From contig JALSGQ010000111.1 in NCBI GenBank assembly GCA_026982665.1, positions 1 to 48,873 on the forward strand: a stretch of DNA of 48,873 nucleotides. Direction: 5' to 3'. The DNA comes from Hyphomicrobiales bacterium (lineage in GTDB: Bacteria; Pseudomonadota; Alphaproteobacteria; Rhizobiales; Aestuariivirgaceae). How positions within the stretch are numbered: position 1 is the first letter of the stretch; each line of letters starts with the position of its first letter. Below the pieces are notes generated by a model that was not told the origin of the DNA, did not search any database, and saw nothing but the letters and a program-made list of their open reading frames with translations. This document shows positions 1-48,873 of the stretch, piece after piece. The translations under genes and the position numbers were made by a program.

Positions 1-112
1 AGGGGGGCATCACCGAAAAAATGCCGCATTGTATTGCTGTGGTGGATTGCAACCGGGGCTGTTTCGGCTGCCGGAATCTGCTATCCCTGCATGCAGGAGA
101 TTCGGGAAGGGC

Positions 113-1048
113 ATGTGGCAGGTCATGACGTTCACCACTGCACAACTCGCTTTCAGCCTCTCGGCGCAGCGGCGCTTCCGGCTGCCGCGCATCGTGGCCC
201 TGCTGGGTTCTTCATTGCTGCTGGCAGGCTGTGCAACCGGTGAGCGGGACCTGATGCTGCAGGGCGATGCGCGGGACATCGCCGTGGTGGTGGATGCCGC
301 CGCCGCCCCGCCGGCCGAAGCACTTTCCGGCACCGTGGCGCGTACCTCCACATCCTTCATCACCCTGCTGGTGAAAAGGCCGCGCAAGGACAATGCGCCC
401 GGCTCCTTTGGCCGGGCAAGGGGCGTGGCCACCGGCAGCGGCTTCTTCATCGACACCCGCGGCAAGGCGCTCACCGCCGGCCACGTGGCCGTGGAGCCGG
501 GGCTCAAGGTCTCTGCCCGCGCCGCCGATGGCCGCATTCACGAGGGCAGGGTCATCGCCGTTTCCTCCGTGCCGGACATCGGCATGCTGCAACTGCGCGA
601 TGTGCGCACCACGCCGGTAACGCCCGCCGCCAGCCCCTGCCTCAGCCCCGGCACGCCGGTATTCTCTCTGGGCCGCCCCCGCAAGGGGCGCGACACCGCA
701 CGCATCGGCACGCTGCAGTCCCTGCGCTTCACCACCCCGGTGCGCTACGGAAACTTCGGCTACGACGAGGCCATGGTGGTGCGCATGAGCACCAGGCGCG
801 GCGAATCCGGCGGTCCGCTGTTCAACCAGAAGGGCGAGCTGGTGGGCATGATCGTCTCCACCCTCTCCCGCGGCGGCCGCTCGCTCAACCTCGCCCATGC
901 CATTCCGCTCACCGCCCTTGCCCGCTTCGTCTGCGCCAACGGCCAGTGCAGCGCCCGCTGGCGCAAGCTCGCCGGCATGAGCACCCGCAACTGCCCCACC
1001 ACCACCGCGCTGGCGCAACCGCAACTGCAGCCGCAGCCGGCCCAATAG
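113..1048 (+). CDS. Trypsin-like serine protease, probable lipoprotein
   Basis: This is a chymotrypsin-fold (S1 family) protease that probably acts in the periplasm on unfolded or specific envelope proteins. The triad is visible in order: His in TAGHVAV, Asp in PDIGML and Ser in GESGGPLF, giving a protease domain without a C-terminal PDZ domain. The N-terminus has a hydrophobic stretch ending in LLLAGCATG, a good lipobox, so the mature protein should start at the Cys and be membrane anchored. The start is uncertain: ATG at 113 has GGAAGG just upstream and AGGAGA further up, and an in-frame ATG at 125 is the alternative. The C-terminus is a short Gln/Pro-rich tail. It converges on nrdR with 46 bases between. 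Compared with DegP/HtrA it is short and lacks PDZ repeats, so its substrate cannot be inferred. Confidence 0.85.
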   Translation: MWQVMTFTTAQLAFSLSAQRRFRLPRIVALLGSSLLLAGCATGERDLMLQGDARDIAVVVDAAAAPPAEALSGTVARTSTSFITLLVKRPRKDNAPGSFGRARGVATGSGFFIDTRGKALTAGHVAVEPGLKVSARAADGRIHEGRVIAVSSVPDIGMLQLRDVRTTPVTPAASPCLSPGTPVFSLGRPRKGRDTARIGTLQSLRFTTPVRYGNFGYDEAMVVRMSTRRGESGGPLFNQKGELVGMIVSTLSRGGRSLNLAHAIPLTALARFVCANGQCSARWRKLAGMSTRNCPTTTALAQPQLQPQPAQ

Positions 1049-1073
1049 CCCGCACTTGCTCCACCCGAAGCTC

Positions 1074-1096
1074 GAGGCTGCTGACGCCACAGCCTC
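1074..1096. terminator. Small hairpin between convergent genes
   Basis: GAGGCTG (1074-1080) pairs perfectly with CAGCCTC (1090-1096) around a nine-base loop. It lies between the protease stop and the nrdR stop and touches the nrdR stop codon. No T-run follows on either strand, so termination activity is only suggested by position. Confidence 0.3.
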
Positions 1097-1550
1097 AATC
1101 GCGGTTCTTCAATTCGCTGAGAAACTGGCAGAAATCCTCGGCCTCGCGAAAGTTGCGATAGACGGAGGCATAGCGCACGAAGGCCACGTCATCGAGCTTG
1201 CGCAGGCCTTCCATCACCAGCTCGCCAATCTGCTGCGAGGAGACTTCCGGCTCTCCGCCGCTTTCCAGCTGGCGGACAATGCCGTTGATCATGCGCTCCA
1301 CGCGCTCTTCCTCCACCTCGCGCTTGCGCAGGGCAATGTGAATGGAGCGCGCCAGCTTGTCGCGGTCAAACGGCACCTTGCGGCCGGAGCGTTTCACCAC
1401 CGTAAGCTCCCGTAGCTGCACCCGCTCATAGGTGGTGAAGCGCCCGCCACAGTCCGCGCATTCCCGCCGCCGGCGAATGGTCGCGCCACCTTCCGCCGGG
1501 CGCGAATCCTTCACCTGCGTGTTCTCCGATGCACAGAACGGACAGCGCAT
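1095..1550 (-). CDS. nrdR: Transcriptional repressor NrdR
   Basis: NrdR is the zinc-finger/ATP-cone repressor that senses dATP/ATP and controls ribonucleotide reductase operons. The 151-residue length is normal for the family. The zinc ribbon is complete (Cys3, Cys6, Cys31, Cys34), followed by the family signature FTTYERV and then an ATP-cone domain ([16 protein letters not shown] onward) covering about residues 49-139. The start ATG directly precedes RCPFC, the usual NrdR N-terminus. The gene stands alone on the minus strand, without the ribD or nusB neighbours seen in many bacteria, and no reductase gene lies in this window. I did not recognise a clear NrdR box nearby. The identification is secure from sequence. 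Confidence 0.96.
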
Positions 1551-1845
1551 GCCGCTTCACCCCGTTTTCATCCCGTTGTTGCCGCCTCGCCCCGGCACGG
1601 CAGCCAGCCAGCGTCATCCTGCCACACCGGTTTGTGCATGATGCCCGCCGCCATTTCAAGGCCTTGGCGAATCCGGCTGCAAGCAGCAGGCAGCAACTAC
1701 ATGCCCCCTGTGCGCATTCCACGCATGGCGAAACAGCCTTCACCCCCCGCTTGCCTGCCACCTTGCATCGTGGCTACATGCCACCCGTCTGGCACGTCGC
1801 GCAACGGCAGTGGAACACCCTCGCAATCCTTCAGGAGAGCAAAAC
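1551..1845. other. Intergenic region between nrdR and cobW
   Basis: This divergent spacer of about 295 bases must hold the promoters of nrdR (leftward) and cobW (rightward). A perfect five-base-pair hairpin, GTGGC/GCCAC, occurs at 1770-1784. A good ribosome binding site (AGGAG) lies ahead of the cobW ATG. I looked for a cobalamin riboswitch (GCCACTG core and the GGTG/GGGAA elements) and did not find one. No coding potential is convincing here. Confidence 0.5.
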
Positions 1846-2916
1846 ATGCAGCCACGCATTCCGGCCACGGTCATCACCGGCTTTCTCGGTGCCGGCAAGA
1901 CCACCATCATCCGCCACCTGCTGCAGCAGGCACAAGGCCGGCGCATAGCGCTGATCGTCAACGAGTTCGGCGATGTCGGCATCGACGGCGCGTTGCTGAA
2001 GGGCTGCAACGACGAGGCCTGCCGCCCCGGCGACATCGTCGAGCTGGCCAACGGCTGCATCTGCTGCACCGTGGCCGATGACTTCATCCCCACCATGACG
2101 GCGCTGCTGGAACGCCCCGAGCGGCCTGATCACATCATCATCGAAACCTCCGGGCTGGCGCTGCCGCAGCCGCTCATCCGCGCTTTCAACTGGCCGCAGG
2201 TGAAGGCGGGCGTAACCGTTGACGGCGTGGTGGCGGTGGTGGATGGCCCGGCGGTGCTGGCTGGTCAGTTCGCTGCCGACCCGCGCAAGGTGGAGATATT
2301 GCGCAAGGCCGACGTGAACCTCGACCACGAAAGCCCGCTGCACGAGCTGTTCGAGGACCAGCTGCGCGCCGCCGATCTCGTCATTCTGCACAAGGCCGAC
2401 CTGCTGTCTGTGGCGCAGGTGGAGGAGCTGACAACCCGCCTGCAGCGCGAGGTGCGGGACGGGGTGCGGATCATCCCCGCAAGCCGCGGCGAAATTGCGC
2501 CGCAGGTGCTGCTGGGGCTGGGCGCGGCAGCGGAAGATGACATCGACAACCGCCCCACCCATCACGAGCTGGCCGGCGAAGCCGACCATGACCATGACGA
2601 ATTCGTCAGTTTCGCTGCAGATCTGCCAGCGTTGCCCTCGCGCGAGGCATTGCAGGCAGCGGTGGAGGAAACGCTGCGCAGCCACCCGGTGCTGCGGCTG
2701 AAGGGGTTTGCGGCATTGCGCGGCAAGCCGGCGCGGCTGGCGGTGCAGGCGGTGGGGCCGCGGCTGGAAATGTGGTTCGACCGTCCCTGGCGGGCGGATG
2801 AAGAACCGCACACGCAGCTGGTGGTCATCGGCCTGAAGGGCATGGACGAACAGGCAGTGCGCGCACAACTGCGCGCCGCGCTGGATGCCGCCCATACCAC
2901 CGCGGCAGAAGGCTGA
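1846..2916 (+). CDS. cobW: Cobalamin biosynthesis GTPase CobW
   Basis: CobW is a G3E-family P-loop GTPase of the COG0523 group, proposed to deliver cobalt to the CobN-containing chelatase. The Walker A motif is GFLGAGKTT near residues 12-20, the metal-binding CICC motif is at 71-74, the guanine-recognition HKAD motif follows, and the C-terminal CobW domain comes after a His/Asp-rich stretch (HDHDE) that could hold metal. The 356-residue length is typical. The start was chosen at the ATG preceded by AGGAG; an upstream in-frame ATG at 1810 lacks this. COG0523 members also include zinc chaperones, but the immediately downstream cobN, seven bases away, argues for the cobalt role. Confidence 0.93.
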   Translation: MQPRIPATVITGFLGAGKTTIIRHLLQQAQGRRIALIVNEFGDVGIDGALLKGCNDEACRPGDIVELANGCICCTVADDFIPTMTALLERPERPDHIIIETSGLALPQPLIRAFNWPQVKAGVTVDGVVAVVDGPAVLAGQFAADPRKVEILRKADVNLDHESPLHELFEDQLRAADLVILHKADLLSVAQVEELTTRLQREVRDGVRIIPASRGEIAPQVLLGLGAAAEDDIDNRPTHHELAGEADHDHDEFVSFAADLPALPSREALQAAVEETLRSHPVLRLKGFAALRGKPARLAVQAVGPRLEMWFDRPWRADEEPHTQLVVIGLKGMDEQAVRAQLRAALDAAHTTAAEG

Positions 2917-2923
2917 GCCACCC

Positions 2924-5900
2924 ATGCACCTGCTGGCCGCCACATCGGCAAACATCGGCGAAGGCGACGAGGCCATCGACCTCGGCCAGGCACCGGCAGA
3001 CGTGCTCATCCTCTCTGCCGCCGATTCCGAGCTGGCGGCCCTTTCCGGCGCGTTTGCCGCCCTGCCGGAGAAGCCCTTCTCGCTGCGGCTCGCCTCCATC
3101 AACATGCTGCGCCACCCCATGTCCGTGGACATGTGGGTGGAAAACACCGCGCGGCATGCGCGGCTCATCATCGCGCGGGTGCTGGGCGGGCATGCCTACT
3201 GGGCCTACGGCGTGGAGGAGCTGCAGCGCATTGCCGATGAACACGGCATCAAGCTGGCGCTGCTGCCCGGTGGCGAGGTGGTTGACGAGGATCTCGTGCG
3301 CCGCTCCACCCTGCCGCCGGAGGTGTGCGAGGCCCTGCGCGCGCTGTTCGCCGCCGGTGGCGCGGAGAATGCCCGGCGCATCCTGCAGGCCTGCGCGGCG
3401 CTGCTGGGCACGCACACCCCGCATGCCGCCGCCATCCCCGCCCCCGTGCCCCTGCCGCAATGCGGTGCCTGGCTGGAGGGTGAGGTGGTTGCCGGCGTGG
3501 AAGAGGCCCTGAAACGCGCTTCTCGCCTTGCCCCTGTCATCTTCTATCGCGCATGGCTTCAGGGCGGCTTCACCGCACCGGTGGCGGCGCTGGCACAGGC
3601 GCTGCGAAATGAAGGACTGACGCCGCTGCCGCTGTTCGTCCCGTCGCTGAAGAACCCCCGTGCGCGGGCCTTCCTGAACGAGCTGTTCGCGCAGCAGCCA
3701 CCGGCCGTCATCATCGACCTCACCGCCTTTTCCGCCGCTGATGACGACCCGCTGCAACAGCCCGGTTGCCCGGTGCTGCAAGGGTTTCTGGTCAACGCCG
3801 CCGAGCAGGCCTGGCGCGACAATCCGCAAGGGCTGGGCCCGCGTGATCTCGCCATGCTGGTGGCGCTGCCGGAGCTTGACGGGCGCATCATCACCCGCGC
3901 TGCCGCCTTCAAGGAAGACACGCGCCTTGACGAAGCCACGCAATGCCGCCTGCTGACATATGCACCGCATGCGCCGGGCATTGCCCACATCGCCGCACTG
4001 GCGGCGCGCCACGCACGGCTGCGCCTCATCCCCAATGCCGAAAAGCGCATTGCCCTGGTGCTGGCCAACTATCCCGCCAGCGATGGCCGGCTGGCCAACG
4101 GCGTGGGGCTGGACACGCCGGCCTCCACCGTCGCCATCCTGCGCGCCCTGCAAGACGCGGGCTACCGGCTCGACTACCTGCCGGAAAATGGCGATGCCCT
4201 CATCCGCCTGCTGCAAACCGCCCCCACCAACGCCAGCGGCACGGCGAATCGGCAGTCGGACGCCCTCCTGCCACTCGCTGCTTACGAGCAGCATTTCAAT
4301 GCCTTGCCGGAGCAGATTCGCAAGCAGGTGGAACAACGCTGGGGCCAGCCGCAGGATGATCCCTTCTTCCGCGACGGCAGCTTCCACCTGCCGGTGAAGC
4401 GGCTGGGCGAAGGCGTCATCTGCGCCATTCAGCCGGCGCGCGGATACAACATCGACCCGAAATCCACCTATCACGACCCCGCCCTGCCACCGCCGCACGG
4501 GTATCTGGCCTTCTACATCTGGCTGCGACAGGTGTTCGGCGCGCATGCCGTGGTGCACGTGGGCAAGCACGGCAACCTGGAGTGGCTGCCGGGCAAGGCG
4601 CTGGCGTTGTCCGATGCCTGCTTCCCTGCCGCCGTCTTCGGCCCGCTGCCGCATTTCTATCCCTTCATTGTCAACGACCCCGGCGAGGGCGCGCAGGCCA
4701 AGCGCCGCACCCATGCGGTGATCATCGACCACCTGATGCCACCGCTGGCCCGCGCCGAAACCTATGGCCCGCTGGCCGGGCTGGAGCGGCTGGTGGATGA
4801 ATACTGGCAGGCCAGCGCCACCGATGCACCGCGCGCCGAATACCTGAAGGAGCGCATCATCGAGCAGGCGGAGATCAGCGGCATCGCCGCGGATGCCGGC
4901 CTGAAGCAGGAGCTGCGGGCCGATCCGGAAGGCGCGCTGGCAGCACTCGATGCCTGGCTGTGCGACCTGAAGGAGGCGCAGATCCGCCACGGCCTGCACG
5001 TGCTGGGCCACCTGCCGGGGCAGACGCTGGACAATGCCACCGCAACGGACACGCTGGCCGAGACCCTGGTGGCGCTGGTGCGCCTGCCGCGTGGTGATGG
5101 CAAGGGTCCGAATGCCTCGCTCATCGGCGCGCTGGCCGATGACCTGCTTCCCGGCTTTGCCCCCTTCGATGCCGACATGACGGCACCGTGGAACGGCCCG
5201 CGCCCGCCACTGCTCGAGACGCTGAGCACTGCCCCGTGGCGCACCGCCGCCGATGCCCGCGAGCGGCTGGAGCTGCTGGCGCTCAAGCTGGCGCGGCAGG
5301 TGGTGGAACAGCATTTCTCCGAAGGCTTCTCTTTCCCGTCATTGCAGGGCTTGACCCGGCAATCCGGGGTTTCGGACTTAAGCCTCCGCGGCTTTCAGGA
5401 TGCCCGCATCAAGCCCGGGCATGACGAAAAGGAAGACGACATCACCAGGGCAGCCCCCGGCCCGGCCTCGGCCTTGGTGTTGGGGCAGATGGCGGAGGAG
5501 CTGCTGCCGAAGCTGCTGCAATCGGCGCATGACGAGATCGCCCACCTGCTGGCCGGGCTGGCCGGAAACGCCGTGCCACCCGGCCCTTCCGGCGCGCCAT
5601 CGCGCGGCCGGCCGGACGTGCTGCCAACGGGGCGCAACTTCTTCTCCCTCGACTCGCGCAGCCTGCCCACCCCGGCGGCGTGGGACCTGGGCCGCCGCTC
5701 GGCGGAGAACATGCTGCAACGCCACTTCATGGAGCATGGCGAATACCCGCGGGCCATCGGCCTTTCCTGCTGGGGCACGGCCAACATGCGCACCGGCGGT
5801 GATGACATCGCCCAGGCGCTGGCGCTGATCGGCGCCCGGCCCGCGTGGGATCATGCCTCCGGCCGCGTTACCGGCTTCGAGATCATCACGCTGGCCGAGC

Positions 5901-6808
5901 TGGGCCGCCCGCGGGTGGACGTAACCTTGCGCGTCTCCGGTTTCTTCCGCGATGCCTTCCCGCAGCAGATGGAGCTGTTCGACCGCGCGGTGCGTGCCAT
6001 CGGTGCACTTGAAGAACCGGAAGAGGACAACCCCATTGCCGCACACATGGCGGAAGAGCGCCAACGGCTGCTGGCGCAGGGGCTGGACGAGAAGCAGGCG
6101 GCACACATGGCCGGCTGGCGCATCTTCGGTGCCGAGCCGGGAGCCTATGGTGCCGGCCTGCAGGCTCTTGTCGACTCCGGCGCATGGGAGCAGAAGGCAG
6201 ACCTGGCCGAGAGCTGGATCAACTGGGGTGCCTATGCCTACGGTGCCACCGACCAGGGCACCCGCGCCGAACAGGCCCTGCGCCAGCGCCTGCGCAAGCT
6301 GGATGCCATTGCCCACAACCAGGACAACCGCGAGCACGACCTGCTGGACTCGGATGACTACTACCAGTTCGAGGGCGGCTTCGCCGCGGCGGTGGAGCAC
6401 GTGAAGGGCAAGGCCGTGCCGGTGTGGCACAATGATCACTCACGGCCCGAACAGCCCGTTACCCGCTCGCTGGAAGAGGAAATCGCGCGGGTGGTGCGCG
6501 CGCGGGTGGTGAACCCGAAGTGGATTTCCGCCATCATGCGGCACGGCTACAAGGGCGGCTTTGAAATGGCGGCGACGGTGGATTACATGTTCGCCTTCGC
6601 CGCCACCACCGGCGCGGTGCGCGATCATCACTTCGAGCTGGCGTTCGATGCCTTCATCCGCGACGATGAAGTGCGCCAGTGGCTTGCGGAGCACAATGCA
6701 CAGGCGCTGGAAGACATGCGCCAGCGCTTTCGCGAGGCACTGGCCCGCGGCCTGTGGCAACCCCGCGCCAACGACGTGGCAATCCTGCTGGAGGAGGAGA
6801 CGACATGA
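2924..6808 (+). CDS. cobN: Aerobic cobaltochelatase subunit CobN
   Basis: CobN is the large, corrin-binding subunit of the ATP-dependent cobaltochelatase that inserts Co2+ into hydrogenobyrinate a,c-diamide; it works with CobS and CobT, which are not in this window. The 1294-residue product shows CobN/BchH-family landmarks, including HVGKHGNLEWLPGKA, the VLPTGRNFFSLD block, and GGDDIAQALALIG with downstream conserved segments to the end. The start is the ATG seven bases after the cobW stop. Residues about 805-834 are encoded by a 90-bp palindromic repeat that inserts in frame in a variable linker before the conserved GPSGAPSRGRPDVLPTG block, leaving the reading frame open. The stop overlaps the cobO start (ATGA), implying coupled translation. 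Confidence 0.97.
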   Translation: MHLLAATSANIGEGDEAIDLGQAPADVLILSAADSELAALSGAFAALPEKPFSLRLASINMLRHPMSVDMWVENTARHARLIIARVLGGHAYWAYGVEELQRIADEHGIKLALLPGGEVVDEDLVRRSTLPPEVCEALRALFAAGGAENARRILQACAALLGTHTPHAAAIPAPVPLPQCGAWLEGEVVAGVEEALKRASRLAPVIFYRAWLQGGFTAPVAALAQALRNEGLTPLPLFVPSLKNPRARAFLNELFAQQPPAVIIDLTAFSAADDDPLQQPGCPVLQGFLVNAAEQAWRDNPQGLGPRDLAMLVALPELDGRIITRAAAFKEDTRLDEATQCRLLTYAPHAPGIAHIAALAARHARLRLIPNAEKRIALVLANYPASDGRLANGVGLDTPASTVAILRALQDAGYRLDYLPENGDALIRLLQTAPTNASGTANRQSDALLPLAAYEQHFNALPEQIRKQVEQRWGQPQDDPFFRDGSFHLPVKRLGEGVICAIQPARGYNIDPKSTYHDPALPPPHGYLAFYIWLRQVFGAHAVVHVGKHGNLEWLPGKALALSDACFPAAVFGPLPHFYPFIVNDPGEGAQAKRRTHAVIIDHLMPPLARAETYGPLAGLERLVDEYWQASATDAPRAEYLKERIIEQAEISGIAADAGLKQELRADPEGALAALDAWLCDLKEAQIRHGLHVLGHLPGQTLDNATATDTLAETLVALVRLPRGDGKGPNASLIGALADDLLPGFAPFDADMTAPWNGPRPPLLETLSTAPWRTAADARERLELLALKLARQVVEQHFSEGFSFPSLQGLTRQSGVSDLSLRGFQDARIKPGHDEKEDDITRAAPGPASALVLGQMAEELLPKLLQSAHDEIAHLLAGLAGNAVPPGPSGAPSRGRPDVLPTGRNFFSLDSRSLPTPAAWDLGRRSAENMLQRHFMEHGEYPRAIGLSCWGTANMRTGGDDIAQALALIGARPAWDHASGRVTGFEIITLAELGRPRVDVTLRVSGFFRDAFPQQMELFDRAVRAIGALEEPEEDNPIAAHMAEERQRLLAQGLDEKQAAHMAGWRIFGAEPGAYGAGLQALVDSGAWEQKADLAESWINWGAYAYGATDQGTRAEQALRQRLRKLDAIAHNQDNREHDLLDSDDYYQFEGGFAAAVEHVKGKAVPVWHNDHSRPEQPVTRSLEEEIARVVRARVVNPKWISAIMRHGYKGGFEMAATVDYMFAFAATTGAVRDHHFELAFDAFIRDDEVRQWLAEHNAQALEDMRQRFREALARGLWQPRANDVAILLEEETT
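5337..5426. repeat. 90-bp palindromic dispersed element inserted in frame in cobN
   Basis: The left arm starting CGTCATTGCAGGGCTTGAC at 5337 matches the reverse complement of the right arm ending AAGCCCGGGCATGACG at 5426, forming an imperfect inverted repeat with arms of about 28 bases and a 34-base centre. Other frames read as VIAGLDPAI and, on the other strand, VMPGLDAGI; these peptides are hallmarks of a palindromic repeat common in alphaproteobacterial intergenic regions. Here it lies inside a gene, is exactly 30 codons long and carries no stop in the cobN frame. It resembles in behaviour the Rickettsia palindromic elements found inside proteins. I see only this copy in the window. Confidence 0.8.
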
Positions 6809-7425
6809 GCGACACCCCGAAGCAGCGCGACCCTGAGCGCCATGCGGAGAAGATGGCCAAGAAGGCCCGCGCGCGGGAGAAGATCATGGCCACCAAGCAG
6901 ATCGAGAAGGGCCTGATCATCGTCAACACCGGCAAGGGCAAGGGCAAGTCCACGGCCGGTTTCGGCATGGTGCTGCGGGCGCTGGGGCACGGCATGAAGG
7001 TGGCCGTCATCCAGTTCATCAAGGGCAGCCGCGACATCGGCGAGAAGAAGGCGCTGCAGGCGTTTGGCGATCAGGTGCACTTCTTCGCCTGTGGCGAGGG
7101 CTTCACCTGGGAGACGCAGAACATCGAGAAGGACAGGGCGCTGGCGGCGAAGACGTGGGCCGAGGCGGAAAAGGCGCTGCTGCCCGATTCCGGCTTTGAC
7201 ATGGTGATGCTGGACGAGCTGAACGTGGTGCTGAAATACGGCTACCTCGACCTTGATGAGGTAATGCCCGCGCTGCTGGCCCGCCCGGCCATGCAGCACG
7301 TCATCATCACCGGGCGCAATGCGCCGGAAGCGCTCGTGGAGCACGCCGACCTGGTAACGGAAATGACGCTGGTGAAGCACCCCTTCCGCTCCGGCGTGAA
7401 GGCACAGAAGGGCGTGGAGTTCTGA
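6805..7425 (+). CDS. cobO: Cob(I)yrinic acid a,c-diamide adenosyltransferase CobO
   Basis: CobO (CobA/BtuR family) transfers the adenosyl group of ATP to the cobalt of reduced corrinoids. The 206-residue protein has the family P-loop TGKGKGKST at residues 42-50, the downstream HFFACGEGFTW segment, the MVMLDELNVVLKYGYL block and the IITGRNAPE motif. The start ATG overlaps the cobN stop by four bases and is preceded by GAGGAGGA inside the end of cobN. Length and motifs are normal. It is the third gene of the cobW-cobN-cobO unit; the N-terminal 30 residues are very basic and charged, as is usual in alphaproteobacterial members. Confidence 0.96.
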   Translation: MSDTPKQRDPERHAEKMAKKARAREKIMATKQIEKGLIIVNTGKGKGKSTAGFGMVLRALGHGMKVAVIQFIKGSRDIGEKKALQAFGDQVHFFACGEGFTWETQNIEKDRALAAKTWAEAEKALLPDSGFDMVMLDELNVVLKYGYLDLDEVMPALLARPAMQHVIITGRNAPEALVEHADLVTEMTLVKHPFRSGVKAQKGVEF

Positions 7426-7434
7426 TCAGGAGCC

Positions 7435-7449
7435 GGGTGGCTGCCCACC
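7435..7449. terminator. Hairpin between convergent cobO and cobD
   Basis: GGGTGG (7435-7440) and CCCACC (7444-7449) form a tight hairpin with a CTG loop in the 51-base gap between the cobO stop and the cobD/cbiB stop. There is no T-run, so it could work in either direction only as a weak or Rho-assisted terminator. Confidence 0.35.
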
Positions 7450-7476
7450 TGGTGCGAGCGGGCGCATCCCGTGCGC

Positions 7477-8478
7477 TCAATCGGCAACGGCAGACCACCG
7501 TATCACCACGCCTGCAGTCAGCACGCCCGTGATCAGCGCCAGCAAGGCGGTCAACACCCACAGCATGCGTTCATGCAGGGTGAGCGCGGCGGCAAGGTCA
7601 TGGCGCGAGAGCCGTGTGCGCCCGGTCCCCAGCCACGGAAAGTCCACCAGCCGGCCCGCATAGCTGCGCGGGCCGCCAAGACGGATGTCGAGCGCTCCGG
7701 CCATTGCCGCTTCCGGCCATCCGGCGTTGGGCGAGACATGCTTGCGCGCATCACGCAGCGCCGTCATCAGGCAGCGTTGGCCTGCCTGCCATGAGCGCGC
7801 CAGTGCAGCGGTGAGCGCGTAGAGCAGGGCGGTGAGGCGGGCAGGGATGAAGTTCAGCACGTCATCCAGCCGTGCCGCCGCCTTGCCGAAATGGCGGTAA
7901 CGGTCGTCGAGATGCCCGATCATGCTGTCGGCCGTATTCACCAGCTTGTAGAGCACGATGCCCGGCAGCCCGGCCACGAGCAGCCAGAACAGTGGTGCGA
8001 TGATGCCGTCGGATGCATTCTCCGCCAGCGATTCGATGGCGGCATGGGCGATGCGCCCTTCGTCGAAATCCGCGGTGTCGCGTCCCACGATCATCGACAA
8101 TGCCCGCCGCGCCGGGGCGAGGTCGCCATCCGGTGTGGCCGGCAGGGCGTGGATGATCGCTTCCACGTGCTCCTTCAGCGATTTCTGCGCCAGCAGCGCG
8201 CTGGCCAGCAGCGCCTCGGCCCAGAACGGCAGCAGGCGCGCCAGCACCCATGCCAGCCCGCCGAACAGCACCGCCAGCAGCAGCATCAGCAGCCCGCCCA
8301 GCACAACGCGCTGGCGTGGCGAGAAGCGCTGATGGTCGTTCCACCGTGAGTCGGCCTGTGCGATGAGCGCGCCCATCCATTGCACCGGGTGGCGGATGGT
8401 GCGTTGCAGCCATGCCGGATAGCCAACGAAGCGCTCGATGACGAGCGCCAACAGTGCTGTCAGCAGCCTTTCTGCCAT
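7477..8478 (-). CDS. cobD: Adenosylcobinamide-phosphate synthase CobD/CbiB
   Basis: This integral membrane enzyme attaches aminopropanol (phosphate) to adenosylcobyric acid, a late step of cobalamin synthesis. Family motifs include HPVQWMGALI near residue 30, RRALSMIVGRDT, the AAIESLAENASDGIIAPLFW block, LYKLVNTADSMIGH and SPNAGWPEAAMAGALDIRLGG. Several hydrophobic segments (around residues 60-85, 155-175, 205-225 and 295-320) fit a polytopic inner-membrane protein. The ATG at 8478 is used; an adjacent in-frame GTG would begin one codon earlier. It is convergent with cobO, so it forms its own transcription unit within the cobalamin cluster. The neighbouring cobC/cobQ genes are not present here. 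Confidence 0.94.
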   Translation of the reverse strand: MAERLLTALLALVIERFVGYPAWLQRTIRHPVQWMGALIAQADSRWNDHQRFSPRQRVVLGGLLMLLLAVLFGGLAWVLARLLPFWAEALLASALLAQKSLKEHVEAIIHALPATPDGDLAPARRALSMIVGRDTADFDEGRIAHAAIESLAENASDGIIAPLFWLLVAGLPGIVLYKLVNTADSMIGHLDDRYRHFGKAAARLDDVLNFIPARLTALLYALTAALARSWQAGQRCLMTALRDARKHVSPNAGWPEAAMAGALDIRLGGPRSYAGRLVDFPWLGTGRTRLSRHDLAAALTLHERMLWVLTALLALITGVLTAGVVIRWSAVAD

Positions 8479-8547
8479 CACGCGAATTTCCGGGCCGGAG
8501 CTTGCACGAGATTCGAAAAGGGTTCGGACAAGGGAAGCGTGAACCGC

Positions 8548-9684
8548 TCACTTGCAGATCTTGTAGCGCCCGCCGCGCCCCAGGTCGAAATGAAAATGAT
8601 TGGCATGGGCCTTGTTGTATTTGGGGCTGAGCACGGTGGAGAAATACTTGCAAGCCCCCTCCCGCACCTCTGCAAGAAAAGCCGCCTTCCTGTTGAACAG
8701 GGCGGAAAACTCTCCCCAGTCCTTCAGCAGGTGAATGCGCCTGCCATCGGCCAGCTCGAAGTACCCGATGTCGATGGCGTTGCCGAAGCTGTGCTCGGAG
8801 ATGCGCACCGGCCCCTTGCGGATACCGCCGCGGCGGCGGCAGGAATAGTCCGAGAGCTGGCGAATGGCCACCACCGGCTGGCCGAAGCGCCTGCGCGCGG
8901 CGGGTTGCACCACGTTGCGCATCCATTCGTATAGCGCGGCAGTCATGCGGCAATTGAGCCTGGCCGCCGGTTTCACGCGCGCCGCCCCCAGCGCGCGCAC
9001 CTCCACCGGGGCGGCGATGCCACAGCCTTCAGGCCCGCCGATGGAGGGCAGGGGGCGGGCATCCACGTTCAGCGCCGCCAGCACGATGTCGCAATTCCTG
9101 CGCACGCGCCTTGCCGTGGCGGCATCCCACTGCCCGATCTCCCTTGGTTTCAGATAGACGGCGCGGGTATGGTCGCGCTCCTGCAGCAGCAGCTTCGGAT
9201 CCACCACCACCCGCCCCGCAGCATCGGTGAGCACGGCCGTGCGCATGGGGGCCGGGGAATTGCCCGGAGCAGGGAAAACAGTTCCTGCTCCGGTCCCGGC
9301 TCCGGCAGCCCGTTTCACTCCGTTCGCCTGCCGCGCCAGCATGGCGGGGCGGGGGCGCGGCAGGGGAGCGATTGCCGCCCTCGCAGGCGCTGGCGGCCGG
9401 GTGCGCCCTGTCCTGCTGTCCAGCACCTGTGCCGGCGGGCGGTTGTTGATGAGAACGGTGGGGCCGGATTGCTGCTGCCGGGCACCGGCATCGGCACCGC
9501 CATTGCCTGCGGCGCTGTTGCCGCCACTGGCCTGCAGCAGATCCAGCTCCTTCAGCTTGCGGCTGATCAGGTCGGCCATGGTGTCGCCGGCATGCACCGG
9601 CTGCGCTGCCACGGCAAGCAGGCATGCCGCAATGCCGGCCAGCAGAACGCCGCCGCACTGATGCCGTTGCCCTGGCCGTTTCAT
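8548..9684 (-). CDS. Extensin-like C-terminal domain protein (putative LAS-type carboxypeptidase)
   Basis: The N-terminus is a signal peptide (basic residues, then GVLLAGIAACLLAVAAQ, cut after VHA), so the protein is exported. A low-complexity linker rich in Ala, Gly and Pro covers about residues 40-150. The C-terminal 220 residues match the extensin-like family, related to D-Ala-D-Ala carboxypeptidases of the VanX/LAS group: the zinc-binding signatures are SEHSFGNAIDIGYF and HANHFHFDLG. Cys pairs (CDIVLAAL, EGCGIA, DYSCRRR, GACKYF, KICK) may form disulfides. It probably trims peptidoglycan peptides. The gene lies 69 bases from the cobD start in the same direction, but a functional link with cobalamin is unlikely. 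Confidence 0.86.
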   Translation of the reverse strand: MKRPGQRHQCGGVLLAGIAACLLAVAAQPVHAGDTMADLISRKLKELDLLQASGGNSAAGNGGADAGARQQQSGPTVLINNRPPAQVLDSRTGRTRPPAPARAAIAPLPRPRPAMLARQANGVKRAAGAGTGAGTVFPAPGNSPAPMRTAVLTDAAGRVVVDPKLLLQERDHTRAVYLKPREIGQWDAATARRVRRNCDIVLAALNVDARPLPSIGGPEGCGIAAPVEVRALGAARVKPAARLNCRMTAALYEWMRNVVQPAARRRFGQPVVAIRQLSDYSCRRRGGIRKGPVRISEHSFGNAIDIGYFELADGRRIHLLKDWGEFSALFNRKAAFLAEVREGACKYFSTVLSPKYNKAHANHFHFDLGRGGRYKICK

Positions 9685-9827
9685 CCCGCCGCCCCCTGGT
9701 GCTCCGAAACCCTGATGTCTTCAATGCCTGCATGCTTCAGGCAGACGGCGAAAATGGGGCAGCGGAACAGGGAGCGGCAGAAAGGCGGCGCGCAGGCCAC
9801 GGGCCACCTGCGGCGGAGCCATCCGCT

Positions 9828-10499
9828 TCAGGCTGCCTTCACCTGCTCGCGCGCGTGTTGCAGCATTGCAGCCACCTTCTCCGGCTTTTCCTGCACGATG
9901 CGGCAGATCTGCTCCACGCTGAAGCCGAAGCGGAAATGCAGCATGGCGCAGCGGCGCTCCTTCAGCTCCAGCCGGCGCGGCTGCTGCTCGATGACCTCGG
10001 CCAGCAGGTCCGGCTCAAGCTCGATGCTGCCGATGACATCTTCCCACTTCAGCGCCTCGTCTGGCTGGTACCATTCGTAGAACTGCTCGTCATCGTCATA
10101 CACCGGGTCGATGACCAGCGGAGCCTGCGGGATCTCCTGTTCCAGCGAGACGGCCTCGTGCTGCCGGATCTCCCGCTGCCGTGCCGCCAGCGCATCGGCC
10201 ACCTGGAACAGCATGGCGTGCAGCCACGCGCGCGGTTCCATGCCGGCGGGCTTTTCTGCCCACTTGTCCCAGGCGTGGATCATGGCTTCGGCCACCAGCT
10301 CCTCCGGCGTCATGAAGCCGGGTGGAAAGTCGCCCACGCTCTCGTAGTAGGCGATCTCGTGCCTTGCCGACTGCAGCAGGTTGGCCATTTCCGCCTCCAC
10401 CAGCCGGTCGAAGCCGGCCTTGTCCTCGACGCCGGGCTGCGCCTGCTGCGCATCTGCACCTGCCGTGGCACCTGCCGGTGCGTTGCCATGATCCTGCAT
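9828..10499 (-). CDS. Divergent sigma-70-like protein
   Basis: The 223-residue product has an arrangement like an ECF sigma factor. A segment at about residues 60-115 (TPEELVAEAMIHAWDKW, then PRAWLHAMLFQVADAL) resembles region 2, and the C-terminal segment (LKERRCAMLHFRFGFSVEQICRIV, then a recognition-like helix) resembles region 4. The linker between is long, acidic and aromatic (DDDEQFYEWY). Region 4 departs from the usual LP..RR..F.L...G.S..EIA consensus, so promoter recognition may be altered or lost. The start was chosen at the ATG after GGGAGA; an upstream in-frame start at 10607 lacks support. No anti-sigma gene is adjacent. Its targets are unknown. Confidence 0.62.
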   Translation of the reverse strand: MQDHGNAPAGATAGADAQQAQPGVEDKAGFDRLVEAEMANLLQSARHEIAYYESVGDFPPGFMTPEELVAEAMIHAWDKWAEKPAGMEPRAWLHAMLFQVADALAARQREIRQHEAVSLEQEIPQAPLVIDPVYDDDEQFYEWYQPDEALKWEDVIGSIELEPDLLAEVIEQQPRRLELKERRCAMLHFRFGFSVEQICRIVQEKPEKVAAMLQHAREQVKAA

Positions 10500-10636
10500 G
10501 TCCGTTTCTCCCTGCTCTTGCATCCAGTGCCCCATCCGGGGTGAAGCCTGCCCTTCAGTCCGGATGTGTTGATGCATGCGGCAGGTTTCAAGGCAGGGGC
10601 GTTTCATCCCTGCCGGCTGCCTGCTATAGGCAGGGC

Positions 10637-11431
10637 ATGCTGCAGTTTCTCGTCATTGCCGGATTGCTGGTGGGGCTGGCACTGCTGCTGCGCTGGTTCC
10701 TGAAGACCTCGCCGCAGCGGGTGGCGGGCGTGGTGCGCCGGCTCTCTGCCTGGCTGCTGCTGGCCGGCGGCGTGCTGCTGTCGCTGCGCGGGCTGGGGGT
10801 CATCGGCGTGCCGATGGCGCTGCTGGGGCTGTCCATGCTGCGCGCGCGCTGGTGGCCCGCTGGCGGTGGTGGTGGCGGCATGGGCATGCCCGGTGGCGGT
10901 GCAGGACAGGGAGGTGCGCAGCGCTCCGAGGTGCGCACCCGCATGCTGCGCATGGAGCTGGAGCACGCATCTGGCCGCATGGATGGCGAGGTGCTGCAGG
11001 GGCGCTTTGCCGGGCGCTGGCTGTCTGACCTGGCCGATGCCGAGCTGGAGGTGCTGTGGCAGGAATGCGCCGGTGCGGGGGATCAGTCCCTGAAGCTGCT
11101 GCAGGCCTGGCTTCAGCGCGAACGCCCGCAGCTCTGGCAGCGATTTTCTGCCAGCGGCGCGGCAGGGGCAACGGGCACCGCCGGGGCTGGTGGCGAAGGC
11201 GGGCATGGCGCGGCGCACGATGCCGCCGATGATGCCGCCGGAGATGCCACGATGACGCCGGAGCGGGCACGGCAGATCCTGGGGCTTGGGCCTGACGCCA
11301 CGCCGGAAGAGATAAAGGCGGCACACCGCCGCCTGATGAAGGTGGCGCACCCGGATGTCGGCGGCTCCGAGTGGCTGGCGCGGCAGATCAACCTGGCGCG
11401 TGATGTATTGCTGCGCGAGCACCGGCGCTGA
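10637..11431 (+). CDS. Membrane-anchored J-domain protein
   Basis: The first 70 residues carry two hydrophobic segments (FLVIAGLLVGLALLLRWF, and WLLLAGGVLLSLRG through GVPMALLGLSML), then a Gly/Met-rich linker, then about 100 residues of charged helical sequence. The last 60 residues are a J domain with the diagnostic HPD in LMKVAHPDVGGSEW, so the protein should stimulate a DnaK partner at the inner membrane. A C-terminal J domain after a membrane anchor matches the Tim14/Pam18-like proteins of alphaproteobacteria rather than DnaJ itself; the zinc-finger and substrate domains of DnaJ are absent. The ATG follows AGGCAGGG. It is divergent from the sigma-like gene (137-base gap). Confidence 0.85.
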   Translation: MLQFLVIAGLLVGLALLLRWFLKTSPQRVAGVVRRLSAWLLLAGGVLLSLRGLGVIGVPMALLGLSMLRARWWPAGGGGGGMGMPGGGAGQGGAQRSEVRTRMLRMELEHASGRMDGEVLQGRFAGRWLSDLADAELEVLWQECAGAGDQSLKLLQAWLQRERPQLWQRFSASGAAGATGTAGAGGEGGHGAAHDAADDAAGDATMTPERARQILGLGPDATPEEIKAAHRRLMKVAHPDVGGSEWLARQINLARDVLLREHRR

Positions 11432-11579
11432 CCATCGGTTCCGGCACAACGGTGCCAGGGGCAGGCACCGCGCATCCCGCCTCTGCTTTTCCGCGATGTC
11501 TTCCTGTTTGGTTGCTGGTTGCTGCATGGCGCACGGCGCAAATACCGCCCCCTTGCCATGCCGTTCGTTTTCCTTCACT

Positions 11580-11627
11580 GTTGTTCCGTAAAAAGAACAA
11601 CGGCTGTGCCTGCAGTGGTGCAGGCAC
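11580..11627 (+). promoter_or_regulatory. Two tandem hairpins directly upstream of the rhodanese ribosome binding site
   Basis: GTTGTTC (11580-11586) pairs with GAACAAC (11595-11601) around an A-rich loop. Immediately after, GTGCCTGCA (11606-11614) pairs perfectly with TGCAGGCAC (11619-11627) around a GTGG tetraloop. The second stem ends three bases before the AAGGAGGA ribosome binding site at 11631. The position suggests control of translation or mRNA stability, or that the first hairpin's symmetric arms are a protein operator. I do not recognise a known riboswitch; in particular it does not match SAM-II. Confidence 0.45.
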
Positions 11628-11644
11628 CAGAAGGAGGAACGCTC

Positions 11645-12100
11645 ATGCCGAACAGCCACTGGAGGCAGCCACCATCGGCTGATGACCGGCAGGCCGAGGA
11701 AGGCCTGCGCACGCTCAAGGCACCGCAGGCCTTTCGCCTGCTGCAGGATGATGCGCAAGCGGTGCTGGTGGACGTGCGAAGCTGCGCGGAATGGGACTTC
11801 GTCGGTGTGCCACTGGTGGACAACTACGTGCAGGTGGAATGGCGCATGTATCCGGACATGGCGGTAAACCCGGACTTCCTGGCGGAAGTGGCGGCAGCGG
11901 GGCTGACGCCGCAAACGCCCCTCGTGCTGTTGTGCCGGTCGGGCCAGCGCTCGCGCGAGGCCGGCATGTTCCTTCTTGAGAACGGCTTTTCCGCTGTCTA
12001 TAACGTCGTTGATGGCTTCGAGGGAACGCACAATGACTACGGCCACCGGCGCAGCGTGAATGGCTGGGTGGCCGCCGGCCTGCCGTGGTTGCAGTGCTGA
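11645..12100 (+). CDS. Rhodanese-domain protein
   Basis: A single rhodanese domain of 151 residues is seen, with the VLVDVRSCAEWDFVGVP strand-loop near residue 40 and the active-site loop LLCRSGQRSREA, whose Cys would carry a persulfide. The ending NGWVAAGLPWLQC includes a second Cys at the extreme C-terminus. There is no signal peptide, so it is cytoplasmic. The start ATG has a strong AAGGAGGA upstream; in-frame starts before it would run through the hairpins. The gene is 46 bases ahead of metZ in the same direction. This adjacency suggests a role in handling sulfide or persulfide for methionine synthesis, though rhodanese substrates cannot be predicted from sequence. Confidence 0.88.
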   Translation: MPNSHWRQPPSADDRQAEEGLRTLKAPQAFRLLQDDAQAVLVDVRSCAEWDFVGVPLVDNYVQVEWRMYPDMAVNPDFLAEVAAAGLTPQTPLVLLCRSGQRSREAGMFLLENGFSAVYNVVDGFEGTHNDYGHRRSVNGWVAAGLPWLQC

Positions 12101-12146
12101 GGATGAACGACGAGGGATGGGCGGCATGAACGGAAAGGAGCGGGGA

Positions 12147-13367
12147 ATGGACAACGGCATGAAGGGTGATGACCGGCAGCCTGATCCCGGCTGGCGTCCG
12201 GCCACGCGGGCGGTGCGCGCCGGGCTGCGGCGCTCCGGCTTCCAGGAAACTTCCGAGGGGCTGTTCCTGACTTCCGGCTATGCCTATGATTCGCCACAGC
12301 AGGCGGCGGATCGCTTCACCGGCGATGATGACGGCTACATCTACTCGCGCTACGCCAACCCCACGGTGGACATGTTCCAGCAGCGGCTGGCGGCGCTGGA
12401 GGGGGCGGAGGCCTGCTTCGCCACTGCTTCCGGCATGAGCGCCATCTTCGCCACCTTTGCCGCCACTCTCTCGGCGGGTGATCACATCATCGCCTCGCAC
12501 AGCATCTTCGGCTCCATCACCAAGGTCATCACCGATCACCTGGCACGTTTCGGCATCAGCCACACCTTCGTCGATGCCGCCGACATGGATGCCTGGCGCA
12601 CCGCCATGCGCGAGGAGACGAAGCTGCTGTTCCTCGAAACCCCGGCCAACCCCACGCTGGATGTCTTCGACATCGCCGCCGTGGCCGACATTGCCCATCA
12701 GCACGGTGCGTTGCTGGTGGTGGACAACGTGTTCGCCACCCCGGTGCTGCAGAAGCCGCTGAAGCTGGGCGCCGACGTGGTGGTCTATTCGGCCACCAAG
12801 CACATCGATGGCCAGGGCCGGGTGCTGGGCGGCGCGGTGCTGGGGCGGCGCGATTTCATCGACGAGGTCATCCAGCCGTTCATGCGCCACACCGGTGCCT
12901 CGCTGTCGCCGTTCAACGCCTGGGTGCTGCTGAAGGGGCTGGAGACGCTGCCCCTCAGGGTGCGCGCCATGAGCGATGCGGCGCAGCGCATTGCCGAATG
13001 GCTGCAACAGCGGCTGGGCACGGAAGCCGTGCGTTATCCGGGGCTGAAGAGCCACCCGCGCCATGCGCTGGCCATGCGCCAGATGGCGGCAGGCGGCAGC
13101 CTCATCGCCTTCGAGCTGCCCGGCGGGCGCGAGGCGGCCTTCCGCTTCCTGCAGGCGCTGGAGCTGATCGACATCTCCAACAACCTCGGCGATGCGAAGA
13201 GCCTCATCACCCATCCGGCCAGCACCACGCACTCCGCCCTGTCGGAGGAGGAGCGGGCGCGGCAGGGCATTGGCGAGGGCCTGTTGCGCATTTCCATCGG
13301 GCTGGAAGATGTGGCAGACCTGCAGGATGACCTGAAACGCGGCCTCGCCGCTGCCGGCATTGCCTGA
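12147..13367 (+). CDS. metZ: O-succinylhomoserine sulfhydrylase MetZ
   Basis: MetZ is a PLP enzyme of the Cys/Met metabolism family that makes homocysteine from O-succinylhomoserine and sulfide. The PLP-binding lysine is K218 in YSATKHIDGQGRVLGG, a sequence characteristic of MetZ rather than cystathionine gamma-synthase, and the substrate-loop SRYANPT and the VVDNVFATP block are intact. The 406-residue length is normal. Three in-frame ATGs precede the conserved region; the one at 12147 has AAGGAG at ideal spacing. It follows the rhodanese gene and is followed by an XRE-cupin regulator 67 bases downstream, so the three could be one transcription unit. No SAM-II riboswitch was recognised upstream. 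Confidence 0.95.
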   Translation: MDNGMKGDDRQPDPGWRPATRAVRAGLRRSGFQETSEGLFLTSGYAYDSPQQAADRFTGDDDGYIYSRYANPTVDMFQQRLAALEGAEACFATASGMSAIFATFAATLSAGDHIIASHSIFGSITKVITDHLARFGISHTFVDAADMDAWRTAMREETKLLFLETPANPTLDVFDIAAVADIAHQHGALLVVDNVFATPVLQKPLKLGADVVVYSATKHIDGQGRVLGGAVLGRRDFIDEVIQPFMRHTGASLSPFNAWVLLKGLETLPLRVRAMSDAAQRIAEWLQQRLGTEAVRYPGLKSHPRHALAMRQMAAGGSLIAFELPGGREAAFRFLQALELIDISNNLGDAKSLITHPASTTHSALSEEERARQGIGEGLLRISIGLEDVADLQDDLKRGLAAAGIA

Positions 13368-13377
13368 TGCGGTGCTG

Positions 13378-13392
13378 CCGGGCAATGCCCGG
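13378..13392. terminator. GC-rich hairpin after metZ
   Basis: CCGGGC and GCCCGG enclose an AAT loop eleven bases after the metZ stop. No T-run follows, so it may mark the 3' end of the metZ message or only slow the polymerase ahead of the regulator gene. Confidence 0.35.
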
Positions 13393-13434
13393 CCGGCCGG
13401 GATGCAATGCACGAAGACAGGCAGGACACGCACC

Positions 13435-14010
13435 ATGACGGAACAGGCGGAAACAGCAGCGCTGGGGCGCGTGGTGCAGCGCCTGCGCAAGGCGCAGGCG
13501 CTGTCGCTGGATGACCTGTCGCAGCGCTCCGGCGTTGCCAAGTCCATCATCTCGCGCATCGAGCGCAACGAGACCAACCCCACCATCGCCACCGTGCTGA
13601 AGCTGGCCGATGCCCTGCACACGCCGCCGGAGCGGCTGCTGGCGGAGGCCGCGCAGCGCCCGCCCATCCTGCAGCATCAGCGCCCGCGCGACATCCCGGT
13701 GCTGTTCAGCGAAGACGGCAAGTGCCGCCTGTTCATCATCGGTGCGCTGGAGCTGGTGGAGCATGTGCAGTGGTATGACTTTCATGCCGAGCCGGGCGGC
13801 GTGCTGGATTCAGACCCGCACCAGCCGGGCTGCGTTGAGCATCTGCACGTGCTGCGCGGGGTGCTGGAGGTAACCAGCGGCGGTGCGACGCAACTGCTGC
13901 GGGCCGGAGAATCGCTGCGTTATCGCGGCGATCTTGCTCATCGCATCGTCAATGTCGGGCATGAGCCGGCGCACGCCACCATGGTGCTGATCATGCACCC
14001 GATGGGGTAG
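13435..14010 (+). CDS. XRE-family regulator with C-terminal cupin domain
   Basis: Residues about 8-65 are a helix-turn-helix of the XRE type (LSLDDLSQRSGVAKSIISRIERNETNPTIATVLKLADAL). Residues about 75-190 form a cupin barrel with CVEHLHVLRGVLEV and RYRGDLAHRIVNVG, containing the His/Glu pattern that binds a metal or small ligand. This architecture is common among regulators of amino-acid and small-molecule metabolism (PuuR and SutR relatives). The 191-residue length is typical. The start is the ATG at 13435; upstream in-frame starts would overlap metZ. Its place after metZ suggests a sulfur or methionine-related target, but no binding site could be assigned. Confidence 0.9.
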   Translation: MTEQAETAALGRVVQRLRKAQALSLDDLSQRSGVAKSIISRIERNETNPTIATVLKLADALHTPPERLLAEAAQRPPILQHQRPRDIPVLFSEDGKCRLFIIGALELVEHVQWYDFHAEPGGVLDSDPHQPGCVEHLHVLRGVLEVTSGGATQLLRAGESLRYRGDLAHRIVNVGHEPAHATMVLIMHPMG

Positions 14011-14080
14011 GGTCATCCGCCTGGTGAAGGAAGGGAAATGCCGGCTTGCCAACCGGCGCAACAGGGGATAGCAGGAACAC

Positions 14081-15049
14081 ATGGCCACGGTGATCGACAC
14101 GACGAAGGGCGCGGCGCGCCCACGGCATCCGGAGAAGGCCCACCGGCCGGACAACCCGGTGGCGCGCAAGCCGTCATGGATCCGCGTGAAGGCGCCGGTA
14201 TCGAAGGAATATGCCCGTACCCGCCGCATCGTGCAGGAGCATGGCCTTGCCACCGTGTGCGAGGAAGCGGCCTGTCCCAACATCGGCGAATGCTGGGCGG
14301 AGCGCCACGCCACCTTCATGATCATGGGCGAGATCTGCACCCGCGCCTGCGCCTTCTGCAATGTCGCCACCGGCAAGCCGGGGCCGCTGGATGCCGACGA
14401 GCCGCGGCGCGTGGCCGAGGCGGTGGCGAAGATGGAGCTGAAGCACGCCGTCATCACCTCCGTGGACCGCGATGACCTGGACGACGGCGGCGCCGCGCAT
14501 TTCGCAGCCACCATCCGCGCCATCCGCGCCGCCTCGCCGGATACCAGCATAGAGGTGCTCACGCCCGATTTCCGCGGCAAGGAAGGCGCGCTGGAAGTGG
14601 TATTGGAGGCCGCGCCGGATGTCTTCAACCACAACCTGGAGACGGTGCCGGGCTTGTATCCGCGCATCCGCCCCGGTGCCCGCTACTTTCATTCGCTGCG
14701 GCTGCTGCAGCGGGCGAAGGAGATCGCGCCTGAGGTGTTCACCAAGTCCGGCATCATGGTCGGACTGGGGGAGAGCCGCGAGGAAGTGCTGCAGGTGATG
14801 GACGACATGCGCTGCGCCGGGGTGGAGTTCATCACCATTGGCCAGTATCTGCAGCCCACCCGCAAGCATGCCCCGGTGGCGCGCTTCTGGACGCCGGAGG
14901 AGTTCGACGGGCTGAAGCGGGCGGCACTGGCCAAGGGCTTCCTGATGGCCGCCTGCGGCCCGCTGGTGCGCTCTTCGCACAATGCCGGGGCCGACTTTCA
15001 GGCCCTGCGCCAGCGCCGCGCCAGTTCTTCGGCCCAGGGGAACGGCTGA
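14081..15049 (+). CDS. lipA: Lipoyl synthase LipA
   Basis: LipA is the radical-SAM enzyme that inserts two sulfurs into octanoyl groups on lipoyl-domain proteins such as PDH-E2. Both clusters are complete: the auxiliary cluster cysteines are C60, C65 and C71 ([12 protein letters not shown]) and the SAM cluster is C86-x3-C90-x2-C93 (CTRACAFC). The C-terminal RSS motif that ligates the sacrificial cluster is present in VRSSHNAG. At 322 residues it is normal. A GCAGGAAC ribosome binding site precedes the ATG. The last 52 bases overlap the end of the PAP2-family gene on the opposite strand, an unusually long convergent overlap. lipB is not adjacent. Confidence 0.97.
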
Positions 15050-16065
15050 GGGCGCTCGTCATCCCCCAGCAGGCGGAAGTGGCGCAGCACCGCCCACACG
15101 ATGAGGAACAGCACGCCGCCTGCAATCACGTCCACCAGGTAGTGCCCGCCCATGGAAGGGGTGGAAATGATGGTGAGCGTGTTGATGACAAGCGACGGCC
15201 AGAACCAGATGGTGCCGCGCAAGGCCCAGATGAACAGCAACGCCATCACCGTGTGAAAGCTGGGAAAGGTTACCAGGCCCACGCTGACATCCAGGGGAAC
15301 GTTCGGCATCAGCCCGGCGTTCAGCAGGCGTGCGTGTTCCAGGGCATAGCGTCCGGCAGAAGCAGGCAGGTTGCTGATGATGTCGGCAGCCGGAGCATGA
15401 TGGCCATAGCCTCCCAGCGCCGGGAGCAGCCAGGCACCAATCAGCATGGCGATGAGGCCGGTGCTGGCATAAAGCAGGATGAACCCCTGCAGCCGCCTGA
15501 AATGACAGGTGATCACCAGCCAGGAAAACACCAGCAGGAAAAACCACGGATAGCTGCCGTAGGCTTCTTCCAGGATGCGTATTACCAGCGGATGGTCGTT
15601 GACCCAGGCCACATGGGCTGTCCAGTCAAATCCCAGCAAGGCATCCAGCTGCGCCAGCTGCGCGTCTGCAAAGGGTGTTTGCAGCCCCATGAGCAGATAG
15701 TTCAGCATGAGGCCCAGCTTGTTGAAGATGATGAAGAAGGCCAGCACCTGAAAGAACAGGGAAAGGCGCATGTAGCCAAGGTATGCAGCCCCCAGCCCCA
15801 TGCCCAGCAGCAGCAGGACGGCCTGCAGGTGCTGCCAGGCCTGTCCACCGGCATCCACGCCCATGCCGGTGATGAACATGAGGCTGACAATTGCCAGCAT
15901 CAGCACCGGCAGCGCCAGCCACAGCCGCCAGTCGGGAAACAGCAGCGGCCTGTCTTGCGCTGAACAGGAGGGGCAGGCCGGCAGCACCTTTGCCAGAAGC
16001 TGTGAAGGCGGTGGCAGCTCGGTGGTCAGCAGTGCCGGGACGGAACGCAGCACGTTTTTCTTCAT
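14998..16065 (-). CDS. PAP2-superfamily membrane protein (PAP2_3, inositol phosphorylceramide synthase-like)
   Basis: The 355-residue polytopic protein has about six hydrophobic segments and the phosphatase/transferase signatures of the PAP2_3 group: [12 protein letters not shown] and [17 protein letters not shown], with the catalytic His and Asp in place. This branch includes eukaryotic inositol phosphotransferases and many bacterial phosphatases or lipid-linked transferases. The start was set at the ATG beginning MKKNVL. A CxxC pair (PACPSC) lies in the N-terminal cytoplasmic part. The 3' end overlaps lipA by 52 bases. Upstream, in the same direction, is the YeeE-family transporter. The substrate cannot be decided; an inositol-phosphate role is possible given the inositol operon at 39314-42900. 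Confidence 0.8.
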
Positions 16066-16088
16066 GCCAGCAAGCTCATGAATGTTGT

Positions 16089-16128
16089 CGGGCCATGCAA
16101 TCGGTTGGGATGGAGAATTGCATGCCCG
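16089..16128. repeat. Long inverted repeat between yeeE and the PAP2 gene
   Basis: CATGCAAT (16094-16101) pairs perfectly with ATTGCATG (16117-16124). The stem is extended by four outer pairs after a single bulged C, giving about twelve pairs and a 15-base loop. It sits between the yeeE stop and the PAP2 start. Without a T-run on the minus strand, it more likely stabilises a 3' end or tunes the downstream gene than terminates transcription. Confidence 0.45.
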
Positions 16129-16141
16129 GCTTGCCAAACGC

Positions 16142-17260
16142 TTAATCGTGCCCGGCATTGTTGCGCTGGTTGAGGCGCAGCCACGTGCATGCCCGCCGCC
16201 ATGCATCAGGCAGCCTGCCATCCATCAGCAGGTGCAGGCCGATGAGCGCGCCGATGACAATGCTGGCAGTGGCCAGCAGGGCGGTAAGGGAAAGGGCCGC
16301 CAGCCCGGTCATGCCCTGGCCCACGGTGCAACCGCCGGCCAGCACGCCACCAATGCCCATGAGCGAAGCGCCCAGCAGGTGCCGGCGCATCTCGGCGGCA
16401 TCATCGAAGGCCTCCCAGACAATCTGGCGTTGCCGCCAGGCGGCAAGGAACGCCCCGGCCACCACGCCGAAGACACCCCCCACCAGGAACTTGGCGGAAG
16501 CGCCGGAAGCGATCATCAGCCACAGGATGCTCTGGCCGATGGGGCGGACGAAAGCATAGGAATCGGGTTGCTGGGGATAGAGCGTTTCCTGCCCCAGGGT
16601 GGAGGTGATGAACCATCCGAAGGCAATCACCATGCCGATGACAATGCCGGCGGCCACCTGCGCCACCTTCTGCCGATAGCGCTCCCTTGACAGCGCCCAG
16701 CCAGCGCTGGCTGCCACGGCAACAGCGGCAATGAGTGCCTGCATGGCGGCATCATCACCAAACAGCAGCCGCGGCAGCATCTGCGATGACAACGGTGGCA
16801 GCTCCACTGCCATCTGCTCAACGGTGATCAGGCGCAAGGGGGCCAGGATGCCGCTCATGGTCATGAAGCCGACGATGCCCAGCACCAGGGTGGAAAGCAG
16901 CGCCCGCATGTCGCCGCTTCCGAGCCGCACCAGCATGCCGAAGGCGCAGGTGCCCACCAATGCCATGCCGAGGCCGAACAGCAGCCCGCCGATGATGGCA
17001 CCGCCAAAGGCAATGTGCCCGCTCAGCCGCCACGAGCGTTGCAGCTCGATGTAGCCGGCAAGGTCGAGGAACTGGGTGAGCGCAATGGCAGTGCCGATGG
17101 CCAGCAGCCACGTGCGCAGGCGCATGCGCTCGGCGCCATAGCGGGCTTCCTCGATGGCACCCAGCGTGCAGAAATGCACACTGCGCGCCGCGAACCCCAG
17201 CACGACGCCACCGGCAAATCCCAGCAGGGTAATGTAAAGCTGCAGCGAGTCTTCCCCCAC
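16142..17260 (-). CDS. YeeE/YedE-family sulfur-compound transporter
   Basis: This 372-residue inner-membrane protein belongs to the YeeE/YedE (TsuA) family, whose characterised member takes up thiosulfate through a relay of conserved cysteines. Three corresponding Cys motifs are present: SVHFCTLGA at residue 31, GTCAFGMLVRLGSGD near 105 and GGCTVGQGMTGL near 333. The sequence is an internal duplication with about nine hydrophobic segments. The start is GTG, with GGAGG eight bases upstream. It follows the ArsR-type regulator gene by 60 bases in the same direction, so the pair is likely one operon autoregulated by a sulfur-responsive repressor. The exact substrate (thiosulfate, sulfide or selenium species) is not decidable. 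Confidence 0.88.
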   Translation of the reverse strand: MGEDSLQLYITLLGFAGGVVLGFAARSVHFCTLGAIEEARYGAERMRLRTWLLAIGTAIALTQFLDLAGYIELQRSWRLSGHIAFGGAIIGGLLFGLGMALVGTCAFGMLVRLGSGDMRALLSTLVLGIVGFMTMSGILAPLRLITVEQMAVELPPLSSQMLPRLLFGDDAAMQALIAAVAVAASAGWALSRERYRQKVAQVAAGIVIGMVIAFGWFITSTLGQETLYPQQPDSYAFVRPIGQSILWLMIASGASAKFLVGGVFGVVAGAFLAAWRQRQIVWEAFDDAAEMRRHLLGASLMGIGGVLAGGCTVGQGMTGLAALSLTALLATASIVIGALIGLHLLMDGRLPDAWRRACTWLRLNQRNNAGHD

Positions 17261-17320
17261 GCCCGCGCCTCCCTGCGGCGGGTGGGGATGCAGGCCGCAT
17301 CACCAGGCTGCCGCCGCCTT

Positions 17321-17722
17321 TCAGGTGCGTTTCTCGTCCCCCGGGCGAGGGGCATTTTTCAACAGATTGCACAGAAAGGCAACAATGGCGCGCACATCCT
17401 CATCTTCCACCAGCGAATAATAGATCATCTTTCCCTGGCGGTAGGTGCGCACCAGCCTGTCGCCGCGCAGGCGCGCCAGCTGCTGCGAAACGGCGGGCTG
17501 GCGCAGCTCGAGGATGGATTCCAGCTCGGAAACGGACTTTGCCCCTTCCAGCAGGGTGCACAGGATGATGAGACGGCTCTCGTGCCCCAGCGCCTTGAGA
17601 ATGGCGCTGGTGCGCTTCACGTCGCCGAACAGTTCCCGGACGCTGACGGCAGCAGGGCGGTCGTTGGCTTGCTCCTGCTGCCCCGGCAGGGCATCTGCGG
17701 TGATGTTTGCTATTCCGTTCAT
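17321..17722 (-). CDS. ArsR-family regulator, persulfide-sensor-like (SqrR/BigR type)
   Basis: This winged-helix regulator has the DNA-binding segment SVSELESILELRQPAVSQQLARL and the wing MIYYSLV. Arsenic/zinc sensor motifs (ELCVCD or DxHx10HxxE) are absent. Two cysteines are positioned as in the persulfide sensors SqrR and BigR: C55 in RLIILCTLLEG and C118 in IVAFLCNLL, 63 residues apart. It would release DNA when these form a polysulfide bridge. The start is uncertain: the ATG at 17722 is used, with an alternative in frame at 17743. It lies directly upstream of the YeeE-family transporter. A dyad in the gap to ccdA is a candidate operator. Confidence 0.85.
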   Translation of the reverse strand: MNGIANITADALPGQQEQANDRPAAVSVRELFGDVKRTSAILKALGHESRLIILCTLLEGAKSVSELESILELRQPAVSQQLARLRGDRLVRTYRQGKMIYYSLVEDEDVRAIVAFLCNLLKNAPRPGDEKRT

Positions 17723-18130
17723 GCTTCCAGCTTGCATTTGCAACAGATGTTGATCCTGCCGCCTTGCGGCGTGCCTTCATTCATGTTCCTGACCAGTGCT
17801 GTTCTCCACGAACATTGCACGGGCATGACACCCGGCCTGCATGCCTGAACACATGCGGGCCACTTCCTGCCATGCCAATGCCGAACCGGCAGGGCGTGCG
17901 GAGAATCAGGCATTCACTTTTTCATAAGTATGCAGCAGGTGCATATTTTGCCAATGCGACAAGTTGGCAGATGCTTGCCACCATGCGGATGCTCGTGCAT
18001 CATGCGGGCGCTCGAGGGAGGGAATGCCGCACGGCACCATGTCGGAAAAACACACGCACCTGCACCACCTCGCAGAAGGGGGCAGGCGTGTGGCGGGCAT
18101 GGTCATGTCATGCACGAGGGAGGAAGAAGC
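17723..18130. other. Regulatory spacer between the arsR-type gene and ccdA
   Basis: This gap of about 400 bases separates divergent genes. It holds a small GCCGC/GCGGC hairpin near 17758-17770, the dyad and candidate back-to-back promoters at 17921-17954, and the strong GAGGGAGGAAG ribosome binding site of ccdA. A reading frame starting at ATG 18024 with a His-rich beginning runs on into ccdA in another frame and is not convincing as a gene. Confidence 0.5.
17921..17954. promoter_or_regulatory. Candidate bidirectional promoter with a central operator dyad
   Basis: TATGC (17929-17933) and GCATA (17941-17945) form a dyad with a seven-base centre. Rightward, TTCATA (17921) and TATTTT (17944) are spaced by 17 bases; leftward, TTGGCA and CATACT (complement of 17949-17954 and 17927-17932) are spaced by 16. 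The dyad therefore fills the spacer of both candidate promoters, as expected for a repressor site. The natural candidate is the SqrR-like protein encoded at 17321. The promoter hexamers are imperfect and the assignment is inference. Confidence 0.42.
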
Positions 18131-18904
18131 ATGGACTTCGACATCGGCCTGTTCGGTGCCTTCATCGCCGGCATCCTGTCGTTCCTGTCGCCTTGCGTGC
18201 TGCCCATCGTGCCGCCGTCGCTGGCCTTCATTGCCGGCGTATCGTTTCAGCAGATAGAGGCGCAGGACAGGCAGGCATCCGCCAAGGTGCTGCGCGCCGC
18301 CATCTTCTTCGTCCTGGGCTTTGCCACCATCTTCGTGCTCCTGGGCATGGCGTCTTCGGCGGTGGGGCAGTTCCTGCGCGATTATCGTGATGAGGTGGCG
18401 CTGGTGGCCGGTGCCCTCATCATCGCGCTGGGCCTGCATTTCATGGGTGTCTTCCGCATCGCGCTGCTGTATCGCGAGGCACGGGTGCAACCGCGCGGGC
18501 GGCCGCTGGGCCTGTGGGGCGCATACGTGGCGGGGCTGGCCTTTGCCTTTGGGTGGACACCCTGCGTCGGCCCGGTGCTGGCCTCCATCCTCATCATTGC
18601 CGGCGGGCAGGACACGGTGGGCGAAGGGGCCATGCTGCTGCTGGCCTATGCGCTGGGCATTGGCGTGCCGTTCATCATCGCCGCCGCCTTCCTCGACCAT
18701 TTCCAGGGCTTCATGATGAAGTTCCGCAGGCACATGGGGCTGATGGAGAAGATCATCGGCATCTTCCTCATCATCGCCGGCCTGCTCATCATGACCGGCA
18801 TGATGAACGAGATAGGGTTCTGGATCCAGGAGCAGATGCCGTGGCTGACCAACATCGAGGGGCTGGCCAAGGGCAGCGGTCCGGGCAGCCCCGGCGGGCC
18901 GTGA
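18131..18904 (+). CDS. ccdA: CcdA-family thiol-disulfide membrane transporter
   Basis: CcdA carries reducing equivalents from cytoplasmic thioredoxin across the inner membrane, chiefly for cytochrome c maturation. The 257-residue protein has six hydrophobic segments and the two conserved cysteine motifs, FLSPCVLPIVP near residue 25 and GWTPCVGPVL near residue 143. The start MDFDIGLFGAF follows GGAGGAAGA. It ends seven bases before the gltX stop on the opposite strand. The divergent sulfur genes upstream make a role in periplasmic thiol balance attractive, but the family is most often tied to c-type cytochrome assembly and other ccm genes are not here. Confidence 0.9.
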   Translation: MDFDIGLFGAFIAGILSFLSPCVLPIVPPSLAFIAGVSFQQIEAQDRQASAKVLRAAIFFVLGFATIFVLLGMASSAVGQFLRDYRDEVALVAGALIIALGLHFMGVFRIALLYREARVQPRGRPLGLWGAYVAGLAFAFGWTPCVGPVLASILIIAGGQDTVGEGAMLLLAYALGIGVPFIIAAAFLDHFQGFMMKFRRHMGLMEKIIGIFLIIAGLLIMTGMMNEIGFWIQEQMPWLTNIEGLAKGSGPGSPGGP

Positions 18905-18911
18905 ACGGGGG

Positions 18912-20357
18912 TCAGGCCGCGCCCGTTGCCTGATCGGCAATGCGCGCCAGCACCTCGTCCCTGGGCATGGCCGCCATCACCTCGAAGATGCCGGGGCTGA
19001 CGTTGGAGCCGGTAACGGCGGCGCGCAAGGGCTGTGCCACCTTGCCCAGCTTCAGCTCCTGCTCCTCGGCAAAGGCGCGGATGAGCGCCTCGATGGCATC
19101 CTTGTCCCACGCATCCAGCGCTTGCAGCCGTGGCAGCAGCGCTGCCAGCATGGCGCGGGCGTCGTCCTTCAGGATCTTGCGCGCCTTCGCGTTCGGCTGA
19201 AGCGGGCGCTCGGCAAAGATGAACCACGACAGTTCAAGCAGCTCGTTCAGGGTCTTCGCGCGCTCTCTCAGGTCATCCAGCAGCGTCTCGAATACCTGCC
19301 GCACGCTTGCATCGGCCAGCCGTTGCCGTGCCTGTTCCGCCTTCTCGCGCAGCTCTTCCGGTGCATGTGGCAGCCATTCCCCGAAGCGCGCAAGCAGCTT
19401 CTCCCGCTCGATGTTGCGCATCCACCAGCCATTGACGCTTTCCAGCTTGGCGAAGTCGAAGCGCGCCGGCGACTTGCCCACGGCATCGAGGTCGAACCAC
19501 TCGATGAGCTGCTCGGTGGAGAAGATCTCGTCATCGCCGTGGCTCCAGCCAAGGCGGGCGAGGTAGTTGCGCATGGCCTCCGGCAGGTAGCCCATCTCGC
19601 GGTAGGCCTCCACGCCCAGCGCCCCGTGGCGCTTCGACAGCTTCGCGCCATCGGGGCCGTGGATCAGCGGAATGTGCGCCATCTCGGGCACATCCCAGCC
19701 CAGCGCCTCGTAGATCATCTTCTGCCGCGCCGCGTTGGTCAGGTGGTCGACCCCGCGGATGACGTGGGTGATGCCCATGTCGTGATCATCCACCACCACC
19801 GCGAGATTGTAGGTGGGCGTGCCATCGGCGCGCATCAGCACCAGGTCGTCCAGCGCCTGTGCCTGCCAGCGCACCTCGCCCTGCACCAGGTCGTTGATGA
19901 CGATCTCGCCTTCGCGCGGCGCCTTGAAGCGTACCACCAGCGGCCTGTCATGCGGCGGGCACAGGCCCAGCTCGCGGCAGCGCCGGTCATAGGTCATGGG
20001 CCGGCCCTCTGCCTTGGCTTTCTCGCGCATCGCGGCCAGCTCCTCCGGCGTGCACTGACAGTAGTAGGCATGGCCTGATTCCAGCAGCTGACGGATGACC
20101 TCCACGTGCCGTTCCTGCCGTGAAAACTGCGAGATCGGCTCCCCGGCCCATTCCAGCTCCAGCCATTGCAGCCCGTCGATGATGGCGTTCACCGCCTCCT
20201 CGGTGGAGCGCTGCCGGTCCGTATCCTCGATGCGCAGCAGCATCTCGCCGCCGTGATGTTTGGCGAACAGCCAGTTGAACAGCGCCGTGCGTGCCCCGCC
20301 GATGTGCAGGAAACCGGTGGGAGAGGGGGCAAAACGGGTGATGACCTTGCTGGCCAT
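18912..20357 (-). CDS. gltX: Glutamyl-tRNA synthetase
   Basis: This class I synthetase charges tRNA-Glu (and often tRNA-Gln, for later amidation, in alphaproteobacteria). The HIGH-type motif is [13 protein letters not shown] near residue 16 and the KMSKS-type motif is KLSKRHGA. The CxC...C zinc-like segment YCQCTPEE with CRELGLC is visible, and the C-terminal anticodon domain ends at residue 481, a normal length. The start ATG preceding [14 protein letters not shown] has GAGGA about nine bases upstream; the long in-frame extension toward 20891 is unlikely to be coding because it covers the comEC start. Alphaproteobacteria frequently carry two gltX paralogues; this could be either. Confidence 0.97.
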
Positions 20358-20453
20358 GATGCATGTCCTCGCGTTGTCTGGTGCTGCATGTGCGATGCGT
20401 TGAATGCCATGCGCATCGGAAATGTTGCGCAGGCAATGCCAGCTTTTGCCGCC

Positions 20454-20476
20454 GTTGACAACGGCCTGTTGACAAC
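20454..20476. promoter_or_regulatory. Repeated palindrome in the gltX-comEC divergent promoter region
   Basis: The nine-base palindrome GTTGACAAC occurs twice, at 20454-20462 and 20468-20476, a period of 14 bases. The first copy is embedded in a longer perfect dyad, CCGTTG-A-CAACGG. Each copy contains TTGACA rightward and TTGTCA leftward, so each could supply a -35 element on either strand or bind a dimeric regulator. No matching -10 is strong. Confidence 0.35.
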
Positions 20477-20526
20477 GCCGCCCACGGATTTGCGCCGGAG
20501 GTGGAAGCTGGTGTTTCCTGCTGCCG

Positions 20527-23016
20527 ATGGGGGAGAACCGGACAACGACATGGCCTCGCGCGGTGTTGCGCTGGCTGCGCCAGCCGCTGGGGCAGCCGCC
20601 ACCTGAAGGCGATGCCCTGGCCTGGGCGGCGGTGTGGCTGACGGCGGGCGTGTTCCTGTGGTTCGCCTTGCCACAGCCTCCTGCTCCATGGTTCGGTGCC
20701 GTGGCGGGCACTGCGCTGCTGGCACTGCGGCTGTGGCGTTGGCGAACGGATACGCAGCTGGCATCGCCGCCGCTGGCAGCGCTGCTGCCGCCGGTGGTGT
20801 GGCTGTTGCCCATGGCGCTGGTGTTGCTGGGCCTTGCCCTTGCCGGCTGGCGCATCCATGTGCAGCAAACACCACTGCTGCCCGCCAACATCGGCGGTAC
20901 GGTGCTCGCCGGCGTGGTGGAACAGGTGCGCCCGCACCGGCCTGATCAGGCCCGCATGGTGCTGCGGGTGCGCCACGTTGGCCGCTTGCAGCGCGCCTTC
21001 TGGCCGCGGCGCGTGCGCATCACCATTACCGGACTGAAGGCGGGGCAAGGAGAGAACGGCGGGGACAGGAGCTTCGCGGCATTGCCGCTGCCCGGCGACG
21101 TGGTGCGGCTGAGGGCGCGCCTGCTGCGCCTGCCGCAGCCGGTGGAGCCGGGCGCATACGACCCGGCACGCGAACTTTACATGGCCGGCATCGGCGCGGT
21201 GGGGTTTGCCTCCGTGCGCGGCATCGAGGTGCTGGGCGAAGGCTGCGGGAAGGATGCGCAGGGCAGAGGGGAAGAGGGGTGCAGTGCGTGGCTGTGGCTG
21301 GAACGCGGGCTGGAGCACATGCGCCGCGTCATCTCCCGTGCATTTGACAGCTACATGGACGACCCAATTGCGGCAGCGCTGGCCAAGGCGCTGACCATTG
21401 GCGCACGTGGCGCACTGCCGCCACGGTTGCATGAACAGTTGCGCGCCGCCGGGCTGGCGCACATCCTGGCCATATCGGGGCTGCACCTGGCGCTGCTGGC
21501 CGGTGCGGTGTTCTGGCTGGCGCGGGCGGGGCTGGCACTGTCTGCGCGGCTGGCGGTGCACTGGCCCCTGAAGAAGGTGGCGGCGTTCATCGCCTGGCTG
21601 GTGGCGCTGGCTTACCTGCTGCTGTCGGGCAATTCCGTGGCCACGCAACGTGCCTTCATCATGCTCTCCGTGGCGTTGCTGGCGGTGATGGTGGACAGGC
21701 CTGCCATCTCCATGCGCAACCTCGCCATCGCCGCCTTGTGCATCCTGCTCATCTGGCCGCACAAGGCGCTATCCGCCGGGTTCCAGATGTCGTTTCTCGC
21801 CGTCATGGGGCTGGTGGCAGGGTATGAGGCTTTCAACTGGTGGCGGCATCAGCGGCGGCGGCTGCATCTTGTGCGAGCGCAAGAGGCGGAGCACCGGAGT
21901 GCAGGCCCGTGGCGCGAGGCCGGGCGCTGGCTGCTGGCTGCCGTGGGCGGGCTGGCCTTCACCACCATCATCGCCTCTGTCTATACGGCCCTGCCGGCGG
22001 CATGGCACTTCAACCGCCTGCCGGTGCACGGGCTGTGGGGCAACATGGCAGCGTTGCCGCTCCTGTCCTTCGTGGTGATGCCGGCGGGGCTGCTGACGCT
22101 GGCGTTGCTGCCAGTGGTGGCGCTGCTGCGGCTTCTGGGCCTGGAGGCAATGGCCGATGCCCTGCCGGGCTGGCCGCTGGCGCTGATGCAGTGGGGGCTG
22201 ACGCACATGGCCGCGGCTGCAGGGGAGATCGCCTCGCTGCCCGGCGGCTGGTGGCATGTGCCGGCGCTGACGGCCAGCGCCACGCTGCTGCTGTCGGCCG
22301 GGCTGTTGTGGCTGGCACTGCGCAATGATCGCCTGCGGCTGCTGGGTCTGTTGCCCATGGCGCTGGTGCTGGGCGGCATGTGGCCTGCCTTTGCGCCACG
22401 GCCCGATGTGCTGGTGGAGGAGCGCGCCCGGCTGGTGGCGGTGCGCATGGCGGATGGGCGGCTGGCCGCCACGCCGGGCCGTGCCGGCAGCTTTGCCCTG
22501 CGCATCTGGCTGCGGCGGGATGGTGATGCGGCACCACCTGGGCAGGCGCGCCGGCGCGGCGGCTGGCAATGTGATGAACTGATGTGCCGGGCACGGCTGC
22601 GCTCGGGCGCGCGCATTCTCTACCTGCGCGACGTGTTTCGCCGTTCACGCGGCAAGCAGGGTACCGAGGGGGCGGACAGGGAGCAGGCGCTTGAGGCCAT
22701 GCAGGCTGCCTGCATGCAGGCCGACGTGGTCATCGCCGCCTTTCCGCTGCGGGGCCTGTGCCGTGCCACGGGAGGAGGAGGAAGGCAGCCGAAGGTCGTC
22801 ATTGGCCGCTTCGATGTCTGGCGGCATGGTGCGCATGCCCTGTATCTGCAGCCTGATGGCAGATGGCAGGTGCGCACCGTGTCGGGCGAGGGCAGGGCAT
22901 TGCCGTGGCGGCGCGCACCGCTGCCACGCCATGAGGTCATGCTGCGGACAAAGGCAGAGGCGGGGGCGGAGACAGGGGCAAGGGCAGGGAAGAGCACCGG
23001 CCGTCATGAACAGTAA
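20527..23016 (+). CDS. comEC: ComEC/Rec2-family competence membrane protein
   Basis: ComEC forms the inner-membrane channel for single-stranded DNA uptake. The 829-residue protein shows the N-terminal DUF4131/OB-like part (residues about 110-230), then the competence domain with [33 protein letters not shown] and [13 protein letters not shown], both diagnostic, in a run of about ten hydrophobic segments. The C-terminal third has no HxHxDH metal motif, so the metallo-beta-lactamase domain of Bacillus ComEC is absent or degenerate, as in many alphaproteobacteria. The start ATG at 20527 lacks an obvious ribosome binding site. The tail is low-complexity Ala/Gly/Glu. It is divergent from gltX. Confidence 0.92.
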
Positions 23017-23117
23017 TGCAGGTGTTGCGCTCCATGCATCACGATCAGGCCTGCCAGGCTTGTGTTTGCACGCTTCCGGTGCGCACCTGCGACATGCTTC
23101 CGCACAGGGCAGGACGC

Positions 23118-25598
23118 TCAGCGGAAGACGTTGAGGAAGCGGATGCGCCGCTTTGGCTGCGCACGCCTTGCCGGGGCAGTGGCGCGGCGTCGGTTGAAAT
23201 TGGTGCGCGCGCGGCGGGTCGGCGCGGCAGCCCGGCGGGTGCGGAAGATGCGCTCCCTGCGTGCCGGCTTGAAGATGGTCAGCACGTTGCGCAGGGTGCG
23301 GGAAACCTCGTTGTCTTTCCGCCTGCCCGCGCGGCGTGCTTGGCTGGCGGTGTTGCGTGCGATGTTCCTGGTGGCGGCCTCCTGGCGTGCCTTGTGTTTT
23401 GCCTGCCGGGCAGTGGCGGCAACGGCTGCGGTGGCAGCAGCCGCTGCCGGAGCCACCAGCAGGATGTCCCGGTCATCCAGCTCGCTCAGTGCCGGCAGCG
23501 ATGCCAGGGACAGGCTGCGCGCTTCGCCTTCGCGCAGCGCATCCTCCTGCGGCTTGCGGGCGGCCAGCTTCTTTTGTGCATTGTTGCGGCGCGCCCGGGC
23601 AATCTCCTGCTGCAGGCGCGTGAGCGGCACGCCGGGCAGGGCCTTCGGCTCTTCTCCCTGCAATGCCGCCAGCATGAACTTCTGCCAGGTCATTGCCGGC
23701 AGCGAGCCGCCGGTCATGCGCCTGGTGGGGCGGTAGTCGTCGTTGCCGAACCACACGCCGGTTACCAGGTGCCCGGTGAAGCCGATGAACCATGCATCGC
23801 GATAGCTCGAGGTGGTGCCCGTCTTGCCTGCCTGCGGGGTGAAGCCGAGCTGGGCGCGGCGTGCCGTGCCGGCCAGCACCACGTTGGCCAGCATGCGGTT
23901 GAGCTGGGCGATCTTCTCGCGCGGGAAGGCGCGCACCGGGCGTGCTTCCGGGTCGCTGGCGCGGTCATACAGCAGCGTGCCGTCGGGGCGGCGGATCTGC
24001 AGCACCGTGTGCGGGGGCACGCGCAGGCCGCCATTGGCGAAGGTTACATAGGCACCGGTGATGTCCAGCACCGTAACCTCCTTCGACCCCAGCGGCAGCG
24101 ACGGCACCGGCCGCAACGGTGCGGTGAGGCCGGCCCTGCGCGCCGTCTCGATGATGTTCTTCGCCCCCACCTGCAGCATCAGGCGCACCGGCACGGTGTT
24201 GTAGGAGCGTGTGAGTGCCGTCATCAACGTGGTGCGGCCATGATAGCGGCGGGTGTAGTTCTGCGGCGTCCAGCCGCGGATGGTAACGGGCGCGTCGGTA
24301 ATGACGGTTTCCGGCCGCATGCCGTGCATCAGCGCCGCCAGGTAGACGAACGGCTTGAAGGCCGAGCCGGGCTGCCGCCAGGCATCGGTGGCGCGGTTGA
24401 ACTGGCTCTTTTCGTAATCCAGCCCGCCGACAATGGCCTTTACCTCGCCGTTGAGCGCCAGCGACACCAGCGCGCCCTGCTTCGTGTCGTAAGCCGGGCC
24501 GTGCTGCTCCAGTGCTTCGCGCAAGCTCTTTTCCGCCAGCTTCTGGATGCGCGGATCCAGCGTGCTTTTCACCTCCACCACGTATTCGCCGGAAAGCCCC
24601 TTGCGCTTCAGGATGTCCAGCGTTTCCCGGTACACCAGGTCAAGGAAGTGCTGCGGCGCGTCGATCTGCTCATGTTGTGCCAGCTGCACCTGCTGGCTGC
24701 GCGCCTGCAGCAGTTCGCCGTAGGAGATGAAGCCGGCGTCCAGCATGCGCAGCAGCACCACGTTGGCGCGTGCTTCCGCTGCCTGCGGGTTCTTGTGCGG
24801 CGCGTATTTCGACGGTGCCTTGAACAGCCCGGCAATCATCGCCGCTTCCTTCAGGTTGAGGTCGCGCGCCGACTTGCCGAAATAGAATTGTGCCGCCGCC
24901 TCCACGCCGTGATTGCCGCCGCCCAGGTAGGAGCGGTCGAGATACATCTTGAGGATCTCGTCCTTGCTCAGGTGCGCCTCGATCCACAGGGCCAGGAAGG
25001 CCTCGTGGATCTTGCGGCGGAAGGAACGCTCCGGCGACAGGAACAGGTTCTTGGCCAGCTGCTGGGTGAGCGTGGAGCCGCCCTGCACCACACCGGCGGC
25101 GCGGGCATTGGCAATGGCGGCGCGCAGCGTGCCGATGACATCGACGCCGAAATGCTCGTAGAAGCGGGCATCCTCGGTGGCCAGCACCGCCTTCACCAGG
25201 TGTGGTGAAAGCTCTTCCAGCGGAATGCTGTCATCCTGCCGGATGCCGCGCCAGCCCAGCAGCTCGCCATTGGCGTCGGTGATGGTAACGGCCACCTGCC
25301 GCCGGGCGTTCCACACGTCTCCCTCGCCGGAGAAGGGCGGCAGCGCATAGGCCACGATGATGAAGGCGAAGATCACGCCAAAGGTGGCGGCATCGTCGAG
25401 GATGTCCACGATCAGGCGCTTCAGCCCGCGGATGCGGAAACGCTCCAGCCACGCGGCATAGGCCGCCCACATGCGGCGAATGAACGCACCGGTCTCGAAC
25501 ACCGCGGTGCTGACGGCAGCATCGGCCGCCCACAGCAGTTGCCCGATGCGTCGCAGCAAGCCGTTGCCGGATTTGTCGCCGTTTCGTTTCTGCGTCAT
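23118..25598 (-). CDS. Class A penicillin-binding protein (PBP1-type) with basic C-terminal tail
   Basis: This bifunctional enzyme polymerises glycan strands and crosslinks peptides. A membrane segment (FGVIFAFIIVAYALPPF) lies near residue 80. The GT51 domain follows, with ATEDARFYEHFGVD and QGGSTLTQQLAKNLFL. The transpeptidase domain has SxxK in PGSAFKPF, SxN in RSYNTVP and KTG in AGKTGTTSSY. After about residue 655 comes an unusual extension of some 170 residues, first Ala-rich, then very rich in Arg (many RR pairs) with no acidic balance. The start at MTQKRNGDKSG has a weak ribosome binding site; an in-frame ATG at 25646 is possible. It diverges from dxs. Confidence 0.94.
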   Translation of the reverse strand: MTQKRNGDKSGNGLLRRIGQLLWAADAAVSTAVFETGAFIRRMWAAYAAWLERFRIRGLKRLIVDILDDAATFGVIFAFIIVAYALPPFSGEGDVWNARRQVAVTITDANGELLGWRGIRQDDSIPLEELSPHLVKAVLATEDARFYEHFGVDVIGTLRAAIANARAAGVVQGGSTLTQQLAKNLFLSPERSFRRKIHEAFLALWIEAHLSKDEILKMYLDRSYLGGGNHGVEAAAQFYFGKSARDLNLKEAAMIAGLFKAPSKYAPHKNPQAAEARANVVLLRMLDAGFISYGELLQARSQQVQLAQHEQIDAPQHFLDLVYRETLDILKRKGLSGEYVVEVKSTLDPRIQKLAEKSLREALEQHGPAYDTKQGALVSLALNGEVKAIVGGLDYEKSQFNRATDAWRQPGSAFKPFVYLAALMHGMRPETVITDAPVTIRGWTPQNYTRRYHGRTTLMTALTRSYNTVPVRLMLQVGAKNIIETARRAGLTAPLRPVPSLPLGSKEVTVLDITGAYVTFANGGLRVPPHTVLQIRRPDGTLLYDRASDPEARPVRAFPREKIAQLNRMLANVVLAGTARRAQLGFTPQAGKTGTTSSYRDAWFIGFTGHLVTGVWFGNDDYRPTRRMTGGSLPAMTWQKFMLAALQGEEPKALPGVPLTRLQQEIARARRNNAQKKLAARKPQEDALREGEARSLSLASLPALSELDDRDILLVAPAAAAATAAVAATARQAKHKARQEAATRNIARNTASQARRAGRRKDNEVSRTLRNVLTIFKPARRERIFRTRRAAAPTRRARTNFNRRRATAPARRAQPKRRIRFLNVFR

Positions 25599-25875
25599 TC
25601 GCCAAATGCCATCGCCCGCCGCAAGGCCCGTTCCTGCGCCGTCCAATGCGGCTTTTCACTACCTGTTGTCTGTCAGCCGGTTTGGCCGCCCCCGGCCATG
25701 TATCACATGGAGCTGAAAAAAGCATGACTCAACCCCGCCTGCGGCAAAAATCCGCTGCAGCAGGCAGGGGTATTGTTTTCGGCAGGTGGACGAAGATGCT
25801 TTTTCCTGTCGCACCGCGCGGCAGGATGGGTTAAGACTTCCACCCAGCGCTGCGGCGAGCCGCCTGGTGGGAACG

Positions 25876-27816
25876 ATGAAAACGACGCACGCCATGCATG
25901 ACGACACACCGCTGCTGGACACCATCCACACCCCGCATGACCTGCGGAAGCTGCCGCGCGGCAAGCTGCCGGCGCTGGCCGAGGAGCTGCGCCGCGAGAT
26001 CATTGCCGCCGCGGCACAAACCGGCGGGCACTTCGGGGCGGGCCTCGGCGTGGTGGAGCTGACGGTGGCGCTGCACTACGTGTTCAACACGCCGCAGGAT
26101 CGCCTCATCTGGGACGTGTCGCACCAGGCCTATCCGCACAAGGTGCTCACCGGCCGCCGCGCCGGGCTGCGCAGCATCCGCCGCAAGGGGGGGCTTGCGG
26201 GTTTCACCAACCGCGAGGAAAGCCCGTATGATGCCTTTGGCGCGGGGCATTCCTCCACCTCCATCTCTGCCGCATTGGGCATGGCCAAGGCGCGGGATCT
26301 TTCCGGTGGCGACAATCATGTCATTGCCGTCATCGGCGACGGAGCCATGAGCGCCGGCATGGCCTACGAGGCGCTCAACCACGCCGGTGCCACCGATTCG
26401 CGCCTGATCGTGGTGCTCAATGACAACGGCATGTCCATTGCCCCTGCCGTCGGCGCGCTGACGAACTATCTGGCATGGCTCGTTTCCACGCGTCCTTTCC
26501 TTTCCTTGCGCGAGATGGCCAAGCAGGTGGCCAACCGCTTCCCCCGCCTGCTGCGCGAGGCCGCTGCGCGGGCAGATGAATACGCCCGCGGCATGGTCAT
26601 GGGTGGCACGCTGTTCGAGGAGCTGGGGTTCTACTACGTCGGCCCGCTGGACGGGCACGACCTCGGCACGCTGGTGCCGGTGCTGGAAAACGTGCGCGAT
26701 GCGCCGGAGCTGGGGCCGGTGCTGGTGCATGTGGTAACCGAGAAGGGCAGGGGGCATCCCTTCCCCAAGGATGACCCGGAAAAATACCACGCCGTTGCTC
26801 CCTTCGATCCCGAAACCGGCGAGCAGAAGAAGCCGGCGCAGAACGTGCCCACCTACACGGAAGTGTTCTCCCGCGCGCTGATTGCCGAGGCCGAGCACGA
26901 CGAGCGCATCGTGGCGATTACCGCCGCCATGCCGTCGGGCACCGGGCTGGACAGGTTCGCCCGCAGGTTTCCCCGGCGCATGTTCGATGTCGGCATAGCC
27001 GAGCAGCATGCCGTTACCTTCGCCGCCGGGCTGGCGGCGGAAGGGCTGAAACCCTTCCCCTGCATCTATTCCACCTTCCTGCAGCGCGCCTATGACCAGG
27101 TGGTGCACGACGTGGCGCTGCAGAAGCTGCCCGTGCGCTTTGCCATAGACCGCGCCGGGCTGGTGGGCAATGACGGGCCGACGCACGCCGGCAGCTTCGA
27201 TGTCGCCTTTCTCGCCTGCCTGCCGAACATGGTGGTGATGGCCGCCGCCGATGAAGCCGAGCTGATGCACATGGTGGCCACCGCCGCCGCTTATGACGAG
27301 GGGCCGATCGCCTTCCGTTATCCGCGCGGCCCCGGCGTTGGCGTGGAGCTGCCCGAGCGGGGAGAGGTGCTGGAAATCGGCAGGGGCCGCATCGTGCGTG
27401 AAGGTGCGGAGGTGGCCATCCTGTCGTTGGGCGCGCGGCTGCAGGAGGTGCTGCGCGCCGCCCGGCAGCTGGAGCAGGAGCACGGCATATCCATCACCGT
27501 GGCCGATGCCCGCTTCGCCAAGCCGCTGGATACCGCGCTGATAGACCGGCTGGCGCGCGAGCATGCGGCGCTCATCACCATCGAGGAGGGCGCGCAGGGC
27601 GGCTTTGGTGCCCACGTGCTGGCCCACCTGGCCGCCACCGATGCCATGAGCAGGGGGCTGAGGGTGCGCACCATGACGTTGCCGGATGTCTTCCTGCCCC
27701 ATGCCGGCATGGATGAGCAATACGAAGAGGCCGGGCTGACGGCAGCACACATCGAGCAGCAGGTGCTGCACCTGCTGGGCCGGCGCGGCAACCTTGCACT
27801 CATCGCCAATCGCTGA
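25876..27816 (+). CDS. dxs: 1-deoxy-D-xylulose-5-phosphate synthase
   Basis: DXS condenses pyruvate and glyceraldehyde-3-phosphate with thiamine diphosphate, the first step of the MEP isoprenoid pathway. The 646-residue protein includes [17 protein letters not shown], the ThDP-binding [18 protein letters not shown] ending in NDNGMSIAP, the GPLDGHD loop and the C-terminal transketolase-like domains with the [18 protein letters not shown] block. All are intact. The start at [10 protein letters not shown] is preceded by GTGGGAACG; an in-frame ATG at 25894 is an alternative. The common alphaproteobacterial neighbours xseB and ispA are missing upstream. A strong bidirectional terminator follows. 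Confidence 0.97.
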
Positions 27817-27967
27817 AAACGGCGCGGTCTGCCTGTTGCCTGATGCACAAGGCACGCAAGGCAGGGCGCACGCAACGAAAGACCGACATTTTCCGCCGGG
27901 CCGTGCTGCCCCACAGGCCGGAAAACCCTTCTTCACACTCAAGTTCGCAGCAGCCGGCCTGAATGGA

Positions 27968-28004
27968 AAATGCCCCGCGGCAACATTGCTGCCGTGGGGC
28001 ATTT
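27968..28004. terminator. Strong bidirectional terminator between dxs and ctrA
   Basis: AAATGCCCCGCGGCA (27968-27982) pairs with TGCCGTGGGGCATTT (27990-28004), a 15-base-pair stem with one G-T wobble and a seven-base loop. T-runs flank both sides when read on their own strand (ATTTCG rightward, ATTTTCC leftward). It lies between the convergent dxs and ctrA stops. Confidence 0.9.
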
Positions 28005-28031
28005 CGTCGTGTTCCCTGAGAGGGCGGGGGC

Positions 28032-28775
28032 TTACACCACCGGCTCCTCTTCCTCCTTCTCGTCGGCATCGCCCGGCTCGTCATTGGCCACCGGCTCGAT
28101 GTCCTTCAGCATGTAGCCGCGCCCCCACACGGTTTCGATGTAGTCCTTGCCGCCGGAGGCCTGCTTCAGCTTCTTGCGCAGCTTGCAGATGAACACGTCG
28201 ATGATCTTCAGCTCCGGCTCGTCGATGCCGTTGTAGAGGTAGTTCAGGAACATTTCCTTGGTCAGCGTCGTGCCCTTGCGCAGGGAGAGCAGCTCCAGCA
28301 TCTGGTATTCCTTGCCGGTCAGGTGCACGCGCTCGCCGGCCACGGCGACGGTCTTGGTATCCAGGTTCACCTCCAGGTCGCCGGTGCGGATGATGGACTG
28401 CGCATGTCCCTTCGAGCGGCGCACGATGGCGCGGATGCGGGCAATCAGCTCGTCCTTGTGGAACGGCTTGGTCATGTAGTCGTCGGCACCGTCCACCAGC
28501 CCCTGCACCTTGTGCTCGGTATCGGACAGGCCGGAAAGGATGAGCACCGGCACGTCCTTCTTGCTCAGGCGCAGTGCCTTCAGCACGTCAAAGCCGCTCA
28601 TGTCCGGCAGGTTCAGGTCGAGCAGGATGATGTCGTAATAGTTGTCATAGACCTTGACCAGGTCGATGCCTTCCTCGCCGAGATCGGTGGTATAGACGTT
28701 GAAGCCCTCGGACTTCAGCATCAGCTCGATGCTCTGGGCGGTGGCCGGATCATCTTCAATGAGCAGAACACGCAT
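28032..28775 (-). CDS. ctrA: Cell-cycle response regulator CtrA
   Basis: CtrA is the OmpR-type regulator that controls division, flagellar and chromosome-replication functions in alphaproteobacteria through TTAA-N7-TTAA sites. The receiver domain begins MRVLLIEDD and carries the phospho-acceptor Asp53 in [13 protein letters not shown], with Lys in [13 protein letters not shown]. The output domain has [19 protein letters not shown] and the recognition region [13 protein letters not shown]. The 247-residue product is slightly longer than Caulobacter CtrA and ends in an acidic run and PVV instead of the terminal AA that ClpXP reads there. A CtrA-like box lies about 200 bases upstream. The start is the family-standard ATG. 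Confidence 0.96.
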
Positions 28776-28975
28776 CTTGAAAGTCCCCTGAGTATTCCCC
28801 CGATGGAACGCGCTGCACCCCGGGCGGAGCAACCTGCTGGCCGCCAGCGCCGCCGGGCGGAACTGGCGATATGTGCCAAGCCTGCCATGCCCGCCGGAAG
28901 TGGCGAACCTTCATCCCTTCCCTGCGGCGCGAGGCCCTTGTTCATTCACGCAAGGCACAAGATAAACGGAAATGG

Positions 28976-28990
28976 TTAACCGAACCCTAA
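28976..28990 (-). promoter_or_regulatory. CtrA-like box upstream of ctrA
   Basis: On the minus strand the site reads TTAG-N7-TTAAC, eight of nine positions of the CtrA consensus TTAA-N7-TTAAC. It is followed about seven bases later by TTTATCTT, a possible -10 element for leftward transcription into ctrA. It lies 200 bases from the ctrA start, compatible with autoregulation as in Caulobacter. Confidence 0.5.
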
Positions 28991-29176
28991 ACCGCCACAC
29001 TGCCGCCATCATTCCGGCAATGGCTGCACGCCGTTGCGTTGCGCAGGCAGCATGTGCTCGGCGCTGCCCGTGTCTTCACCACCGCCATGGCCTGAACACG
29101 GGCCACGCAGATGCATTGCATGCAACCACGAGAACACATGCACCCTGCACGGGCCTTGCAGCGCACGGAGGGCGCA

Positions 29177-29191
29177 TTTACCCACCCTTAA
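29177..29191 (+). promoter_or_regulatory. Second CtrA-like box, facing the fliJ-like gene
   Basis: The site reads TTTA-N7-TTAA, seven of eight consensus positions. It lies 195 bases upstream of the fliJ-like GTG start. Flagellar genes are classical CtrA targets, which makes the location meaningful, but single-site matches of this quality do occur by chance. Confidence 0.38.
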
Positions 29192-29385
29192 GGCTGCTGG
29201 TGTTGGATGTAGGGCGTCATGCATTGCCCCCGCAGGCGAATCACCAGAGCCGTCTGTTTTCAGGCTATGGCATTCGCTCCATGCGCGTCAAAAGGAAATC
29301 ATGCATGGCTGGTGCGCGGGGAGTGCAGGTTTGACGATGATGCGTGTTGTCGTGTGTGTGCAGTAGCGTTCAGGGAGTAACGGAC

Positions 29386-29784
29386 GTGTCCATTCGCCAG
29401 AGAGAGTGGGAGGCGCGGCTGCGCCTTCAGGCCTTCCAGTTGGAGGAAACGCGCCGCAACGTGGGCGATATCGAGCTGATGATCGCCGACTTCGAGCGCA
29501 AGCGCAAGGAGCTGGAGGCGGCCATCGGCTACGAGGAACAGCAGGCCGGCGTCAGCGACCCGGAAGACGTGCGCTATCCGCTGGCGGCGCGCGAGATGCG
29601 CAAGCGCCGCGAGAACCTGCGCCGCTCCATCGATGATCTTCGCAAGCAGCTGGAGGTGGCCGTGCGCCGCGTGGAAGAGGCGCGCCAGGAGCTTGACAAG
29701 CTGCGCGAGGCAGCGGCGCGCGATGGCGTCGATCTCATCATGCCGGTTGAGGCGCGGGCTGAAGGATTTCGCGCTTCCGTCTGA
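29386..29784 (+). CDS. FliJ-like coiled-coil protein
   Basis: The 132-residue protein is almost wholly a coiled coil, with heptad-like Leu/Arg/Glu patterns over about residues 10-115 (RLRLQAFQLEETRRNVGDIE through VEEARQELDKLREAAA). Its size, N-terminal placement of the coil and position beside ctrA fit the FliJ family of flagellar export chaperones, which link the ATPase FliI to the export gate. The start is GTG with CAGGGAG upstream. fliI is not adjacent here, and coiled coils resemble many families, so the name is provisional. A perfect 13-bp terminator hairpin follows. CtrA-like boxes upstream support a flagellar assignment. Confidence 0.68.
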   Translation: MSIRQREWEARLRLQAFQLEETRRNVGDIELMIADFERKRKELEAAIGYEEQQAGVSDPEDVRYPLAAREMRKRRENLRRSIDDLRKQLEVAVRRVEEARQELDKLREAAARDGVDLIMPVEARAEGFRASV

Positions 29785-29814
29785 TGGACAGGTGCTTTTT
29801 CGAAAAATGAAACC

Positions 29815-29856
29815 GCAATGCAGGCAGTGGCTGAATGGCTGCCTGCATTGCTTGTT
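29815..29856 (+). terminator. Rho-independent terminator after the fliJ-like gene
   Basis: GCAATGCAGGCAG (29815-29827) and CTGCCTGCATTGC (29839-29851) are perfectly complementary over 13 bases, with an 11-base loop, followed by TTGTT. It lies 30 bases after the stop codon. Confidence 0.8.
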
Positions 29857-29898
29857 GCTTCGTCGCGGCATGGCGGCGGACAGGGTATTTCCGCTACC

Positions 29899-29913
29899 GG
29901 GGGCTGTGCCCCC
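29899..29913 (-). terminator. Hairpin after the DUF815 gene
   Basis: GGGGGC and GCCCCC enclose a three-base loop, 21 bases beyond the leftward DUF815 stop. There is no T-run, so it is a candidate terminator or 3'-end stabiliser. Confidence 0.45.
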
Positions 29914-29934
29914 TGCATCCTCCGTGCCCGGCGG

Positions 29935-30804
29935 TTACACGGGCAGCGGCCTGCCCATGCGCCCGGCCAGCTCGGTGATGAACTGCCACGCCACCCGGCC
30001 CGAGCGCCCGCCGCGGGTGGTGGCCCATTGAAGCGCCTCGTGCTCCACTGCCGCCATGTCTTCCACCGGCAGGCGAAAATGCGCCACGTAACCGCGCACG
30101 ATGTCGAGATAGGTCTGCTGGTCGCACGGATAGAAGCCCAGCCACAGGCCGAAGCGGTCTGACAGCGACACCTTCTCCTGTTCGGCCTCCGTCGGGTGAA
30201 TGGCGCGCTCGCGCTCGTTCTCCATCATCTCCCGCGGCATCAGGTGGCGGCGGTTGGAGGTGGCGTAGAGCACCACGTTCTCCGGCCTGCCCTCGATGCC
30301 GCCCTCCAGCGCCGCCTTCAGCGTCTTGTAGGTATCATCCTCCTCGTCGAAGGAAAGGTCGTCGCAGAACACGATGAAGCGGAAGTCCGCATGCGGGCGC
30401 AGGCACCGCATCAGCCGCGGCAGCGAGCTGATCGCGTCGCGGTCGATCTCGACGATCTTCAAGCGTTTCTCTTCCGCTGCCACCGCCGCGAAGACCGCCT
30501 TCACCAGCGCGCTCTTGCCCATGCCGCGCGCCCCCCACAGCAGCGCGTTGTTGGCCGGCAGGCCGCGGGCAAAGCGCCGCGTGTTCTCCAGCATTGTCTG
30601 CTTGTGGCGTTCCATGCCGCGCAACAGCTCGAGCGGCAGGCTCTTCACCTGCTCCACGGCATTGAACGAATCCGCCCCGGCATCCCAGACGAAGCCCGGG
30701 GCCACGGCCGGGTCGAAGGGGCGCGGTGGCGGCGTGAAGCGCTCCAGCGCATCGGCAATGCGCCGCAACTGCCGCGCCATTTCGGCATCATCGATGTCTG
30801 CCAT
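29935..30804 (-). CDS. DUF815-family AAA ATPase
   Basis: This cytoplasmic P-loop ATPase of 289 residues has Walker A in LLWGARGMGKSALVKA near residue 88, Walker B in RFIVFCDDLSFDEED, and a sensor-like VVLYATSNRRHLMPREM. These match DUF815 (PF05673), a family widespread in alphaproteobacteria with no settled role. The start ATG begins MADIDDAEMARQLRR and is preceded by CAGGGAG. It diverges from yajC. Members have been annotated loosely as ATP/GTP-binding proteins; the arrangement near yajC-secDF is seen often enough to note but I cannot assign a function. Confidence 0.9.
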   Translation of the reverse strand: MADIDDAEMARQLRRIADALERFTPPPRPFDPAVAPGFVWDAGADSFNAVEQVKSLPLELLRGMERHKQTMLENTRRFARGLPANNALLWGARGMGKSALVKAVFAAVAAEEKRLKIVEIDRDAISSLPRLMRCLRPHADFRFIVFCDDLSFDEEDDTYKTLKAALEGGIEGRPENVVLYATSNRRHLMPREMMENERERAIHPTEAEQEKVSLSDRFGLWLGFYPCDQQTYLDIVRGYVAHFRLPVEDMAAVEHEALQWATTRGGRSGRVAWQFITELAGRMGRPLPV

Positions 30805-31016
30805 GCCACGGCTCCCTGCGGGAAAGATGAAAAACACGCCACCTGTGCATAGAGAGCCGCCTTTTCTTTTGCAAGCATGGCGGCAGGCGCTATATACGGT
30901 CAACGGAATCGCGCTGGCGGATCCGGGGATTCGCCATCACGGCGCAGGAACCGGAGCCTTTGCCTGCCGGTTCATCGCATGTTCAGGGTTCATCACGTAT
31001 TCAGGGAATTGCACGC

Positions 31017-31352
31017 ATGTTCATCACACCGGCCCATGCACAGGCGGCGGGCGCACCCGGCGGCGGCGATCTGCTCAGCCTGTTCCTGCCGTTGCTGCTC
31101 ATCATGGGCGTGTTCTGGTTCTTCATCATCCGTCCGCAGCAGAAGAAGATCCGCCAGCACCAGGAGATGCTGAAGAACATTCGCCGTGGCGACACGGTGG
31201 TAACCAGCGGCGGGCTGGTGGGCCGCGTGGTGAAGGTGCATGACGACGAGCTGACGGTGGAGCTGGCCGAGGACGTGCGCGTGAAGGTGCGCCGCCCCTA
31301 CATTGCCGAGGTGGTGGTGAAGGGCCAGCCGGTGGCCGCCAACGAGAAGTGA
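31017..31352 (+). CDS. yajC: Preprotein translocase subunit YajC
   Basis: YajC is a small single-pass inner-membrane protein that associates with SecDF and SecYEG. The 111-residue protein has one transmembrane helix (LLSLFLPLLLIMGVFWFFII) followed by RPQQKKIRQHQEMLKNIRRGD, the family signature, and VVTSGGLVGRVVKV. The N-terminus MFITPAHAQA is characteristic of alphaproteobacterial YajC, which supports the chosen ATG with AGGGAA about nine bases upstream. It is the first gene of the yajC-secD-secF set. The queuosine genes (tgt, queA) that precede yajC in gammaproteobacteria are absent. Confidence 0.95.
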   Translation: MFITPAHAQAAGAPGGGDLLSLFLPLLLIMGVFWFFIIRPQQKKIRQHQEMLKNIRRGDTVVTSGGLVGRVVKVHDDELTVELAEDVRVKVRRPYIAEVVVKGQPVAANEK

Positions 31353-31434
31353 GGCAGCCGCAACCCCCGGCAACGGTGCCAGCGATGGCGGCAGGGGGCG
31401 GCAGGGCTGGCCGCAGCAGCCTGGAAGAGGGCAG

Positions 31435-33069
31435 ATGTTTCGCATAACCTGGGGCAAGACCCTCATCATCATCGGTGCGGTGTTGCTGGGCATCATCTTT
31501 GCCTTGCCCAACGTGCTGCCGCAGCAGGCGCGCGACAGCCTGCCGGACTTCATCCCCAACAAGCCCATCGTGCTGGGGCTGGACCTGCAGGGCGGTGCCC
31601 ACCTGGTGTGGGAGGTGGACAGGGAGTCCCTGCGCAGGAACCTGCTCACGCAGCTGAAGGGCGATGTGCGTCAGCGGTTGTGGAACGAGCGCAAGATACG
31701 CCACACCATTGCCACCGGCAGGGATGGCTCGCTCATCGTAACCATCAACGACCCGGCAAAGGTGGAACAGGCGCTCGATGCCCTGAAGGAGCTGGCGCAG
31801 CCGGTGCAGGTGGGCTTCTTCGGTGCCGGCGGCACCGCTCCGGAGATTGAGATCGAGCGCGACGGCAACCGGCTGACCCTGCGCTATTCCGACGCCGGCA
31901 TGGAAAACCGCATCAAGAGCGCGCTGGAACAGGCCATCGAGGTCATCCGCCGGCGGCTGGACGAGCTGAACATGACCGAGGCCTCCATCCAGCAGCAGGG
32001 GGTGGATCGCATCATCGTGCAGGCACCGGGCGTGCGCAATCCGGAAACGCTGAAGCAGGCGGTGGGCCGCACCGCGCGCCTCACCTTCCAGCTCCTGTGC
32101 GACAGCCAGCCCGAAGCGCCGGGCGACAGGCCGCCGCCGGGCTGCATGGCGCTGCCCTCGGAAGACAACCCGAACCTCATCTACTGGGTGAAGACCTCGC
32201 GCCGCGCCACGGTGGAAGGGGCGGACCTGGTGGATGCCCAGCCCGCCTTCGACGGGCAGACCGGCGAGCCGGTGGTTACCTTCCGCTTCAACCAGCAGGG
32301 CGCGCTGCGCTTCGCCCGCCTGACGCAGGCCAACGTCGGCAAGCCGTTCGCCATCATCCTTGATGGCAAGGTCATCTCCGCTCCGGTCATCCAGACGCCC
32401 ATCCTCGGCGGCTCGGGGCAGATCACCGGCCGCTTCACGGTGGAGGAGACGCGGGTGATGTCCGCCATCCTGCGCTCCGGCGCCCTGCCGGCGAAGCTGG
32501 TGGTGGTGGAGGAGCGCAGCGTCGGCCCCTCGCTCGGCTCCGACTCCATTCGCGCCGGCATCACCGCCTCGGTGGTGGCGCTCGTTGGCGTGCTGGCCTT
32601 CATGCTGCTGTTCTACGGCTTCTTCGGCGTCATCGCCAACATCGCGCTGGCCGCCAACCTCGTCATGCTGCTGGGCATTCTCACGGTGTTCCAGGCCACG
32701 CTGACGCTGCCCGGCATCGCCGGCATCGTGCTCACGCTGGGCATGGCGGTGGACTCCAACGTGCTGGTGTTCGAACGCGTGCGCGAGGAGGCACGCGCCG
32801 GGCGCTCCGCCATCAACGCGCTGGAAACCGGCTTCTCGCGCGCCTTCACCACCATCCTGGATGCCAACATCACCACGCTGATCGCGGCCGTGGTGCTCTA
32901 TGGCCTCGGCTCCGGGCCGGTGCGCGGCTTTGCCGTAACGCTGGGCGTGGGCATCATCACCACCGTGTTCACCGCCTATACGCTCACCCGCTTCCTGGTG
33001 GCGCTGTGGGTGTGGAAGAAGCGGCCGAAGACGCTGCCCATCGTGGCCGCGCCGGCGGCAGGCAGTTGA
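31435..33069 (+). CDS. secD: Protein translocase subunit SecD
   Basis: SecD uses the proton motive force, with SecF, to help pull secreted proteins across the membrane. The 544-residue protein starts with a membrane helix (TLIIIGAVLLGIIFALPN) followed by GLDLQGGAHLVWEVD (motif D1), a large periplasmic P1 domain, and the C-terminal membrane core with SVGPSLGSDSIRAG, GIVLTLGMAVDSNVLVFERVREE and the last helices to residue 530. All landmarks are intact. The ATG follows GGAAGAGGGCAG. It sits 82 bases after yajC and 16 bases before secF, consistent with a single operon. Confidence 0.98.
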   Translation: MFRITWGKTLIIIGAVLLGIIFALPNVLPQQARDSLPDFIPNKPIVLGLDLQGGAHLVWEVDRESLRRNLLTQLKGDVRQRLWNERKIRHTIATGRDGSLIVTINDPAKVEQALDALKELAQPVQVGFFGAGGTAPEIEIERDGNRLTLRYSDAGMENRIKSALEQAIEVIRRRLDELNMTEASIQQQGVDRIIVQAPGVRNPETLKQAVGRTARLTFQLLCDSQPEAPGDRPPPGCMALPSEDNPNLIYWVKTSRRATVEGADLVDAQPAFDGQTGEPVVTFRFNQQGALRFARLTQANVGKPFAIILDGKVISAPVIQTPILGGSGQITGRFTVEETRVMSAILRSGALPAKLVVVEERSVGPSLGSDSIRAGITASVVALVGVLAFMLLFYGFFGVIANIALAANLVMLLGILTVFQATLTLPGIAGIVLTLGMAVDSNVLVFERVREEARAGRSAINALETGFSRAFTTILDANITTLIAAVVLYGLGSGPVRGFAVTLGVGIITTVFTAYTLTRFLVALWVWKKRPKTLPIVAAPAAGS

Positions 33070-33085
33070 GGGAGAGCAGGGTGCC

Positions 33086-34018
33086 ATGTTTCCGCTGATC
33101 AAACATCTGCCGGTGGACCCGAAGATCCCCTTCATGCGCTGGGCGCGCGCCGCCTTCATTGCCTCCGCGGTGGCCATCCTGGTGTCGCTGGCCGGCGTCT
33201 TCACGCTGGGGCTGAATCTGGGCATCGACTTCAAGGGCGGCACGCTCATCGAGATCCGCACGCAAGGCCCGGCTGATATCGGTGCCTTGCGCAAGACCAT
33301 CGGCGAGTTGAAGCTGGGCAGTTTCGAGCTGCAGGAGTTTGGTGATCCGCGCGATGTGCTCATCCGCGTCGAGAATCGCGGTGGCGAGGAGGCACAGCAG
33401 GAGGTGGTGCGCAAGATCCGCGCCGCGCTGGGCGACAGCGTGGAATACCGCCGCGTGGAGGTGGTGGGGCCGAAGGTGTCCGGCGAGCTGGCGCGCGATG
33501 GCATCATCGCCGTGCTGATGGCGCTGGCCGGGGTGATGATCTACATCTGGTTCCGCTTCGAGTGGCAGTTCGCCATCGGCGCGGTGGCCTCGCTGGTGCA
33601 TGACGTCATCATCACCATCGGCATCTTCGCCTTCACCCGGCTGGAGTTCAACCTGTCCATCATCGCCGCGCTCTTGACCATCGTCGGCTATTCGCTCAAC
33701 GACACGGTGGTTACCTACGACCGCGTGCGCGAGAACATGCGCCGCTTCAAGAAAACGCCGCTTGCAGCTGTCATCGACATGTCCATCAACCAGATGCTGT
33801 CGCGCACCATTCTCACCTCCGTCTCCACGCTGGTGGCGCTCATCGCGCTGTATGTGTTGGGCGGAGAGGTGCTGCGCGGCTTTACTTTCACCATGATCTG
33901 GGGTGTCATCATCGGCACCTATTCCTCCGTGTTCATCGCCGCGCCCATTCTCATCTGGCTGAACGCGAAGCTGCTGGACACGGACGAGGAGCGCGACAAG
34001 GTGGCCGTGAAGTCCTGA
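33086..34018 (+). CDS. secF: Protein translocase subunit SecF
   Basis: SecF is the second half of the SecDF secretion motor. The 310-residue protein has the first helix followed by LGIDFKGGTLIEIRT (motif D1-like), a short periplasmic domain, and five C-terminal helices with VVGPKVSGELARDG, SIIAALLTIVGYSLNDTVVTYDRVRE and SRTILTSVSTLVALIALY, all diagnostic. The ATG has GAGGGAGAGCAGG upstream. It is followed after 119 bases by an NDUFAF3-like gene in the same direction; the AGGAGG site of that gene suggests the operon may continue. Confidence 0.98.
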   Translation: MFPLIKHLPVDPKIPFMRWARAAFIASAVAILVSLAGVFTLGLNLGIDFKGGTLIEIRTQGPADIGALRKTIGELKLGSFELQEFGDPRDVLIRVENRGGEEAQQEVVRKIRAALGDSVEYRRVEVVGPKVSGELARDGIIAVLMALAGVMIYIWFRFEWQFAIGAVASLVHDVIITIGIFAFTRLEFNLSIIAALLTIVGYSLNDTVVTYDRVRENMRRFKKTPLAAVIDMSINQMLSRTILTSVSTLVALIALYVLGGEVLRGFTFTMIWGVIIGTYSSVFIAAPILIWLNAKLLDTDEERDKVAVKS

Positions 34019-34137
34019 CAAGCCGTGCGGCCATCTTGCGTGCCGATGCCATTCCTCGGAAACGGTGCTGGCGGCAGCGCGGGAACATTGCTTGAAACGG
34101 GCCGGCTGCATCTTCAACAGGAGGCAGATCACACGGC

Positions 34138-34524
34138 ATGGCTGCGCTGCTGGAGCAATTGCTGAACGAACCGGTGCCGCTGAAGGGCTATGGCGGCGGT
34201 GCGTTCCGCTTTGCCGATCAGCGCCATGCGGGTGGGTTGTGCATCCTGCCCGGCGGGCTGCATCATTGGCGGCCGGCCACCTGGGAAGAGGTGCGGGAAG
34301 AGGATTTTGCTCCACTGGCGCAGGCGGAAGTGCGGCAGGGCGTGGACTTCGTGCTGTTCGGCTGCGGGGCGGCACATCTGCCGCCACCGCCGTGGCTGCT
34401 GCGCATGGCGGCGCTGGCCGGGCTGGGGTTGGAGGTGATGACCACCGGCGCGGCGGTGCGCACCTACAATCTGTGCCGTGATGAGCTGCGCCTGCCCGCC
34501 ACCTTCCTGCTGCCGGTGGAATGA
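34138..34524 (+). CDS. Mth938/NDUFAF3-domain protein
   Basis: The 128-residue protein belongs to the Mth938-like (DUF498, PF04430) family, whose human member NDUFAF3 is needed for respiratory complex I assembly. Family hallmarks are the central IL..G..HW segment (GGLCILPGGLHHWRP), DFVLFGCGAAH with its GxG loop, and VMTTGAAVRTYNLC. An AGGAGG ribosome binding site precedes the ATG. In alphaproteobacteria this gene is commonly next to yajC/secDF, as here. The last bases include ATGA, where a following gene would be expected to begin. The molecular activity is unknown; a complex I link for the bacterial protein is inferred from the mitochondrial relative. Confidence 0.88.
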   Translation: MAALLEQLLNEPVPLKGYGGGAFRFADQRHAGGLCILPGGLHHWRPATWEEVREEDFAPLAQAEVRQGVDFVLFGCGAAHLPPPPWLLRMAALAGLGLEVMTTGAAVRTYNLCRDELRLPATFLLPVE

Positions 34525-34542
34525 CGGCGGAGCCAGAAACTG

Positions 34543-35451
34543 TTGACGAAGAACCTCCGGGATGATCAGCCCGCAAGCGCCTTCAAGGAAAGCGCCGCGC
34601 TGGTGCGGGCCGAAAGCCTCGATGCATGGCTGAGCACGCTGCTGGCCCCGGCATTGGCGCGCCCGGCATTGCTGGGCGCATGGGCGCTGGCGCTGGAAGT
34701 GGCGCGGCTGCCATGGCGCCTGCACGAGCCGCTGCTGGCCCGCATGCGGGCAGAATGGTGGCGCGAGGCCCTGCTGGCCCTGCATGCGCAAACACGGCAG
34801 GAAGCATCCGTGGCAGCGCGGCATGGGAAGCATGAAACGCTGCCGCCAGCCCTGCAACTGCTGGCCGGCTCCCTTGCCGGCACGGCGCGGCCAGGTGGGG
34901 CAGGGGAAAGCCCGATGGGCCCGATGGCCGGGAATGGCCCGCGCCATGCCGGGCAGGTGGATGCACAGGCGCTGGCGGAAGCCATTGCCCGCCTTGCCCT
35001 GCTGGCGGACACTGCCCTTGCCGATGCACAAGAGGCCGAGGCATTTGCCCGCGAAAGCTTCACCCCGTTGCTGCGCGCCCTGTGCAGCTGCCTTGATGCC
35101 ACCGCCACGCGTGCCCTGAAAGAGGAAGACTTGCAGCAGCTGGCAACGGCTTTCGGCATTGCCTTCCTGCTGCGGCGGCTGCCCCATCCGCGCCTTGCCA
35201 TGCCCGCCCCGCTGCTGCCGGAACAGGCCGCACAGCCACTGGCCGGCAAGGCGCTCGATGCCTACGGGCAGGCGCGGCGCAGGCGCTGGCCACGCCGCCT
35301 GCTGCCGGCATTGTGGCCCGTTTCGTTGCACCTGCACTGGCTGCAACAGGCGCGGCAGGCGTCCGGTTTTCCCGCCACGCCCGTGCCAGCGCCATCGCAG
35401 CTGCGCCGCCAGCTGCGGCTGAGCGCGCTGTATCTGCGCGGTGCACTATAG
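34543..35451 (+). CDS. Squalene/phytoene synthase-family protein (NDUFAF6-like)
   Basis: The 302-residue protein resembles the squalene/phytoene synthase fold, with the segment RLPWRLHEPLLARMRAEWWREAL near residue 55 and helical blocks to the end. The two Asp-rich catalytic motifs of true synthases are not seen, matching the NDUFAF6 branch, whose mitochondrial member assists complex I assembly. Its place directly after the NDUFAF3-like gene strengthens that reading. The start is problematic: the only early start in frame is TTG at 34543, while an ATG overlapping the previous stop is out of frame. The C-terminal half is rich in Arg. A leftward-oriented terminator lies about 50 bases downstream. 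Confidence 0.78.
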   Translation: MTKNLRDDQPASAFKESAALVRAESLDAWLSTLLAPALARPALLGAWALALEVARLPWRLHEPLLARMRAEWWREALLALHAQTRQEASVAARHGKHETLPPALQLLAGSLAGTARPGGAGESPMGPMAGNGPRHAGQVDAQALAEAIARLALLADTALADAQEAEAFARESFTPLLRALCSCLDATATRALKEEDLQQLATAFGIAFLLRRLPHPRLAMPAPLLPEQAAQPLAGKALDAYGQARRRRWPRRLLPALWPVSLHLHWLQQARQASGFPATPVPAPSQLRRQLRLSALYLRGAL

Positions 35452-35503
35452 GCCCTGGATTGCCGTGAAACCTGCTGGCAACTCTCCGCCTGCATGCAGA
35501 AAA

Positions 35504-35531
35504 CCCCGCCGGAGCAGGGGCACCGGCGGGG
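35504..35531 (-). terminator. Rho-independent terminator for the leftward peroxiredoxin transcript
   Basis: CCCCGCCGG (35504-35512) pairs perfectly with CCGGCGGGG (35523-35531). Read leftward, the stem is followed by TTTTC, giving a typical intrinsic terminator about 190 bases beyond the peroxiredoxin stop. Rightward no T-run follows. Confidence 0.65.
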
Positions 35532-35540
35532 CGGAGAAAA

Positions 35541-35591
35541 CACGGCTGCCACGCATGGGGAGAATGGGGAGGAAGGTGCGCGGCAGCCGTG
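35541..35591. repeat. 10-bp inverted repeat with 31-base spacer
   Basis: CACGGCTGCC (35541-35550) and GGCAGCCGTG (35582-35591) are perfectly complementary. The spacer is purine rich (ATGGGGAGAATGGGGAGG). It is one of three consecutive stem-loops in this 270-base intergenic space. Confidence 0.6.
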
Positions 35592-35655
35592 TCCGGGGGC
35601 ATCTGGCGGGCGGGCGGCAGAGGATGCTGCCCTCTTGACTTTCCGCCCGCCGCTT

Positions 35656-35695
35656 GCGGGGCCGGTGCCCTGTCAGCGCATGGCGCCGGCCCCGC
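35656..35695. repeat. 10-bp GC-rich inverted repeat next to the peroxiredoxin stop
   Basis: GCGGGGCCGG (35656-35665) and CCGGCCCCGC (35686-35695) are perfectly complementary around a 20-base loop, 26 bases beyond the peroxiredoxin stop. It lacks a T-run and may protect the 3' end of that transcript. Confidence 0.6.
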
Positions 35696-35721
35696 ATGTG
35701 GGTTCACGTTCGTGCGTGGTG

Positions 35722-36402
35722 TCAGACGGCAGCCTTGCGGGTTACGAAATACCAGTCCTTCACCTCCGCATCGCTCATCTGCAGGCGCTTCTCCGCCTCA
35801 TCCACGGTGGCCGGCGGCGGCACGATGACCGGATCACCCGGCTGCCAGCCCTCCGGCGTGGCCACCTTGTACTTGTCCGAGGTCTGCAGCGCCTTCACCA
35901 GCCGCAGGATCTCGTCGATGGAGCGGCCGTTGGTCATCGGGTAGTAGACCATCGCCCGCAGAATGCCCTCCGGGTCGATGACGAAGGTGGCACGCACCGC
36001 CGAGGTATCCGCCGCGCCGGGGTGGATCATGCCATAGGCCTTCGCCACCTCCATCTTCAGGTCGGCGATGATGGGGAAGGGAATGTCGATGCCGAACTTC
36101 TCCTTGATGTTGCGCACCCAGGCGATGTGCGAATAGTTGGAGTCGATGGACAGGCCCAGCAGCTCGGTGTTGATGGCCTTGAAGTCCTCCGCGCGGCGGG
36201 CGAAGGCCATGAACTCCGTGGTGCACACGGGCGTGAAGTCCGCCGGGTGCGAGAACAGCACCAGCCACTTGCCGCGATAGTCGGAAAGGGACTTCTCGCC
36301 GTGGGTGGTGGGGGCGGTGAAGTCCGGTGCCGGCTCGTTCAGCCGCGGAAAGGCCGGTGCAGTGGCGGTTTCGACATTGGCATCGTTGTTTTCGGTGCTC
36401 AT
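35722..36402 (-). CDS. Peroxiredoxin, 1-Cys/Prx6-type
   Basis: The 226-residue protein reduces hydrogen peroxide and organic hydroperoxides. The peroxidatic motif is SHPADFTPVCTTEF with C60; no other cysteine occurs, so resolution must use an external thiol, as in 1-Cys Prx6 enzymes. The extended C-terminal domain (LVKALQTSDKYKVATPEGWQPGD) is typical of the Prx6 class. The start at MSTENNDAN has CAGGGAG upstream. It diverges from a DUF3365 haem protein, and its promoter overlaps three TTAGAA-type half-sites, pointing to peroxide- or iron-responsive control by a Fur-family regulator. Three hairpins lie downstream. Confidence 0.93.
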   Translation of the reverse strand: MSTENNDANVETATAPAFPRLNEPAPDFTAPTTHGEKSLSDYRGKWLVLFSHPADFTPVCTTEFMAFARRAEDFKAINTELLGLSIDSNYSHIAWVRNIKEKFGIDIPFPIIADLKMEVAKAYGMIHPGAADTSAVRATFVIDPEGILRAMVYYPMTNGRSIDEILRLVKALQTSDKYKVATPEGWQPGDPVIVPPPATVDEAEKRLQMSDAEVKDWYFVTRKAAV

Positions 36403-36702
36403 GAGTCGTGCTCCCTGAATGGATGTTTGGGTTGTCGTTGAGGTAATCGAAACAGGTTGGCGTGATGGGATGTCCATCACTCGTTTATTAGAATAGTTCT
36501 AATGTTAGAAATGTCGAATGTTTTTTGCGGCTTTTGCCTTGACAAATTGTCGCAGGTGCCATGCCATGCTGGCGGGCAACCTTGTATCGCCCCGTTCTCC
36601 GGATAGGGAAGGGGCAGCCGCTGCACGGGCCGTGCTTGTCAGCGGCTGGCGAACAACGGGAACGGAAATGAACAACCGGGACGGAAAGAGGAGGATGGAT
36701 CG
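36403..36702. other. Divergent promoter region, peroxiredoxin and DUF3365 genes
   Basis: This 300-base AT-richer spacer holds the peroxiredoxin promoter with its operator (36488-36518). Rightward, TTGACA at 36539-36544 is a consensus -35 element overlapping the dyad GACAA-A-TTGTC (36541-36551); the matching -10 (TGCCAT at 36562) is poor. The rest, 36570-36700, shows nothing recognisable except a GGAAAGAGGAGGAT ribosome binding region before 36703. Confidence 0.5.
36488..36518 (-). promoter_or_regulatory. Peroxiredoxin promoter with overlapping TTAGAA-type palindromes
   Basis: Leftward, TTCGAC (complement of 36513-36518) and TATTCT (complement of 36490-36495) are separated by 17 bases, a plausible -35/-10 pair. 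Over it lie three half-sites: TTAGAA at 36488-36493, TTCTAA at 36497-36502 and TTAGAA at 36505-36510. The first two form the palindrome TTAGAA-N3-TTCTAA, which resembles the iron control element of Irr, a Fur-family regulator; the last two form TTCTAA-N2-TTAGAA. Occupancy would cover the -10 and spacer, implying repression. Confidence 0.55.
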
Positions 36703-37323
36703 ATGAAGCGTATTGCGGGCACGGGGCTGCTCACGGCCGCGGCGCTGGCGCTGATGGTTGCACTGCCGGCACAGGCGGGCAGCCACGGCGGTGGCAAGGC
36801 GATGAAGGCCGGAGCCGATGCCGAGGTGCAGCAGCTCGCCACCGAGGCGAAGCAGATCGTCAAGGGCTTCTTCACCGAGCTGAAGGGCACGCTGGTGGGA
36901 GCGATGAAGAAGGACGGCCCCGCCGGTGCTGTGGACGTGTGTGCGAAGAAGGCGCACGAGATCACCCTGCGCCACAACCGCGACGGCTGGGAGGTGGGGC
37001 GCACCGCGCTGAAGCTGCGCAACCCCAACAACGCGCCCGATGCGTGGGAGAAGGCGGTGCTGGAGGAGTTCGAGCAGAAGATCGCCGCCGGCGCAGACCC
37101 GAAGAAGCTGGCGAAGGCCGAAATCGTCGAGCAGGATGGCAGGAAGGTCTTCCGTTTCATGAAGGCCATTCCCACCGGCAAGCCATGCCTGACCTGCCAT
37201 GGCGACAAGGTGGACCCGGCCCTGCTGCAGAAGATCCGCAGCTATTATCCGGATGATCAGGCCACCGGTTTCACGCTCGGCCAGCTGCGCGGTGCCTTCA
37301 CCCTCAGCAAGCCGCTGAACTGA
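36703..37323 (+). CDS. Periplasmic DUF3365 (Tll0287-like) haem protein
   Basis: The 206-residue protein has a signal peptide (MKRIAGTGLLTAAALALMV, cut after AQA) and a DUF3365 domain, the Tll0287-like fold related to PAS-type haem sensors. A c-type haem site CLTCH is at residues 162-166, near the end as in the family. The segment DVCAKKAHEITLRH contains an additional Cys/His, and NRDGWEVGRTALKLRNPNNAPD is a characteristic family block. The ATG has GAGGAGG upstream. It should be a small soluble periplasmic redox or ligand-sensing protein. It diverges from the peroxiredoxin gene; recQ starts 82 bases downstream and is unlikely to be functionally related. Confidence 0.88.
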   Translation: MKRIAGTGLLTAAALALMVALPAQAGSHGGGKAMKAGADAEVQQLATEAKQIVKGFFTELKGTLVGAMKKDGPAGAVDVCAKKAHEITLRHNRDGWEVGRTALKLRNPNNAPDAWEKAVLEEFEQKIAAGADPKKLAKAEIVEQDGRKVFRFMKAIPTGKPCLTCHGDKVDPALLQKIRSYYPDDQATGFTLGQLRGAFTLSKPLN

Positions 37324-37405
37324 TCCGGCGCAGGGCCGATGACGGGTTTTTGATGGCAGGCCCGCCGCTCTTGTGCAGCGGCGGGCCTTGTGCATTCTTC
37401 TGGGC

Positions 37406-39289
37406 ATGCAGGAGCGGGAGGAGAATCGGCAGAAGGAGCAACGGGAACCTCTGCAACAGGGCAGCCTGCAGCAGGCGCGGGCATTGTTGCGGGAGGTCTT
37501 CGGCCATGACGATTTCCGCCCCCTGCAGGCGGACATCGTGCAGGCGCTGCTGGCCGGGCGCGACGTGCTGGCGCTGATGCCCACCGGCGGCGGCAAGTCG
37601 CTGTGCTACCAGCTTCCGGCCATGGTGCGGCCGGGCTGCGGCATCGTCGTCTCGCCGCTCATCGCCCTGATGGAGGACCAGGTGCTGGCCCTGCGCGAGG
37701 CCGGGGTGCGCGCCGCCTTCCTCAACTCCACCCTGTCGTGGGAGGAGGTGCGCGAGGTGCAGGACGCGCTGCGCCGTGGCGCGCTCGACCTGCTCTACAT
37801 GGCCCCGGAGCGCCTGCTGCAGGAGCGCACGCTCGACCTTCTGCAATCGGCAGACATTGCCCTGTTCGCCATCGACGAGGCGCACTGCGTGTCGCAATGG
37901 GGGCATGACTTTCGGCCCGAATACCGCCAGCTGGGCATGCTGGCGGAGCAGTTTCCCGGTGTGCCGCGCATTGCGCTCACTGCCACCGCCGATGAACGCA
38001 CCCGCCGCGACATCGTGCATCAATTGCATCTGCAGGAAGCCGAAACCTTCATTGCCTCCTTCGACCGGCCCAACATCCATTACACCATTGCCGGCGAGGG
38101 CGGCGGCAAGACGGCGCTTTTGCGCTTCATCGAGCAGATGCGGGGGCAGGGCTCGGGCATCGTCTATTGCCTGTCGCGCCGGCAGGTGGAGGAAACGGCG
38201 GAGTGGCTGCGCGGCAAGGGCATCGACGCGCTGGCCTATCACGCTGGCCTGCCGGCGCATGAACGGGCGGCGCGCCAGCATCGCTTCACCCACGGCGACG
38301 GCGTGGTGATGGTGGCCACCATTGCCTTTGGCCTTGGCATCGACAAGCCGGACGTGCGCTTCGTGGCGCATCTCTCCCTGCCGCGCTCCATCGAGAGCTA
38401 TTACCAGGAGACGGGGCGGGCCGGGCGCGATGGCGGCCCGGCGAAGGCGTGGATGACCTATTCCATGCGCGACGTGGTGCTGCACCGCCGCTTCATCGAC
38501 GAGAGCGAGGCGGACGAGGACTACAAGCGCATTCAGCGCGCCAAGCTCGATGCACTGGTGGCGCTGGCCGAAACCACGCAGTGCCGCCGCCAGGCGTTGC
38601 TGGCCTATTTCGGCGAGGAGCTGGCCGAGCCATGCGGCAATTGCGACAACTGCAACCACCCGCCCGAGGCCGAGGACATGACCGTGGCGGCACAGAAGGC
38701 GCTGTCCTGCGTCTATCGCACCGGCGCGCGCTTCGGCGCGGCGCACCTGGTGGACGTGCTGCTGGGAAATGACACGGAGAAGGTGCGCCGCTTCGGCCAT
38801 GACAGGGTAAGCACTTTCGGCATTGGCGAGGAGCTGAACGCCGCCGGCTGGCGGCAGCTCTATCGCCAGCTGGTGATCCACGGTGCGTTGAGTGTTGATG
38901 ACGAGGCCTACGGCGCATTGCGGCTGACGGAGAAGGCCTGGCGCATCATGCGCGGCGAGGAAGCGTTCCTCATGCGCCGCTTGCCACGCCCTGCGCGCCG
39001 CCGCCGTGCGGCAGAGCGCGAAGCGGCGTTGCCCGCGGGCGTGGACGAGGCACTGTTCATGCGGCTGAAGGAATGGCGGCTGGCAGAGGCCCGCGAACGC
39101 GGCATACCACCCTACATCATCTTCCATGATTCGGTGCTGATGGACATTGCCGCCCTCACCCCGCGCACCCGGCAGTCGCTGGCCACCATTGACGGCATCG
39201 GCGAGAAGAAGCTGGAACTTTACGGCGATGCCGTGCTCGACCTCGTGCGGGAGCACCTGCGACAGGCAGATGCAAGCGGCACGGTATGA
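37406..39289 (+). CDS. recQ: ATP-dependent DNA helicase RecQ
   Basis: RecQ unwinds DNA 3' to 5' in recombination and fork repair. The 627-residue protein has motif I in [16 protein letters not shown], motif II in [21 protein letters not shown]-equivalent LTATAD, and motif VI in [12 protein letters not shown]. The RecQ zinc site is present ([12 protein letters not shown] with CGNCDNC), then the RQC winged helix and a C-terminal HRDC domain ([14 protein letters not shown]-like [20 protein letters not shown]). The order and length match RecQ of E. coli. The ATG at 37406 is chosen; a GTG/ATG start at 37373 is possible. The stop codon lies in a tandem 10-base duplication. Confidence 0.97.
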
Positions 39290-39299
39290 CACGGTATGA
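39280..39299 (+). repeat. Tandem duplication at the recQ stop codon
   Basis: CACGGTATGA occurs twice in immediate succession, at 39280-39289 and 39290-39299. The first copy contains the recQ stop codon, so the second is untranslated and harmless. It looks like a recent replication slippage. Confidence 0.8.
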
Positions 39300-39313
39300 A
39301 TCGCCGCCGGCCC

Positions 39314-40741
39314 TCAGCCGGATGCCGCTGCCCGGCGAAACAGCAGGATGCGCCGCAGCACTTCCGCGTTCATGATTATCGCGATAATGGCCAGTGCCAG
39401 CAGTGGCATGTTCAGCAGGGCACCGAGCATGATGAGGAACACCCGCACATCGCGTCCCAGCCGGAAGCGCTGCACCGCCGCCGCGCCCAGCCGTTGCCGC
39501 ATCAGCCCGTCATACTTGTCGGCCGTATAGCTGTTCACGAAGCTGCCGATAATGGCCAGGAAGCCCCACAGCATGGCCGTGCCGTCCAGCCCGTTGCCAC
39601 TGGTGGCGGCAGCGGCATGCCACGCCAGCCCGAACAGCAGGGCGGCGTCGGCGTAGCGGTCCAGCACCGCATCCAGCCAGCCGCCGAATTCGCTGCGCTG
39701 GTATTTCAGGCGGGCTATTTCGCCATCACAACCATCAATGATGGAGGAGACTTGCGCCAGCAGCCCGCCCAGCGCCAGCCACAGCCAGCCGGGCTGCGCC
39801 ATCAGCCAGGCGGCAAACAGCGCCAGCGCGAAGGAGAACAGCGTGATCTGGTTCGGCGTTATCGGCCAGCGCGAGAGAAAGCGCGAGATCAGGCGCGACA
39901 ATGGCCGGTTGATATGGCGCGAGATCGGGCCATCATGCGCCTTGCCGCGTTCCTGTGCCAGTAACCGCCGTTCGGCTTCCTGCAACGCTTCCGGCGTGTC
40001 CACGTCCAGCCACCAGCCACCCTCGATGCGCCCGGCCAGCGCCTTGTGCCGCTGCGCCAGCAGGCGCATGGCGTCCGACAGGCCGTGTTGCCCTGCCGCT
40101 GCCGCCTCTTCCAGCGCCTCCAGCAGCCCGAAGGTGCACAGGAACAGCCCCGTGTCCACCGCCTGCCAGCCGAAGATGTCCTTGCCGATGTCGAGGATAT
40201 GCAGTTCGCCATCCCGCTTGTGCAGCCGCACGCGGGTGGCATCCTGCGGGTCGAACAGCCGATCCAGCCGATAGTCCACCGCCAGCCGCACCGCGCCATC
40301 CGGCAGTGGCCGCTGCAACAACGCCTGCGCCACCGCGCCATGAAACAGGTGATCCGTCATCGCCAGCCAGAAGCGCGCACCGGCATCCGGCAGGTGCTCT
40401 CGCAGCCGGCGAATGGCCACTCGCGCGCTTTCGCCATTGCCGCGCTCCCAGTCTGGCACCTCCACGCAATCCACCACCACGCCATGACGCTGCGCGATCT
40501 GCCGGAAGTGCGATTGCACCTCCGCTGCCCGATACCCCACCGCGACGGTGATGTGCTCCACGCCCAGCGAACGGAAGAACAGCACCGCCCGTTCCGCCAG
40601 CGTCAGGCCCAGCACCGGCGTCAGCGGCTTGGGCCTGCCGGCGGCAGCGCGCAGCCGCGAGCCGGCACCCGCTGCCAACAGCACGGCATGGCGCGGAGGA
40701 TTTTGGGACAATGCTTGCGAAACGCCGTTTTTCTCCTGCAT
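39314..40741 (-). CDS. Bifunctional CTP:inositol-1-phosphate cytidylyltransferase / di-myo-inositol-phosphate phosphate synthase-like protein
   Basis: Two domains are fused in 475 residues. Residues about 17-255 are a nucleotidyltransferase with AVLLAAGAGSRLRAAAGRPKPLTP, plus LAMTDHLFHG, VDTGLFLC and GGWWLDVDTPEAL, which recall archaeal inositol-1-phosphate cytidylyltransferase. Residues about 280-465 are a polytopic CDP-alcohol phosphotransferase with the full signature DxxDGxxAR-x8-GxxxDxxxD (DGCDGEIAR, then GGWLDAVLD), preceded by SRWPITPNQITLFSF. This fusion is the key enzyme of di-myo-inositol phosphate synthesis in hyperthermophiles. It follows the phosphatase gene by two bases and inositol-1-phosphate synthase, supporting the substrate. 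The ATG at 40741 is chosen over an upstream TTG. A phospholipid acceptor remains possible. Confidence 0.82.
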   Translation of the reverse strand: MQEKNGVSQALSQNPPRHAVLLAAGAGSRLRAAAGRPKPLTPVLGLTLAERAVLFFRSLGVEHITVAVGYRAAEVQSHFRQIAQRHGVVVDCVEVPDWERGNGESARVAIRRLREHLPDAGARFWLAMTDHLFHGAVAQALLQRPLPDGAVRLAVDYRLDRLFDPQDATRVRLHKRDGELHILDIGKDIFGWQAVDTGLFLCTFGLLEALEEAAAAGQHGLSDAMRLLAQRHKALAGRIEGGWWLDVDTPEALQEAERRLLAQERGKAHDGPISRHINRPLSRLISRFLSRWPITPNQITLFSFALALFAAWLMAQPGWLWLALGGLLAQVSSIIDGCDGEIARLKYQRSEFGGWLDAVLDRYADAALLFGLAWHAAAATSGNGLDGTAMLWGFLAIIGSFVNSYTADKYDGLMRQRLGAAAVQRFRLGRDVRVFLIMLGALLNMPLLALAIIAIIMNAEVLRRILLFRRAAASG

Positions 40742-40743
40742 TT

Positions 40744-41655
40744 TCAATAGCGTGCCCGCGAAAGTCGATTCAGGATATCATCCAGCAGTGCCTCATTGGC
40801 CGCTGCCACCAGCCCGCGGCGCTGCAGCAGGCCCCGCGGTGGTGCTGCCGGCTGCAGATGCTCGTCGATGAGCATCACCACGCCACCGGCAGCCCGCAGC
40901 AGGGCGACGGCACCCAGCCAGCTTTCCGCCGTCAGCCGCCCACGCAGGTCGATGTGCGCATCCGTCTGCCCGCGGGCGATGGCCAGCAGTGCGGCGGAAC
41001 AGCAGCCGAAACAGCGCACGCCACGCGCCTGCTGCATCACCCCGGCCAGTGCTGCGGAGGGCGCATGATGGTTCAGCTCCACGGTGATCATCGCCTCCTG
41101 CAGGCACCGTGTGCCATTGGTGCGCAGCCGCTGCCGTCGTGCGGCAGCAGCCCCGGCATCGTCCACCTGCACCTGCCACGCCGCACCTTCATCCACCACG
41201 AAAGCGCAGCCACAAGCCCCTGCGTTTCCGAGCGGACGAACGATCGCCTGCCGCACCTGCCGGAAATCCAGTGCTCCATCTGCAGGCAGCAGGGCGGCGC
41301 AGAAGTTGGACAAGCCATCCAGCGGTGCGCCGGCAGCAAAGTTGTCCGATCCGTCCACCGGATCCACCACCAGCCGTGCCTGGCAGGCGGTCTTGCCGGA
41401 AGCCGCAGGCCGGTCATCAATGCCTTCTTCCGAAAGCAGCAGCCACGGCAGCTGCCGCTGTCGCAGGAAGGCAGCAATGGCATCGTGCGCCGCCACGTCG
41501 AAGGCACGCACGGCATCGCCCTTGGCATTGCGCCCGCCGGCATGAGAGCGGGCACTGCGCCACGCTGCCTGCAGCGCCGCATCGGATAATGCCAGCAGGG
41601 TCGGCAAGGCCTCGGCATCATCCATCAGGTCAAAAGGCCGGGTATCGGCAGGCAT
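40744..41655 (-). CDS. Inositol-monophosphatase-family phosphatase
   Basis: The 303-residue protein has the family motifs LLLSEEGIDD (metal-binding Glu) and VVDPVDGSDNFAAG (DPxDGxxNF), so the fold is clear. The usual C-terminal WDxAAG motif is not seen: the matching region reads AESWLGAVALLRAAGG, so the conserved Asp that binds the second metal and orients substrate may be absent or displaced. It is the middle gene of an operon between inositol-1-phosphate synthase and the cytidylyltransferase fusion, so the likely job is dephosphorylation of inositol-1-phosphate or of the phospho-di-inositol intermediate. The ATG follows AGGA at good spacing. Activity should not be assumed without the Asp. 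Confidence 0.85.
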   Translation of the reverse strand: MPADTRPFDLMDDAEALPTLLALSDAALQAAWRSARSHAGGRNAKGDAVRAFDVAAHDAIAAFLRQRQLPWLLLSEEGIDDRPAASGKTACQARLVVDPVDGSDNFAAGAPLDGLSNFCAALLPADGALDFRQVRQAIVRPLGNAGACGCAFVVDEGAAWQVQVDDAGAAAARRQRLRTNGTRCLQEAMITVELNHHAPSAALAGVMQQARGVRCFGCCSAALLAIARGQTDAHIDLRGRLTAESWLGAVALLRAAGGVVMLIDEHLQPAAPPRGLLQRRGLVAAANEALLDDILNRLSRARY

Positions 41656-41751
41656 GGTCAGATCCTGCAATCATCCGGATCGCGCGATGGGAAGGGGAGA
41701 TGGGGCAGGGTGGGGCAGGAAGCCCTGCCACCACCCGCGCCCCCGGTGTCG

Positions 41752-42900
41752 TCATTCCGCCGCCTCGGCCAGGCGTGCATCCTGCGGCTGCGGCACGAAC
41801 AGGTGCTCCGTCTCCTCGCCGCGCAGGAAGGCCTCCACCGCCTCGCGCGCGATGTCATCACGCACCTGCACCGGCGGTGTCTTCATGTAGTAGCTGCAGG
41901 CCGGCAGCACGGGCCCGCCCATGCCGCGCTCCCTGGCGATCATGGCGCAGCGCAGCGCGTCGATCACCACGCCGGCGGAGTTGGGCGAATCCTGCACCGA
42001 CAGCCTCAGCTCCAGCTCGATGGGTGCGCCGCCGAAGCCCTCGCCCTCCATGCGGATGAAGGCCACCTTGTTGTCCTTCTGCCACGGCACGTAGTCGGAG
42101 GGGCCGATGTGCACATCCCGCGCATCCAGCGGCGCGTCAAGCTGCGAGGTAACGGAGCCGGTCTTCGACTTCTTCTTCGACTTCAGCCGATCCAGCGCCA
42201 ACATGTTGAGGAAGTCGGTATTGCCGCCGGTGTTCAGCTGGTAGGTGCGCTTCAGCCGATAGCCGCGATCGCCGAACAGCCGCGTCAGCATCCGGTGCAC
42301 GATGGTGGCACCCACCTGGCTCTTGATGTCATCGCCCACGATGGGCACGCCGGCGCTGCGGAACTTCTCCGCCCACTCCGCATCGGAGGCGATGAACACC
42401 GGCACGCAGTTGACGAAGGCCACGCCGGCATCCAGTGCTGCCTGCGCATAGTGGCGCACCGCCTGCTCGGAGCCCACCGGCAGGTAGCACAGCAGCACGT
42501 CCGCCTTGGCCTTGCGCAGCTCTTCTGCCACGTCCACCGGCTCCGCATCGGCCACGCGAAAGGCCACATCCTCGTCGTAATCCGCCATGTGTGGTGCCAC
42601 GCCATCCAGCACCGGCCCCATCTGCACGGTAACGCCGGTTTCCGGAATATCGGGCTGAAACACCATGGTGTTGTTGGGCTTGGCAAAGATGGCCTTCTCC
42701 AGCGGCTGGCCCACCTTGCGGCGATCCACGTCAAAGGCCGCCACCCACTCGATGTCCCATGGTCGATAGCCGGCCATGTCCGGGTGCATCAGGCCGCTGG
42801 CACCGTCGTATCCGTTGCGCCGATAGTATTCCACGCCCTGCACCAGCGAGCTGGCACAATTCCCGACACCGGCAATGGCCACGCGGATCTTCTTGCTCAT
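41752..42900 (-). CDS. Inositol-3-phosphate synthase (myo-inositol-1-phosphate synthase)
   Basis: This NAD-dependent enzyme converts glucose-6-phosphate to inositol phosphate, the only known de novo entry to inositol. The 382-residue length and sequence fit the compact actinobacterial/archaeal type: VAIAGVGNCASSLVQG (NAD-binding glycine loop), AAFDVDRRKVG, VNCVPVFIASD, GDDIKSQVGATIVHR, QLNTGGNTDFLNM and the catalytic-core SKKKSKTGSV and HIGPSDYVPW. GAGGAGGG precedes the ATG at six bases, a strong start. It is the first gene of the three-gene leftward operon; 96 bases separate it from the phosphatase gene. Such genes are not common in alphaproteobacteria. Confidence 0.95.
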   Translation of the reverse strand: MSKKIRVAIAGVGNCASSLVQGVEYYRRNGYDGASGLMHPDMAGYRPWDIEWVAAFDVDRRKVGQPLEKAIFAKPNNTMVFQPDIPETGVTVQMGPVLDGVAPHMADYDEDVAFRVADAEPVDVAEELRKAKADVLLCYLPVGSEQAVRHYAQAALDAGVAFVNCVPVFIASDAEWAEKFRSAGVPIVGDDIKSQVGATIVHRMLTRLFGDRGYRLKRTYQLNTGGNTDFLNMLALDRLKSKKKSKTGSVTSQLDAPLDARDVHIGPSDYVPWQKDNKVAFIRMEGEGFGGAPIELELRLSVQDSPNSAGVVIDALRCAMIARERGMGGPVLPACSYYMKTPPVQVRDDIAREAVEAFLRGEETEHLFVPQPQDARLAEAAE

Positions 42901-43240
42901 GCGTACCCTCCTCAATGATGACAACAGTTCCATCCATCCGGGGAAGTGCAGCGCGGAAGCACCACCTTCCCGCCTGATCAATGGCTTGCTGACATGATCG
43001 GGGACGGGCCCACATCAGGAGAGGATGTTGTGCCGCAACGGCATTGTGCAACCTGGGCACAACAGCAACACCGGCGGCCTCGGGCACATGCCCTGCCTGC
43101 CTTGCTTTCGTGATCCTCTCCGGCGGGTGCAGTGCCTTTCACGGCAAGCAGGCACCCGTTGGCAGGATATGTATTGGCTGCGGGCATCTTTCAAGCCCGG
43201 CAGACAGCCTGCCAGCAGAAGCACGGAAGCCTGCCGTTGT
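42901..43240. other. Upstream region of the inositol operon
   Basis: The 340 bases between the inositol-phosphate synthase start and the lipase stop hold no gene. There is an inverted repeat GTTGTGCC (43027-43034) and GGCACAAC (43056-43063), perfect over eight bases with a 21-base centre, which may be an operator or part of the leader. Leftward, TTGCAC and ACATCC with 17 bases between form only a weak candidate promoter. GC-rich repeats around 43130-43220 (GGCAGGC motifs) may end the lipase transcript. Confidence 0.45.
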
Positions 43241-44248
43241 TCATTTTCGTGGTGTGGAAGCCGGGTGCGAGGAGTTGAAATTGGTGCGCACGTCGTGCTT
43301 GCGACCACGCGGTGCGCTCTCCTCCACCGGTGCACTCAGCCTTCGGCGGTGCTGCCGCCACGGCACGAAGCGGATCTGTTGCGCCTTCTCCCGCAGGCTG
43401 GCGATGTAGGCATCCAGCGAATGATCTTGCGGAATACCGTGCAGCAGGCGGCGCAGCAGCGAGGCATTGTCGCCAAAGCCGGCGGGCTGCACGGTGTAGT
43501 AGGGGCCATCCAGCAGCATCAGCGCATCATTGAAATGGGCGTAGGTTGCATCCTCGCCGCGGCTGGCCGCCAGGTTGCCGCTCATGCGCGCCGGCACAAG
43601 GGGAATGGGGTCGCGCTGATGCACCACCCGCAGCAGCGGCAGGCCGCCGAAAATGGCAGCCCCCGCATGGTTGGTAAAGCGCGGCTGGCCGAAGGTGATG
43701 ACACGCTCCACCGGATAGCCCTCCATCAGCAGCCGCTGCCCCAGCAGTGCTGCCACCGCGCCGCCCAGCGAATGGCCGGTGATGATGATGGGTGCATCCA
43801 TGTTCAGCCGCTTCACCAGCGGCTTGTGCAGCACCTGCGCCAGCCGCGCGAAGCCTTCGTGCACGATGGCACCGCTCACCGGGTCGGGCGTTGCCCGCCT
43901 GATCAGGTCGATGCGGGCATCAAGGCTGTTGATGGTGCCGCGAATGGCCACGATCTGCCGGCCTGTCGTGGCATCTTCGCGCACGGTGAAATACAGATGG
44001 CGCAGATCATTCGGCGAGTTGCCGCCGGGTGATTGGCGGATCAGGTAGCCGGAAACGCGCAAGCCCCGGCGGTAGGCCTCGTCCACCTCGCGCGCCAGCG
44101 CCAGCAGGCGCGTGAAATCTGCCGCCGTCAACTGTGCCTGCGGGCTAACGAGCTGCACGGGTGCGCTGATGCTCCCCTGCACCGGCAGCAGCATTGCCAC
44201 CAGCAGCCCCACCAGATACCGGCGCCTGTCGATGGATAAAAAAGCCAT
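43241..44248 (-). CDS. Class 3 lipase-family protein
   Basis: This alpha/beta hydrolase of 335 residues has an N-terminal basic and hydrophobic stretch (RRRYLVGLLVAMLLPVQGSISA), a signal peptide or anchor, so it is probably exported. The nucleophile elbow is IIITGHSLGGAVAALLG, the acid is likely in HQRDPIPLVP, and the His in IPQDHSLDAYI completes the triad pattern of lipase class 3 (PF01764). The C-terminus is basic. The ATG follows GAGG and lies seven bases after the UbiH-type gene, so the two are co-transcribed. It may act on phospholipids or storage lipid; there is no direct evidence of substrate. Confidence 0.85.
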   Translation of the reverse strand: MAFLSIDRRRYLVGLLVAMLLPVQGSISAPVQLVSPQAQLTAADFTRLLALAREVDEAYRRGLRVSGYLIRQSPGGNSPNDLRHLYFTVREDATTGRQIVAIRGTINSLDARIDLIRRATPDPVSGAIVHEGFARLAQVLHKPLVKRLNMDAPIIITGHSLGGAVAALLGQRLLMEGYPVERVITFGQPRFTNHAGAAIFGGLPLLRVVHQRDPIPLVPARMSGNLAASRGEDATYAHFNDALMLLDGPYYTVQPAGFGDNASLLRRLLHGIPQDHSLDAYIASLREKAQQIRFVPWRQHRRRLSAPVEESAPRGRKHDVRTNFNSSHPASTPRK

Positions 44249-44255
44249 CCTGGCC

Positions 44256-45500
44256 TCATGCTGCCTCTTGCGCCGCATCCTCGCGCATGATGCGCGGCAG
44301 GTGTTCATCTGCTGGGGCAAGCCCCTGGCGCATGATGATGTCGCGGATCATCGGCACCCTTGCGGCCAGCGTGATGGCCCCGGCGCGGATGGCCTGATAG
44401 GGCAGGAAATCGGTGAGCAGCGCGGTGTTGACCACGTGAATCGCCGCCTTGCGCGGGAAGATGTCGCGCCGGCGGATGCGGTCATAGTCGTGCATGATGC
44501 TCTCCGCGCCGAAGTCATCGCCAAAGGCGAAGGCATCGCCAATCAGCTCCGCCGCCAGTGCGGCGTCGCGCAAGCTCATGTTCAGCCCCTGCGCGCCGAT
44601 GGGCGGCACCGCGTGCGCCGCCTCGCCAATGAGCACGATGCGCTCCTTCGCAAAGTCATGGGCGATGCTGGTGGTCATGGGAAAGGCACGCGGCGGCGTA
44701 ACATCATGAATACGCCCCAGGTCCCCGTGGCTTTCCACCTGCATGCGCCGCGCCAGCTCGCGCTCCGGCAGCGCCATGATCTCCTCCGCCGCCTGCGGCC
44801 GCATCATCCACACCAGCGAGGAGCGCCTGCCCGGCATCGGCACCGTGGTGAAGGCGCCTTGCCGCGGCTTGTGATATTCGGTGGACATGTCGTCATGATC
44901 CGCCGAGTGGGAGAAGAAGCAGCCCAGTGCCACCTGCTCATAGTCGTGCCGCAGCATGATGAAGCCGGCACTCTCGCGAATGCGCGAGGCGCGGCCATCC
45001 GCCGCCAGCACCACCGGAGCGCTCACCTCGCCGCCGGATTGCAGCTGCACCCGCACGCTGCGCTGCCGCTCGTGTGCCACGCCGCTGGCCGAATCGCGGA
45101 TGAACTCCACCCCCAGCGCCTGTGCCTTTTGCGCCAGTGCCGGCGTCAGGTCCTGCAGCGGCACGTTCCAGCCGAAGGCGTCCCACCCGGCGTCAGCGGC
45201 ATTGAAGGTAACCGCCGGGGCGGAGAACAGGCTGCCGGTATCATCCACCAGCCGCAGCTTGCGCAGTGGGTTGGAAACTTCCTTCAGCGGCTCGAACAGC
45301 TCCAGGTGCTGCAGCAGCCGCACCGAGGGGCGCATCAGGGCGATGGTGCGCGGGTCGTGCCGTTTCTCGAACGGGTCGGCAGGGCCGGTGATGAGGCCCA
45401 CCCGCAGCCCCTGTTCGGCGCACAGCGCCGCCGCTGCCAGGCCGGCAGGCCCGGCCCCGGCGACAATCACGTCATGATCACAGGCATGACTGAAATTCAT
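44256..45500 (-). CDS. UbiH/UbiF/Coq6-family FAD-dependent hydroxylase
   Basis: This flavoprotein monooxygenase of 414 residues has the dinucleotide motif [17 protein letters not shown] at residues about 11-27, the mid-protein DG motif [11 protein letters not shown], and the second FAD motif [24 protein letters not shown]. These place it in the ubiquinone ring-hydroxylase group used in aerobic ubiquinone synthesis. The start has AAAGGGG upstream. In alphaproteobacteria this group includes UbiL and UbiM, and the position hydroxylated cannot be read from sequence. It diverges from icd and leads into the lipase gene. No other ubi genes are near. Confidence 0.92.
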
Positions 45501-45712
45501 GGCGCGCCCCTTTCGTCGTTCTGTCAGGCCGCAGGCATGAGTTGCGCGGGCACAGCTGCGTGTGCAGGGGCAAGTGTAGGACAAGCGCGAGCAGTGGTCA
45601 AAGAGCCGCTGTTGCCGCTCGCCCCTTCACAATCCCTTGCCGGATGCTCTATCACCAGCGCAAACGCATTGACTCACGACAAGACCGACAGGCACCCGAG
45701 GGGATCATCGAC

Positions 45713-46939
45713 ATGGCCGACAAGATCAAGGTGGAAAATCCCGTTGTCGAGCTGGACGGCGACGAGATGGCGCGCATCATCTGGCACATGATCAAGGAGA
45801 AGCTCATTCTGCCCTACCTTGATCTGCCCATCCGGTATTTCGACCTCTCCATCGAGAACCGCGATGCCACCGACGACCAGGTAACCGTGGATGCGGCGCT
45901 GGCCATCCGCGAGCATGGCGTCGGCATCAAGTGCGCCACCATCACGCCGGACGAGGCGCGGGTGGAGGAATTCAATCTCAAGAAGATGTGGCGCTCGCCC
46001 AACGGCACCATCCGCAACATCCTTGGCGGCGTGGTATTCCGCGAGCCCATCGTCTGTTCCAACATTCCGCGGCTGGTGCCGGGCTGGACGAAGCCCATCG
46101 TCATCGGCCGCCACGCGCATGGCGACCAATACAAGGCGCAGGACTTCCGCGTGCCGGAAGGCCCGGGCAGGCTGAAGATCGTCTATGAAGGCGAGAACGG
46201 CGAGGTCATCGAGCGCGAGATCCACCAGTTCACGGTGCAGGACAAGGGTGGCGTGGCGCTGGGCATGTTCAATACCGACAAGTCCATCTACGACTTCGCG
46301 CGTGCCTGCTTCAATTTCGCGCTGGATCGCAAGTGGCCGCTCTACATGTCCACCAAGAACACCATCCTGAAGGCCTATGACGGCCGCTTCAAGGACATCT
46401 TCCAGGAGGTTTACGAGAACGAGTTCAAGGAAGCCTTCGACGAGCACGGCCTGACCTACGAGCATCGCCTCATCGACGACATGGTGGCCTGCGCGCTGAA
46501 GTGGTCCGGCGGCTTCGTCTGGGCCTGCAAGAACTACGACGGCGACGTGCAGTCCGACACCGTCGCGCAGGGCTTCGGCTCGCTGGGGCTGATGACCTCG
46601 CAACTGCTGACGCCGGACGGCAGGATCATGGAGGCGGAAGCCGCCCACGGCACGGTAACGCGGCATTACCGCCTGCACCAGCAGGGCAAGGAGACCTCCA
46701 CCAACTCCACCGCCTCCATCTTCGCCTGGACGCGCGGGCTGGCGCATCGCGGCAAGCTCGATGGCAACCAGCCGCTCATCGACTTTGCCCAGACGCTGGA
46801 GCGGGTGGTGATCGAGACCATCGAATCGGGGCACATGACCAAGGACCTGGCCATCCTCGTCGGCCCCGACCAGCCGTGGCTCACCACCACCGGCTTCCTG
46901 GAGAAGATCGACGAGAACCTGCAGAAGGCCATGAGCTGA
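45713..46939 (+). CDS. icd: NADP-dependent isocitrate dehydrogenase
   Basis: This TCA-cycle enzyme converts isocitrate to 2-oxoglutarate with NADPH formation. The 408-residue protein is of the eukaryote-like homodimeric type common in alphaproteobacteria, with [31 protein letters not shown] (substrate-binding SxN and arginines), [28 protein letters not shown] and [11 protein letters not shown], the NADP-site motif. The start is ATG 45713 with GAGGGGA upstream; the reading frame is open further upstream to 45542 but the [19 protein letters not shown] start is family-standard. argC follows after 72 bases. Confidence 0.97.
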
Positions 46940-47011
46940 GCGTGTCCGCATGCCGGGGCTGTGCTCCGGCACGCAGGAAAAACGGGACTGCGGCCAGACG
47001 GGAGCAGCAGC

Positions 47012-48067
47012 ATGAGCAGCAGCAAGGTCCGCGTCGCCATCATCGGCGCTTCCGGCTACACCGGGGCGGATGCCATCCGCCTGGCGGCGCGGCACGAGGG
47101 CATCGACATCGTGGCGCTCACCGCCAACACCCACGCCGGCAAGCCGCTGGCGCAGGTGTGGCCGCACCTCGCCGGGCTGGATCTGCCCGACCTGCGGCGC
47201 AACGAGGAGGTGGACTTCGGCAGCGTTGATGCGGTGTTCGTCGGCCTGCCGCACGGCGCGGCGCAGGATGTCATCGCGGCACTGCCGGAGCATGTGCGCA
47301 TCATCGACATTTCCGCCGACTTCCGGCTGAAGGATGCCGCCACCTACGAACAGTGGTATGGCCGCTCCCACGATGCGCCGGAGCTGCTGGCGCAGGCGGT
47401 CTATGGCCTCACCGAGCATTATCGCGAGCAGATACGCAACGCCCGGCTGGTGGCCTGCCCCGGCTGCTATCCCACCGCCACGCTGCTGGCGCTGCTGCCG
47501 TTGGTGAAGGCTGGCGTCATCAGCACCGAAGATGTCATCATCGATGCCAAGTCCGGCGTCTCCGGCGCCGGCCGCGGGCTGAAGCAGAACACCCTGTTCT
47601 GCGAGGCAGGCGAGGGGCTTTCGCCCTATGCGGTGGGGGCGCATCGCCATGCGCCGGAGATAGAGCAGGAGCTGGCCTTCGCCGCCGGCCTGCCGCCGCG
47701 CGACGTGGTGGTGAACTTCACCCCGCACCTGGTGCCGATGAGCCGCGGCGAGCTGATTACCGCCCACGTGCGGCTGGCCGAGGGCATGAGCGCGGCCGAC
47801 TGCGAAGAGGCGCTGCGCGAGGCCTATCGCGACGAACCGTTCATCCGCTTCGCGCCGGAAGGCATGCTGCCCGCCACCCAGCACGTGCGCGGCTCCAACG
47901 ACTGCCTGCTGGCGGTGTGCGCGGACCGCATTCCCGGCCGCGCCATCATCATCGCCGCCATCGACAACCTGGTGAAGGGTTCATCCGGGCAGGCGCTGCA
48001 GAACTTCAACCTGATGTTCGGCTTCGACGAAACCACGGCCCTGCGCCAGCTGCCGCTGTTTCCGTGA
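47012..48067 (+). CDS. argC: N-acetyl-gamma-glutamyl-phosphate reductase
   Basis: ArgC makes N-acetylglutamate semialdehyde with NADPH in arginine synthesis. The 351-residue protein has the NADP-binding IIGASGYTGADAIRL near residue 10, the active-site Cys in VACPGCYPTATLLAL near residue 150, the SGVSGAGRG block and HRHAPEIEQEL, all intact. The length is that of the ArgC type 1 group. The ATG, beginning MSSSKVRVA, has GGGAGC upstream. Other arginine genes are not in the window. A hairpin with a T-run follows directly. Confidence 0.97.
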   Translation: MSSSKVRVAIIGASGYTGADAIRLAARHEGIDIVALTANTHAGKPLAQVWPHLAGLDLPDLRRNEEVDFGSVDAVFVGLPHGAAQDVIAALPEHVRIIDISADFRLKDAATYEQWYGRSHDAPELLAQAVYGLTEHYREQIRNARLVACPGCYPTATLLALLPLVKAGVISTEDVIIDAKSGVSGAGRGLKQNTLFCEAGEGLSPYAVGAHRHAPEIEQELAFAAGLPPRDVVVNFTPHLVPMSRGELITAHVRLAEGMSAADCEEALREAYRDEPFIRFAPEGMLPATQHVRGSNDCLLAVCADRIPGRAIIIAAIDNLVKGSSGQALQNFNLMFGFDETTALRQLPLFP

Positions 48068-48075
48068 AGCAGGTG

Positions 48076-48094
48076 GCGCAGGGCTGCGCGTTTT
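48076..48094 (+). terminator. Rho-independent terminator after argC
   Basis: GCGCA (48076-48080) and TGCGC (48085-48089) form a hairpin with a four-base loop, followed by GTTTT. It begins eight bases after the argC stop, the expected place and form of an intrinsic terminator, though the stem is short. Confidence 0.6.
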
Positions 48095-48190
48095 CCTGCG
48101 ACAGCTCGTGAAATTGCATGGTGCCGCCCCGCTGTGTAAGAGTGCCCGGCAAGACGGCAAGCAGGGCGACAGCGGAAACCGGGAGCCGAC

Positions 48191-48873
48191 ATGGGCAGGT
48201 TACGGGGGTATTTTCTGGCCGGGCTGGTGGTAGTGGCACCCATTGCCATCACCATATGGCTGGCGTGGTGGTTCATCTCTCTGTTCGACCGCTGGGTGAA
48301 GCCGCTGATTCCGGATGTCTACAATCCGGACAACTACCTGCCGTTCACCGTGCCGGGTGTCGGCCTGGTGTTCACCGTGGTGATCATCACCTTCATCGGT
48401 GCGCTCACGGCCAACCTGCTGGGGCGCTCCATCCTCGCCTGGTGGGAGCGCATCCTTGACCGCATGCCGGTGCTGCGCTCTGTCTATCGTGGCACCAAGC
48501 AGATCTTCCACACGGCGCTGTCGCAAGGCACGCGCAACTTCAAGTCGGTGGGGCTGGTGGAATATCCGCGCCCCGGCATTCGCGTGGTGGCCTTCATTGC
48601 CCGCGAGCTGGATTCCGGCGAGATAGGCCTCGAGCCGGGCAGCCCCATGTATGCCTGCTTCATGCCCACCACCCCAAACCCCACTTCCGGTTTCCTGTTC
48701 TTCGTGCACCGGGACCAGGTGAAGCTCCTCGACATTTCGGTGGAAGATGCCGCCAAGCTGGTGATTTCCGCCGGGCTGGTAGTGCCGGGCGCTGCCGATG
48801 CAGGGCAGGAGGAAGGAGCACTGCTGCCATTGCCGGAGCAGGAGAGCGGCAAGCGCACAAGATCTCCTGGCGC
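48191..48873 (+). CDS. DUF502-family membrane protein, 3' end beyond the window
   Basis: The frame opens at ATG 48191 after GGGAGCC and stays open for 227 codons to the window edge. It begins MGRLRGYFLAGLVVVAPIAI, the first of two transmembrane segments (the second is VFTVVIITFIGALTANLLG). The characteristic DUF502 blocks follow: LDRMPVLRSVYRGTKQI, VEYPRPGIRVVAFI, MPTTPNPTSGFLFFVH and the ISVEDAAKLVISAGL block. The family is widespread in bacteria and of unknown function. The sequence after residue 200 is low-complexity Glu/Gly/Ser, suggesting that the natural end is close. It is preceded by the argC terminator, so it should have its own promoter in 48095-48190. Confidence 0.9.
   Translation, partial: MGRLRGYFLAGLVVVAPIAITIWLAWWFISLFDRWVKPLIPDVYNPDNYLPFTVPGVGLVFTVVIITFIGALTANLLGRSILAWWERILDRMPVLRSVYRGTKQIFHTALSQGTRNFKSVGLVEYPRPGIRVVAFIARELDSGEIGLEPGSPMYACFMPTTPNPTSGFLFFVHRDQVKLLDISVEDAAKLVISAGLVVPGAADAGQEEGALLPLPEQESGKRTRSPG

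Follow-up and report, generated by a model that had tools for sequence, protein, structure and literature searches.

A CGTC-type REP dimer read in frame in cobN, within a linker repeatedly hit by unrelated repeats

The cobN gene of a bacterium of the Aestuariivirgaceae carries an in-frame palindrome made up of two REP units with CGTC tags, arranged head to head. It lies in a CobN linker that is a hotspot, hit repeatedly by unrelated repeats in many Aestuariivirgaceae and in Pseudomonas. We assign a probability of roughly three in four to the following reading: a REP dimer was inserted in an ancestor and survived in a tolerant linker, where unrelated families have accumulated recurrently. Intragenic REPs as such are already known, but the CobN-linker hotspot appears to be unreported in the open-access literature that we searched. 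The stretch of DNA analysed (the window) comprises 48,873 nt and belongs to the genome designated G000 here.

Within the window, cobN, which encodes the large subunit of cobaltochelatase, occupies positions 2885..6808 on the plus strand. Its product is a full-length CobN (TIGR02257, 1507.7 bits against a cut-off of 822; PF02514, 1218.9 bits), with homology beginning at residue 14 (base 2924), in agreement with the original prediction of an otherwise intact enzyme. The element falls in an interdomain linker between two long helices (5321..5461, plus strand; aa 813-859), as seen in an AlphaFold fragment model and by comparison with PDB 9uk9. In this model, built from 23 sequences, the flanking helices span aa 788-812 and 860-892, the pLDDT is below 50 at aa 818-852, and the insert peptide at these residues is predicted to be disordered. 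The linker region comprises 60 residues in this CobN versus 14 in 9uk9; it is variable, as had been proposed, and short or empty in relatives.

The 90-bp palindrome (5337-5426) is imperfect, with 22 of 29 positions complementary between the arms 5337-5365 and 5398-5426. Including extended arms, the whole head-to-head dimer covers 5330..5433 (no strand assigned); these arms are 36 nt long, 72% complementary and separated by a 32-nt spacer. The RNA fold of the palindrome reached -42.2 kcal/mol compared to a mean of -30.7 for shuffled sequences (z -3.48), and none of 200 shuffles folded as well. The left unit (5337..5366, plus strand) reads CGTC ATTGCAGGG CTTGA CCCGGCAAT CCG with 8 of 9 stem positions paired, the inverted right unit (5397..5426, minus strand) CGTC ATGCCCGGG CTTGA TGCGGGCAT CCT with 7 of 9. 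Both open with the CGTC tag, which is outermost in the inverted pair, followed by a 9-nt stem starting with AT, the 5-nt loop and the tail. In the cobN frame the element encodes SLQGLTRQS...DARIKPGHD, free of stops, and its +1 frame contains VIAGLDPAI. Both the in-frame palindrome and the VIAGLDPAI reading had been predicted correctly. The element had further been described as exactly 30 stop-free codons; the absence of stops holds, but the first of the 90 bases is a second codon position, so that the element does not match 30 whole codons.

CGTC REPs are built from an unpaired CGTC tag, a stem of 8-9 bp beginning with AT, a loop of 4-5 nt and a CCA-like tail (PMC3733652). They occur mostly as head-to-head dimers, mainly in Alphaproteobacteria, and show no linkage to a transposase (Di Nocera et al. 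2013, PMC3733652). With CGTC families 3 and 4 of that study, the element shares the tag, the 9-bp stem with its AT start, the 5-nt loop, the CC tail and the head-to-head arrangement, as well as the alphaproteobacterial host, the largely intergenic location, the lack of a linked transposase and the occasional intragenic copy; unlike theirs, its copy number is low (about six in G000). The parallel with in-gene elements of Rickettsia drawn in the original prediction is borne out by this plan, since the CGTC superfamily includes RPE-6 and RPE-4 of Rickettsia conorii as CGTC-1 and CGTC-4, respectively (PMC3733652). Those elements, too, are CGTC REPs in frame within protein-coding genes, in another organism and in other host genes, and the documented likeness is one of CGTC class. 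The main text of PMC3733652 does not contain cobN; its supplementary list of intragenic REPs might include it. Membership among the GTAG REPs or REPtrons is ruled out by the CGTC tag together with the lack of a RAYT gene: none of the 11 genus genomes searched gave a match to the RAYT profile (PF01797), and RAYT was dropped as a local mobiliser on the same ground.

Further copies of the element are present in G000 on contigs C60, C72 and C54, with two partial ones on C37 (best E 2.3e-10). These copies, about 74% identical, are old. The inverted arrangement with CGTC outermost is found in all three of the cobN, C60 and C72 copies. Allowing up to 2 mismatches, the arm pattern matched 8 times in G000, where about 5 matches look real, and 23 times in the related genome G007, while the reversed pattern used as a control had no match in either. 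The repeat forms a small, dispersed REP family, with about six copies in G000 and more in G007. In G000 it is multi-copy and mostly intergenic, as had been supposed, with about five copies besides the one in cobN. The copy on C60 (L002:1501-1590; G000:C60:9294-9383) lies in frame inside cobK, another B12 gene, and is read in the same phase as the cobN copy; 294 residues of this insert-bearing CobK align to 233 model positions of PF02571. By codon usage, the remaining G000 copies look intergenic or ambiguous. A match in rpoA on contig C89 was judged to be ordinary RpoA sequence.

It had been suggested that mobility of the element is constrained by frame. Only one of the six orientation/phase combinations of the cobN element is stop-free, and this is the one used in cobN; on the sense strand, other phases are blocked by stops in the CTTGA loop, in the spacer and in the terminal ATGACG. 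All four in-gene copies found of the VIAGLDPAI family share one phase. Where a copy lies within a gene, its right arm almost always encodes a hydrophilic peptide (DxRxRGxD or DxRxKPGHD); genome G062, with WILAFARMT, is an exception. Such a pattern of frame and peptide would be expected if random insertions had passed through selection. Since only one placement in six is open, selection against stops seems to explain survival in frame better than frame-aware mobility does, and we replaced frame-aware insertion by stop-codon filtering. Frame-constrained mobility is further weakened by the low identity of the copies and the absence of RAYT from the genus genomes.

Four other members of the genus (G003, G002, G005 and G001) have a short linker with no insert, and these empty relatives hold no counterpart of the element's residues. 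Neither of the two outcomes named beforehand as refuting the original prediction, such residues in relatives or a genome free of further copies, turned up. The nearest insert-free relative has a linker 40 codons shorter than that in the window, a net difference of about 120 bp, which is not the clean 90-base insertion that the original prediction proposed to look for. In the nearest empty relative, G003, the 3' flank is 81% identical and too diverged to resolve the insertion boundaries or a target duplication. The unclean boundaries count against the survivorship reading, and so does the lack of a mobilising transposase in the genus genomes.

Other linkers hold other repeats. In G007, the CobN linker contains the same family as in G000. 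G008 and G004 share a pair of CGTC REPs that belongs to a different family (VIPAQAGIQ...DPRFRGDD), with 25 matches in the genome of G008 and 31 in that of G004; these and all other genome copy numbers are match counts from mostly metagenome-assembled genomes, and palindromes can match both strands. The linkers of G009, G018, G022/G030 and G019 contain other repeats. In G076, G073 and G075, from a larger genus of the family, the linker contains an SFPRRRES-type pair, which in G076 is perfect over 31 nt and has 40 matches genome-wide. Yet another repeat, also perfect over 31 nt, is present in G062. The linker is also occupied in three Pseudomonas genomes, by REP pairs of their own that have at least 80 genome-wide matches each. 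The different repeats are in frame in G008/G004, G009, G018, G019, G022/G030, G062, G076/G073 and the three Pseudomonas genomes. We take the Pseudomonas pairs to be putative GTAG-type, RAYT-associated REPs; although in the same linker, they differ in sequence and superfamily and are unrelated to the cobN element. The GTAG class as such is also treated in PMC3733652. The family is that of Taklimakanibacter (Aestuariivirgaceae, Hyphomicrobiales), one family genome having a CobN linker identical to that of T. lacteus. The long linker of L152 (Paraburkholderia) contains no inverted repeat. In the linker of G004 (L028:1110-1632), a further palindrome, unrelated to the first, is accompanied by three copies of the REP end GGGGATGACGA, as if repeats accreted and duplicated there. 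On the CobN tree, G008 and G003 (L020 and L030) are sisters; the insert of G008 is common to the more distant G004, and G003 lacks it. From these sequences, loss or gene conversion seems likely.

Inverted repeats were counted in 130 distinct CobN genes. Those with a score of at least 16 numbered 16 in 31.4 kb of linker versus 2 in 250 kb of adjoining cobN sequence; at a score of at least 20, the numbers were 12 and 0. The degraded element of G000 scores only 11.5, below both thresholds, and these counts therefore describe its younger relatives. On a CobN tree of 65 fragments from which the linker was excluded, insert presence, assigned by us from linker comparisons, requires 12 changes, of which at least 10 are forced by supported branches, with bootstraps that had not fully settled. 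Several REP families thus reuse one CobN linker, whereas PMC3733652 contains a single same-site case, Xanthomonas recB. So far, in-frame REPs have been regarded as isolated oddities, of which those in Rickettsia are the most familiar. With many lineages and several repeat families at a single site, the CobN linker forms a comparative record in which one can ask directly whether small palindromic repeats add peptide to proteins through targeting or because some copies survive by chance, and whether entire domains can be gained in the same way.

According to the survivorship reading, a head-to-head CGTC-type REP dimer would have entered cobN in an ancestor, delivered by recombination or by a transposase that acted earlier or in another place, a process no longer visible in the genus. 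REPs would disperse over the genome, with nearly all coding insertions being lost. Survival would need a stop-free orientation and phase, a maintained frame, and a solvent-exposed, disordered linker in the host protein. The CobN linker (aa 813-859) would be tolerant in this way, so that unrelated REP families would have gathered there repeatedly, and survivorship would account for the hotspot. The inserted REPs may now encode a harmless, mostly hydrophilic linker peptide.

The main rival to tolerance and survivorship is site targeting: the CobN linker would be a preferred landing site, where a resident REP hairpin attracts more REPs or undergoes recombination with copies elsewhere in the genome. 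We regard this as doubtful, but several observations speak for it. Repeats are stacked or multiple in the linkers of G009, G004, G019 and G018; in G019, a DUF559 domain lies between two palindromes of about 100 bp that are 84% identical; both in-gene copies found in G000 are in B12 genes; and CGTC-type and Pseudomonas-type repeats occupy the same CobN site. Moreover, CobN seems to hold more than its share of the in-gene copies even if tolerant linkers are allowed for, which leaves room for targeting, although the queries of this survey were derived from cobN and favour cobN matches. Against targeting, most relatives have no insert, and in-frame REPs occur in two other CobN linkers, a pair in G003 at aa about 210 and a pair of the VIAGLDPAI family in G069 near aa 452, which fits tolerance. 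Elsewhere, 5-oxoprolinase/hydantoinase contains in-frame REP pairs at two different positions in G003 and G004 (L205:1506-1608 and L214:1455-1552). About 46 copies of the VIPAQAGIQ family were sampled in G003, G004 and G008; five of them lie in frame within genes, and the clear cases are restricted to cobN and 5-oxoprolinase.

A functional hairpin, whose mRNA structure would slow translation between the two halves of CobN or whose peptide would tune the CobN-CobST complex, might be expected from a stable predicted fold at a domain boundary that has been acquired repeatedly. Yet close relatives do without the insert, sequences and lengths vary freely, the cobN copy, with 22 of 29 pairs, is degraded, and its peptide is predicted to be disordered, making such a role very improbable. 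A chance palindrome or ordinary linker sequence of non-mobile origin, for which the imperfect arms would speak, has next to no probability: it is refuted by the further copies of the family in G000 (E to 2.3e-10), besides a z of -3.5, the REP plan on both arms and empty relatives without a counterpart.

The DUF559 domain in the CobN linker of G019 is complete and in frame (L031:3855-4430; G019:C422:7634-8197), and no other DUF559 was found in this genome. DUF559 is a Vsr-like PD-(D/E)XK domain (PMC12907096); among the open-access papers searched, none of those that mention DUF559 has it in title or abstract. One could imagine that the CobN linker is a true REP landing site across Alpha- and Gammaproteobacteria and that REP-flanked DUF559 genes are mobile via palindromes, a combination that we consider unlikely. 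If it were true, the repeat-DUF559-repeat cassette of G019 would be a domain addition to an enzyme caught in the act, and REP-flanked DUF559 nuclease units would use, and perhaps spread, such palindromes. The repeats flanking DUF559 that could be read out are not CGTC REPs, and a long frame at L307, considered as a DUF559-PheT fusion, is merely open upstream. At DUF559 genes of Hyphomicrobiales (L231-L246, L281-L310), related direct or inverted repeats lie immediately on both sides at 26 of 39 loci, compared to 4 of 104 control pairs of flanks chosen at a greater distance. These sequences suggest that DUF559 genes may be repeat-flanked mobile nuclease units.
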